Notes under the pieces: model-generated
What the model was told of the DNA's origin: nothing
The model's database searches: none
What the model saw: the letters and a program-made list of their open reading frames with translations, nothing else
Made by a program: the position numbers and the translations under genes
NCBI GenBank assembly: GCA_021739765.1
Contig: JAIPBD010000028.1
Span: forward strand, 1-48,063
From: Melioribacteraceae bacterium
Lineage (GTDB): Bacteria > Bacteroidota > Ignavibacteria > Ignavibacteriales > Melioribacteraceae
DNA length: 48,063 nt
Direction of reading: 5' to 3'
In this document: in pieces, positions 1 to 48,063 of the stretch
How positions within the stretch are numbered: position 1 is the stretch's first letter
How the letters are laid out: every line of letters begins with the position of its first letter

Positions 1-117
1 ATCATTAGGACGTACAGAATATTTCTCGCTCAACTCGCTTATCGGAACATTATTCTCTAATAGCTCTCGCAGAATTATTGCTTTTTGTTCGCCGCTATAA
101 CGCTTTCTCTGCTTCAT
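1..117 (-). CDS. IS3-type transposase OrfA, N-terminal fragment
   Basis: This is a partial gene of 39 codons from ATG at 117 to the window edge. It begins MKQRKRYSGEQKAIILRELL and continues with a helix-turn-helix-like segment (residues about 18-37, ISELSEKYSVRPN). This is the typical start of the IS3/IS911 OrfA family, a DNA-binding protein that works with OrfB to move the element. An AGGAG site about 7 bases upstream supports the start. It overlaps the end of the upstream reading frame (95-550) by 23 bases, which fits an IS that inserted into that gene. The rest of the element is not visible, so whether it is intact is unknown. Confidence 0.75.
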   Translation of the reverse strand, partial: MKQRKRYSGEQKAIILRELLENNVPISELSEKYSVRPND

Positions 118-181
118 GGAATTCTCCTTTTCTTTCTCTTAAGTAATTTATGAAAATTCCATTTCCGTCTGAAGCTTTACA
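1..181 (-). mobile_element. Candidate end of an IS3-like insertion sequence (runs off the left edge)
   Basis: Reading the minus strand from about position 181, the sequence starts TGTAAAGC, then reaches a good AGGAG ribosome site and the start of a transposase-like OrfA at 117. IS3-family ends commonly begin with TG. Position 181 is also where the upstream YhcH-family protein stops resembling its family. The exact boundary is inferred, since the other terminus lies outside the window. Confidence 0.5.
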
Positions 182-550
182 ATACATTATTGCAAAGAAG
201 CCATTCCCAATATCAATATGTGTTGAGAATTTAGGCCTCATATAGAAAGTCCGATCTTTTAATTCATCGTATGGAATGTTCACTTCCATACCTTCAATAT
301 GTGACCATTTAATCCTTTCCCGCCCCAAAATTGGGTACTGGATATCAATGACGTTTTTATGAGCTTCAAATCCTCTCGAAAATTCGCTAACCGTCTCGTA
401 TTCAGAAATAATTGCTTTTACTTGATTATTTAATTCAATTTCCCCGAGTCCGATATCAGGTGAAACATTTTCGATAAACTTTAATGCAATTTTGATATCC
501 TCATTAATGCCGTAATATAAATAAGAATTAGTTATATGATCATAAACCAA
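95..550 (-). CDS. YhcH/YjgK/YiaL (DUF386) family protein, C-terminus probably replaced by an IS
   Basis: The 151-residue product matches the YhcH/YjgK/YiaL (EbgC-like) family of small cupin-like proteins linked to sugar catabolism or anomer handling. It has MVYDHI at the start, EYETVSEF around residue 50 and FEAHKNVIDIQY at 61-72. The family normally continues after the FAxF strand (here FFAIM, 118-122) with a metal-binding His in a PGxxHxPG motif and ends in KKVVVKV. Here the reading frame changes character after residue 122 and ends in an unrelated charged tail that overlaps the transposase start. I infer that the IS end fused in frame and removed the last strands, so the protein is likely non-functional. 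It is the last gene of the polysaccharide run, 4 bases after the cyclase gene. Confidence 0.7.
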   Translation of the reverse strand: MVYDHITNSYLYYGINEDIKIALKFIENVSPDIGLGEIELNNQVKAIISEYETVSEFSRGFEAHKNVIDIQYPILGRERIKWSHIEGMEVNIPYDELKDRTFYMRPKFSTHIDIGNGFFAIMYCKASDGNGIFINYLRERKGEFHEAEKAL

Positions 551-554
551 ATCA

Positions 555-1637
555 TCACCTATAAAATTCTTCAGAAAAATATTGAAATAACCATTCTGAA
601 AATTTACTATCCAATTCCTTAAATTCTTTAAATGTTTTACCGGGACCTTTTGTAAGAATCAATCCAAGCAAATCGCCTTTATTTTTCTTATCCTTTCTTA
701 AAGCATTTTTCATTTCTTCAATTGAAAGGTCTGCTAAAGAGTAACCCGTCCATATTTTCTTTAAAACCTCTCTTATTTCCATCCTCTTTTCTGCTGAAAG
801 ATAACCGTAATTAACTGACATAAAATTCGCAATATCCATACCAATACTTACAGCTATGCCATGAGGTATCCTATACTGGGTAAGAGATTCTATAGCGTGT
901 CCAAAAGAATGCCCGTAATTAAATACTTGCCTCTCATTCAGATCAAACTCGTCAATCTCTATATAACTCTTTTTAATCTCCAAACTACGAATAATCAGAT
1001 CTCTCAAAACACCAAAATCGATTCTGGCATTGTCATATTCTGAAGTATATCTCTTGTAGTCCTCTTCACTCGAAACCAAAAAGTAATGGGCCATTTCTCC
1101 TAATCCTGAGGTAAGCTCTTTCTCATTCAAAGTTCTTAAAAAATTTGTATCCGAGTAAATTTCACGAGGGGCGTAGAAATTACCCAATTGGTTCTTATAT
1201 TCTCCAAAATTGATCGAAGTTTTACTCCCAATACAACTATCCCCTTGGGCTAGGAGTGTGGTTGGAAAAAAATACCAATCAACACCACGATATAATATTG
1301 ATGCAATAAACGCGGTTACATCTTGAGTTATTCCTCCGCCGATGGCAATTAGGCGATTATCTTTTTTAAAGCCACCTTCAATTAATTCTTGAATAATCGG
1401 CGCCAATCTTAGATAACTTTTTTGAGCTTCACTTGCTTCTATTTTAATAAACTTAAAAGAATTCAGATATTCTTTATGTGAAACAACGTAATTATCATAA
1501 ACAAATTTGTCTATAATTATAAAATCGTTTTTTTTGTATAAAAGTTTTAAAGACCGAATAAAATCATCAATGAATTTCACTTTGTAATTTTTCTTCGAAG
1601 ATTTAATTTCTAATTCAAACAATTTCATATCCTCCAT
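555..1637 (-). CDS. 3-dehydroquinate synthase-like sugar phosphate cyclase
   Basis: This 360-residue protein belongs to the dehydroquinate synthase/sugar phosphate cyclase superfamily, NAD- and metal-dependent enzymes that close a C7 sugar phosphate into a carbocycle. Visible landmarks are the nucleotide-binding GGG at 100-102, PTTLLAQGDS at 125-134, GSKTSIN near 137-143, metal ligand E181, GHSFGHAIE (H243, H247) and H259. Some positions differ from true AroB: GGGxxGD is GGGITQD, the LAEVIKYG motif is LGEMAHYF (Lys to His at 184), and HGEAV is HGIAV. These changes and the setting in a polysaccharide locus argue for a specialised cyclase rather than housekeeping AroB. The start overlaps the SDR gene by 23 bases. 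The product is not determinable from sequence. Confidence 0.8.
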   Translation of the reverse strand: MEDMKLFELEIKSSKKNYKVKFIDDFIRSLKLLYKKNDFIIIDKFVYDNYVVSHKEYLNSFKFIKIEASEAQKSYLRLAPIIQELIEGGFKKDNRLIAIGGGITQDVTAFIASILYRGVDWYFFPTTLLAQGDSCIGSKTSINFGEYKNQLGNFYAPREIYSDTNFLRTLNEKELTSGLGEMAHYFLVSSEEDYKRYTSEYDNARIDFGVLRDLIIRSLEIKKSYIEIDEFDLNERQVFNYGHSFGHAIESLTQYRIPHGIAVSIGMDIANFMSVNYGYLSAEKRMEIREVLKKIWTGYSLADLSIEEMKNALRKDKKNKGDLLGLILTKGPGKTFKEFKELDSKFSEWLFQYFSEEFYR

Positions 1638-2358
1638 CCACAGTAATATTTTGACCTGTTAAGTAAGTGTTCATTTCACTTGATAAAAATGCCACTACTC
1701 GAGCGATCTCATTTGGTTCAGCCAATCTTTTAATTGGTATATTCTGTGCGATTTGTCTTAGTTCTTCTTCCGTATTGGTTCTTTTTGTAAGCTCAGTAAT
1801 TGTAAAACCAGGTGACACTGAATTCACTAGCACATTAAACTTCGATAATTCGACTGACATGGTTTGTGTCATGCCATGTAAGGCATTTTTCGTCATTGTA
1901 TAGAGTGACCTCTCTGCCCTAGTGATTCGACTCCAAATTGAACAAATATTTACGATTCTCCCATAACTATTATTTTTCATTTTTTTTGCAACAAGACGGT
2001 TTAATAGATATGGGCCCTTCAAATTAACATCAAGTATTTTATGATAGTCCTCAACTTTTGTCTCGGTAAATTCGTTCAATATATTTATCCCGGCATTATT
2101 TATACAAACATCAATTTTGTCAAATTTTTCAATATCCTCAATAAATTTCTCAGTTGAATTTGAATTCGAAAAATCGACTTCAAGGAATTCTATATTTGTC
2201 TGCTTGAAATTTTGCATAATTTCTTCGTAATTCTGTCTATTGGTTCCGGTGATAATTATTTTTTTGCTTGTTTCAAACTCATTCGCAATTGCTTTGCCAA
2301 TTCCGCGTGTTGCTCCAGTTACCAGTACTGTTTTATTTTCAAAAGTAATGTTCATCAT
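1615..2358 (-). CDS. Short-chain dehydrogenase/reductase (FabG-like)
   Basis: This 247-residue classical SDR performs NAD(P)-dependent oxidation or reduction of an alcohol/ketone. It shows the cofactor motif TGATRGIG near residues 14-21, NNAG in the middle, the catalytic Ser in VNICSIWS, and YxxxK as YTMTK. It ends with the usual VDGG segment. The gene overlaps the cyclase gene by 23 bases and follows the SIS isomerase after 6 bases, so it is almost certainly co-translated with them. It likely reduces or oxidises the cyclitol or sugar intermediate of this block. Fatty-acid FabG is less likely given the context. Confidence 0.85.
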   Translation of the reverse strand: MMNITFENKTVLVTGATRGIGKAIANEFETSKKIIITGTNRQNYEEIMQNFKQTNIEFLEVDFSNSNSTEKFIEDIEKFDKIDVCINNAGINILNEFTETKVEDYHKILDVNLKGPYLLNRLVAKKMKNNSYGRIVNICSIWSRITRAERSLYTMTKNALHGMTQTMSVELSKFNVLVNSVSPGFTITELTKRTNTEEELRQIAQNIPIKRLAEPNEIARVVAFLSSEMNTYLTGQNITVDGGYEIV

Positions 2359-2364
2359 TCGATT

Positions 2365-2973
2365 CTATTTAATTGATAAAAATTCTTCATCTTTAGCGAG
2401 ATACGAAACCATCATATGGTCAAGAATCATATGCAAATCTTCAATGGGACCATATTGTTTTGGAGGATTCGGAGTAAACATTACAATATTGGCCATATTT
2501 TTCAGTTTACCTCCATCAAATCCAACAAAAGCAATACTTGTTCCCCCATTATTATTAGCATAATCAACGGCCTTAAGTAAGTTTGCTGAATTTCCACTCG
2601 CGGATATTGCTATTAAAACATCACCAGGATTGAAATTATCAATCATTTGATCAATAAAAATATCCTCATAAGAATGATCATTTCCGATTGCAGTTATCAT
2701 GGGGACTTGATCAGTTAAACTTTTTATTTTGATTCGTTTTTCTGTAAAATATCTTACAAAAAAACCGAAATCTACTTGGAAGTGTGAAGCAGTAGCTGCA
2801 CTTCCTCCATTTCCACAGACATAAATAGTATTTCTTGTTTTTTGAACCCGAATAAATTGATCGATTATTTGCTCAAGAACACACATATCTACTTTCGCTA
2901 ATAAATCAGAAAGAGATTTTTTGTATTCTTCAACATGCTCATACAATTTAGCAGTCCTATTAAATTCACTCAT
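2365..2973 (-). CDS. SIS-domain phosphosugar isomerase, GmhA-like
   Basis: This 202-residue protein has a single sugar-isomerase domain. The motif GNGGSAATASH at 54-64 is characteristic of sedoheptulose-7-phosphate isomerase (GmhA) and its relatives, which make D-glycero-D-manno-heptose 7-phosphate for LPS or S-layer glycans. A second motif (ISASGNSANLL) is the phosphate-binding SIS loop. It lies between a methyltransferase-like gene and the SDR, with gaps of 12 and 6 bases. A GmhA-like isomerase beside a C7 cyclase suggests that heptulose phosphates are handled here. No HldE/GmhB-type heptose activation gene is visible, so a standard ADP- or GDP-heptose route is not supported within this window. 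Confidence 0.8.
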   Translation of the reverse strand: MSEFNRTAKLYEHVEEYKKSLSDLLAKVDMCVLEQIIDQFIRVQKTRNTIYVCGNGGSAATASHFQVDFGFFVRYFTEKRIKIKSLTDQVPMITAIGNDHSYEDIFIDQMIDNFNPGDVLIAISASGNSANLLKAVDYANNNGGTSIAFVGFDGGKLKNMANIVMFTPNPPKQYGPIEDLHMILDHMMVSYLAKDEEFLSIK

Positions 2974-2985
2974 TTTAATATCACC

Positions 2986-3975
2986 TTATTTTTTTCTAGC
3001 TAATAATCTTAAATGGGAGCTAAGTCTCCCTCTTTGTAAAAATTCCTGGAAATTTTCTTTTATTTGTTCGTCTCTATTCAATATGATATCCCTCAAAAAT
3101 CGTGGTAATTCGATATCATTTATATGATTCTCTAATATCTTTAAATCTAATGAACCGGGTGTGCTTAATTCTAATATTTCAAATCCAACATTTTCGAACA
3201 TTTTTACGATACCCTCTATCGAAAATATATTCATGTGGAGAGGTGGGATTATATTTGACGATTTTGATTTCATAAATTGAAAATCTAATCCACTTGATGA
3301 CATGCTTGAAATCATTAATAATCCATTTTCTTCCAGACTGTCGTAAAGTAATTTTGTTACAGAATTTGGATCATAAAATCGATCGTATACTTCAAATGCA
3401 GTAATAACGCTATAATATGATGCTTTTAAATTGTCACTGATTCGAAAGCCACTTTTTGAAAGTGTAGGTATCAACTCTGGAATTGGTTTATAAGAGTCCT
3501 TATTTGTAAACTCATTAAACTCGCTAATTGCTTCAATAATTGGGTTGTACTTCGAGTAAAAATCACAATAATTCTTACTAGATTTTTCATCAAATTCTAT
3601 TGATTCCCCTATCCATCTGATTCGTGGAGCAAAAACATGTTTTTTCCTTCCACTTGTATCTTGAAATGTTTTAGAATTCCAGTATTCCATCGCCTTTGAT
3701 CTAGAATAAAATTCATGCAACATTCCTATTGTTGGTCTCGGACTCATGTAAACAGTTGAACAATCACTACATTCCAGATAAGTAAAATTGTTTTTATTGA
3801 AATAAAATCGTGCAGATTTACATTTACATGCTGGACATTCTTCAATATAATTTCCGGCTTCCGAGTGAAATATTTCGGAAATATCTTCTTGAATTAATCT
3901 GTAATATTCTGAAAATTCCTTGGAAGGTCTAATTTCAGCTTCACGAAAATCATCTCTAACAATTCTTGTTTTCAT
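2986..3975 (-). CDS. Zinc-ribbon methyltransferase-like protein with degenerate SAM motif
   Basis: The 329-residue product starts with a zinc-binding module: CPAC near residue 47 and CSDC near 73 give a CxxC...CxxC pair. This is the layout of the putative zinc-binding domain seen before class I SAM methyltransferases in sugar loci. The central part has the later methyltransferase strands (ITAFEVYDRFYDP, then SLEENGLLMISS, then the HMNIFSIEGI loop). The expected glycine-rich motif I (DxGxGxG) is absent; the stretch around NYCDFYSKYN occupies its place. It may therefore bind SAM poorly or act as a non-methylating relative. It sits between the oxidoreductase (4-base gap) and SIS genes. Confidence 0.6.
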   Translation of the reverse strand: MKTRIVRDDFREAEIRPSKEFSEYYRLIQEDISEIFHSEAGNYIEECPACKCKSARFYFNKNNFTYLECSDCSTVYMSPRPTIGMLHEFYSRSKAMEYWNSKTFQDTSGRKKHVFAPRIRWIGESIEFDEKSSKNYCDFYSKYNPIIEAISEFNEFTNKDSYKPIPELIPTLSKSGFRISDNLKASYYSVITAFEVYDRFYDPNSVTKLLYDSLEENGLLMISSMSSSGLDFQFMKSKSSNIIPPLHMNIFSIEGIVKMFENVGFEILELSTPGSLDLKILENHINDIELPRFLRDIILNRDEQIKENFQEFLQRGRLSSHLRLLARKK

Positions 3976-3979
3976 TTAC

Positions 3980-5008
3980 TTATTTCTCCCCCTCATTTTC
4001 TCTCTTCACCCAAGAATTATCCGAACTATATATCTTATCAATTAGCTGCATAACATCTACAGCACTATCAACTGAACCTTTTATGATAGGTTTATCATTA
4101 ATGATCGCATTGCTAAAATCGTTCATTTCGAAATACCAAGATCGGTCGTCATCAAAAAATATTTGTTCTTCAGATGGATTGCCTAACAACTCAACTTCAT
4201 CTTCAAATTGTCGTTTACCAATAATTAATGACTCTCTACCGTAGGATTTTGAGCCGGTATCCAAACCATTCAGAATCATATATCCTTCAGAGAAGAATAA
4301 TTCAAGTCTAAATATATGCTTCCATTGGGTTGATGATGAATGGAATACCGCATATTGATCACTACTATTTTTTAAAATAGCGAAAGCATTATCCTCAAGG
4401 GGTATATCCCAATAAGTAGTATCCACGAAACTTTTTACTTCAGAAAAACCACCAAAGAAGAGAATTAATAAATCAAGCATGTGAATACCCTGATCTAATA
4501 ATATTCCGCCACCTGCAATATTTTTAGTGCTTCTCCATTGTTCTTTAAAATCCAAACTGCCGGCTTTACCATATGCGGCTCTCGCCCACATCAATTTTCC
4601 CATTCTATTTGAAGATGCTATCCGCTTTGCTTCCATAACACTATAATGGGCTCTATGATTAAACCCAAATTTCAATTTTAAATTTGGGTGTTTTGCGGAG
4701 CATTTTTTAATTTCAATAACTTCTTCCAAATTTCTACCAGGCGGCTTCTCGGAAAACACGTGTTTGCCAGAATTAAGCGCATCAATAACAGCTGTGGCTG
4801 TGATATTATTTGGAGTGGCAATTATGACTGCATCGATATCTTGCTTTAACAATTCATGATAATTATTTGTTAAAAAAATATCTTTGTGCGTCTGTTTATA
4901 ATTTGGATCTGAAATTGCCAGTACTTTACCAAGTTCTAATTCTTCAATTATCTTCTTTCTTAACTGACCAATTTTTCCAAATCCAATAATTCCAAATCGT
5001 AGTGCCAT
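3980..5008 (-). CDS. Gfo/Idh/MocA family oxidoreductase
   Basis: This 342-residue NAD(P)-dependent sugar dehydrogenase has the Rossmann motif GFGKIG at residues 9-14 and the family EKP signature at 87-89 (VFSEKPPGR). The C-terminal alpha/beta domain follows, with GGGILLDQGIHMLDLL in its first part, where the HxxD pair is normally catalytic. Members oxidise or reduce inositols, UDP-HexNAc(A) or other sugars. Here it is embedded in the seven-gene small-molecule block, 8 bases from the 2-hydroxyacid dehydrogenase and 4 bases from the methyltransferase-like gene. The substrate cannot be read from sequence; a cyclitol or sugar acid fits the context. Confidence 0.85.
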   Translation of the reverse strand: MALRFGIIGFGKIGQLRKKIIEELELGKVLAISDPNYKQTHKDIFLTNNYHELLKQDIDAVIIATPNNITATAVIDALNSGKHVFSEKPPGRNLEEVIEIKKCSAKHPNLKLKFGFNHRAHYSVMEAKRIASSNRMGKLMWARAAYGKAGSLDFKEQWRSTKNIAGGGILLDQGIHMLDLLILFFGGFSEVKSFVDTTYWDIPLEDNAFAILKNSSDQYAVFHSSSTQWKHIFRLELFFSEGYMILNGLDTGSKSYGRESLIIGKRQFEDEVELLGNPSEEQIFFDDDRSWYFEMNDFSNAIINDKPIIKGSVDSAVDVMQLIDKIYSSDNSWVKRENEGEK

Positions 5009-5016
5009 CTTTAGTC

Positions 5017-5934
5017 TTATATACTTGCTAAAAGGTTTTCCACGGCGTCAATTTCCATTTTCAATTTCCCTTCACTTGCGTAAGATCCAAGATGCGGAGT
5101 GAAAATGATATTTTCGAGATCAGTGAGTTTTCCTTTGTACGGTTCGTTTTTGAAGACGTCCAAAGCAGCTCCTGCGATCTTCTTTCCAAGCAATGAATCG
5201 TAAAGTGCATCTTCATCCACAACGCCACCACGCGAAACATTTATTAAAAATGAGTCAGAATTCATCAAATTTAATTCATTGTTAGATATTATGGGTATGC
5301 CGTCATCGCTTGGTGGTAAATGAATTGTAATAATATCAGAAGTTTCAAACAATGTCTTCGAATTAACTAATTTGATGTCATTTTCATTTGCAAATTGAAC
5401 ATCGGGGTACAAATCATAAGCTTGAACCTTAGCTCCCAAACCTTTAAATAAAAGTGATGTTTCTCTTCCAATACGCCCAAAACCGAGGACCCCTATTTTT
5501 TTATCAAGAATAAGATTTCCAATGAATTTTTTCCATCCACCATTTTTAATTTGGCTATGAGAGAATGAAATGCCTCTTAAAAGATCTAAAGTAAGTCCAA
5601 CCGTTAACTCGGCAACTGCTCTAGTTGGCCCATCAGGCGTATTCCGTACAATAATTCCTTTTTCCTCAGCGTAAGCAAGGTCGACAGAATCCATACCCAC
5701 ACCAACACGGCTAATACATTTAAGATTGTTTAAACGATCCATAACTTTTCTAGTCAAAGGTTCAACACCGGCGACTATTCCGACTGCATCTGAAGCAATT
5801 TCTATTACTTCATCCTCTGTTAGTTTTCTACCAAATGGATTATTTATTATCTCATATCCATGCTTTTCCAATAATTCGACAGGTTTCATTCCGCACTGTC
5901 CAAACGAGGATGGTGAAATCAATACCTTCATCAA
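5017..5934 (-). CDS. D-2-hydroxyacid dehydrogenase (phosphoglycerate dehydrogenase-like)
   Basis: The 305-residue product has the catalytic and NAD-binding domains of D-isomer 2-hydroxyacid dehydrogenases. It shows GFGRIG at 151-156, catalytic Arg235 in NVSRGGVVDE, Glu264 in KNEP and the His281 of TPHLGSY. It lacks the ACT and intervening domains of long SerA enzymes, so it resembles the short SerA/GyaR type. It follows the aldolase gene by 10 bases, so the aldolase product (a 2-keto acid) is a reasonable substrate or precursor. That link is inferred from gene order. A role in serine synthesis cannot be excluded. Confidence 0.83.
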   Translation of the reverse strand: MMKVLISPSSFGQCGMKPVELLEKHGYEIINNPFGRKLTEDEVIEIASDAVGIVAGVEPLTRKVMDRLNNLKCISRVGVGMDSVDLAYAEEKGIIVRNTPDGPTRAVAELTVGLTLDLLRGISFSHSQIKNGGWKKFIGNLILDKKIGVLGFGRIGRETSLLFKGLGAKVQAYDLYPDVQFANENDIKLVNSKTLFETSDIITIHLPPSDDGIPIISNNELNLMNSDSFLINVSRGGVVDEDALYDSLLGKKIAGAALDVFKNEPYKGKLTDLENIIFTPHLGSYASEGKLKMEIDAVENLLASI

Positions 5935-5944
5935 TTAACTCCTT

Positions 5945-6718
5945 TTAAATAATATTACTAATAGCTGACTTTTCATCACGAATTTTTTCAGCAAAAAACA
6001 CCATATCATCTCCATATGCAATAAATTTAAATCCTTCCTCGATTTTTGATTTCAGTAATTCATGGTTGCTGTGAACAACGTGAAATCCTCCAACCTTTGG
6101 AGAGTCTTTCAATTTTGATGAAGCGTAGGCAAACGCAGACGCAACTTCAGGATCATTAAATTCTCCTGGTTTGCCAAGCGAAGCTGAGAGATCATACGGA
6201 CCAATAATAAATCCATCAACTCCATCAACCGATAATATTTCATCGATATTGTTGAGTCCGTCGATGTGTTCGATTTGTACGATTACAATGGAATTTTCTT
6301 GAACCCAAGAATAGTAGTCGCTAAATCCCAGTCCATAATTTTGTGCTCTGAATAGGCCAACACCTCTTTTACCAATGGGTGGATACTTGACCGCATTTAC
6401 AGCCATTTCTGCTTCTAGTCGGTTATTAACCATTGGAACTACTACTCCATGAGCTCCGGAATCCATGATTCTTTTAATAATTAATTCGTCATTCTTTCCC
6501 ACACGAACTAGTGGGACATTGTTCGATAGAGAAATTATCTGTATCAATTCTTGAGCTTTTTCATAATCAATTGAGGTGTGCTCCATATCAATAACTAACC
6601 AATCAAATCCTGCCGAACACATAATTTCACAAATTGGTGTATATCCAAATGAAATCCAGGATCCGATCGTTAGCAATTTATTTGTCAGCTTTTCCTTAAC
6701 TATATTCGGCATTATCAT
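5945..6718 (-). CDS. HpcH/HpaI family class II aldolase
   Basis: This 257-residue enzyme matches the metal-dependent HpcH/HpaI (and DDG aldolase/KDR aldolase) family, which splits or joins pyruvate-type enolates and aldehydes. The motif set is complete: DMEH at 44-47, Arg72 after LV, the metal ligand Glu150 in VQIEH and Asp176 in GPYDLSASLG. The reading frame overlaps the DUF115 gene by 23 bases. A second in-frame ATG two codons in is an equally good start. In this locus it may build a 2-keto-3-deoxy sugar acid that the next gene reduces. Direction of reaction and aldehyde partner are unknown. Confidence 0.85.
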   Translation of the reverse strand: MIMPNIVKEKLTNKLLTIGSWISFGYTPICEIMCSAGFDWLVIDMEHTSIDYEKAQELIQIISLSNNVPLVRVGKNDELIIKRIMDSGAHGVVVPMVNNRLEAEMAVNAVKYPPIGKRGVGLFRAQNYGLGFSDYYSWVQENSIVIVQIEHIDGLNNIDEILSVDGVDGFIIGPYDLSASLGKPGEFNDPEVASAFAYASSKLKDSPKVGGFHVVHSNHELLKSKIEEGFKFIAYGDDMVFFAEKIRDEKSAISNII

Positions 6719-7787
6719 TATTTGTCCTCTTTACGAAGTAATATCTGTTCTTGAAAGGGCCATGTGGAATATGTGTAAAAATTGCTTTATTAATAAGCCT
6801 AACACCAACATCCGTGGGTACAGAAAATTTTTCCATATCAGGATTCCATCCATCCAAATCATCCAATATTTTGAAGTCTTCCAATGATAAAATATTTTCC
6901 ATTGCGGAGAAGGTCTTTAGAAATAATATTTTCATTTCATCGTCTGTATAATTAAACAAATCTTCAAACTTAACTCTCTTGAAAGACTCTAATTTTCCAC
7001 CAATTCCTGCATTAAATACATTTATGTTCTGTGAATCAAAAAATTTCCGAGCATCATCAAACTTGAGAAATGTTTCCTCCATCCTGGGCTGATGATAATT
7101 TCTTCCTTTCCCGAAATATCTTGGATCAAAATGATTCGGGTCGTCGTCGTCATTGGCGACAACGTCTCTTGTAGTTTCATTCTTAGCGCTTACCTGGCTC
7201 TTATAGTCAAGGTCAACTCCAATTATGTATATAGGAGAGAATCCCAAATATGCAAGGATTTGAAGACCAACATTCGCAACCGTTTTATTAATTCCGGCAT
7301 ATGGAAGATTCATTGAAAAATTCAACTTCTCCAAAAACAGCCAAAACAAATTATCTTTCTCAACGAATTTTTTCTTAAAGTTGATATTATATGGATGAAT
7401 ATCGGGTAAAAATGCAGCCTCATATTTAGAAAGATTATTTTGTATTTCATCGACGGAATCTAACAACACTCTATCATCTATTGTACAATAAAAATTTGGT
7501 ACCCAATTCAGACGCTCTTCGAGTAGATTAATACGATTAAAACCAATACTATGTTCATTTCTGAGCAAATAGAGCGGTAATCGATTTAAGCTTGGCCCAT
7601 TACCAATGAGAAAGGCTCTTTTGCCCTTGTGAATATTTTTTAATTTAGTCCATTTAAAAATTATTTCTTTGTTAAATGAGAATAAGCGCCTTACTTTAAC
7701 GATCAACACTTTGCCTAGACGTATAATGAAAACAGTTAAGCCTTCTTCACTTAGAATATATTTTATTTTAATAAATGTGTTTTTCAT
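6696..7787 (-). CDS. DUF115/MptE-like GNGPSL protein, putative sugar transferase
   Basis: The 363-residue protein contains KRAFLIGNGPSLNRL around residues 56-70. The GNGPSL loop (62-67) marks the DUF115/6-hydroxymethylpterin-pyrophosphokinase-like (MptE) fold and is also seen in GT42-type sialyltransferases and Maf flagellin glycosyltransferases. Further on are IDDR (near 100-106), the segment IYIIGVDLDY and a His-rich loop DPNHFDPRYFGKGRNYHQP. Close homologues are common in capsule and O-antigen loci. I infer nucleotide-sugar-dependent transfer of a keto-sugar or phosphosugar. It overlaps the aldolase gene by 23 bases, consistent with a shared product. Confidence 0.65.
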   Translation of the reverse strand: MKNTFIKIKYILSEEGLTVFIIRLGKVLIVKVRRLFSFNKEIIFKWTKLKNIHKGKRAFLIGNGPSLNRLPLYLLRNEHSIGFNRINLLEERLNWVPNFYCTIDDRVLLDSVDEIQNNLSKYEAAFLPDIHPYNINFKKKFVEKDNLFWLFLEKLNFSMNLPYAGINKTVANVGLQILAYLGFSPIYIIGVDLDYKSQVSAKNETTRDVVANDDDDPNHFDPRYFGKGRNYHQPRMEETFLKFDDARKFFDSQNINVFNAGIGGKLESFKRVKFEDLFNYTDDEMKILFLKTFSAMENILSLEDFKILDDLDGWNPDMEKFSVPTDVGVRLINKAIFTHIPHGPFKNRYYFVKRTNNDNAEYS

Positions 7788-7802
7788 CTAATCTATATAT
7801 TA

Positions 7803-8696
7803 CTAAATGAACTCATTTATTCTAAAGTTTTTATATTTATTCATATTGAAATCCTTTATTGCAAAATATATTATTTTTATTTGCCGATTTTCTTTTCCAA
7901 TAAGATATTTAATTAAATATTTTGCGACAATACGTATTTGATGCAAAAATGTTTTTATTGTAGAAGAATATTTTTTTAAGAAATAAAGTTGGTTTCTTAC
8001 ACTTAAATATAAGTGTAAGTTAGTATTCGTTGATTTTTTTACTTTATGCAAAATGCGTGAATTATTCAAAAAAGAAACAAGGTAGCCCTTCCGTTTAATA
8101 AAATGACAAAGATCCACATCTTCCCAATAGGCGAAATAGTTTTCATCCAGTACTTCCGTTTCAGTCAGTAGTTCATTCCTAATGATCATGCTAGAGCCGG
8201 GTACAAAATCAACTTGTTCAATAGGCTCATTTGAAACATTAGGAGCAATTGGAAATGGCTTAAGATCTTTCATTCTCAGTTTAAAGCCAGCTTGCCATAT
8301 TATATCTGGTGAGTCATAGTAATAATTGATCAGACCGATGACTCCCAACTTCAGATTATTCTCAAAACAAACAACAGCTTTCTCAATCGAATTATCTACA
8401 AGTGTTGTATCATTATTTAATAACATTATAAGATTGGGATTATATTTTTTGGCTTCTATTATTCCAATATTATTTCCACCTGTGAAACCCAGATTGCTAT
8501 CATTTTGGATAATTTTAATATCAAAAACAAATTCACTATTTAAAATTTTGGAGATTCCTTCTTTAGATCCGTTATCAACTAGTACAACAAAATAGTTGTT
8601 TGTGTCTGGTAGAAATTTTGCAATACTGTCAAGGCATTCTAAAGTGTCATCTTGACGCTCCCAGTTCACTAAAATTATAGCCAGCTTAAGCTTCAT
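7803..8696 (-). CDS. Family 2 glycosyltransferase (rhamnosyltransferase-like)
   Basis: This 297-residue GT-A fold enzyme has the typical start LAIILVNWERQDDTLECLDSI, shown here through its VNW and ECLDSI landmarks. It also has DNGS (about 41-44), NLGFTGGNN and the DxD-like NNDT loop in LMLLNNDT. A later GS/PGSSMIIR and WEDVDLCHFIKRKGY match the WbbL/GT2 rhamnosyl-type subfamily. It is the only classic glycosyltransferase in the window, so other linkage enzymes of the repeat unit must be elsewhere. It overlaps the O-antigen ligase gene by 11 bases. Donor and acceptor sugars are not predictable. Confidence 0.85.
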   Translation of the reverse strand: MKLKLAIILVNWERQDDTLECLDSIAKFLPDTNNYFVVLVDNGSKEGISKILNSEFVFDIKIIQNDSNLGFTGGNNIGIIEAKKYNPNLIMLLNNDTTLVDNSIEKAVVCFENNLKLGVIGLINYYYDSPDIIWQAGFKLRMKDLKPFPIAPNVSNEPIEQVDFVPGSSMIIRNELLTETEVLDENYFAYWEDVDLCHFIKRKGYLVSFLNNSRILHKVKKSTNTNLHLYLSVRNQLYFLKKYSSTIKTFLHQIRIVAKYLIKYLIGKENRQIKIIYFAIKDFNMNKYKNFRINEFI

Positions 8697-10050
8697 TTGA
8701 CATTAATATATTATTCTGGCTCAATTGACAGTACTTTGAAGTAAGTGCTACTAGAATTAGAAAGAAACTAAAAGTATTTAATTCTCCCGTAATGTTTATG
8801 AACACAATGTAACCAATGATGGTTGTGATGGTAATCTTAATTAAATCTAAAGTTTCTTCTGAAAGATTTGTCGACAAAAACCCTTTATATTTTAAGAGGA
8901 TATTGCTGAATAATACTGAGTAGCCAACAATACCAGCAAGCCCTGTATCAACTAATAATTCAAATAAAAAACTTGGAGCATTGCCGAGGAATGGATCAGT
9001 CTGAAATTTTACTATTTCCCTCAGCATTGTCAGTCCGTGCCCGGTAAATGGATATTGTAGAAAATATCCAAGGGCAGTTAATAATGCTAATTCCCTGCTT
9101 AAGATTGAACTCCCCCCAATTTCAAGTTCAATTTCTTCATCCCAAAAGAACACAGCACCTTTTATAGTTGTAAAATAATCATTTAATGATCCGCTTAATA
9201 TCATCAATATGAAAACAACTCCAATTAAAGGAATTCCATATTTTATGATATTTTTAATTTGTTTAGTAAATATAAATCCAGATAAAGCAATTAACACAAA
9301 AATTATGGGAGATCTTGAATTTGTTAAAAATATATTAAGGACTAATAATATAATCAAAAGATATAATAAAATGTTTTTGATATCATAATCTGCATGAAAT
9401 ATCCTCCAGAAAACGAATGGCATTAGCAAAGCCATAAATCCGCCATAGGATATTGGATGATAGAACACTGATTGAATTCGGCCGAAAATGTTTCCCCTCA
9501 CAATATCATCGTAGGAAAAACTAATATCCCGAAACCCTTCAGTATTTACAAGATTCAAGTAAGGATTTACTTGAAATATTTTAGTGAAAAGACCATAAAA
9601 TGTGATCACCAGAAAGGAGATGAACAAACCATCAAAAACATTCTTAATTTCATCTTCTGATTCAAAAACATTCCAGACCAAAACAAAGATTATTAAATAT
9701 TCAACCAAAATAGAGATGTAATTAAATAAACTTGAAAAAAATGGCATTTTGCTAAACAGTGTGACAAGTAATAATGAAATACCAAGAGTTTTGATTCCGA
9801 TTCGAAATGGAAAGTTTGCGATCTTAGCTTTAAAGTCTTCATTAAGAAGATACAATACAATAAAATGACTTGATAAAACGAATATTAGCGCCCTTTGCAT
9901 CGTTATTAACGGTAAGCTGGGTAGATTTATTAAGGCTAAATTTGGATGGAGGAATGGTAAAATCCAAATATACAGTTTAATACTTCCCTTTGGATTGTTC
10001 TTAAGTAAAGCGATGAATGAAAAAACAAAAATAATTTGTAATAAAATCAA
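8686..10050 (-). CDS. O-antigen ligase/Wzy-type polymerase membrane protein
   Basis: The 454-residue product is a polytopic membrane protein, with about 10-12 hydrophobic segments spread along the chain and a long extracytoplasmic loop. It includes GHGLTM and SPIIFVLIALSG, which resemble the O-antigen ligase/Wzy_C family (WaaL and Wzy). These enzymes polymerise repeat units or attach the chain to the lipid acceptor in the periplasm. The start gives a signal-anchor-like hydrophobic segment at once. It is 5 bases after the acyltransferase gene. Sequence alone does not separate ligase from polymerase; only one such gene is seen here. Confidence 0.75.
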   Translation of the reverse strand: MILLQIIFVFSFIALLKNNPKGSIKLYIWILPFLHPNLALINLPSLPLITMQRALIFVLSSHFIVLYLLNEDFKAKIANFPFRIGIKTLGISLLLVTLFSKMPFFSSLFNYISILVEYLIIFVLVWNVFESEDEIKNVFDGLFISFLVITFYGLFTKIFQVNPYLNLVNTEGFRDISFSYDDIVRGNIFGRIQSVFYHPISYGGFMALLMPFVFWRIFHADYDIKNILLYLLIILLVLNIFLTNSRSPIIFVLIALSGFIFTKQIKNIIKYGIPLIGVVFILMILSGSLNDYFTTIKGAVFFWDEEIELEIGGSSILSRELALLTALGYFLQYPFTGHGLTMLREIVKFQTDPFLGNAPSFLFELLVDTGLAGIVGYSVLFSNILLKYKGFLSTNLSEETLDLIKITITTIIGYIVFINITGELNTFSFFLILVALTSKYCQLSQNNILMSNEA

Positions 10051-10055
10051 TGTGC

Positions 10056-10694
10056 TTACGGGTTTATGCTGTTAAATTTCATTTCATTTTTGCTCAATTC
10101 GTCTTTATCTAACTCCCACCATTTACTCAATTTCAGAAATGCCATTGCCTTTGGGTCAAATCTACGACTGATAACTTTAGCCGGATTACCCACAACTATC
10201 GAATATTCCGGAACATTTTTTGTTACAACACTACCTGCTCCGATTATTGAACCATCACCAATATGAGTACAACTTGGCAGTATTATCACCCATTCCCCTA
10301 TCCATACATCATTCCCAATAATAAGTTTAGATCGTGTTAATCTATCATCTTTAACAAAACCTGCTTTTGGATTATAAAAAAGAGGGTGTAAAGTGAATTG
10401 TTCTTTGGGATGGTTTGCATTAAATATCCTAATATTGGGAGCTACTGAACAGTAGTTCCCAATGGTTGTATTCCTGGGGACATTTCTTCTATTAAAAATG
10501 CCCCCATAAGTTCCATATCCTATATTAATTAAATGGTATTTTTTATAAATTCGCCTAATAGAGGTCGACCACATTTGTCCTCCATCAAGAGAATAAACTA
10601 ATGTTTCCAATAATTTCCTTAGTCTTTTACTTTTGATGAAATAAACGAATTCAATTGTATGTAGCAAGAATCTCTTCAAATCATATTTTCCCAA
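10056..10694 (-). CDS. Hexapeptide-repeat acyltransferase
   Basis: This 212-residue enzyme has the left-handed beta-helix hexapeptide pattern. Examples are TIGNYCSVAPNIRI, the active-site region FNANHP, then IIGNDVWIGEWVIILPSC and GDGSIIGAGSVVTKNVP, ending with VGNPAKVI. This is the LbetaH-xenobiotic/CatB-WbbJ type of O-acetyl or N-acyl transferase. In a polysaccharide locus it most likely O-acetylates a sugar of the repeat unit using acetyl-CoA. The gene overlaps the flippase gene by 14 bases. The acceptor position is unknown. Confidence 0.85.
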   Translation of the reverse strand: MGKYDLKRFLLHTIEFVYFIKSKRLRKLLETLVYSLDGGQMWSTSIRRIYKKYHLINIGYGTYGGIFNRRNVPRNTTIGNYCSVAPNIRIFNANHPKEQFTLHPLFYNPKAGFVKDDRLTRSKLIIGNDVWIGEWVIILPSCTHIGDGSIIGAGSVVTKNVPEYSIVVGNPAKVISRRFDPKAMAFLKLSKWWELDKDELSKNEMKFNSINP

Positions 10695-12195
10695 CTATCG
10701 CAAAAATAATTTTCTTAAGTTCAAACGGTTTTATATAGTATATTAGATTTAATAGAACGAACAAAATTGTTCCAATTATTGTTTTTAGGATCATAACCTG
10801 CAAACTAAAATCGTTTGTCAAATTTAATACTATTGCAGGGAGGAATACCATTATAGTTGCTGCAAACACTGGAGGTGCAAATTTTTGAGTAAGATATTTC
10901 AATGAATTTATTTTTAATATCTTGGGCAAATAATATATATGATAGACTATAAACTGCAACAAATAGTATGCTAATGTTGATATTGCAGCAGCCTCTACAC
11001 CATATTTTGGTGCAAGAATCCACAGGATTGTTAAAGATATTATTGCATTAATGGGACTTGTGATTGTTAATAATTTTATCCTCCCAGAAGCTAGAACTAT
11101 ACTTGCGACCGCACTCAAATATAAAAATCCAAATGATAATAGCCATATCCGTAATGCTGGTACAAGATGAAGATATTCTTTCCCAACATAAAGATTAATT
11201 ATAATTTCAGAGTTTAGGTAAATTACAGCAATGATATACGATATGAAAAACCATGAATATCTAGTAGCCCCATCCATAATCTTATTTAAGGAGCCATCGT
11301 CGTTCGTTGCATATGCTTTTGCTGAAGCTGGTAGAAGTGTAGTTAAAATAACTCCATTAAATAGTGTTACACCACTTGCGATTGTGAAAATTATTTGATA
11401 ATCGGCTAATACATTTAATCCACTTGACTCCCTAAAAGCTAATACGATAGGTCTTAAGCCAAATGCAATTGATTGAGAGATCCCAATCATCAATATTCCC
11501 ATTCCATAGAAGAATACCTCTCTGAAATCTTCCCAAACCCATGCAAATTTAATCCTATAATTAACACCGGAAATTTTATACCACCTCAACAATTTGTTTG
11601 GTATGATTATGTTCCGACTCAGAAGATAGAGAACAAAATAATAGACAATGTTTACTTCAAGCCAAATGCTCAAAATTGTAACGATTATTTGTAGTACATA
11701 AGAAATTATTTTCAGTTTTGACAACCATGCAATATCCTCAAGTGAATTTAATAATTGGTCGAGAATTGAAAATGGCCAAGAGATTAGCACGGAAATCCCA
11801 CTTAATACAAGTACAATGCGGAACTCATAAATTACAACCGCATCAACTTTGAAAAAACTTATACCAAAAATTGCAAATCCAAAAAATATTAATGCATTTA
11901 ATACACCTATAATCGAAAAAAGGGAGAAACTTGTATTCGTCAAGTTTACTACAGTTTGAATATTGTTCTTTGCGATATTACTAGAAACAAATTTTACCAG
12001 ACCCTGTGGGATCCCGAGATTTGTGATATTCAAATATGAATTAAGTGAAAGGGCAAGAACAATAATTCCATATTCTAGTTTTCCATAGTATGAGAGCAAT
12101 AAAGGGACAACGATTATTTTGGATATTGAATTGATCAGGTTGCTAATAAACAACCAAGATGAATTTTTAACAATTCTATTAAATTTACTTATCAT
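10681..12195 (-). CDS. Wzx-type polysaccharide flippase (MATE/MOP superfamily)
   Basis: The 504-residue protein has 12-14 hydrophobic segments beginning with SWLFISNLINSISKIIVVPL, the usual first helix of the polysaccharide-biosynthesis (Wzx/RfbX) branch of the MOP superfamily. It would move lipid-linked repeat units across the inner membrane. A further landmark is YGKLEYGIIVLALSL near residue 37, the YG-EYG motif after helix 1. Its gene overlaps the upstream F420-hydrogenase-like gene by 4 bases and the acyltransferase by 14. Together with the Wzy and Wzz candidates, it suggests a Wzx/Wzy-dependent pathway. Confidence 0.85.
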   Translation of the reverse strand: MISKFNRIVKNSSWLFISNLINSISKIIVVPLLLSYYGKLEYGIIVLALSLNSYLNITNLGIPQGLVKFVSSNIAKNNIQTVVNLTNTSFSLFSIIGVLNALIFFGFAIFGISFFKVDAVVIYEFRIVLVLSGISVLISWPFSILDQLLNSLEDIAWLSKLKIISYVLQIIVTILSIWLEVNIVYYFVLYLLSRNIIIPNKLLRWYKISGVNYRIKFAWVWEDFREVFFYGMGILMIGISQSIAFGLRPIVLAFRESSGLNVLADYQIIFTIASGVTLFNGVILTTLLPASAKAYATNDDGSLNKIMDGATRYSWFFISYIIAVIYLNSEIIINLYVGKEYLHLVPALRIWLLSFGFLYLSAVASIVLASGRIKLLTITSPINAIISLTILWILAPKYGVEAAAISTLAYYLLQFIVYHIYYLPKILKINSLKYLTQKFAPPVFAATIMVFLPAIVLNLTNDFSLQVMILKTIIGTILFVLLNLIYYIKPFELKKIIFAIVGKI

Positions 12196-13397
12196 ATTTT
12201 GACGATTCTCTTGAGCGTCCCAAACATATTCGAAATTGTAATTTTAATTGGAATCATTCTAGATAATTTGTACAAATTGAAATTCGTAAATTTCGGATAA
12301 GATTTACCAAGTAACCGCCAGGCTATTAATCTACTCCAGACCAAGCCTTTTTTATTCAAATGGTATTTCTGAATAGTTCTCAGTTTACCAACATCAAATT
12401 TAGTCAAATTGATGGCACCAAATTCAGCTGCTGATTCAATAATTTTTTTTCCAAGATAGGTGCGTGATATAATAAGACTTTGCCCCTCTTTTTCAGAGAA
12501 ATCCGGATAACCGCTATCACTATCCCAAGCGTCACCAAAAGTGATATCAGCTGATGACCCTACACCATCCGGACATATCTTGCACCTAAACTGCAAGTGT
12601 TTGTTTAATACTTTGCCCCAAGAATCTTCATATGATAAAGAATGTTTTCTCCCCAATTTATCTATAGCGTAAGACATTCCCGGCCACCCCTCTCCTCGAT
12701 AACGGAACTCAACAACATCGCTCTTATTCAGATTAAACATACTTAGTATTTTCTCAGTACCTTTTAAGCTTGGTGTCCCCGCACATAAGAAAGAAATCAG
12801 CACAACATCCAGATCACACTTGGGGATAGAATTGAGATATTGTCTCAATGCCGAAATATCACATGGCCTTCCTACTACTACAATTTTTTTGTGATTATCG
12901 ATAATTCGGGTAATGTCAATTAACGGTGAACTAGGACTGTATCTTGAGCCGGCATTCCGCAATAACATATCATCACTTGTGCTGAAGAAGTTTGAATTTC
13001 TTGTTGCCTCGTTTACTGCCCGACCAATCTGAACAACTCCCTCATATTTCATACTGTTAATTAAATAACTTAAAACTGCACTTAAGGCCCCCCCGGATGA
13101 TCCTTTAAATCGCATTTCAGGATTTGTAGCATAGCCGGAGGCAATTGATTCGTAATTACCCCAGATTAATGAATCCTCTCTTGTACCAGCAACTGGATTT
13201 TCAACCCGAATGGCAGGACACCATTTTTTCAGTTTCTTAATTTGATTAGCATCCAATCTCTTAGATTGTTTTGCAACAAAAAAACCTGCACTGTCTTCAG
13301 TTATTTTTACAAATTCATTACCGAAAACACTCTCACATAATCCGCAACCAATACATATACTGGATTCAGAAAGATCATTGATTAAAAACTCGCTCAT
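12192..13397 (-). CDS. F420 hydrogenase/dehydrogenase beta subunit family protein
   Basis: The 401-residue protein begins with a half ferredoxin motif CIGCGLC (near 15-21) and carries the FrhB/FpoF C-terminal domain. Landmarks are FKGSSGGALSAVLSYL, VVGRPCDISALRQYL, FRYRGEGWPGM and a second cysteine cluster CKICPDGVGSSADITFGDAW. In polysaccharide loci such proteins regularly sit next to a pyruvyl transferase, as here (4-base overlap), and are thought to support an unknown redox step. No other F420 enzyme is visible, so flavin is a more likely cofactor than F420. The precise reaction is undescribed to my knowledge. Confidence 0.8.
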   Translation of the reverse strand: MSEFLINDLSESSICIGCGLCESVFGNEFVKITEDSAGFFVAKQSKRLDANQIKKLKKWCPAIRVENPVAGTREDSLIWGNYESIASGYATNPEMRFKGSSGGALSAVLSYLINSMKYEGVVQIGRAVNEATRNSNFFSTSDDMLLRNAGSRYSPSSPLIDITRIIDNHKKIVVVGRPCDISALRQYLNSIPKCDLDVVLISFLCAGTPSLKGTEKILSMFNLNKSDVVEFRYRGEGWPGMSYAIDKLGRKHSLSYEDSWGKVLNKHLQFRCKICPDGVGSSADITFGDAWDSDSGYPDFSEKEGQSLIISRTYLGKKIIESAAEFGAINLTKFDVGKLRTIQKYHLNKKGLVWSRLIAWRLLGKSYPKFTNFNLYKLSRMIPIKITISNMFGTLKRIVKI

Positions 13398-14596
13398 TTT
13401 AGAATTTCCAACAACTTATTTTCAATCTTTCGATTTTGCTTAGTAATTATTTCAAGACTAGCATGGCAGTGTTCTTTCAATTCAGATAGCTTATTAACGT
13501 ATTCATTTACCTTTGCTAACGCTTCAATCTCATCGTTCTCTCTTGCATCAATTATATAATTATACTTCAGCAAATTGACAAAGAGTCCTTCAAACTTCCT
13601 ACTATATGAAATACCAATAATTGGAACACCAGCGGAAAAGGCAGCAATACAAGCGTGCATTCTCGATCCAATTAGTAAATCCATCTCCGCAATATATGAT
13701 TTTGCCTCAACCGGACTCTTAAATGGCGGAGAAATTTCTATATTTTCGCCATCGTCGAAAGATTTTGCCAATTCTTTTATTGAAATAGAATCGTCCTCTT
13801 GTAGTGATATATTTTCACCATAAACATGGGCTATGAGATAAATTTTCAAGTCATTTTGATCTCTAAATTTACCGATCATCATTTTTACAAATTTTGCGTA
13901 ATTCATTTTTAGCCGGAACATATTATTTTCATTATAGCCTCCGCGGTAGAGTAAGCCAGAGACATTTATACCAATTTTTAATCTCTCTGATACTTTCGGA
14001 TTAGGCAAAGAATATGGCAGCGAAAAGGCAAGATCTATGTACTCATCGTAATATGTATTTATATTCCACCTAGCAAGTTCATTATAAGTTAAAGTGTCCC
14101 TAGCCATTATAGTATGTACGCTATTCAAAATATATTTTGCTAAAATTAAAGAGATTTTACCTTCGAATGGACCAATAGTTTGGGGTAGTAGAACAATCTT
14201 CTTTCGCAAAATCATAAATAGTAATTTAGATAAGCAATTGTTGAAAAATCTTTTATATCCGTAAATATCTGTAAACCCATCTCCCTGACTTAAATCAAAG
14301 ATGATATCTATATCTTTTAATTTTGAGAACACTTTAAAATTAAAGACATTATATATTCTATTCAGATAAAAGGTTTTAGAGGGAATAAAATCATAGTTAA
14401 TCGTATTCGCTTTTATACTGATGGAACCAGAATGGATATCTTTATTCTGCGTGCCAATTAAACAAAAATTGATGTTAATATTGTTATTATCAGCAATTGT
14501 TTTGAGCATATGTATAATAGAATAGGTTAGTGCATTTACACCCTGATTACCTGAGTACACTGTACCCCACAAAACGCCGATGTTGATTGAACGCAT
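13394..14596 (-). CDS. Polysaccharide pyruvyl transferase family protein (WcaK/CsaB-like)
   Basis: The 400-residue product matches the polysaccharide pyruvyl transferase family, which adds a pyruvate ketal from phosphoenolpyruvate to a sugar. Visible are GVLWGTVYSGNQGVNALTYS at the N-terminus, the FDLSQGDGFTDIYG loop, KIVLLPQTIGPF, then IGSRMHACIAAFSAGVPIIG with the catalytic-site RxHA signature near residue 315. It lies 29 bases from the Wzz-like gene and overlaps the F420-hydrogenase-like gene by 4. The surface glycan may therefore carry acidic pyruvyl groups, in line with possible sulfation from the cys genes upstream. Confidence 0.85.
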   Translation of the reverse strand: MRSINIGVLWGTVYSGNQGVNALTYSIIHMLKTIADNNNININFCLIGTQNKDIHSGSISIKANTINYDFIPSKTFYLNRIYNVFNFKVFSKLKDIDIIFDLSQGDGFTDIYGYKRFFNNCLSKLLFMILRKKIVLLPQTIGPFEGKISLILAKYILNSVHTIMARDTLTYNELARWNINTYYDEYIDLAFSLPYSLPNPKVSERLKIGINVSGLLYRGGYNENNMFRLKMNYAKFVKMMIGKFRDQNDLKIYLIAHVYGENISLQEDDSISIKELAKSFDDGENIEISPPFKSPVEAKSYIAEMDLLIGSRMHACIAAFSAGVPIIGISYSRKFEGLFVNLLKYNYIIDARENDEIEALAKVNEYVNKLSELKEHCHASLEIITKQNRKIENKLLEILK

Positions 14597-14625
14597 AAAT
14601 CCCTTGTTTAAATAGAGAGCATTAA

Positions 14626-15663
14626 TTAGGCCTGCCTTCGACTAAGGAGTGAGTTTTTTAATTTTTTAACAAATACTGGTAGTTGATATTTAACATAAAT
14701 GAAGTATATAGAACTTATTATGCTAGATAGAGTCATAACAATAAGAAAAAATAATGTTCTTCTCGGTCCACTTTTTTCGACTGGTTGTTCGGGTAACTCT
14801 CGGATGTTAAGAATTGGCGTATCTTTTATTTCAGTCAACTTTGATAATTCATATTGCTTGGTTAATTCAATATAGACTGTTTGGTAGACTTCCACATTTC
14901 TTCTTAATCTAACATAAGTTAATTGAAGCTCTGGTGAATTCTCATACAATTTATTTCTTTCAAGAAATGATTTAAGTTTATCTTCAACAATTTGTAGTGA
15001 GTCTCCGATATCAACTAATCTTTTGGAAAGGTAGCTCGTTTGTTCGGAAGCGTTAGTTTTTCTCTTTTCACGAAGATATTTATCTAGGCTGCGTGCAATT
15101 CCCACAGCAACTTCTGAAGAAAGTTTTGCCTCTGGCATTCGTATGTTAACTACCAAAATTTGACTAATTCTATCCATATTTGCAGTCACTAATTCTTCAC
15201 TCAACAATTCGTAAACGGCGAGAAATTGTTTTCTTTTTCTAAATTGTTCATTTCCCTCTTCGTCAGCTTCAACTTCATAGTATTCAATTAGATTTACAGA
15301 ATCTGGGAAACTTTCTGTTTGATATTTTGAGTAAATTATTTCTTCGAATAAAGTCTCACTTTTGAGAATATCACTATAGATATTTATTGATGTCCCACTT
15401 TCTAGGGAGACCCCCACCATTGAAGCTAGGCTAGATATTCCACTCAAGTTTGGACGCGCTGAACTAGCTTCCGGATAAATAATTAGCTTTGAATCAAAAT
15501 AAGGTTTAGCGAACAGTAATAGAAACACAGCTATGAGACAGGCTGCAATAAAATTAAATATTAGAAAAGTCTTAATATTCCGCCCTAAGGGTTCAACCAA
15601 CTTAATGGTTGCAACAAAAAAATTAAGAATTTTGTCTTCAGTAGTTTGTTTACTCTGATTCAT
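14626..15663 (-). CDS. Wzz/chain-length determinant family protein
   Basis: The 345-residue protein has one N-terminal transmembrane segment (about residues 37-52), a long periplasmic portion with coiled-coil potential around residues 195-275, a Pro-rich motif ELPEQPVEKSGPRR and a second transmembrane segment after it. That is the standard Wzz (PCP) topology, without a fused tyrosine kinase. It sets the chain length of the exported polysaccharide together with the flippase and polymerase. A 57-base gap separates it from cysQ upstream. Confidence 0.85.
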   Translation of the reverse strand: MNQSKQTTEDKILNFFVATIKLVEPLGRNIKTFLIFNFIAACLIAVFLLLFAKPYFDSKLIIYPEASSARPNLSGISSLASMVGVSLESGTSINIYSDILKSETLFEEIIYSKYQTESFPDSVNLIEYYEVEADEEGNEQFRKRKQFLAVYELLSEELVTANMDRISQILVVNIRMPEAKLSSEVAVGIARSLDKYLREKRKTNASEQTSYLSKRLVDIGDSLQIVEDKLKSFLERNKLYENSPELQLTYVRLRRNVEVYQTVYIELTKQYELSKLTEIKDTPILNIRELPEQPVEKSGPRRTLFFLIVMTLSSIISSIYFIYVKYQLPVFVKKLKNSLLSRRQA

Positions 15664-15720
15664 AATTGATACTCAAATTTCTGATTTCTAAAATCAACAT
15701 ATAATAATTTAAATAAAGAT

Positions 15721-16473
15721 TTATCGTACTTGAAATGATGAGTTGAGAAGTGTAGTTTTATTATAAGCAAGTCCAGAGATTAGTTTTCCCTCGGCTGCAC
15801 TAATCCCATGCCCAGCAGCCGTATCCCATTCCCAAGTCGGTCCGTGACGGTAATAAATATGAGCTTTTCCTTCGGCAACCATGCAAAATTTTAGTGATGA
15901 TCCTATAGAAATAGATTTTGTGACTCCATGTTTTTTTAGTACCTCATTTTCTTCATCAGAAGAATGTGAGCGGCTTTGAACTGCAACTATATCATTTCCA
16001 TGATTGTACTTTAAGGGCAATTTTTGGTGTTCGCCTTCGCCTTCTTGTTTAAATGATCCGATTTCCTTGTTGCCATAATATAGAATCTCAAGCGCCGGAG
16101 CATAGATAATTCCGAGAATTGGCTGACCTTCGTGTATTAGTCCGATGTTAACAGTAAACTCACCATTCCTTTTAATAAATTCCTTCGTTCCATCCAAAGG
16201 ATCAATTAGCCAAAAAGTTGTCCAATCTTTTCTTTCTTCGTAAGGTATTTCTTTTCCTTCTTCCGAAAGCAAATGGATTTCGGGATACTTTTCGGAAAGT
16301 CTTTCTTTTATATAATTATGCGAAATTGTGTCAGCTTTCGTTAAGGGAGAATCATCCCCTTTAAGTTGAACATCGAAATCTTCCGAAGCATAGACTTCCA
16401 TAATTCTTTTTCCGGCTTCCTTTGCAGTATTTATAAGATATTCCATATCTAATTTTGATAGAGGATTATTCAT
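15721..16473 (-). CDS. cysQ: 3'(2'),5'-bisphosphate nucleotidase CysQ
   Basis: This 250-residue inositol-monophosphatase-fold enzyme removes the 3'-phosphate from PAP (and PAPS) to give AMP (or APS). It has the metal-site motifs SEEG at 70-73, DPLDGT at 91-96 and WEWDTAAG at 214-221. CysQ prevents build-up of PAP after sulfotransfer or sulfate reduction. Placement after the PAPS-forming genes and before the polysaccharide genes supports the view that PAPS is consumed by a sulfotransferase acting on the glycan. No sulfotransferase gene is in the window. Confidence 0.9.
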   Translation of the reverse strand: MNNPLSKLDMEYLINTAKEAGKRIMEVYASEDFDVQLKGDDSPLTKADTISHNYIKERLSEKYPEIHLLSEEGKEIPYEERKDWTTFWLIDPLDGTKEFIKRNGEFTVNIGLIHEGQPILGIIYAPALEILYYGNKEIGSFKQEGEGEHQKLPLKYNHGNDIVAVQSRSHSSDEENEVLKKHGVTKSISIGSSLKFCMVAEGKAHIYYRHGPTWEWDTAAGHGISAAEGKLISGLAYNKTTLLNSSFQVR

Positions 16474-16505
16474 CTGTGCCTTTGATTTAATATAAGTATG
16501 TGGGT

Positions 16506-17225
16506 TTAGAAATCTTTGAGAGCAAACTCAACAATCTTTAAAGCAATTTTATCTGTATCGGGACTAAGATTTTCGAATTCGAGTTCCGGGTTTTTCGGGA
16601 TTTCATATTCAGTGCTAATACCGGGGAAATTAGAAATTTCGCCTTTTTTGGCTTTCTCATAAGTACCGGTAGTATCACGTTTTATACATTCTTCGATTGG
16701 GGTAGAAATGTAAACTTCAATAAAATTCTTAGCTATAGAGCGAATAAAATTTCTTGATTCTTCGAAAGGAGAAAGAAACGTGGCAATGACAAAAACTCCT
16801 TGTTCTTCAAGTTTACTCGCAAGGTAACCGACTCTTTTAATATGTTCGTTAACTTCATCGTGTGAATAGCCGGTTTCGGGGAATAGATGCCGGATACCAT
16901 GTCCATCAAGATGATCAGCTTTAAATCCTTTTTCTTTCAGAATTTGCGTTACTTTTTCACCAATTTCAGATTTTCCGGAACGAACCAAACCGGTAATCCA
17001 TATAACAGCCGGTTTTACTTCTTTCCTTCCAAATTTAATTTTATCCCATGCCCTCTCATGAAGGAAATAGATTAACATTTTTAGAAAAACTTCAATACCG
17101 CCAACGGAAATTGCAATCGTTGTATCACCAATAAAAATATATACAAGCGTAATGGTGGTGACAGTAGCGAGTATTCGCCATGAAATAGTCTTTACAACCG
17201 AACGAGCGTGAGTTTCTTTAAACAT
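16506..17225 (-). CDS. DUF2061 membrane domain fused to APS kinase
   Basis: The 239-residue protein has two parts. Residues 1 to about 65 form a DUF2061 domain: ARSVVKTISWRILATVTT followed by two hydrophobic helices and FLHERAWDKIKFG. From about 72 it is an APS kinase (CysC) with Walker A GLVRSGKS at 79-86, DGHGIRH, and the CysC-type tail segments YEKAKKGEISNFPGI and YEIPKNPEL. The usual CysC loop GLSGSGKS is changed to GLVRSGKS but still fits GxxxxGKS. A second, soluble CysC is encoded at 20369-20983. This version probably places APS kinase activity at the membrane. It is 32 bases upstream of cysQ. Confidence 0.85.
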   Translation of the reverse strand: MFKETHARSVVKTISWRILATVTTITLVYIFIGDTTIAISVGGIEVFLKMLIYFLHERAWDKIKFGRKEVKPAVIWITGLVRSGKSEIGEKVTQILKEKGFKADHLDGHGIRHLFPETGYSHDEVNEHIKRVGYLASKLEEQGVFVIATFLSPFEESRNFIRSIAKNFIEVYISTPIEECIKRDTTGTYEKAKKGEISNFPGISTEYEIPKNPELEFENLSPDTDKIALKIVEFALKDF

Positions 17226-17236
17226 GAAACAAGTGT

Positions 17237-17254
17237 AAAGGAAAAAGATAAAAG
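17237..17254. repeat. Left arm of 18-bp inverted repeat flanking S23 gene 1
   Basis: AAAGGAAAAAGATAAAAG is repeated exactly, in inverted orientation, at 17650-17667. The left side continues into tandem copies of a 7-base unit (AAAAGAT, up to 17263). Together the arms enclose one four-helix-bundle gene. Confidence 0.9.
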
Positions 17255-17267
17255 ATAAAAGATGTTT

Positions 17268-17609
17268 TTAATGTTGAATTTTTGATACGATTGAGCCTAA
17301 TATTTTTTTTAGTTGTTCTGATTCATCAATTAACTGATCTATTCTATTATCGTTCCCCAATTTCAATCTTTTACAAATTCTCAACCAATAATTTGCTTCA
17401 CGCATTTCTTTCAATGATATAAATACTTTGTTTCTAAAATCTGCTTTGGATGAAGAAGCTTGTGATTCTTCATAATTTGCGCCGGGTGAAGTACATGATT
17501 TTGATAACTGATAGATGACTACTTCAATTTCTTTTGTAATTGTCACAGTTTTTGAGAATTCAATACAATTAACCGCAAACTCAAATAACCTGCTAGATAG
17601 ATCATTCAT
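17268..17609 (-). CDS. Four-helix-bundle protein (S23/intervening-sequence family), cassette 1
   Basis: The 113-residue product is an all-helical S23/IVP-type four-helix-bundle protein. Recognisable parts are the conserved IYQLSKSCTSPGANYEES segment (about 32-49), KADFRNKVFISLKEMREANYWL (about 54-75) and a C-terminal helix. This subtype carries the QLxxSxxSxGANxxE and dFxxKxxIAxKExxEtxYWL patterns. Relatives are found within 23S rRNA intervening sequences and free in intergenic spaces, and some (Avd) assist diversity-generating retroelements. The role of the free ones is unknown. The gene is enclosed by 18-bp inverted repeats and splits the sulfate-activation genes, so it looks like an insertion. 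Confidence 0.85.
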   Translation of the reverse strand: MNDLSSRLFEFAVNCIEFSKTVTITKEIEVVIYQLSKSCTSPGANYEESQASSSKADFRNKVFISLKEMREANYWLRICKRLKLGNDNRIDQLIDESEQLKKILGSIVSKIQH

Positions 17610-17649
17610 TTTTCACTCAAAGAAAAAACAACGGCATTTCAAAGTCTTC

Positions 17650-17667
17650 CTTTTATCTTTTTCCTTT
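17650..17667. repeat. Right arm of 18-bp inverted repeat flanking S23 gene 1
   Basis: This is the exact reverse complement of 17237-17254. It sits between the cysN stop codon and S23 gene 1, within a run of CTTTTAT-like repeats (17646-17680). Confidence 0.9.
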
Positions 17668-17681
17668 TATCTTTTATCTTG

Positions 17682-18953
17682 TTAATGAATCATTCCCGCG
17701 GCAACCGTGTTGTTTGTAGCTTCATCAATTAAAACTAAACTACCGGTGAATCTATTCTTTTTGTAGTCATCGATAAACAGAGGTTTTGTGGTTCTTAATT
17801 TTACTCGGCAAATGTCGTTCATTTTTACATCCCGATCATCTTCATCGCGGACCAAATTGTTAATGTCCATTTTATAAACAACTTCTTTCACCATAGTTCT
17901 AACTTCTGCCGTAGAATGTCTTAAAGCATATTTCCCGCCAAGCTGCATCGGTCTATCGCTAAACCAACATAACATACAATCAATATCCTGAGTAACTTGG
18001 GGTTGGTTATTTGGTTTTACGATCATATCCCCACGCCCGATATCCAAATCATCTTCTAGCTCTATCGCTACAGACATCGGAGGAAATGCTTCCTCAACCA
18101 GTTTATCGTAGGCATAAATAGATTTGATTTTAGAAGAAAATCCGGAAGGCAAAATGGTGACATCTTCCCCGACTCTAAAAATACCGCTTCCAATTCTACC
18201 GGAAAATCCTCTGTAGTCATGGAATCCTTCTATTTTTTGAGGACGTAGAACATATTGAACCGGCAATCTTGGGTCCAAATGGTTATAATCGCTGGCTATG
18301 TAAATATTTTCTAATAAATGGAGTAAAGTCGATCCGTTATACCAATCCATATTTTTCGAACGGGTTACAACATTATCACCATTTAACGCGCTAATCGGCA
18401 CATATCGGACATCTTTGATATCCATTTTGGCGACAAAACCTTTAAAATCAGCAACAATTTGTTCATAGACTTCTTCCGAATAATCCACAAGATCCATTTT
18501 GTTTACACAGAGAACAAGATGAGGAATTTTAAGTAATGAAGCTATATAGGAATGTCTTTTTGTTTGTTCGATTACTCCTTGTCGGGCATCAACTAAAATT
18601 AAAGCTAAGTTTGCAGTTGAAGCGCCGGTAACCATATTCCGGGTGTATTGGATATGTCCGGGAGTATCGGCAATTATAAATTTGCGCTTTGGAGTGGCGA
18701 AGTAACGATAAGCCACGTCAATTGTAATGCCTTGTTCTCTTTCAGATTTAAGGCCATCTGTCAACAAAGCTAAATCAACATCCACTAAACCTTTTTTCTC
18801 ACTTGATTTTTTTACAGCATCAAGCTGGTCTTCAAAAATTGATTTACTGTCAAATAATAACCGACCGATTAAAGTACTTTTACCATCATCAACACTTCCG
18901 GCAGTAGTAAACCGAAGCAATTCCATATCAAGATATGAGTTTTTTGTTGTCAT
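17682..18953 (-). CDS. cysN: Sulfate adenylyltransferase GTPase subunit CysN
   Basis: The 423-residue protein is the regulatory GTPase of ATP sulfurylase, which with CysD makes APS from ATP and sulfate. G motifs are GSVDDGKS at 19-26, DTPGH at 96-100 and NKMD at 151-154, followed by the EF-Tu-like domains II and III. The reading frame is open to a TTG at 18977. I choose ATG at 18953 because AGGA lies 8 bases before it and the protein then begins MTTKNSYLDMELLRFTT. No APS-kinase domain is fused at the C-terminus, in contrast to CysNC. It is separated from cysD by S23 cassette 2. Confidence 0.93.
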   Translation of the reverse strand: MTTKNSYLDMELLRFTTAGSVDDGKSTLIGRLLFDSKSIFEDQLDAVKKSSEKKGLVDVDLALLTDGLKSEREQGITIDVAYRYFATPKRKFIIADTPGHIQYTRNMVTGASTANLALILVDARQGVIEQTKRHSYIASLLKIPHLVLCVNKMDLVDYSEEVYEQIVADFKGFVAKMDIKDVRYVPISALNGDNVVTRSKNMDWYNGSTLLHLLENIYIASDYNHLDPRLPVQYVLRPQKIEGFHDYRGFSGRIGSGIFRVGEDVTILPSGFSSKIKSIYAYDKLVEEAFPPMSVAIELEDDLDIGRGDMIVKPNNQPQVTQDIDCMLCWFSDRPMQLGGKYALRHSTAEVRTMVKEVVYKMDINNLVRDEDDRDVKMNDICRVKLRTTKPLFIDDYKKNRFTGSLVLIDEATNNTVAAGMIH

Positions 18954-18990
18954 TTTTTTTCCTAAAGATTTAATCAACTACTCAAAAAAA

Positions 18991-19020
18991 GCGTTAAGCG
19001 TTTAGCGTAGGGCGTTCAGC
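18991..19020. repeat. Tandem/inverted repeat left of S23 gene 2
   Basis: Three imperfect copies of a GCGTT(A/T)A-type unit run through this stretch (GCGTTAA, GCGTTTA, GCGTAGG, then GCGTTCAGC). The last nine bases, GCGTTCAGC at 19012-19020, recur inverted at 19436-19444 on the other side of the S23 gene. Confidence 0.75.
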
Positions 19021-19053
19021 TTATTTTGTGCATTTGAATATTTCAATTTCCAA

Positions 19054-19425
19054 TTAACTTTCTAAAGATTTTTTAAAACCATATAGAATTTTTGAGACTT
19101 CTGTTGTAATCATAGAGTACTCTGAATATTCATTCTCATCCAAGTAGTTTAGTTCTCGCGAGAGTAACAATAAATATTTAAGTTCTTCAAGCGAACCGTG
19201 GGCAATATTCAGGAAATTTAGAAACTCTTTTCTGCTTCTCCTTGCATGCCCCTCAACAATATTAGCCGGAACAGAGATAGCTGCTCTGCGAATTTGAGAC
19301 GTTATTCCAAATTTTTCTTCAGATGGAAAGCTTGCAGTATCTTTATATACTTGTAGTACCAAATTATGCGCTTTTTGCCAAACTATTAAATCATGAAAAC
19401 TCTTTACGCTTTCTTTCATTTTCAT
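19054..19425 (-). CDS. Four-helix-bundle protein (S23/intervening-sequence family), cassette 2
   Basis: The 123-residue product is the classic S23/IVP subtype. It has FHDLIVWQKAHNLVL near the start, FPSEEKFGITSQIRRAA, then ISVPANIVEGHARRS and EFLNFLNIAHGSLEEL. It is only distantly similar to the other copy at 17268-17609, so the two are not a recent duplication. A second ATG at 19419 has better spacing (8 bases) to the GGAG site than the first at 19425. The gene sits between cysD and cysN with GCGTT-type repeats on both sides. Function in free form is unknown; rRNA intervening sequences and Avd proteins are the known relatives. Confidence 0.88.
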   Translation of the reverse strand: MKMKESVKSFHDLIVWQKAHNLVLQVYKDTASFPSEEKFGITSQIRRAAISVPANIVEGHARRSRKEFLNFLNIAHGSLEELKYLLLLSRELNYLDENEYSEYSMITTEVSKILYGFKKSLES

Positions 19426-19435
19426 TCTCCATAAC

Positions 19436-19444
19436 GCTGAACGC
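19436..19444. repeat. Inverted repeat right of S23 gene 2
   Basis: GCTGAACGC is the reverse complement of 19012-19020. It lies in a short cluster of CGCT-type units (AACGCTGAACGCTCACCGCT) between cysD and the S23 gene. Confidence 0.7.
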
Positions 19445-19463
19445 TCACCGCTTGAAGGCTAAT

Positions 19464-20372
19464 CTAAAAATATCCCTTCACCTTTCTATCTTCCATTGCG
19501 GTTTCGGAGCGTTTGTCGTCTACTCGTCCGCCTCTTTCCGTAACACGAGTCGCCGCGACTTCTTGAATAATATCTTCGATAGATTCAGCTTTCGACTCCC
19601 AGACGCCGGTGCAAGTCATATCACCAACAGTCCGGCACCGAACTATCCGTTCCTCAATCTGTTCATCTTCATCCAAATTTAGATACGGTGAAAATGCCAG
19701 TAATAATCCATCACGTTCTATAACTTTTCTTTTATGTGAGAAATAGATAGAAGGAATCGGAATATTTTCGATTGCTATATATTGCCAGACATCCATTTCA
19801 GTCCAATTACTTAACGGAAAAACGCGGAAATGTTCACCCATGTTTTTCTTGCCATTAAAAATATTCCACAATTCAGGGCGCTGATTTTTAGGGTCCCATT
19901 GACCAAATTCATCACGATGCGAGAAAAATCTTTCTTTAGCGCGTGCTTTTTCTTCATCTCTTCTAGCTCCGCCAATGGCACAATCAAATTTGTGTTCTTC
20001 CAAAGCATCAAGAAGTGTTGTTGTCTGAAGTGCATTTCTGGATGCGTGTTTGCCGTGCTCTTCGGCGACCCTTCCCTTATCAATTGATTCCTGAACGGAT
20101 GCGACAATTAAACGTGCGTTAATAGTTTTTACGAATTCATCTCTATACTCAATTGTTTCATCAAAATTATGCCCTGTATCTACGTGCATTAAAGGGTAGG
20201 GAATTTTTGAAGGAAAAAAAGCTTTGCGGGATAACCAACCGAGTACAATTGAATCTTTCCCACCGGAGAATAACAAAGCCGGATTTTCAAACTGCGCGGC
20301 AACTTCCCGTAAAATATAGACAGCTTCCGATTCAAGTTCACGCAAGTGAGTGATATAATATTTGTCCATCAT
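19464..20372 (-). CDS. cysD: Sulfate adenylyltransferase subunit CysD
   Basis: This 302-residue protein is the catalytic subunit of ATP sulfurylase, in the PAPS-reductase/PP-loop fold. It has the PP-loop SGGKDS at 36-41, the [20 protein letters not shown] segment, and [19 protein letters not shown]. The C-terminal end is DRKVKGYF, as in other CysD proteins. It overlaps cysC by 4 bases (ATGA), so the two are translationally coupled. It works with CysN, whose gene is separated only by an S23 cassette. Confidence 0.95.
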
Positions 20373-20983
20373 AATTTCACTATATATTTATTATTTATTA
20401 AATAACTGATTATCATTTCCACATTTTTATCCAACGAATTTCCGTCACTATTAGTTATTACTAATTCTGGATTTTGGGGTGGTTCGTAAGGCGAATCTAA
20501 ACCGGTAAAATTTTTAATTTCACCGGCTCTGGCTTTTTTATATAATCCTTTTGGGTCTCGTTTTTCACAACTTTCTAAATCAGAGTCGACAAATATCTCA
20601 ATAAATTGTTTATTATCCAGAAGAGCTCGAACCATTTGCCGATCTTTTATGAAAGGTGAGATAAATGCTGTGAGCACGATCAATCCGGAATCAACAAAAA
20701 GTTTAGAAACTTCCCCAATCCTTCTAATATTTTCTACACGATCAACTTCTGAAAAACCGAGGTCTTTATTTAAACCGTGGCGAATATTATCGCCATCGAG
20801 AAGGTAAGTATGATTACCATTTTCGAAGAGCCGTTTCTCTACTTCATTGGCAATCGTCGATTTACCACTTCCGGAAAGTCCTGTAAACCAGAGACACGCA
20901 GCTTTTTGGTTCTTTTGAGATTCCCTTTTTAAACTTTCAACAGTAGGTGAATGCCAGACAATATTTTCAACAGGTTTTATCAA
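20369..20983 (-). CDS. cysC: Adenylylsulfate kinase CysC
   Basis: This 204-residue APS kinase phosphorylates APS to PAPS. It has Walker A GLSGSGKS at 35-42, [40 protein letters not shown] and APS-site residues typical of CysC. It is the first gene of the sulfate-activation module, 44 bases after the SLBB export gene. No PAPS reductase or sulfite reductase is present in the window, so the PAPS is probably for sulfation rather than cysteine synthesis. This is an inference from context. Confidence 0.95.
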
Positions 20984-21027
20984 AATTTTCTCTTTACTTT
21001 GTATATAGTTGTTGACTCAAAATTTTA

Positions 21028-23703
21028 TTACCTGCTAATTTGCCATACTAAGTAAATAACTGTCACAGCGCTAGAAGCAATCGCGAACACATCTTTAATT
21101 GTTCCTCCTACGTCTATTTCCTTACCTTTAGGAGGAGGAGGTAATTTTGTTACATGAATTTTTCCTCCGTCAAATACTTCCGGATCTGAACGGAACCAGC
21201 CAAAATTCACCCTCAATGAAGAACCATTTGCGCCATTATAAATTGCGTAATTTGCGCTATCCTTCAAACCACCAGCTAAATCGATATATTCTGAAACGCT
21301 CCAACCTTCATGATATTTAAATAATCCAACCGAGTTTACTTCTCCGGTTACTTCAACCACCGAAGGTCTTCTTGGTATAAAAAGTTGGTCGCCATCTTCC
21401 AACTTCAAATCCTCGCTCGTGTTATTCTCAAAGAAAATTTCCTCAAAATCCAATATTACACGTCGTTCGTTTCTGACAAACTTTGTTCCAAAAATAAACG
21501 CTTCGGAAGTTAATCCTCCCGCTTCATTCAACAGACTTAAAAACGTTTGATTCTTTGATCGAAGAACATATGTCCCTGGATATTCAACTTCGCCGGTAAT
21601 AGTGACTTGACGTTGTTTTTCATAATTCGGATCGGTTCGTACAACAATAATATCGCGGTGTTTCAGGGGGAAAATAGATTTATTCTTTATATAAAGATTT
21701 GAATCGATTTCTACGCTAAATGTTCTCGTTAGTGTATCAGAAGACGCGGCTTTTTTCTCTAATCTGTTAACATATATTTTGCTTTTTAATGCGAATTCAT
21801 TGAAGCCGCCTGCTCTCAGAATAATATCTTGAATTGTCGCGTTTTTGTCCAATCTATAATTGTCAGGATTTCTAACCTCTCCTTTGATTGTTACAATCTC
21901 TTCCAAGACCTTATCGACATTTGCACTATAAATGTAAATTTTATCCCCGGGATCCATATCCATATTCTTCTGTTTTGAGATTATTTCATCAAGTCTAAAC
22001 GGAATTACATTTGTCGTATAACCATCTTCGTTGATACGAATCAAATCGCCCCGAAACATATAAGCCTTAGATTTGAAATAAAAGTCTTCCAATCCACCGG
22101 CTTTGAAAATCATGTCATAAAGTGTAAGGCTATCAGCATAAGGTAATGAGAGCGGATTTTTAACATAACCTTGAATAGAAACAGATTTTCTGTCAATCAC
22201 ATCATAAATTGAATAAATGGTTATTTGATCTCGTTCGAGCAGTGAAATGTTATTCGACAAATCGCCGCTCATCGCTTTTTCCAAATCGAAGGTAATAAAC
22301 TCATATTGTTTATTTGGGAGAGTTCTAAAAATATCACCCTTATAAAGATATGCCTCAGGAAGTAAACCGTAGGCTTCATTTACAAGAGTTTGAATATTGG
22401 GAGTTTTCTCAATTTGGTATTTTCCAGGGCGATAAACAGCCCCTTCGATTTTAACAAAATTTTCTAATTCATCAAGAATAGGGAATATTTCAATCACATC
22501 TTTATCTTCTAAATCAAAAGATTCTTTTTTCGAACCGATATATTTAGATAAATCGATATCTATTACTTCCTTTTCAAACTCAAATTTTGATCTTTGATTA
22601 AATGGTTTAATTCGATTTACTTGCGCACGATAAATATATGCGGTCGAATTTAATCCACCGGAATAATCAAGTATCGAGTTTAGGTTCTCATCCAATTTTA
22701 ACTCATAAATTGCCGGTCTTAGAATTTCCCCTTTAATCGCTATAGTTTTCATACGGGGCGGTATAAAAACGATGTCGTTGTTCTGTAGTCTGATATCACC
22801 AATAAGTTTACCTTTTAGCAAGTAATCGTAAAGATCAATAGTAGTTAATACTTCATTGTTACGAATTACTCTAATTTCACGAAGCGAACCTGATACCTTT
22901 GGACCACCAACACTATAAAGCGCGTTAAAAACAGTCGCGAAACTACTAATGTTATATCCGCCCGGTCGTGCAACTTCTCCCAAAACAAAAATCTTAACGG
23001 GTTTGAGGGAGGCGATCGAAATATCAAGAAAAATGGTTGGGGGATCTTTTGTTAAACCGGAATAGTATTTTGAAAGGAAATTTATCAATTTAAGTTTCAG
23101 ATCCGAATATTTCGTACCGGAGACAAACACTTGACCCACAGTAGGAATAAATATATTTCCTTGTTTATCAACTACTAACTCATATTGGAACTCAACTTCT
23201 CCCCAAAGATAAAGTCTGAGAACATCTTCGGGTCCGATGATATATCCAGGATCAATCGCGCCTAACTCAATCGGTTTAAAAGCTTCCGGTATATCGGAAA
23301 AGATGTCATATCCGAAATGTTTTAATTCTTTCTCATCCTTAGATTTAGTCGTGGTTTTGCCGGTATCAGTCGTAGCCAATTCGGTCAATGATTTTTCAAT
23401 TGGTTTACTCTTGCCACTATCGATATTCGGATTTGTAATTTTCGGTTTGATTAATGTCGATCCTTTTGCCGAAACCTGAGGTTCAAAATCATTTATCAAA
23501 TCATCATAATTTAACCCGTATTGTTTGGCTAAGAGACGTGCTTCAGATTCGGACATATTCCTTTTATCAAGCTCCGCCATAAATTCAGCTTTTGAATTTA
23601 TCCCTTTTGCCGAAAGTTCCTTTTGAATCTCTTGTTGGGATTGGGCCAACGGATTCAAATTCAATAAAAATAATATTACGAGTATAATTTTAATCTTATA
23701 CAT
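21028..23703 (-). CDS. SLBB-domain polysaccharide export protein (Wza-like, large)
   Basis: The 891-residue protein has a signal peptide (first about 22 residues, ending near AQSQQ). A helical/low-complexity region follows, then a poly_export domain beginning around GYIIGPEDVLRLYLWGEV. After it come repeated SLBB modules with the pattern V.(I/V)xGEVxxPGxY, for example VFVLGEVARPGGYNI, VKIEGAVYRPGKYQI, VTIKGEVRNPDNYRL, VTITGEVEYPGTYVL and VEVTGEVNSVGLFKY. A C-terminal hydrophobic helix (IASSAVTVIYLVW) is the membrane anchor. Wza-like proteins form the outer-membrane export channel. This one is more than twice the length of E. coli Wza because of the extra SLBB copies. It begins the minus-strand polysaccharide run after a 168-base spacer; AAGGA precedes the ATG. 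Confidence 0.9.
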   Translation of the reverse strand: MYKIKIILVILFLLNLNPLAQSQQEIQKELSAKGINSKAEFMAELDKRNMSESEARLLAKQYGLNYDDLINDFEPQVSAKGSTLIKPKITNPNIDSGKSKPIEKSLTELATTDTGKTTTKSKDEKELKHFGYDIFSDIPEAFKPIELGAIDPGYIIGPEDVLRLYLWGEVEFQYELVVDKQGNIFIPTVGQVFVSGTKYSDLKLKLINFLSKYYSGLTKDPPTIFLDISIASLKPVKIFVLGEVARPGGYNISSFATVFNALYSVGGPKVSGSLREIRVIRNNEVLTTIDLYDYLLKGKLIGDIRLQNNDIVFIPPRMKTIAIKGEILRPAIYELKLDENLNSILDYSGGLNSTAYIYRAQVNRIKPFNQRSKFEFEKEVIDIDLSKYIGSKKESFDLEDKDVIEIFPILDELENFVKIEGAVYRPGKYQIEKTPNIQTLVNEAYGLLPEAYLYKGDIFRTLPNKQYEFITFDLEKAMSGDLSNNISLLERDQITIYSIYDVIDRKSVSIQGYVKNPLSLPYADSLTLYDMIFKAGGLEDFYFKSKAYMFRGDLIRINEDGYTTNVIPFRLDEIISKQKNMDMDPGDKIYIYSANVDKVLEEIVTIKGEVRNPDNYRLDKNATIQDIILRAGGFNEFALKSKIYVNRLEKKAASSDTLTRTFSVEIDSNLYIKNKSIFPLKHRDIIVVRTDPNYEKQRQVTITGEVEYPGTYVLRSKNQTFLSLLNEAGGLTSEAFIFGTKFVRNERRVILDFEEIFFENNTSEDLKLEDGDQLFIPRRPSVVEVTGEVNSVGLFKYHEGWSVSEYIDLAGGLKDSANYAIYNGANGSSLRVNFGWFRSDPEVFDGGKIHVTKLPPPPKGKEIDVGGTIKDVFAIASSAVTVIYLVWQISR

Positions 23704-23783
23704 TCAAGATTTCCTTGTATTGAAGTAAATAAAGCTTCGCCATGTTAGTCACAATTTTGCACTAATATCGCATAGAAATTTAT

Positions 23784-23807
23784 TAAAACATTAAAGGTAA
23801 TGTTTTA
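23784..23807. promoter_or_regulatory. Perfect 10-bp inverted repeat upstream of the SLBB export gene
   Basis: Arms TAAAACATTA and TAATGTTTTA are separated by 4 bases, 77 bases before the SLBB start codon. It is the only strong symmetry in the spacer 23704-23871 and may be an operator or a leader hairpin. A similar palindrome occurs in front of argC at 40464-40486. Confidence 0.45.
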
Positions 23808-23871
23808 TAAATAATATTTTTGTCTAATTCTTGATTTCTGTTAAAAACAATGTGGAACCATAAAAATAGTT

Positions 23872-24279
23872 TTATGTCCTGGGATGTTCATCAACCCACT
23901 TTTTAAGATATTCTACAACTTCAGTTGTTGGAGCACCGGGAGTAAATAATTCGCCAACACCCATTTCTTTCAGTTTTTTTATATCTGCTGCCGGTATAAT
24001 CCCACCTCCAAAAAGGAGGATATCGTCAGCTTCCTTTTCCTTCAATAGATTTAGTATTTTAGGAATTATTGTCATGTGAGCGCCGGAAAGCAAACTGATG
24101 CCTATCGCGTCAACATCCTCTTGAATTGCGGCTGTTACAATCATTTCAGGTGTTTGACGAAGACCGGTGTAAATCACTTCCATCCCGGCATCCCGTAAAG
24201 CAGCGGCAATAACTTTAGCACCTCGGTCGTGACCATCTAATCCGGCTTTCCCCACTAAAACACGAATTTTTCTTTCCAT
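23872..24279 (-). CDS. Stand-alone cobalamin-binding domain protein (methylmalonyl-CoA mutase C-terminal type)
   Basis: The 135-residue product is a single B12-binding domain of the MCM small-domain type. It has GLDGHDRG (near residues 13-20, with the cobalt-ligand His), then SLLSGAH and [16 protein letters not shown]. Normally this domain is the C-terminal part of methylmalonyl-CoA mutase or a separate mutase subunit. No mutase large subunit, epimerase or MeaB is in the window. It lies 10 bases after kdsB. Its partner must be encoded elsewhere, and the link to the polysaccharide genes may only be positional. Confidence 0.9.
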
Positions 24280-24289
24280 AAATATTACC

Positions 24290-25057
24290 TTATTTGGTAT
24301 TCTTAAATGTACTCATTTTTTGATAATACTTTCGAGCTAACTCAAGATCTTCGGGTGTATCAACGGAGAGGCTTTCGAGTTCGGTTTCTACAATTTTAAT
24401 TTTAAACCCATTTTCGAGCATTCGTAATTGCTCAAGCTTTTCTATCTGCTCAAGATCTGTGGGGCTTAGCTTCGCAAATCTCAGCAGCGCTTCCCGTCTG
24501 TAAACGTATAATCCAACGTGTTTAAATATCTCAGCTTTCTGAATTTTCTCCAGATTAGATTTAGCTTCTCTTACAAACGGAATTGGCGACCGTGAAAAGT
24601 AAAGCGCAAAGTTGTTATAATCAAATACAACTTTAACCACGGATGGCGATTTTAATTCATCAACCGATGTTATTCTTTTAGCAAGAGTGGAGACTTGCAC
24701 CGACTTGTCAAAAAGCAAAGGTTCGATCGCCTGATCAATCATTCTGCCATTAATAAAAGGTTCATCGCCCTGTATGTTAACAATTATTTCTGCTTGTTCG
24801 AAACTTTTTAACGCATAAGCAATCCGATCGGTTCCACTTGGCAGTTCGGATGGAGTTAAAACGCCATGCGCTCCGAATTCGTTAACTCTGTCCAAAACTT
24901 TTTGGTCATCAACAGCAATAGCAACTTTATTAATTAATTTTGATTTTTTTGCACTTTCGAAAGTGTGTTGAATCATAGGTTTGCCGCCGATATCTGCAAG
25001 TGGTTTTCCCATCAATCGAGATGATGCGAATCGGGCTGGAATGATACCTAAAACCAT
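24290..25057 (-). CDS. kdsB: 3-deoxy-manno-octulosonate cytidylyltransferase (CMP-Kdo synthetase)
   Basis: This 255-residue nucleotidyltransferase activates Kdo to CMP-Kdo for LPS inner core or capsule. It has the KdsB start [20 protein letters not shown], then the INIQGDEP-type motif ([10 protein letters not shown]), and [39 protein letters not shown] and the C-terminal [12 protein letters not shown]. All signature positions are intact. Kdo use implies an LPS-bearing outer membrane. It is 10 bases upstream of the B12-domain gene. Confidence 0.95.
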
Positions 25058-25096
25058 AAATTAAAATTCTCCGGAAATTTCAATTAAGACTACCAT

Positions 25097-26638
25097 CTAT
25101 TTAATCGTAACCGTGATTGTTTTTGAAACATTGTTGGAAATGTCACTTGCCGTAACATTCGTTTTCTTACCAATTGCACCGACTGCCTCCAGCAATGCCT
25201 TTGCGTTGTCAGTCTGATTTACTGTCAGTTTTATTATGCTTTGATCAGCCACACTCCACGTATATTTCGGATCCAAATTAAAAAGAAAAGAAGACGCGGT
25301 TAAAATTCTTGTTGCGTTCTGAAGCATAGTTAATGAATCAATTCCATCAGGATCACTTTGTGTGGAATTTATATAAATACCCGATTTCACCGAGTAGAAA
25401 GTTGAACTATTGTATTCAGCCAGAAGGGTCGAGCCCGCACCCGTAAAAGTATTTCCAACTAATGATAATCTTAACAAATGGGTATTGTTTCCCCTTTTTG
25501 GTGAATAATAGTTCAAAATATAAAAACTTGATGAGTAGCTGTCAATTTCATTCTGAATTTCTAAAAACTTGTCAGTCAGTTCGTTGGCTTGACTGATTGA
25601 ATAAAACCCGGCTGTTCCAAGTTCGTCAAGAATTTCGGGTTCAATATCGTTCCCCAAACCGACTGTATAAACTTGTTTGCCGGTTACAGCTGATTTGGCG
25701 GAGTTAAAACTCGTTGAACTTTGGGTATCTTTGCCATCGGTAAAAACTATTAACATACTTTGAACAACATTACTAAATGAAAATTGGTCGATTAATTGAG
25801 CCGCGCCGACAACAAAAGCGCCGTACAAATTTGTTGTCGCGAATCCCGTAGTTATTGAATTAATTGCCGATTTTAGAAGAGCAGAATTTGAAGTAAATCC
25901 CTGTACCAAAATGGGTGAATCGGAAAACGTGTATACCGCTATTTCTTGATTATCAATAATATTATCGACGAGTGCAATTGCCGCTTGTTTGATCGTATCT
26001 AAATCATTTCCCAAACTTGTGCTGTTATCCAACATAAGAACTGTTTTTATCGAGTGCGGAATTTGATCTTTTTGCTTTATTGTATAATTACTTTCTTTCG
26101 CGGAAATAGCTTCGCCATTTTCCGATAGTTCAAAATCACTGCTATCCAAACCAGGCAAACCGATTCCGTCTAAATTCAATACTTGAAAAATTACCGAGAC
26201 TAAATTTGGCGGCGAAATGGAGGAACTATCCTTTTGAAAAATATAACCCGAATCACCGGAAATTTTAGATTTTGTTCGAAAGTTCCAGATCGGACCTTTA
26301 GCGGATTCACCGTCAACAGTTGTTGAAATTATTTGCCAATAGTAAACAGTTCCATCATTCAGGCCAGATACGGATATGAATTTATCTTTAATGCCCGCTG
26401 CGATTACCGTCTCCGGTGGAGATTTTGTATCAAAAAGTACATTAAATTTTTCTGAATTATTAGCACTCCACGAAAGTGTAACCGCCGGTAATTGATCGCT
26501 AGAATTATTTGATGGCCGAGGTGAATTTGGAATCTCATCACTGGAAATGGTTATATTATTGGTTCCTTCCAATGAACACGAATAAATGGAGAAAACTGTG
26601 ACAATTGAAAGGAGAAACTTTCTGAAAAAATTAGACAT
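25097..26638 (-). CDS. VWA-domain surface lipoprotein with FN3-like module
   Basis: I place the start at ATG 26638, giving 513 residues with a lipoprotein signal peptide (MSNFFRKFLLSIVTVFSIYSC; lipobox ending in Cys21), shown here by its positions. The frame is open further upstream but lacks a signal there. After it come an FN3-like segment (LSWSANNSEKFNVLFDT to WNFRTKS) and a von Willebrand A domain with MIDAS DNSTS near residue 205 (VLMLDNSTSLGNDL). Then TDGKDTQSS and further strands follow. It likely acts outside the cytoplasm as an adhesion or assembly factor. Its ATG overlaps the stop of the Ste24-like protease gene by 8 bases, so the two are coupled. Confidence 0.8.
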   Translation of the reverse strand: MSNFFRKFLLSIVTVFSIYSCSLEGTNNITISSDEIPNSPRPSNNSSDQLPAVTLSWSANNSEKFNVLFDTKSPPETVIAAGIKDKFISVSGLNDGTVYYWQIISTTVDGESAKGPIWNFRTKSKISGDSGYIFQKDSSSISPPNLVSVIFQVLNLDGIGLPGLDSSDFELSENGEAISAKESNYTIKQKDQIPHSIKTVLMLDNSTSLGNDLDTIKQAAIALVDNIIDNQEIAVYTFSDSPILVQGFTSNSALLKSAINSITTGFATTNLYGAFVVGAAQLIDQFSFSNVVQSMLIVFTDGKDTQSSTSFNSAKSAVTGKQVYTVGLGNDIEPEILDELGTAGFYSISQANELTDKFLEIQNEIDSYSSSFYILNYYSPKRGNNTHLLRLSLVGNTFTGAGSTLLAEYNSSTFYSVKSGIYINSTQSDPDGIDSLTMLQNATRILTASSFLFNLDPKYTWSVADQSIIKLTVNQTDNAKALLEAVGAIGKKTNVTASDISNNVSKTITVTIK

Positions 26639-27719
26639 TATTGATAAATCCAATTCTATTTTTAATTGATGGATGACTGTAAAAGAACCATTCAACTAAA
26701 GGATGGGGATCTTTATCACCAAGATTCTGTTCATTCAATTTTTCAAGCGTATTTGCAAAAACTTCCTTTTTCCCGGTGGATTTAACAGCATATTCATCTG
26801 CTTGATATTCATATTTCCTTGAAATCGAGGAATTTATCGGTGAAGTTATTATCCCGATCAACATCGCAAATAAACTTAAAAGAGGCAAAGCAGCGATATC
26901 CGTTAATGAGTCGAATCCAAACCAATCGAGTGAAAAACTGTACAATTGGGCAATTACAAAAAGCGTCAGGTAACTCATCAAAGTGCCGAAAGCAATATTT
27001 TTTAGAATATGATTGTATTTGTAATGACCAAGCTCGTGAGCGATTACGGTTTCAATTTCATCATCCGAAAACTTATCGAGCAAAGTATCACCTAAAATTA
27101 TCCGTTTCGTTTTCCCCAATCCGGCAAACGCGGCGTTCGCTTTTTTTGTGTTTTTACTCATATCGAATTTGTAAACATTTTCGATATTAATCTTTACATC
27201 TTTGGTTAACGCCAGAATTTTATCCTTCAGATTCTCATTTTCGAGCGGTGTAATTTTATAAAATATTGGCATTATTATTACCGGAACGATTCTGGCAAGG
27301 ACTACTGAAACCAAAAATAAGAGTGTCGCGAAAGGCAGCCACCATAATTCTTGAAATTTTTGAAGACTGTAATAAAAAAGTAACAAAATCGGCAATCCAA
27401 TTATACCGCCAACCAGCAGACCTTTCAGATCCTCCAAAAGCCATCTGAATATTGTTTGATTGGAGAGATTGTACTTATGTTCCAGATAATATTCAGTATA
27501 ATATTTCACCGGAAAAAATATCATGGAAGAAATAAAACCAATACATATCACAAATAACAAAAATTGTAAATAGGGCGAAGTTGTATAATCAGCCAGTAAT
27601 GTTATCACTTCTCGGGAATAACCTAAAAAGACAAAGAGGAAAATGAGGATAAATGAAACAATCGCCTTTCCTATTCCGACAAATAGTTTGATATTATTAT
27701 ATTTTTTCGCTTCGGTCAT
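26631..27719 (-). CDS. M48 family zinc metalloprotease, Ste24/CAAX-protease-like
   Basis: The 362-residue membrane protease has several N-terminal hydrophobic segments and the zinc motif HELGH at 228-232. Downstream is EYQADEYAV, which provides the third ligand Glu. The segment NTKKANAAFAGLGKTKRIILGDTLL before HExxH is the usual Ste24/HtpX-like substrate strand, here recognised through NAAFAGLG and RIILGDTL. It is longer than HtpX and closer to the Ste24 arrangement. It likely degrades or matures membrane or periplasmic proteins. It is the first gene of the pair with the VWA lipoprotein. Confidence 0.88.
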   Translation of the reverse strand: MTEAKKYNNIKLFVGIGKAIVSFILIFLFVFLGYSREVITLLADYTTSPYLQFLLFVICIGFISSMIFFPVKYYTEYYLEHKYNLSNQTIFRWLLEDLKGLLVGGIIGLPILLLFYYSLQKFQELWWLPFATLLFLVSVVLARIVPVIIMPIFYKITPLENENLKDKILALTKDVKINIENVYKFDMSKNTKKANAAFAGLGKTKRIILGDTLLDKFSDDEIETVIAHELGHYKYNHILKNIAFGTLMSYLTLFVIAQLYSFSLDWFGFDSLTDIAALPLLSLFAMLIGIITSPINSSISRKYEYQADEYAVKSTGKKEVFANTLEKLNEQNLGDKDPHPLVEWFFYSHPSIKNRIGFINNV

Positions 27720-27894
27720 TCCAAATTTCTAACTTTATGAAGTTGTAAGATAGCTAAATCAAAAAATAATTGAACCGAATAAATTCTTACCAAATTTACC
27801 TGACAATGCTTGAATCCAATAATTTGGCATTGATTTTATTTCATTTAACCAATAAGTTATTCTCATATCATTCAAACTATAAATCAGACCAAAT

Positions 27895-29316
27895 ATGTTG
27901 TTTAAAATCATCTTTGTGCTAGGAACATTAGTCGCAGGGCTTTTACAATTCCAGCAAGATTCACTTAGAATTACAGAGCAAATGTTCACGAGGGAAGATC
28001 TTGTGTCCGATTTGGAATTTATGTTTGAAAGATTTGACGAAATCCACCCTAATCTTTACGCAAATGCTGATAAAAACCGAATGTCGGAGAAGATAAAAAT
28101 CGTTGTTGATTCAATGTCAAGTGGAACACGAATGGATTTTTGGAAAAATGTTGCACCTCTGGCTTCAGATTTAAATGATGGTCACACATCACTTCTGTTT
28201 CCTTCCGAAGAGCGGAAACAATATTTTATCGAAGGTGGGAAACTATTCCCCTTCGAAGTTTATACACGCAAAGGGAAGCTATTTATTCAAAGATATTTTG
28301 GGGAAAACTTGAAATTTCATCCGGGATCGGAGATTATTTCGATTAATAAAATTCCCGCGAAAGATATAATCAGCAAGATGAAAGATTATTTAAGCGCTGA
28401 ACGAGAATCGTTCAAGGAACAATTAGTAAGCTACAACTTTCACTCATTTTTCTGGGCGCTTTTCAAATCCTCCGGTACATTTTTGATTAAATACATTTCC
28501 GCGTATGATAACGAGCAATACAGCGCGGTCGTAACAGGATTAAATCAATTTGAGTTTGAATTCAGCAAACGGAATTCATTGAAAGAAACGGCTGTAAATC
28601 TATTTGGATTGGAGATTTTTCCCGAATATAATTCGGCATTGTTAAAAATTGGAATGTTTTCATACAACAATTTTTTTGAGGCTTTTGTTGATTCCTCGAT
28701 GAATGAAATTAACAAAAATAACTGTGAATATTTGATTCTGGATATCCGACAAAATCGAGGCGGAAATTCAAATCTCGGCGATAAACTGATCACATATTTT
28801 TATGACCAACCGTTTTCACAGTTTGAAAAAATTGAAATCAAACTGAGCGACACGGTTAAATCAATGAATTGGTTTGATAATAATCTGATAAGCGGAAAAC
28901 CGGAAGCGAAACGATTGGTATTCGAACTTCCCGATATTAAATTCGAAAAACCGGATAATTTTTTCGAAGGAGAAGTGTTTCTTCTTACCAGTCCTTTTAC
29001 TTTTTCAAGTGCCAACGCCTTTGCGAGCGCGTTTAAATGTTACGAAATGGGTACCATAATTGGTGAAGAAACCGGAGGATTGACGGTATCGTACAGCGAT
29101 TTATTGACATTCAAACTTCCAAAAACAAAATTAACTGCGGGTGTTTCGCATAAACGAATGTTTGAAGCCTGCGGAAATGACAACGGCAGAGGTGTTATTC
29201 CACATCATTATGTTACTCCAAATTTCGCGGCACCCGATGTTGATACCGTACTAAATTATACATTAGATCTTATCGCCTCAAAGCGCGCCAAATCATATTC
29301 ATTAAATAAAAACTGA
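27895..29316 (+). CDS. S41-type (tail-specific) serine peptidase, secreted
   Basis: The 473-residue product has a short hydrophobic start (MLFKIIFVLGTLVAGLLQF, a signal peptide or anchor) and a C-terminal S41 domain. Landmarks are YLILDIRQNRGGNSNLG, then VFLLTSPFTFSSANAFASAF (predicted catalytic Ser in the SSANAFA turn) and GTIIGEETGG. The N-terminal half has the helical LEFMFERFDEIHPNLYAN region common in S41 proteins of this phylum. It is divergent from the M48 gene; the 175-base spacer holds both promoters, but I see no clear match to a consensus there. No clear Shine-Dalgarno precedes the ATG. Confidence 0.82.
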   Translation: MLFKIIFVLGTLVAGLLQFQQDSLRITEQMFTREDLVSDLEFMFERFDEIHPNLYANADKNRMSEKIKIVVDSMSSGTRMDFWKNVAPLASDLNDGHTSLLFPSEERKQYFIEGGKLFPFEVYTRKGKLFIQRYFGENLKFHPGSEIISINKIPAKDIISKMKDYLSAERESFKEQLVSYNFHSFFWALFKSSGTFLIKYISAYDNEQYSAVVTGLNQFEFEFSKRNSLKETAVNLFGLEIFPEYNSALLKIGMFSYNNFFEAFVDSSMNEINKNNCEYLILDIRQNRGGNSNLGDKLITYFYDQPFSQFEKIEIKLSDTVKSMNWFDNNLISGKPEAKRLVFELPDIKFEKPDNFFEGEVFLLTSPFTFSSANAFASAFKCYEMGTIIGEETGGLTVSYSDLLTFKLPKTKLTAGVSHKRMFEACGNDNGRGVIPHHYVTPNFAAPDVDTVLNYTLDLIASKRAKSYSLNKN

Positions 29317-29342
29317 TGCGGAAATTTGTTTTTTGTTTTATC

Positions 29343-29360
29343 TATCGTATATTTACGATA
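29343..29360. promoter_or_regulatory. ArsR-type operator palindrome
   Basis: Perfect arms TATCGTA and TACGATA are separated by TATT, 18 bases before the arsR start codon. Position and sequence style fit the autoregulatory operator of an ArsR/SmtB repressor. An extra half-like CGAT follows at 29363-29366. Confidence 0.7.
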
Positions 29361-29378
29361 AACGATTGAGGATGGTTG

Positions 29379-29723
29379 ATGGCACTAAACAAATCTGAAA
29401 TATTTGAACAAAATGACATAAAGATTGCTTTAATTTGTAAAGCGCTATCCCACCCGGCCCGTGTGAAAATTCTAAAAATATTGACTGAATTAAATGTTTG
29501 TATGTGCGGAGATATTGTTAATCTAATTCCGCTTTCACAATCAACTGTATCGCAGCATCTGAAAGAACTTAAAAATGCAGGATTAATTAAAGGTGCAATC
29601 GACGGACCAAAAGTTTGTTATTGTGCCGATAAACAAAAAATTCAAGATTCTTTTCAAATAATAAATGAATTTCAAAATCAACTGATCGATTCCCAAGGAG
29701 GATGCAAAAATGGAAAATGCTAA
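29379..29723 (+). CDS. arsR: ArsR/SmtB family metalloid-responsive repressor
   Basis: This 114-residue winged-helix repressor has ALSHPARVKILKIL, then LSQSTVSQHLKELKNAGLI as the recognition helix, followed by the wing. Cysteines C41 and C43 (NVCMCGDIV) lie at the position of the ArsR metalloid-binding CxC, and a further pair C109 and C114 is at the C-terminus. The reading frame could start at a TTG directly before, but ATG 29379 with AGGA upstream is preferred. It overlaps arsM by 14 bases, so repressor and methylase are made together. It should release its operator when As(III) binds. Confidence 0.88.
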   Translation: MALNKSEIFEQNDIKIALICKALSHPARVKILKILTELNVCMCGDIVNLIPLSQSTVSQHLKELKNAGLIKGAIDGPKVCYCADKQKIQDSFQIINEFQNQLIDSQGGCKNGKC

Positions 29724-30498
29724 TCAAATTAAAAATATCGTAAAAGAGAAATACGGTGAAATCGCAAAAGCTCAAGGAGAAAAATCTTGCTGCGGCAGTT
29801 CAAAAGTTGTGGATTACACAATGTTTCAAGATAGCTACGACAATTTGGAAGGACACGTTCAAGATGCCGATCTTGGGCTCGGGTGTGGTTTACCTACCGA
29901 AGTTGCCGGAATTAAAACAGGCGACACAGTTTTGGATTTAGGCTGTGGTGCGGGAAATGATGTTTTCGTAGCGCGAACATTGGTTGGAAACGACGGCAAA
30001 GTTATCGGTCTTGATATGACCGAGGACATGATTGAACTCGCGGAAAAAAACAATCGCAAACTTGGATTTGGGAATGTGGAATTCCGGCTTGGCGAAATTG
30101 AAAAAATGCCTGTTGAAGATGATTCGATTGATGTTGTTATCAGCAACTGCGTCTTGAATCTTGTTCCGGATAAAGAAAAATCATTCGCGGAGATTTACCG
30201 TGTGTTAAAAAGCGGTGCCCATTTCTGCGTGTCGGATATTGTGATTGAAGGTGAATTAAATGAAGAGCTTAAAAAATCGGCAGAAATGTATGCCGGATGC
30301 GTTGCCGGAGCAATTCAAAAAGATGAATATCTCGGTATCATCGAAAAAGCCGGTTTCAAAAACGTGGATGTAGCAAAATCAAAAACGATTACGCTTCCCG
30401 ATCATTTGCTTCAAAAATATTTGGATGACGAATCCTTAGCGGATTATAAAAACCGAGAAATCGGGATTTTCAGCATTACGGTAAAGGCTGAGAAATAA
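29710..30498 (+). CDS. arsM: Arsenite S-adenosylmethionine methyltransferase ArsM
   Basis: This 262-residue enzyme methylates As(III) with SAM, giving volatile or less retained methyl arsenicals. It has SAM motif I as VLDLGCGAGNDVFVA (75-89) and the substrate cysteines C59, C147 and C197; the 50-residue gap between the last two equals that of characterised ArsM proteins. A CC pair at 27-28 may supply a fourth thiol. It is co-transcribed with arsR. No arsB, acr3 or arsC accompanies it here. Confidence 0.93.
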   Translation: MENANQIKNIVKEKYGEIAKAQGEKSCCGSSKVVDYTMFQDSYDNLEGHVQDADLGLGCGLPTEVAGIKTGDTVLDLGCGAGNDVFVARTLVGNDGKVIGLDMTEDMIELAEKNNRKLGFGNVEFRLGEIEKMPVEDDSIDVVISNCVLNLVPDKEKSFAEIYRVLKSGAHFCVSDIVIEGELNEELKKSAEMYAGCVAGAIQKDEYLGIIEKAGFKNVDVAKSKTITLPDHLLQKYLDDESLADYKNREIGIFSITVKAEK

Positions 30499-30511
30499 TC
30501 AAATAAATTAA

Positions 30512-30778
30512 TCATTCTGAATTATGGGGGGTTTGCTGAATACCAAAAAGCGTTCCCTCCAAACTAATGTCTTCGTCAATATCCGGTTAGTAGATTCCGC
30601 TTACATTGCCAATTATTTCATAAATATTAAGCTGCTCTTCAGTAGCCGATTTAAGTCTCCAAGACCAATCCGATGGGATACTGATTGGTCGTCCGGCTTC
30701 CAGATTTGAAGTTATAGAACTGTCATCAACTTCAATTGTTTTCACTTTAGCATCTATAATTTCCGCTGGACTGTTCAT
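30512..30778 (-). pseudogene. DUF2442 family gene interrupted by an in-frame stop
   Basis: The frame from ATG 30778 translates to the DUF2442 pattern: EAGRPISIPSDWSWRLKSAT, then NIYEIIGNVSGIY, a TAA at 30587-30589, and after it PDIDEDISLEGTLFGI up to a TGA at 30512. In this family GIHWPDIDEDISVEGLL is nearly invariant, so the stop replaces the conserved Trp (TGG to TAA). DUF2442 proteins are small and often paired with DUF4160 in antitoxin-like pairs; no intact partner is visible. Unless the stop is read through, the product lacks its last 25 residues. Confidence 0.75.
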
Positions 30779-30896
30779 TCCATTATTCTTCAACTATTGC
30801 TTGATTTCCTTTACTGATTTTTCCATCAGATTTAATTGACTATTCGAGAAGCCGGAATTTTTACACAAGGATACTGAGACTGTGTGAAAACCTTAA

Positions 30897-30916
30897 AACC
30901 GTTGAAACGGTTCTAC
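30897..30916 (-). repeat. REP-like hairpin with GTAG foot (copy 1)
   Basis: On the minus strand the order is GTAG, stem AACCGT, loop TTCA, stem ACGGTT. The layout matches copy 2 at 47833-47855 although the stem sequence differs. A GTAG tetranucleotide at the foot of a small hairpin is the recognition layout known for RAYT (TnpA-REP) elements. Confidence 0.5.
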
Positions 30917-30938
30917 ATAAAATTCGCTCTTATTCTTA

Positions 30939-32477
30939 TTAATGCCTCCAAAGCTGGCGATCCAAACTCCGGTATTGAATGGCTTCGCTGATGTGCGAAG
31001 TCATTATTTTATCTGAATTTTCCAGATCGGCGATTGTTCGGCTCACTTTTAAAATCCGGTCGTAAGCCCGCGCTGAAAGTCCCAGTTTCGTCATGGCCAT
31101 TTTAATTAATTCTCTTCCCGCTGTATCTAATTTGCAAAACTCCCGAACTTCCCTTGTTCCCATATCCGCATTATTATTAATATGTTCCAATTTTATAAAT
31201 CTTGATATTTGAGTTTGTCTCGCCCCAACAACCCTTTTCCGGATATCCACCGATGACTCGCTCTCTGCCTCGGATGAAAGTTCTTTGTATTTAACGGCGG
31301 GAACTTCAATATGTATATCAATCCTATCAAGCAGCGGTCCCGAAATTTTTCCCATGTATCTTTGAATCATTACCGAGTTACAAGTACATTCTTTGTTTGG
31401 GTCGGTTAAATAACCGCACGGACAAGGATTCATAGCTGCGGCAAGCATAAAATTTGCGGGAAAATCGACCGACATTTTCGAACGGCTTATTGTTACTCGA
31501 TAATCTTCCATCGGTTGGCGCATAACTTCGAGAACATTTTTTTTGAATTCAGGCAGTTCATCCAAAAATAAAACTCCGTGATGCGCAAAGGAAACTTCTC
31601 CCGGACGTGGAAATGATCCGCCACCGATCAAAGCAGCATCCGAAACTGTGTGGTGCGGACTACGAAACGGTCGTTCGGTGATTAAAGATTTTTCAGAAGA
31701 TAAAATACCCGCAACGGAATGAATTTTTGTTGTTTCGAGCGCTTCGTTAAATGTTAAAGGCGGAAGAATTGAAGGAAACCTTTTCGCCAGCATCGTTTTG
31801 CCGGAACCGGGAGGACCGATCATCAAAATATTATGCCCGCCTGCCGCAGCAATTTCTAATGCTCTTTTTACATTTTCCTGCCCTTTTACATCTGAAAAAT
31901 CGAGTGAATATTCGTTGACCGCTGAAAAGAGTTCATTGATATTCGATTTTATCGGAATGCAATCTAATTCCCCATCCAAAAAATTCACAACCGATTTTAA
32001 GTTTGTCATGCCGTAAACATTGATTCCTTCAACAATTGCGGCTTCCTTTGCGGATTCCTCCGGAAGAATAATGTTCTGATAACCGAGTTTTTTTGCTTCG
32101 ACCGCAATTGGTAATGCGCCTTTCACTGAACGAAGGGAACCATCAAGCGATAATTCACCGAGCAGAATTGTTTTTTCAAGGTTGATAAAGCTGACCAATT
32201 CAACCGAAACCATTACGCCGATAGCTATTGGCAAGTCGTAAGCGCTTCCTTCTTTTTTGATATCGGCCGGAGCCAAATTAACGGTGAATTTTCGGAGTGG
32301 ATAATTGAATCCGGAGTTTTTAATCGCGGCAATAACCCTTTCTCTACTTTCCTTAACCGCGTTGTCGGGTAAACCTACAACGGTAAAACCGGGAATCTGT
32401 TTTTCCACATGTGTTTCTACTTCCACCACATAGGCATCAATACCAATCGTTGCTGCTGAATAAACTTTTGAGAGCAT
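30939..32477 (-). CDS. comM: YifB/ComM family Mg-chelatase-like AAA ATPase
   Basis: The 512-residue protein has the ChlI/Lon-like N-terminal domain (GIDAYVVEVETHVEKQIPGF, FTVNLAPADIKKEGSAYDLPIA), a central AAA module with Walker A GPPGSGKT and DELPEF, then a cysteine set in NPCPCGYLTDPNKECTC and a C-terminal helical domain with LGLSARAYDRILKVSRTIADL. Bacterial ComM (YifB) is a hexameric helicase that helps branch migration during natural transformation. It stands alone, 133 bases downstream of the preceding methyltransferase gene. Confidence 0.93.
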   Translation of the reverse strand: MLSKVYSAATIGIDAYVVEVETHVEKQIPGFTVVGLPDNAVKESRERVIAAIKNSGFNYPLRKFTVNLAPADIKKEGSAYDLPIAIGVMVSVELVSFINLEKTILLGELSLDGSLRSVKGALPIAVEAKKLGYQNIILPEESAKEAAIVEGINVYGMTNLKSVVNFLDGELDCIPIKSNINELFSAVNEYSLDFSDVKGQENVKRALEIAAAGGHNILMIGPPGSGKTMLAKRFPSILPPLTFNEALETTKIHSVAGILSSEKSLITERPFRSPHHTVSDAALIGGGSFPRPGEVSFAHHGVLFLDELPEFKKNVLEVMRQPMEDYRVTISRSKMSVDFPANFMLAAAMNPCPCGYLTDPNKECTCNSVMIQRYMGKISGPLLDRIDIHIEVPAVKYKELSSEAESESSVDIRKRVVGARQTQISRFIKLEHINNNADMGTREVREFCKLDTAGRELIKMAMTKLGLSARAYDRILKVSRTIADLENSDKIMTSHISEAIQYRSLDRQLWRH

Positions 32478-32610
32478 ATTTAATTACACTAATTGTTAAT
32501 AAACAAATTAGAAAAATAACATTAAGTATCAAAAGCTGGGAATGTTAAAAAGCTGGATTTGAAAAATTATGGAAATAAGTTGAGTTGTAATCCTGAGGAA
32601 GAAATATCCG

Positions 32611-33303
32611 TTACAATTTTATTGCATCAATAATTATCGAGTTATACAGAACCTTATAATTGGAATTTCTAGAATCGTTTTCAGCAGACCGATAAATGAA
32701 ACCGTTTTTTGCGTTCCAATCATTTTGAACGAATTTTCCTTGCTCATCATAGTATTCGAGCAATTTTACTTTAAATTTTTCCGACGGGAATAGTTGAGTT
32801 AAAGTTTTGTAATTATATAATATTTTATGATCATCCGCTCCCGGTCCGAAACCGCCGGGTTTTACATATTCGAAGTAATCCTTATCGGGATTAAATCCAT
32901 CGGGCACAGCGATTCTTAAGCAACCGCCTTTTTTTAGAAATAGAAAGCAATTCCGAACCGCCGTTTTCGCTTCATCCCTATCTAAATGCTCCCAAACGTG
33001 TTCAGCCAGCATAAAATCAACCGATGAAGGTGAAAAAGACCTCTCCCAATCAGACATTTTGAGGATGTCCAAAAAATAATTATTTGTGGGAATCCATCCT
33101 TTTTTAAATCGACCCGAGGAACCGATTACAATCTTCAGCTCAGAATTTTTATGGAATCGTAGAATGAACCAACCCCAAATAGAACTTGGTACAGTCCAAA
33201 GAAAATGAATCATTTTTTTTAAGCAAGGAATTCTCTTAAAAAGTAATCTTAATACGTTCGTGGTATAATAATCAAAAGATGAGCCATACAATTTTTTCAT
33301 CAC
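32611..33303 (-). CDS. Class I SAM-dependent methyltransferase-like protein
   Basis: The 230-residue product fits the predicted SAM methyltransferase group with a late-strand signature: VDFMLAEHVWEHLDRDEA, CFLFLKKGGCLRIAVPDGFNPD and GPGADDHKILYN. The motif I region reads KIVIGSSGRFKKGWIPTN, a short GxSG-type loop also seen in the COG4627-like group. A hydrophobic N-terminal stretch (FLWTVPSSIWGWFIL) may associate it with the membrane. Homologues are usually found with polysaccharide genes, but here neighbours are comM and a T9SS protein. Substrate unknown. Confidence 0.7.
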   Translation of the reverse strand: MMKKLYGSSFDYYTTNVLRLLFKRIPCLKKMIHFLWTVPSSIWGWFILRFHKNSELKIVIGSSGRFKKGWIPTNNYFLDILKMSDWERSFSPSSVDFMLAEHVWEHLDRDEAKTAVRNCFLFLKKGGCLRIAVPDGFNPDKDYFEYVKPGGFGPGADDHKILYNYKTLTQLFPSEKFKVKLLEYYDEQGKFVQNDWNAKNGFIYRSAENDSRNSNYKVLYNSIIIDAIKL

Positions 33304-33377
33304 AATTCATCTGGTTGGTTTGTAATAATTGTCTTCGGAATCAAACTATTAAAAATTTCGGTAGGAGGTGATTTTTT

Positions 33378-35033
33378 CTACTTTGCCAAAATCATTTTTT
33401 TCACTTCGAGAGAGTATGGTGATTTTACTTCATAAAAGTATATTCCGGATGGTTGCTCGGAGCCGTCGAATGTAAAGCTGTGTAATCCTTGTGATAAAAC
33501 ACCATCATGCAGAAGTTGAACCTTCTTGCCGACAATATTATAAACCGAGATTTCAACTTCAATATTCTCCAAAACCTCAACGTTAAATATTGTTTGCGGA
33601 TTAAACGGGTTCGGATGGTTTTGTTCAAGTATAAAGTATTTTTTTTCGCCTTGACCTATTTTTACCGGACTAGAATAGATTTCGCTCCCATCATCATTTA
33701 CCTGCTTAACGCGATAAAAAACGACTTCAAAATCCTTGGTTTTTGAATCAGAATAAAAATATTTTTTTGTTTCATCTTCATCAGCAACGGCATCAAATAT
33801 TTCGGTAAAGTATGTTCCGTCATAAGATTTTTCCAAAATAAATTGGTTGGCAAATCGAACGTCCGGTGAAGTCCACTCAATTGCATAAAAATTTTGGAAC
33901 AGGTTGATATTTAGTTCCGGCGCTCTGGAAAATATCGGAGCATCGGATCTTTCATATAAAATGTTTTCTTTTTGATAAATATAAGAATCTGTTTCCTCGC
34001 GAGTTTCAACACCGACATGATCGAAATTTTCATTAAATATCACGGTCGAACTATCCGCGTTAAAGTGTAAATAATGTTTATTCATCTGCGCTCGCCGGAG
34101 TGAATTGGAATAATCCCAAACCGTCAATTTATCAATATTTAATTTTCCGCTTAGATTTTCCCCAAAAATGAATTTTTTCATCTCTAAATTCACAAAATCA
34201 TTCATTGAGAATTGAGCAACTACACTATTATTTACGATAAAGCTACCGGTAAAATTGGAATGATCGAAAAATAGTTGATAATAATTCCATGAATTTTCAG
34301 AAATAAAACAAGCCTTTGAGAGATAAGTACTTTCGGTAGTTGAGAAATCGAGAAAGCCGTATTCATTAGTTTTTAATGTGATTAACGTATCATTTGATAA
34401 CTCATCACTAACCGAAAATATATTTTCAGAAGATGAATCAGCTTTTGCCCAAAATTCCAACAGCAAATTACCTTTCAACTCAACTTTCTTTAGAGTCAAC
34501 TCAAAAGAAGAATTATTTGATATGCTAGCTGCATTTCCGCCCGTGGATTGGGAAATATATGTTTCTGAGGTTTCGATCGGGAATGTATAAGATTCATTTG
34601 ATTTTGTATCGGAATTAGAATTCGAAGTTGGATACTCCGCAACAAGCGAGATTTTTGGTGAATCCTCACTATCCGTATTCAGTTTACAGACAATCTCAAA
34701 TGAAGCCTCTGATTGAATTAAAGCAGCTATATTCTCATTTATTAATTTGTAAGCATTTGTATAAGATGAATTGTAGTAGCGTTCAAAATCAACCGAGTAT
34801 TCGCTCCCTAATGAATTAATTTTCGCGTTTTCGAGAGTGGTTTTATTATCCAGTAGTATCAAAAAGAGCGGAATTGAATCCTGGGTTGTAAAACGAGGGA
34901 TAACGGAGACTTCGAATGATTTACCAAGCTCAATATATTTCGGGGCATAAGTTTCCAACTGCACGGGAATATGCTGTGCGTACAAAAATCCTATTTGAAA
35001 TAGGAACAATATGAGCCCAAAAGCTCTTTTCAT
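33378..35033 (-). CDS. Secreted protein with LamG-like module and type IX sorting domain
   Basis: The 551-residue protein has a signal peptide (first about 20 residues, ending YAQH), a LamG/concanavalin-like region in the middle (LLLEFWAKADSSSENIFSVS to the FIVNNSVVAQF strands), an FN3-like part and a C-terminal Por-secretion tail. The tail has NHPNPFNPQTIFNVEV, SVYNIVGKKV, then the SQGLHSFTFDGSEQPSGIYFYEV strands and the final KKMILAK. Such tails direct export and attachment by the type IX secretion system. No catalytic domain is recognised. Confidence 0.85.
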   Translation of the reverse strand: MKRAFGLILFLFQIGFLYAQHIPVQLETYAPKYIELGKSFEVSVIPRFTTQDSIPLFLILLDNKTTLENAKINSLGSEYSVDFERYYNSSYTNAYKLINENIAALIQSEASFEIVCKLNTDSEDSPKISLVAEYPTSNSNSDTKSNESYTFPIETSETYISQSTGGNAASISNNSSFELTLKKVELKGNLLLEFWAKADSSSENIFSVSDELSNDTLITLKTNEYGFLDFSTTESTYLSKACFISENSWNYYQLFFDHSNFTGSFIVNNSVVAQFSMNDFVNLEMKKFIFGENLSGKLNIDKLTVWDYSNSLRRAQMNKHYLHFNADSSTVIFNENFDHVGVETREETDSYIYQKENILYERSDAPIFSRAPELNINLFQNFYAIEWTSPDVRFANQFILEKSYDGTYFTEIFDAVADEDETKKYFYSDSKTKDFEVVFYRVKQVNDDGSEIYSSPVKIGQGEKKYFILEQNHPNPFNPQTIFNVEVLENIEVEISVYNIVGKKVQLLHDGVLSQGLHSFTFDGSEQPSGIYFYEVKSPYSLEVKKMILAK

Positions 35034-35084
35034 GAATTTAAATAAAGTAGAAAAATGTAATAATCGACCCCTCTAATTATGAAA

Positions 35085-35579
35085 CTACTTAAAGTTTCTT
35101 AAAAATTCCAGACGGTCACTTAGTTCTTCAACAGGGACAAGGAGTTTATCCTTTCCATATATAGCATCTTCTCTGTTGGTATAAACAAGTTCATAATCCT
35201 TGCTCATCACAATTGCTTCCTCCGGACAAACTTCTTCGCAGAATCCACAAAAGATACATCTTAACATGTTGATTTCAAACAATTTTGGGAAACGTTCTTT
35301 TTCAAGAGCTGTTTCATCGGGTTGAACTTCGATTGCTAAAGCGGGACAGACACGCGAACATAATCCACACGCCACGCATCTTTCCGTATCATCATTTTCT
35401 TTAACAAGAACAGGACGGCCTCGGTATGAAGCCGGTGGAATGAATTTTTGCTCCGGATATTGCATCGTAACATTCGGACGAAACATATTTTTTAAGGTGA
35501 GCATTAATCCGTTAAAAATTTCGGGCAAATATATTTTTTCTAAAAAATTTAAATCTTTTGATCGTTTCTTCTGAGGCAT
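35085..35579 (-). CDS. nuoI: NADH-quinone oxidoreductase subunit I (NuoI)
   Basis: The 164-residue protein carries two [4Fe-4S] motifs, [12 protein letters not shown] and [12 protein letters not shown], that form clusters N6a and N6b of complex I between NuoB and the peripheral arm. An N-terminal amphipathic segment ([16 protein letters not shown]) anchors it to the membrane. It follows nuoH by 10 bases. Length and motif spacing are normal for the family. Confidence 0.93.
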
Positions 35580-35589
35580 AACCTCTCCT

Positions 35590-36621
35590 TTATAGATTAA
35601 ATATCATTATTAATGCTGCAACCCACACAATATTAATTAATGATAAGGGAAACATAACTTTCCAACCTAAGTCCATAAGCTGATCATATCTAAATCTTGG
35701 CAAACTCCAACGAACCCAAATAAAGAAAAATAATAGCGCCAATACTTTTACTAAAAACGCTCCGATTTGCATCAAAGTTGCCGTTATTCCGGTAATACCA
35801 AAAATATCCACCAAAGGATTTTGCCAGCCACCTAAATAAAGAGTAACAATCAATGCCGAAGCGATAGCCATATTAGCGTATTCCGCCAGGAAAAATCCCG
35901 CGAATTTCATACTGCTGTATTCCGTGTGATAACCACCAACCAATTCCGGTTCAGCTTCCGGTAAATCAAACGGCATTCTGTTCGTTTCAGCGAAAGCCGC
36001 AACTACAAAAGTGATAAAACCTATCGGCTGCAGTATTGCGTTCCACATCCATCCGGCTTGAGATTGAACAATAACATTCATATTTAACGATTCCGAAAAC
36101 ATAATTACTCCGGCAATCGAAAATCCCATAGAGACTTCATACGAAATCATCTGCGCGGCTGATCTGATGCCACCGAGAAGAGAATATTTGCTTCCCGATG
36201 ACCAACCGGCGAATGTGATTGCGTAAACACCGAGCGAAGTCATTGCTAAAACATATAAAATTCCGATTCCAACATCCGCAACAACCAAGCTGAAAGTATA
36301 TCCGAAAAGTGTCATTTCCGGTCCGATCGGAATTACGGCATAAGTTGAAAAAGCAACGAACAACGCAAGAAACGGAGCAAGTGCGTGAATCGCTTTGTTT
36401 GATTTATCCGGAACAATATCTTCTTTTAACAATAGTTTAAAAACGTCCGCAAATGGTTGAAGCAATCCTAACCATCCGACACGATTAGGGCCGATTCTAT
36501 TTTGAGCCCAGGCGCTAATTTTTCTTTCAAAATAAACAGAATAAGAAACCGTCAACAATAAAACGTTTACCACGACAAAAATTTTAATCGAAGTTTCAAT
36601 AACGATTGACCAAATATCCAT
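35590..36621 (-). CDS. nuoH: NADH-quinone oxidoreductase subunit H (NuoH)
   Basis: The 343-residue membrane subunit has about eight hydrophobic helices. Signature parts are [62 protein letters not shown] and [15 protein letters not shown], shown here as family landmarks; all are intact. It forms the quinone-entry site of complex I. It lies 18 bases after nuoG and 10 before nuoI. Confidence 0.96.
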
Positions 36622-36639
36622 TATCTCATATTCCCTAAA

Positions 36640-38301
36640 TTATACAGTTTCCGCTTCTTGCTTAGTAAACGATTTAAGTAAAGCACCGCCACTACCAATT
36701 GTATCGTAATTCATACCATTAAAATCAGAAATTTCCTTAGCCAATTCATCAAAAACATCTTCAGCCATTTGATAATTTTTCTCTTCGCCCATTTCGTTTA
36801 AAATTCCGGAAAGAATACTCCAACCGGGTTTTGAATCGTATTTTTTTCCTCTTCCCCATCTGTCGAAAGTTGTTGCGAATTTATCCCATCTGCTTTTTGA
36901 CATCGAATCTAAAGCGCGATCCATATTTGCCGAAGTTACAGCAGGTTTAACTCGCTGAACCATACCAAGAAAATTCGTGTATGTCGCGTGTTTTTCGGCA
37001 AAAGTTGAAGCCGCGAGAACCAAATTCGCTTCTTTTGTAAGTTGATTTTCGTTTGTCGCTTGTACAATTAAAAACTCAATATTTTGAAGTGATTTTATAA
37101 CATCCTCCTCTAAACGGGTTAAATCGTCTTCCAAAATAAACGCGGCTTTGTATTTACCATCCGATATTTTTTTGGATAAAGACTTATTGTCGTTACTCCC
37201 CGTAAGTCCAATTTTTGAAGCACCAAGTGAATTCGGTGTTTTATCTTCCTGGATTAATATATCATCAGCATCACCCGGTTTTATTGCCGATGCGAAATAA
37301 ACCTCATGAACACCTTTTTTCTCGGCTAATTTCTTAAACAGAAAATTATCTTCATTTGAAGCAAAAGCAGAACCTATAAACAAAATTTCTTCCGGTTGAT
37401 ATTGTGTAAGTCCATCAGAAACAGATTTTATCGCGTCTTCCCACGAAATTTTCTCGCCATCTTTTAAACAGCCGTCAATTCGAGTATCTGCGTTCACATT
37501 TTTCCAAGTATTTACCCTTCCATGATCGCACATCCAATAACTGTTAACATCGAAATTTTCTCTTGGTGTAAGTCGTTTAATTTCGTTGTCACGAACCCAA
37601 ACTTCTGTATTACAACCGCGTGAACATCCTACGCAGATTGATTCGGTTGATGACAATTCCCAAACTCTTGTCTGAAATCGGAAATCGTTTGAAGTTAATG
37701 CGCCAACCGGACAAATATCAACCGTGTTTAATGTGTACGGATTATCGAACTCTTCTCCGGGAAATGTACGAATGGTTACATGATCTCCCCTTTGTACAAA
37801 TGTTAACTGGTTTTCTTTGGCAATTTCGTCAGAAAATCTGATACATCGTGAACAGGAAATACATCTTTCCTGATCGAACATAATTCTCGGACCTAATTGG
37901 ATTCGTTTATCTTTGTGGTTTTTCGTCTCGACAAATCTACTCTCCCCTGCTGAGTGTTTGTAAGCATAATCCTGAAGTTTACATTCTCCGGCTTCATCAC
38001 AAATTGGACAATCAAGTGGGTGATTTATGAGCAAGAATTCCATTACAGCATTTCTTGCATTTAACGTTTTCTCGGATTGTGTGTTAACAACCATTCCATC
38101 GGCGGCAATTGTTGAACAGGCAATTACCAGTTTAGGCATTTTTTCAACTTCAACTAAACAAACTCGACAATTACCGGAAATTGATAAACTCGGATGCCAG
38201 CAAAAATGGGGGATTTCCAATCCATCTTTTTTGGCAACTTCTATAATTGTTTGGCCGTTTTCAAATTCAATCTCTTTCCCGTCTATAATTAACTTGGGCA
38301 T
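36640..38301 (-). CDS. nuoG: NADH-quinone oxidoreductase subunit G (NuoG), short form
   Basis: The 553-residue protein has a [2Fe-2S] domain with C34, C45, C48 and C62, the His-Cys cluster H94/C98/C101/C107, a [4Fe-4S] set C147/C150/C153 with C197, and the molybdopterin-oxidoreductase-like iron-sulfur domain CVGCSRGC...C. The remaining molybdopterin-like part is much shorter than in E. coli NuoG (about 900 residues). It is a complex I peripheral-arm subunit that carries electrons toward NuoI. It is 12 bases downstream of the M16 protease gene. nuoEF are not adjacent. Confidence 0.92.
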   Translation of the reverse strand: MPKLIIDGKEIEFENGQTIIEVAKKDGLEIPHFCWHPSLSISGNCRVCLVEVEKMPKLVIACSTIAADGMVVNTQSEKTLNARNAVMEFLLINHPLDCPICDEAGECKLQDYAYKHSAGESRFVETKNHKDKRIQLGPRIMFDQERCISCSRCIRFSDEIAKENQLTFVQRGDHVTIRTFPGEEFDNPYTLNTVDICPVGALTSNDFRFQTRVWELSSTESICVGCSRGCNTEVWVRDNEIKRLTPRENFDVNSYWMCDHGRVNTWKNVNADTRIDGCLKDGEKISWEDAIKSVSDGLTQYQPEEILFIGSAFASNEDNFLFKKLAEKKGVHEVYFASAIKPGDADDILIQEDKTPNSLGASKIGLTGSNDNKSLSKKISDGKYKAAFILEDDLTRLEEDVIKSLQNIEFLIVQATNENQLTKEANLVLAASTFAEKHATYTNFLGMVQRVKPAVTSANMDRALDSMSKSRWDKFATTFDRWGRGKKYDSKPGWSILSGILNEMGEEKNYQMAEDVFDELAKEISDFNGMNYDTIGSGGALLKSFTKQEAETV

Positions 38302-38313
38302 ATCACAATTCCT

Positions 38314-39564
38314 TTAAGCCGCATTAAGATGCAGGTGGTTTTTTGAACTTATTATAACTTTAACCAATTCGGATTCATTTAACAATTCGTTCGAAACTTT
38401 TAATATTTCTTCACGCGTAACCGAATCTATTTGTTCAATCGACAAAGACAAATCTTTGATTTCCCCGAAACAAATAACAGACTGTGCAATGCGTAACATA
38501 CGATTTGTCGTATTTTCTAAACTTAATAAAATATTACCTTTAAAATACTCTTTTGCCCTTTTGAGTTCTTTTTCGGAAACCGGTTTGTCGCGCAGTTTTT
38601 TGAACTCCTCTAATATTAGTCCGTAACCTTTTAAAAAAGCGTTATCGTTGGTTGAAAGATAAACTCCGAATGCGGAAGTATCATGAAAGCTGTTGAGGAA
38701 TGAGCTAATCTGATAAGCGATTCCGTTTTTCTCGCGCAGTCGTTGAAATAACCGTGAGCTGCTTCCTTCTCCAAGAATAGTGGAAAGAATATTGACAGGA
38801 ATTCTTTCATCGTCTTTAAGTCCGAAAGTGGGTTTTCCGATAATCAAATGGGATTGCTGAACTTCTTTGTAAAGTGATTGATCTGTGGATTTTTTTGCAT
38901 GAAAAGGCGATCTCACTTTTCCGGTTATACCAAGATCCTTAACGATATATTTTTCACAATATTTTACGAGGTTTTCGTGCTCAACTGCTCCCGAAGCAAC
39001 AATGTAAAAGTTATTAAATCCATAATTTTTTTTAATAAAATCGAACAATTTTTGACTGTTAAATGCGGAGATGTTTTTTTCGGTTCCGATAATCGGTAGA
39101 GAAATCGGATTCCCTTCAAAAATTCTTGTTTCGAAGCTGTCGAAAATCAATTCTTCCGGATTATCTTCAATATCTAAAAGTTCATCAATAACCACTAAGG
39201 ATTCTTTTTTAATATCGGATTCTCGGAACAACGAATTTTGAAGCATATCAGCCAAAACTCGAAAAGTTCTTTCTAAATGCTGGCTTAATCCCCTTCCATA
39301 AAAACATGTTTGTTCTTTAGATGTAAACGCATTTAAATAACCGCCAAGCGATTCAATTTCATCGGATATTCTTTTTGCAGAACGGGTTTTTGTTCCTTTA
39401 AAAAACATATGTTCCAGAAAATGACTTATACCGTTATTACCAGTAGTTTCATCACGCGATCCTACATCAAACCAAAATCCCAATGAAAATGATTTGACGT
39501 AAGGAATTTTCTCGGATACAATCTTAATTCCGCTGCTTAGCTCTGTAATATTATAATGATTCAA
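38314..39564 (-). CDS. M16 family zinc peptidase (pitrilysin/processing-peptidase-like)
   Basis: The 416-residue protein has the inverted zinc motif HFLEH (H48, E51, H52) and the downstream third ligand E128 in VVIDELLDIEDNPEEL. A second half with GEGSSSRLFQRLREKNGIAY follows, the typical M16B C-terminal signature. Size fits the single-chain bacterial M16B peptidases related to mitochondrial processing peptidase. No signal peptide is obvious, so it may be cytoplasmic. It is the first gene of the nuoGHI unit. Confidence 0.9.
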   Translation of the reverse strand: MNHYNITELSSGIKIVSEKIPYVKSFSLGFWFDVGSRDETTGNNGISHFLEHMFFKGTKTRSAKRISDEIESLGGYLNAFTSKEQTCFYGRGLSQHLERTFRVLADMLQNSLFRESDIKKESLVVIDELLDIEDNPEELIFDSFETRIFEGNPISLPIIGTEKNISAFNSQKLFDFIKKNYGFNNFYIVASGAVEHENLVKYCEKYIVKDLGITGKVRSPFHAKKSTDQSLYKEVQQSHLIIGKPTFGLKDDERIPVNILSTILGEGSSSRLFQRLREKNGIAYQISSFLNSFHDTSAFGVYLSTNDNAFLKGYGLILEEFKKLRDKPVSEKELKRAKEYFKGNILLSLENTTNRMLRIAQSVICFGEIKDLSLSIEQIDSVTREEILKVSNELLNESELVKVIISSKNHLHLNAA

Positions 39565-39838
39565 ATGAAGTGTCTTTCGGATTTCGTTTCTAATTTAGCT
39601 CGAAATATATCTAAATGGCTTGCTGTTATCAAGGTAAGTATGTTTAAATGATTTTTTCAACCCCGATAATATTTTAAAGTTACTTCACTCACCAATACCA
39701 ATAATTTGCCATCACTTCACAATAATTTTTAAATTGATTATCTTTGAGTTAACAAGTTGGTAATAACTCCGGTGTTTATATCACCGGAAAAATAGATTTC
39801 TTTTCTTTCATTTTTTAATAAATATGGCAGGAGGATCT
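39565..39838. other. Divergent promoter region, M16/nuo and the small exported protein gene
   Basis: This 274-base spacer separates the minus-strand M16/nuo operon from the plus-strand gene starting at 39839. It holds the hairpin at 39769-39787 and a purine-rich AGGAGG close to the ATG. No other structure is clear. Confidence 0.5.
39769..39787. promoter_or_regulatory. Small inverted repeat in the leader of the exported-protein gene
   Basis: CCGGTG at 39769-39774 and CACCGG at 39782-39787 are separated by 7 bases, about 50 bases upstream of the ATG. It is GC-rich within an AT-rich spacer, so it could be a leader hairpin or an operator. Confidence 0.35.
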
Positions 39839-40288
39839 ATGAAACGCCAATTCCTTTGCTTGTTAATTCTGCTCACACTTCTTCTTTTCCCACAACAGCT
39901 ACTCTCCCAGAAACATCACGTAGAAGAAATGATCGGGAAAAAACTATCCGAAGTTACAGCCGTTTACGGGAAACCTGTGCATCAGGACAAAAGCAATCCC
40001 GCGATGATTTGTGTTTTCTATCAAAACCAAACAGAGCAAAAAACATTCGTGGCAAATCAAAGTGGAGTATTTCAGGCTGAAGTGAACTTAAAATTCGATA
40101 ACAAATCCAAAGCAAATCAGATGATTTCGGATTATATCAGCCAATGTCAAAAAAACGGTTTTGTTTCGGATACACTCAACGTTAACGAATTTAATATTTC
40201 GAAAACCGGAACGCGTGTAAATTTATCTCTATTTGAGAATAATTATTCAAAAAAATATGAAGTGAAAATTAAAGCCGTCAAAATGTAA
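39839..40288 (+). CDS. Small exported protein of unknown function
   Basis: I use ATG 39839 because AGGAGG lies 5 bases before it; the frame is open to an earlier ATG at 39824. The 149-residue product starts with a strong signal peptide (MKRQFLCLLILLTLLLFP, cut near LLSQ). The mature part, about 125 residues, has IGKKLSEVTAVYGKPVHQD and a beta-rich remainder. The GKKLSEVxxxYGKP segment resembles the start of small BamE/SmpA-like folds but the similarity is weak. It is 226 bases upstream of argC and transcribed in the same direction; no functional link is evident. Confidence 0.75.
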   Translation: MKRQFLCLLILLTLLLFPQQLLSQKHHVEEMIGKKLSEVTAVYGKPVHQDKSNPAMICVFYQNQTEQKTFVANQSGVFQAEVNLKFDNKSKANQMISDYISQCQKNGFVSDTLNVNEFNISKTGTRVNLSLFENNYSKKYEVKIKAVKM

Positions 40289-40453
40289 TTCGAATTATAC
40301 CGCCTTACGAATGCGTTAATTCATTGTCGCTTTGTCGAAATTGATGATTTATTGAACTCGTAGGACTCCAATAAAACTTCATTTTCGATGTTTTTGCATT
40401 TATCGCTCCCCAAATGTCATATTTTGTCTTCATTTGGGAATTCTCCTCAATTA

Positions 40454-40493
40454 ACTTGATTTATAAAACTATTACCAATAGTTTTACTCAAGT
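40454..40493. promoter_or_regulatory. Two-tier inverted repeat upstream of argC
   Basis: Inner arms TAAAACTATT and AATAGTTTTA (40464-40486) are separated by ACC. Outer arms ACTTGA and TCAAGT lie at 40454-40459 and 40488-40493. This 40-base structure ends 21 bases before the argC start codon. It may be an ArgR operator region or a leader hairpin. Confidence 0.55.
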
Positions 40494-40497
40494 GATT

Positions 40498-40503
40498 TAT
40501 AAT
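40498..40503 (+). promoter_or_regulatory. TATAAT -10-like box upstream of argC
   Basis: An exact TATAAT lies 11 bases before the ATG, just after the inverted repeat. The surrounding TGATTTATAATTATGCA is partly palindromic and resembles an ArgR box. If used as -10, the argC mRNA would be nearly leaderless. No good -35 match is seen at 17 bases upstream. Confidence 0.4.
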
Positions 40504-40514
40504 TATGCAAAAAA

Positions 40515-41555
40515 ATGAATGAGACGAACAAAATAAAAGTTGGAATAATTGGCGGAACAGGCTACACCGGCAAAGAATTGTTAACACTTTGTTCGAATCA
40601 TCCCAAAATTGATTCAATTTCGATTTTCGCCCAATCAACCGCCGGGAAATCCATTTATGACATATTCCCGGATCTCGTCGGATTGATGAATGATATTGTT
40701 GTTAAATCCGCTGATGAAATAGACTATTCATTAGATATTTATTTTATTGCACTTCCACATGGAATCTCGCTCAAGTTTGTCCCGGAACTGATTAAGAAAG
40801 GGAAAAAAGTAGTTGATTTGGGTGGCGATTTTCGATTAAACTCCGTTGATCTTTACAAAAAATGGTACAAATTTGATCATTCAGAATCGGATTTGTTATC
40901 GGAAAAAACTTACGGGCTAGCTGATACGTTGGATTCATCGAATTACGAAAAATCGTTGATTGCGAATCCGGGTTGTTATCCCACTTCGGTTTTATTGGGG
41001 TTGATTCCATTTATTCAGACTTATTCTAAAAAAGTACTTTCAATCAGTACAGTTTCTTATTCGGGAACAAGTGGAGCCGGTAAAGCTCCCAATGCTTCTT
41101 TACTTCTCTCCGAAATGCACGGCAACGCAAAAGCATACAATTTGAATAGCCACAGGCATGAACCGGAAATATTGCAGGTGTTAGTAGAAAAAGGATTGGG
41201 AGGTGCACCCTTTTCTTTTTCTACTCACCTTCTTCCGTTAGCATCAGGTATTTATTCAACCTCTGTAATTCATTTAAAAGAAAATTTGGATGAATCTGAA
41301 GTTAAATCCGTATATCTGAATTATTACAAAAATTCACCGTTTGTAAGATTAAGAGAAACACCTCCGGAAATTAGATGGGTACTCGGTACAAATTTTTGTG
41401 ATATCAATCTTTCAACCGGTGAAAAAAGAATTATTATTACTTCGAGCATCGACAACCTAATCAAAGGCGCATCCGGTCAAGCTGTTCAAAACATGAACAA
41501 ACTTTATGACTGGGATGAAAGACTCGGGATTCTTCCGCGTCGCCAAACCCTATAA
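40515..41555 (+). CDS. argC: N-acetyl-gamma-glutamyl-phosphate reductase ArgC
   Basis: The 346-residue enzyme reduces N-acetylglutamyl phosphate to the semialdehyde in arginine synthesis. It has the NADP motif GGTGYTG at 13-19 and catalytic Cys154 in ANPGCYPT, then SGTSGAGKAP, HRHEPEI and the late segment GASGQAVQNMN. Length and motifs are normal. It opens the arg cluster; ATG 40515 has no good Shine-Dalgarno, which fits a short leader. A 27-base spacer precedes argJ. Confidence 0.95.
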   Translation: MNETNKIKVGIIGGTGYTGKELLTLCSNHPKIDSISIFAQSTAGKSIYDIFPDLVGLMNDIVVKSADEIDYSLDIYFIALPHGISLKFVPELIKKGKKVVDLGGDFRLNSVDLYKKWYKFDHSESDLLSEKTYGLADTLDSSNYEKSLIANPGCYPTSVLLGLIPFIQTYSKKVLSISTVSYSGTSGAGKAPNASLLLSEMHGNAKAYNLNSHRHEPEILQVLVEKGLGGAPFSFSTHLLPLASGIYSTSVIHLKENLDESEVKSVYLNYYKNSPFVRLRETPPEIRWVLGTNFCDINLSTGEKRIIITSSIDNLIKGASGQAVQNMNKLYDWDERLGILPRRQTL

Positions 41556-41582
41556 TTCCTCACTATAAAATAAAAGAGAGAA

Positions 41583-42788
41583 ATGTTCAAATACTTAAAT
41601 AGTGGCACTATTACATCTATTCCAGGCTTTAAAGCTGTCGGTTTACATTGTGGGCTGAAGAAACAAAAGAAAGATCTGGCAATGATTTATTCAGATTTCC
41701 CGGCTGAATCCGCGGGAACTTTTACAATAAATAAAGTAAAAGCTGCTCCATTGTTGGTATCCCAATCAATCGTAAAAAGTGATCAGAAAATAAGAGCGTT
41801 AATAGTTAATTCCGGCAACGCGAATGCTTGCACCGGGGAAAAAGGACTGAATGACGCATTGGCAATTCAAGAATATTGCGCGGCGAAATTTGGATTGAAG
41901 AATGAAGAGGTACTTGTTTCCTCTACCGGTGTAATCGGTGTAAAGCTAAATACCGAAGCGATCAAAAATGGAATTGATAAAATCTCACTTTCGGATTCCC
42001 TGCCGGCCGGTCATGATGCAGCTGAAGCAATAATGACGACCGATACAAAGGCAAAATCGTTTGCGATGGAAGTTGAGTTAGAGTCCGGGAAAGTGATAAT
42101 CGGCGGAATATGCAAAGGAAGTGGAATGATTATGCCGAATATGGCTACGATGCTCGCATTTACAGGCACAGACGCTGAGATCGAGAAAACTTTTTTGCAA
42201 GAAATTGTTTCGGAAGCTGTCGCTAAATCCTTCAATAGAATTTCGGTTGACGGCGATACAAGTACAAATGATATGGTAATTCTCCTCGCGAATGGAGCAT
42301 CGAAAATAAAAATTACAAAAGGATCTGACGATGCTGAAAAGTTCAAATCCGCTTTGATAGATTTCTATAAAACGCTGGCTCAATCAATAGTAAAGGACGG
42401 AGAGGGCGCAACAAAATTCGTCAACGTAATTGTTCAGAGCGCCAAAAATGAAAAAGACGCGGATGTTATCGCCAAATCAATAGTTAATTCGCCATTGGTG
42501 AAAACTGCATTAAACGGTGCCGACGCAAATTGGGGACGAATAATTTCTGCTGCCGGTTATAGCGGTGTTGATTTTGATCCGGCAAAAGTCACCATTAAAA
42601 TTGCAGACAAAGAAATTTTTAAACCTGGTTACGTTTCGCATTTTGACGAGGATGAATTAAAAGAAATTTTATTAAAAAAAGACATCACAATTACATTTGA
42701 TCTTGGAGACGGGGACGCGTCAACCGAGTGGTGGACTTGTGATTTCTCCAAAGAATACATTGAAATTAATGCAAGTTACAGAACATAG
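41583..42788 (+). CDS. argJ: Glutamate N-acetyltransferase ArgJ
   Basis: The 401-residue proenzyme recycles the acetyl group from N-acetylornithine to glutamate and may also accept acetyl-CoA. It shows KAAPLLVSQ, NSGNANACTG, MTTDT at 151-155, and the self-cleavage region GSGMIMPNMATML, with predicted cleavage between A188 and T189. It ends in the conserved ADANWGRIISAAGYSG and a short final stretch ending INASYRT. It makes the acetyl cycle possible, so no argE is needed. 12 bases to argB. Confidence 0.95.
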   Translation: MFKYLNSGTITSIPGFKAVGLHCGLKKQKKDLAMIYSDFPAESAGTFTINKVKAAPLLVSQSIVKSDQKIRALIVNSGNANACTGEKGLNDALAIQEYCAAKFGLKNEEVLVSSTGVIGVKLNTEAIKNGIDKISLSDSLPAGHDAAEAIMTTDTKAKSFAMEVELESGKVIIGGICKGSGMIMPNMATMLAFTGTDAEIEKTFLQEIVSEAVAKSFNRISVDGDTSTNDMVILLANGASKIKITKGSDDAEKFKSALIDFYKTLAQSIVKDGEGATKFVNVIVQSAKNEKDADVIAKSIVNSPLVKTALNGADANWGRIISAAGYSGVDFDPAKVTIKIADKEIFKPGYVSHFDEDELKEILLKKDITITFDLGDGDASTEWWTCDFSKEYIEINASYRT

Positions 42789-42800
42789 GAATATTACAAT

Positions 42801-43580
42801 ATGAAAACCGCAGTTATAAAACTCAGTGGAAAAGCCGTTGATGATTTTCTGACCGACGCAAATTGGTTGGAACAATTAAAAATTTTCAAATCTCAATACG
42901 ATGCTTTAATAATCGTACACGGCGCGGGTACAATGATTTCCGAGTGGGCTACAAAATTGGGTTGTAAAACAGAATTTTTGAACGGACAACGAGTTACAAA
43001 TCTCGATATGATGGAAGTTGTTGCGGCTGTTCAAAACGGATTGATAAACGCAAAGTTGGTTTCCCATTTACAAACGAAAGGAATAAATGCCGCCGGTTTT
43101 AACGGAATCGATCACGGTCTTTTTGTTGCTGATTATGTGAATTCCGAATTAGGATACGTTGGGATTCCAAAAGCGAAGGAGAATTCGGATTGGTTAGAAT
43201 CTACTCTTCAATCCGGTACACTTCCGGTATTTTCGAGCATCTGTCGGGATGAAATCGGAAATCTGATGAACGTAAACGCGGATTTATTCACAATATCAAT
43301 CGCTGAAATTGTAAAAGCTGATTCGGTGATTTTCCTATCGGATATTGAAGGTGTAAAAATTTACGGTAAAACGAGGGACGAAATTGACGAATCCGACATA
43401 ACATCCGGAATTAGCAACGGTGATATTACAGATGGAATGATTCCTAAATTGCAGAGCGCCGTAAATCTGCTAAAACAAGGGATCAATAAAGTTTGGATTG
43501 GTAACAATCTTGAAAATGTAAATTCAACAAAAAATAAAAAAGGTACTTGGGTTGTCAACAACAGTAAACTCAGCGCTTGA
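42801..43580 (+). CDS. argB: Acetylglutamate kinase ArgB
   Basis: The 259-residue amino-acid kinase phosphorylates N-acetylglutamate. Landmarks are VIKLSGKAV at the N-terminus (catalytic Lys8), VHGAGTMIS, the substrate loop GFNGIDHG, NVNADLFT and FLSDIEGV. It resembles the short, Bacteroidetes-type NAGK rather than the arginine-inhibited long form, so feedback control may rest on ArgR. It overlaps argD by 29 bases. Confidence 0.93.
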   Translation: MKTAVIKLSGKAVDDFLTDANWLEQLKIFKSQYDALIIVHGAGTMISEWATKLGCKTEFLNGQRVTNLDMMEVVAAVQNGLINAKLVSHLQTKGINAAGFNGIDHGLFVADYVNSELGYVGIPKAKENSDWLESTLQSGTLPVFSSICRDEIGNLMNVNADLFTISIAEIVKADSVIFLSDIEGVKIYGKTRDEIDESDITSGISNGDITDGMIPKLQSAVNLLKQGINKVWIGNNLENVNSTKNKKGTWVVNNSKLSA

Positions 43581-44742
43581 AGTTAAATCAGCGTTATTAA
43601 ATACTTACAATCGATTTCCGGTTCAGTTTTCACATGGCTCAAAATCTTATTTGTATGATACCGATGGAAACAAATATCTAGATTTTCTATGCGGAATTGC
43701 TGTAACCGGTTTTGGTCATAATCATCCGCAAATTAAAAAAGAAGTGGAAAACCAGATTGAATCTTTTTGGCATGTTTCAAATCTATTTGAATCGAGCGAG
43801 CAAGAAGTTTTAGCGGAAAAATTGATTAAAGCTTCAGGACTTGACGAGGTGTTTTTCTGCAATTCGGGCACCGAGGCAAATGAAGCTGCGATAAAATTTG
43901 CCAGAAAGGTGCAGGGTGAAAGAAGCACCGTAATTTCTGCAATAGGCGCTTTTCACGGCAGAACTTATGGCAGTCTGACTGCATCCGCCCAAAGCAAATT
44001 GTGGGAAGGGTTTAAACCATTGTTGCCCGGATTCAAGTATGTGGAATTTAATAATATAGAGTCGCTCGAAAATTCAATTACACCTGATGTCGGAACTGTT
44101 ATCTTAGAACCGATTCAAGGCGAAGGAGGAATTATTGTTCCTTCGAACGGTTATTTGAAAGAAGTTGAAGAAATTTGTGAGAACCATGACCTGCTTTTGA
44201 TTTTTGACGAAATTCAAACCGGAATGGGAAGAACGGGAAAACATTTCGCGAGTCAGTGGTTTGATGTAAGCCCCGATATCATAACTGTAGCTAAAGGAAT
44301 TGCCAATGGACTTCCGCTCGGAGCGGTTCTATGCTCGGATACAGTTGGCAAAAAAATCAAACCGGGAGATCACGGTTCAACATTCGGCGGTAATCCAGTC
44401 TCGATCGCGGCTGCGAATGCAGTAATGAATTTATTGGATGAAACTACGCTTTCACAAATTCATTCCAAAGGGAAAATATTACAGCAAAAGTTGAAGGGAA
44501 TTAACTCGCCTTTTATCAAAGAGATTCGCGGTATGGGTTTGATGATTGGAATCGAGTTCACTGAAGATATTAAAGCAGCCGATATTGTGAAAAGCTTGCT
44601 GAGCAAAAAAATTATCACTTGCCCTGCGGGAAAAAATACGCTGCGACTACTTCCTCCTTTCATAATCACGGAAAAGGAAATTGATTTATTCGAAAAAACT
44701 TTTAGAGGAATTATTGAAGACTTACATTTGAAATCAGAATAA
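43552..44742 (+). CDS. argD: Acetylornithine aminotransferase ArgD
   Basis: The 396-residue class III aminotransferase converts N-acetylglutamate semialdehyde to N-acetylornithine with PLP. It has FCNSGTEAN at 102-110, EPIQGEGG at 186-193, DE at 219-220 and the PLP-Lys248 in TVAKGI. The start is a TTG at 43552 inside the argB end, with AAGG about 9 bases before it. No ATG is near the expected N-terminus, so a TTG start and translational coupling to argB are likely. Confidence 0.93.
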   Translation: MSTTVNSALEVKSALLNTYNRFPVQFSHGSKSYLYDTDGNKYLDFLCGIAVTGFGHNHPQIKKEVENQIESFWHVSNLFESSEQEVLAEKLIKASGLDEVFFCNSGTEANEAAIKFARKVQGERSTVISAIGAFHGRTYGSLTASAQSKLWEGFKPLLPGFKYVEFNNIESLENSITPDVGTVILEPIQGEGGIIVPSNGYLKEVEEICENHDLLLIFDEIQTGMGRTGKHFASQWFDVSPDIITVAKGIANGLPLGAVLCSDTVGKKIKPGDHGSTFGGNPVSIAAANAVMNLLDETTLSQIHSKGKILQQKLKGINSPFIKEIRGMGLMIGIEFTEDIKAADIVKSLLSKKIITCPAGKNTLRLLPPFIITEKEIDLFEKTFRGIIEDLHLKSE

Positions 44743-44764
44743 AATTTCAAATTGAGGAATAGTT

Positions 44765-45220
44765 ATGCAAAGTAAAATCAGCAGACAAATTAAAATCAAG
44801 AAAATTCTCAAAAAGAACTACATCTCCAGTCAGGAAGAACTTGTTCAATATTTAGCAAATGATGGAATAGAAGTTACACAAGCAACATTGAGCAGAGATT
44901 TTCGGGAATTAGGTGTTGTACGAACTTCGGCAACCGAAGGATCAAAATACACCCTTACGATTGATGAATCGGGGAAACAAATCCGAAAGTTAATCGCTTT
45001 TGAAATTTTGAATTATGAGCACAACGAACATATGGTTGTCGTTCGAACGTTGGCGGGACGCGCACAAGGTGTTGCGCATTATATCGATAAATTAAACTCG
45101 GAATTTATTATTGGAACAATCGCCGGCGATGATACGGTTTTGATAATTCCAAACAGCATAAAAAATATTTCTAATCTTATTGAAGTCATTCATAAAATAA
45201 TGAATGAGGATCAAAACTAA
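44765..45220 (+). CDS. argR: Arginine repressor ArgR
   Basis: The 151-residue regulator has the N-terminal winged helix with [11 protein letters not shown] and [15 protein letters not shown] as the recognition helix. The C-terminal oligomerisation and arginine-binding domain has [16 protein letters not shown] and the signature [12 protein letters not shown]. It should bind operator DNA in the presence of arginine, likely upstream of argC. It sits within the operon it is expected to control. A GAGGA site precedes the ATG. Confidence 0.95.
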
Positions 45221-45236
45221 TTTCGGAGAAGCAAAA

Positions 45237-46469
45237 ATGGCAAGAAAAAAAATTGTTGTCGCATACTCAGGCGGACTTGATACATCTGTGATGGTTAAAT
45301 GGCTGAGTGAAAAATATGATGCTGAAATCATTACAGTTACCGGTGATTTGGGTCAGAAAGCAGAACTTGAAAATCTTGAAGAAAAAGCCCGCAAAACCGG
45401 CGCCTCAAAATCCTACATCGCTGATCTGAAATCAGAATTTATGGAAGAATATGTGTGGAAAGCGTTAAAAGCCGGAGCGTTGTACGAAGGTGATTATCCG
45501 CTCGCAACTGCAATCGGAAGACCTTTACTCGCCAAATTAATGGTTGATGTCGCGATTAAAGAAAATGCTGACATTGTCGCTCATGGTTGCACCGGAAAAG
45601 GAAATGATCAAGTTCGTTTCGAAGTAGGAATACAAACACTGGCCCCGGATTTACAAGTGCTTGCTCCTTTAAGAGAGTGGGAATTTAAATCCAGAGAACA
45701 AGAAATTGATTACGCGATCGAACATAGCATTCCCGTAAGTGTAACAAAAGAATCGCCCTATTCCATCGATGAAAATTTGTGGGGAACGGCAATCGAATGT
45801 GGAATTCTTGAGGATACGACAGAAGCTCCACCTGAAGACGCATATCAAATAACCAAAAGTCCGATTCAAGCTAAAGATGAACCTGAAACCGTAACGCTGA
45901 CTTTCGAAAAAGGAATTCCGACAGCAATTGAAGGGAATAAATATTCCGCGGTTGAACTGATTACTTATTTAAATGCGATCGGTGCTGAACATGGAATCGG
46001 TAGAATCGATATGATTGAAAACAGAGTGGTTGGAATAAAATCAAGAGAAGTTTATGAAGCCCCGGGCGCGTCTATTTTATTAAAAGCTCATCACGAAATG
46101 GAAAAATTAACACTCGACAAAGATACTTTCAGATACAAACAAAACGTTTCAAATCAAATCTCAAATATGATTTATGACGGGCAATGGTTTACTCCTCTTT
46201 TCGATTCATTGATGAAATTTGTTGATTCAACACAAGATGTTGTATCCGGCGAAATTACTGTTCAACTTTACAAAGGAAATATTACTGTACTTTCAAGAAA
46301 ATCCCCATTTAGTTTGTATAATGAAGAGCTTGCGACTTACGGAACCGCTGATACTTTTCAGCATCGAGATTCGGAAGGATTTATAAATATTTATGGCTTA
46401 CCTTACAAAACAATAACAAAAGTCAGAAACCAGAACCAAATGGGAAAACCCGAAAATGCTTTGGGGTAG
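45237..46469 (+). CDS. argG: Argininosuccinate synthase ArgG
   Basis: The 410-residue enzyme joins citrulline and aspartate with ATP. I choose ATG 45237 over the open frame from 45204 because GGAG lies 9 bases before it and the protein then begins [13 protein letters not shown]. Motifs: YSGGLDTS at 10-17, [30 protein letters not shown] and the EAPG-containing C-terminal part. Upstream, the 45204 frame overlaps argR by 17 bases; with the chosen start there is a 16-base gap. Confidence 0.95.
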
Positions 46470-47823
46470 CAGATTTAACAAAAAAATTGATGACGAGGCT
46501 CTCAGCTTTTCATCATCACTTTCATTCGATATTCGATTGTATAAACATGATATCCGCGTGAGTAAAGCTCATGCGGATATGCTGTTATCGATAGGAATTT
46601 TAAGTTCTGAAGAGAATATTAAAATCCAAACCGGTCTCCAAAAAGTTCAGTCCGAAATCGAAAATTCTACCTGGCTGCCCGATCCAAACGAATTTGAAGA
46701 TATTCATTCGGCAATTGAAAAACGGTTAACAGATATAATTGGTGAGACCGCCGGAAAACTTCATACCGGAAGGAGCAGAAATGATCAAGTCGCTACGGGA
46801 GTTCGATTATGGATGAAAGAAAGTTTGATCGATCTCAGAAGTAAATCAATTGATCTTCAAAAATCGTTAATTCAATTAGCCGAAAAACATATTAATACAA
46901 TAATTCCCGGTTATACTCATTTGCAAAGGGCACAACCGATTTCACTCGCTTTTCATTTGTTAGCTTATGTTGAAATGTTGGAACGGACAAAAAATCGCTT
47001 GGCGCATGTTTTTAACGAAGCAAATGTTTCACCTCTCGGCTCCGGAGCACTTGCAGGTTCAACTCTTCCTTTAAATAGAGAAAAAACAAGCAATGATTTA
47101 GGATTTGCCTTTCCATCCAATAACGCGCTCGATTCCGTTTCCGACCGTGATTACATCGTCGATTTTTTGAATGTGTGTGTGATCGGGATGATGAATCTTA
47201 GCCGGCTCAGCGAAGAATTAATTATTTGGTCGACAAAAGAGTGGAATTTCATTAGGATGGGTGACGAGTATTCTACCGGTTCTTCTTTGATGCCCCAGAA
47301 AAAAAATCCCGATATCGCCGAGTTAATTCGCGGGAAAACCGGTCGTGTTTACGGTAATTACAACTCTTTAATAACAACAGTTAAATCTTTACCGCTCAGT
47401 TACAACCGCGACTTACAGGAAGATAAAGAACCATTGTTCGATTCTTACGACACATTTTCGGGATCTCTCAAAATGATGAAAGGGATAATCGGAACTATTT
47501 CTATCAACGAAAATAGATTTGTAGATGAATTGGACGGTGATTTTTCTCTGGCTACCGACTTAGCGGATTGGCTTGTAATGAAAAACATCCCTTTTCGGAA
47601 ATCGCATGAGATAGTTGGGCAAGTTGTTAAACTTGCCGAATCACAAAACAAAAAATTGAACGAACTCTCCCTCGAAGAATTAAAATCGATTGATCAAATT
47701 TTTGATGAGTCGGCAAAGGAAGTGTTCTTGATAGAAACCGCTCTACTAAGAAAAAGCACATTTGGTTCACCAAATCCCGTTATGGTTTCGAGCCAACTGA
47801 AACTCTGGAAAGAGAAACTTTAA
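46456..47823 (+). CDS. argH: Argininosuccinate lyase ArgH
   Basis: The 455-residue enzyme splits argininosuccinate to arginine and fumarate. It has WGSRF at the start, HTGRSRND at 103-110, the active-site His155 in [18 protein letters not shown] and the fumarase-superfamily signature [10 protein letters not shown] at 275-284. It overlaps argG by 14 bases and ends the arginine cluster. Length and all motifs are normal. Confidence 0.96.
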
Positions 47824-47832
47824 ATGCTTTCT

Positions 47833-47855
47833 CGCAGCCTGAAGGCTGCGGCTAC
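47833..47855 (-). repeat. REP-like hairpin with GTAG foot (copy 2), downstream of argH
   Basis: On the minus strand the order is GTAG, a C, stem CGCAGCC, loop TTCA, stem GGCTGCG. It starts about 10 bases after the argH stop codon. It is GC-rich in an AT-rich spacer and lacks a clear T-tract, so a repeat is more likely than a simple terminator, although it may also act as one. Confidence 0.55.
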
Positions 47856-47955
47856 AATTTCTATAATATAATTCAACCAACTAAAACAATGCATCCCATT
47901 CGTTCAGATTATAAACCGTCGATCCTTCCTGTTTTGTGCAATGCAGCACCCAAGT

Positions 47956-48063
47956 TCAAACGATTTCTAATAATTGATTTTGGATTTCATTCAGTGCTAG
48001 TAATTTAGATTTTTGTTTCCCAGACTTTGGCAACAAATAACTTAGTTGATGAATATCCTTAAT
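47956..48063 (-). pseudogene. Partial reading frame entering from the right edge, possibly decayed
   Basis: On the minus strand the frame is open for 35 codons from the edge to a TGA at 47956. The helix-like translation includes QLSYLLPKSGKQKSKLL and ends NQLLEIV. After the TGA the same frame stays open for 24 more codons (containing YNLNEWDALF) to a TAG at 47881. This could be the 3' end of a small gene with a premature stop, or chance. I do not recognise a family. Confidence 0.3.

Follow-up and report, generated by a model that had tools for sequence, protein, structure and literature searches.

S23 genes between inverted heptamer arrays: candidate minimal insertion elements in a cys operon and in many phyla

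Both the S23 protein family and the S23-bearing intervening sequence of rRNA genes are already known. In Coxiella, according to the parts of the report available to us, the rRNA intervening sequence is 428 nt long and carries an S23 open reading frame between terminal inverted repeats, with a 28-bp stem; it is thought to have been acquired horizontally, and the function of its protein is left open there (PMC4990558). Open reading frames of the 23S_rRNA_IVP type are also described, in the available part of a second report, in rRNA insertions of CPR bacteria (PMC11270868).

A separate set of reports concerns heptanucleotide repeats: GGGAATC in Xanthomonas, GGGGA(C/T)T in Nostoc and TAACTGA in Beggiatoaceae (PMC4692102, PMC4679880). 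For TAACTGA, a repeat-binding protein was suggested as the mobile agent (PMC4679880). The available sections of both papers leave the role of these abundant repeats open (PMC4692102, PMC4679880).

Two S23 cassettes in one cys operon

We analyzed a 48,063-nucleotide stretch of a Melioribacteraceae genome (G000; the whole stretch is called the window below). It contains two S23 genes, S23-A and S23-B, each between inverted arrays of a short word and both within a cys operon. The features are as follows.

16506..17225, minus strand: cysC-type gene, a fusion of DUF2061 and APS kinase (Pfam), the downstream host gene
17237..17263, plus strand: arm 3' of S23-A, AAAGGAAAAAGATAAAAGATAAAAGAT, a heptamer array (read from the sequence; lag-7 segment 17220-17263)
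17268..17609, minus strand: S23-A, a four-helix-bundle gene of the S23 / 23S rRNA-intervening-sequence type, 113 aa (PF05635, TIGR02436, PDB 2rld)
17647..17680, minus strand: arm 5' of S23-A, the inverted partner, with two TTCCTTTTATCTTT units on the plus strand (sequence; lag-7)
17682..18977, minus strand: cysN, sulfate adenylyltransferase GTPase subunit (name inferred; Pfam GTP_EFTU), between both cassettes
18990..19020, plus strand: arm 3' of S23-B, AGCGTTAAGCGTTTAGCGTAGGGCGTTCAGC, a heptamer array (sequence; lag-7)
19054..19425, minus strand: S23-B, the second S23 gene, 123 aa, between cysD and cysN (PF05635 138.3 bits, TIGR02436 133 bits)
19433..19459, minus strand: arm 5' of S23-B, AACGCTGAACGCTCACCGCTTGAAGGC on the plus strand, the inverted partner (sequence)
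19464..20372, minus strand: cysD, the upstream host gene (name inferred from its place and conserved pairing with cysN)

The first-pass annotation had placed an exact 18-bp inverted repeat around an S23 gene, and both copies were found: the 18-mer AAAGGAAAAAGATAAAAG occupies 17237-17254 and recurs, perfectly inverted, at 17650-17667. The enclosed gene scored above the cut-offs of both family profiles (PF05635, 57 bits with a cut-off of 33.8; TIGR02436, 77.2 bits with a cut-off of 24) and matched PDB 2rld in phmmer at 4e-13, which confirms the proposed family. The extra tandem AAAAGAT copies were also present, in the form of longer lag-7 arrays of a degenerate, inverted heptamer (17220-17263 and 17650-17680) that the annotation did not mention and that include the 18-mer. 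Since the 18-mer is only part of these two arrays, we regard the tandem copies as the main feature of the S23-A arms. The sequence AAAAGATAAAAG occurs 4 times in the window, each time at the S23-A cassette, compared to 0.10 copies expected from dinucleotide shuffles (0/100 shuffles reach 4). These shuffles, together with the mismatched-pair and neighboring-gene controls given below, argue against a chance palindrome.

The 5' arm of the cassette ends one base from the cysN stop codon (17682-17684), and the 3'-side arm is 11 bases from the cysC start codon. S23-A is the sole gene inside the arms, and no transposase, recombinase or reverse transcriptase gene lies there. S23-B is 1.4 kb away and has a different arm word, GCGTTCA; because it lies on the other side of cysN, that gene is bracketed by two S23 cassettes. 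The cysN protein is 69.6-81.3% identical to those of four relatives. In G028, G002, G014 and G078, cysD and cysN are at most ~90 bp apart with neither S23 nor arrays between them, at ~70% DNA identity. An empty counterpart of the S23-A site was not found among the 17 loci compared, in none of which (0/17) cysN adjoins cysC. The operon also holds two APS-kinase-like genes, at 20369-20983 and 16506-17225 (the DUF2061 fusion); the former is so called only from its similarity to 16506-17225 in relatives.

A gene that is always at this place would have weakened the reading of the cassette as an autonomous unit. This is not the case, since the genome contains 9 PF05635 matches, 8 of them elsewhere, although many S23 sites are common to several genera. 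When the flanks of the genome's S23 genes were inspected, the layout was plain at L005 (hexamers TTAGTC) and L006 (CAATTA-type units) and weak at L002, L003 and L007. Lag-7 arrays without S23 also occur in this genome: 400 kb lying apart from the listed S23 genes contained 6, the majority of which belong to a single dispersed repeat and a pair of linked genes. Heptamer tracts of AAGATAAAAG without S23 occur on contig C5 (L298 18580-19290; L301 12840-13440 and 15400-15960), partly within a dispersed repeat of several hundred bases that has three occurrences in the stretches examined. In L301, two paralogous, lipoprotein-like ORFs (11637-13010 and 14102-15595) contain heptamer-like tracts in the N-terminal part that encode a Leu-rich stretch.

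Arm words and arm matching in other genomes

To sample S23 genes more broadly we used two sets. The 58 genomes of the family hold 369 PF05635 matches, and the related set was taken from the best-scoring part of these (at least ~93 bits); it also takes in a few genomes from other families of the order, and weak S23 types are under-sampled in it. A home-made profile gave 160 hits, 149 of them unique and 141 with both flanks, and the 125 of at least 90 aa were used. The many-phyla set comprises 87 intact S23 genes from the best 80 of 241 relatives of S23-B in a scan of species genomes, and it therefore leans to the S23-B type. For each gene, we scored the best alignment of the upstream flank with the reverse complement of the downstream flank, with a threshold of 30; flanks in the related set were 200 bp long.

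Scores of at least 30 were obtained for 58 of the 125 related S23 genes (the best-scoring part of the 369 matches), compared to 1.64% of 5000 mismatched arm pairs, 3/125 in direct orientation and 1/146 neighboring non-S23 genes. Similar results were obtained for 45 of the 87 many-phyla genes (from the best 80 of 241), where 1.65% of 2610 mismatched pairs and 10/87 in direct orientation reached the threshold. The genes below it number 67/125 in the related set and 42/87 in the many-phyla set (best 80 of 241 S23-B relatives); some escape the test because one arm runs into the 3' end of the gene, a situation seen in L276 and L277. Flank self-identity in the related set peaked at lag 7 (0.377/0.371 compared to 0.294/0.291 in controls), with echoes at 14, 21 and 28. 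Of the 125 S23 genes, 31 had a strong lag-7 array in the upstream flank and 34 in the downstream flank, compared to 5 and 7 of 146 controls.

The word varied widely: GAGTGAC in Acidobacteria, AGTGGCC in Poribacteria, TTAGGGC in Brevundimonas and AGGGATC in Terriglobia, where a second copy in the same genome had the word CAGTTGA (score 94). Cyanobacterial plasmids carried arms of (TAGGGAG)n, (AGGGTGT)n and (AGGTGAC)n, and one plasmid copy (L278) had no arms that could be found by inspection. PF05635 matches were present in 232/296 Bacteroidota genomes, and copy number reached 31 matches per genome among the 58 family genomes; the genome with 31 (G015) has 4.1 Mb and no reverse transcriptase match. 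S23 insertions were found within unrelated operons, including ribonucleotide reductase, conjugation and cas genes. Two plasmids carry S23 within a CRISPR operon, that of Anabaena sp. 90 (L279) between cas6 and cas4 and that of Picosynechococcus (L317) between cas10 and a cmr3-type gene; the upstream arm of the Anabaena cassette has ~40 units. Searches with PADLOC and for phage gave no match.

Beneath this variation, 201 phased arms from 127 cassettes gave the consensus unit nAGwnnT, 20 sd above a column-permuted null. This form of the usual heptamer applies to the coding strand of the 5' arm, read in the direction of the gene. Arm polarity relative to the gene was kept, with G>C on the coding strand in 92/103 and C>G in 8. 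Among the 135 cassettes for which a period could be called by a score and margin threshold, the unit length was 7 in 108, 8 in 16, 6 in 5, 9 in 4, and 10 or 11 in 2. On the S23 protein tree, unit length changed 17 times compared to 24.1 (sd 0.9) when shuffled, and 0/300 shuffles were as low.

Cassettes at syntenic sites formed 21 groups, many of them across genera. In these groups, 47% of 91 arm pairs within a cassette scored at least 30, compared to 12% of 598 pairs between orthologous cassettes; same-side flanks of orthologous cassettes reached this score in 58% of 598, a value that is not comparable with the 47% because those stretches include homologous coding sequence. A cassette's own right arm was the unique best partner of its left arm in 25/60 (permuted mean 6.8, maximum 16 in 2000 permutations). 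Outside shared sites, word distance fell weakly with protein similarity (r -0.145; permuted sd 0.037, minimum of 500 permutations -0.130). Shared descent explains part of the agreement of unit length and word with the protein tree, and could by itself produce it. Even so, the agreement indicates that a gene and its arms move as one.

The median lag-7 segment is 34 nt, or about five heptamers, and the PDB entries of two relatives, 2rld and 2gsc, have five chains apiece. Both S23 and Avd proteins are pentameric. The match between five units and five chains may or may not be coincidence. S23 has a net charge of no more than about +2 to +3, a point against binding of the repeats. The distance from the 5' arm to the start codon is short, with quartiles of 15-42 bp in one set and 27-70 bp in the other.

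One possibility for these inverted arms is an RNA-level intervening sequence: they would pair in the polycistronic mRNA, RNase III would cut, and the S23 piece would be removed or the transcript split. The protein family and the stem-loop layout are those of the rRNA intervening sequences as described in the available part of PMC4990558, a likeness on which the first-pass annotation had remarked, and the terminal inverted repeats of S23-A can form a stem; the fold predicted for this cassette has its two arms paired. S23 also lies between co-directional genes, in their direction, in 184/206 cases compared to 118/164 control genes and 35/59 small controls, which would suit an RNA role or just mark where insertions survive. 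The rRNA setting itself was rejected, as S23-A is located between cysN and cysC rather than inside a 23S or 16S rRNA gene, and an Rfam scan of 39 S23 sources returned two tRNAs and one 5S rRNA and no rRNA enclosing S23. If an RNA stem were selected, mismatches between arms should favor G-U in the sense RNA; no such bias was seen in 163 cassettes (221 vs 243 transitions, p 0.33). Both window cassettes folded like shuffled sequences (z -0.03 and -0.66), and a fixed unit length and word polarity are unnecessary for a stem. The likeness in layout stands, while the RNA stem as a selected feature is weakened by both tests, and we consider this explanation unlikely. The absence of a G-U bias and the shuffle-like folding lead us to prefer recognition of the arms by the S23 protein.

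Filled and empty sites

In relatives, sites that are alike in all else (flanks ~90-99% identical) had either both the gene and its arms or neither. At the trbI locus of cyanobacterial conjugative plasmids, the empty form (L302, L303, L312) reads AAAAAGTAATTAACAAAT and has no heptamers; the filled form (L276, L305) reads AAAAAGTAAT, arm, S23, arm, GTAATTAACAAAT, with a 5-bp duplication, GTAAT. Two variants of this locus carry a decayed S23 (L304) and an S23-less heptamer palindrome (L313). Two plasmids of one Nostoc strain show a reciprocal pattern, in which a site filled on one is empty on the other and vice versa; flank identity there is 91-99%. In Flavobacterium, a single match covers the entire 2.4 kb query in 5/121 genomes, while the close relatives L352 and L354 have no cassette and flanks 91-96% identical. 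Of 30 Flavobacterium loci, 20 had a readable junction: L367 shows an apparent two-unit remnant, and L349, L356, L364 and L365 have left-arm-like units and another repeat. This intergenic site looks as if it were an insertion hot spot; another palindromic repeat, CATAGAAACATAG...CTATGTTTCTATG, occupies it in L349, L356, L357, L360, L362-L365 and L368.

These pairs in near-identical cyanobacterial plasmids and Flavobacterium genomes suggest that gene and arms enter together, and we infer that the difference is gain rather than precise loss. Relatives thus show an empty site filled by a defined unit, which is not seen for the S23-A site itself, so that the autonomous look ascribed to the cassette is supported by the relatives, with no empty counterpart at S23-A among the 17 loci. 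Had the repeats persisted where the gene is lacking, that view would have been weaker. They did not at the clean empty sites examined, though S23-less inverted heptamer pairs and remnants do exist.

S23-less pairs occur on the Nostoc plasmid pNsp_a, where 13 heptamer arrays within 50 kb share a single family of words (CAGAATT, CAGGAGT). Paired by eye, these form 6 convergent pairs, one nested around another and one enclosing S23. This is the pattern expected for candidate elements dependent on a resident S23.

Target duplication was clear at one locus (GTAAT, trbI) and compatible at one more, and was not seen at four sites (L280 site 2, L273, L315 and the Flavobacterium site); the L315 insertion lost ~17 bp of host sequence. 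In 68 older insertions there was no duplication signal (5-mers 0.441 vs 0.385 permuted, with 62/400 permutations as high), which weakens the case for a general fixed-length duplication in old insertions.

S23 is under purifying selection. Values of dN/dS were 0.05-0.11 for Flavobacterium orthologues (one pair without any amino-acid change) and 0.10-0.15 for cyanobacterial copies, ranges that leave out two near-identical pairs with dS ~0.01 (values 0 and 0.86). It could be speculated from this selection that S23 is an autoregulated resident gene, whose product binds RNA or DNA, with the arms as operator arrays and the gene mostly inherited with its operon. The 21 groups of cassettes at syntenic sites and the place of the 5' arm near the start codon fit such a gene. 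On the other hand, up to 31 S23 matches in one genome, the filled and empty differences between relatives, the S23-less pairs and the insertions in unrelated operons do not, and we regard this explanation as rather improbable.

A proposed element and its known counterparts

We propose that the S23-A cassette is probably one of a family of minimal insertion elements spread over many bacterial phyla, each consisting of one S23 gene and two inverted short-word arrays. The elements are ~430-600 bp, longer where the arrays are long. In the proposed mechanism, an S23 oligomer would bind both of its own arms at their repeat units and join the ends, and an enzyme from the host or from another element would make the strand transfer. 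Unit number would change by slippage, and copying from one inverted repeat to the other as the DNA replicates would preserve the likeness of the arms. Insertion would be tolerated in gaps between operon genes, as in the cys operon.

As to the enzyme, a RAYT/Y1 transposase could move the cassette in trans, as a REPIN-like element. Y1_Tnp occurs in 49/58 family genomes and its copy number correlates with that of S23 (Spearman 0.61); genome size correlates with both S23 and Y1 numbers (0.47 and 0.51). However, of 20 Y1 loci, the 19 with both flanks had no lag-7 arrays there (0/19) and other inverted repeats of at least 30 in 3/19, so that S23 ends are unlike RAYT flanks and RAYT was rejected as owner of the arms. 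Eight genomes have S23 but no Y1 match, and Y1 chemistry does not account for a 5-bp duplication such as that seen at one site. Movement by RAYT is thus quite improbable.

By analogy with Avd, the S23 homologue of diversity-generating retroelements, a reverse transcriptase might act in trans. S23-B matches bAvd (Pfam) and Avd (NCBIfam) weakly, below both curated cut-offs, and S23-A gave no such match. Reverse transcriptases were found in 18/58 family genomes and neither in the genome of the window, which has 9 S23 matches and no RVT_1 match, nor in G015 with its 31; their counts did not correlate with those of S23 (Spearman 0.09, p 0.48). On this distribution and the absent correlation the idea was rejected, and we hold it to be highly improbable.

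In a broader and more tentative reading, S23 elements might be a new class of mobile element across phyla and rank with the smallest that encode a protein. Each lineage would have its own S23, which would read that lineage's 6-9-nt word in the arrays at the two ends; with their S23-less derivatives these elements might be a main source of the long-unexplained heptanucleotide repeats. Among the open-access literature matches listed, a coverage outside which most subscription papers fall, none links S23 genes to heptamer arrays. To our knowledge, the function of S23 proteins is still open. The inverted arrays offer a concrete candidate ligand for the family, the cassette pattern may reveal what it acts on, and the tie between gene and arrays makes tests of binding and mobility straightforward. 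These elements also offer an explanation for the abundant heptanucleotide repeats, whose role the available sections of PMC4692102 and PMC4679880 leave open.

Like the S23 arms, the known heptanucleotide repeats are seven-base tandem arrays and mostly intergenic, and the convergent pairs on pNsp_a recall those of Xanthomonas GGGAATC, of which 70 and 75 cases are given (PMC4692102, PMC4679880, available portions; pair counts from the former). Neither paper uses the terms "S23" or "four helix" in its main text. The GGGAATC pattern was present in 1/369 genomes of one class (G740), where L268 has GGGAATC arrays as a convergent pair ~50 bp apart. The single S23 match of G740 has no GGGAATC arms. 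A link of Xanthomonas GGGAATC to S23 is therefore unsupported, as the lone GGGAATC-rich genome lacks such S23 arms.

REPIN/RAYT systems and MITEs are, like S23 cassettes, small inverted elements without their own transposase. In contrast to them, S23 cassettes carry a conserved non-transposase gene, end in degenerate arrays and have a word that varies between cassettes. Avd of diversity-generating retroelements belongs to a related four-helix-bundle family, as the bAvd and Avd matches of S23-B indicate, but S23-B remains below both curated cut-offs and sits in a genome without a reverse transcriptase match. With the rRNA intervening sequences, as far as the available part of their description goes (PMC4990558), the window cassettes share the protein family and an open reading frame within inverted repeats that could pair. 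They differ in lying in protein-coding operons, in arms that are arrays of a short unit, and in showing no sign of selection for an RNA stem.
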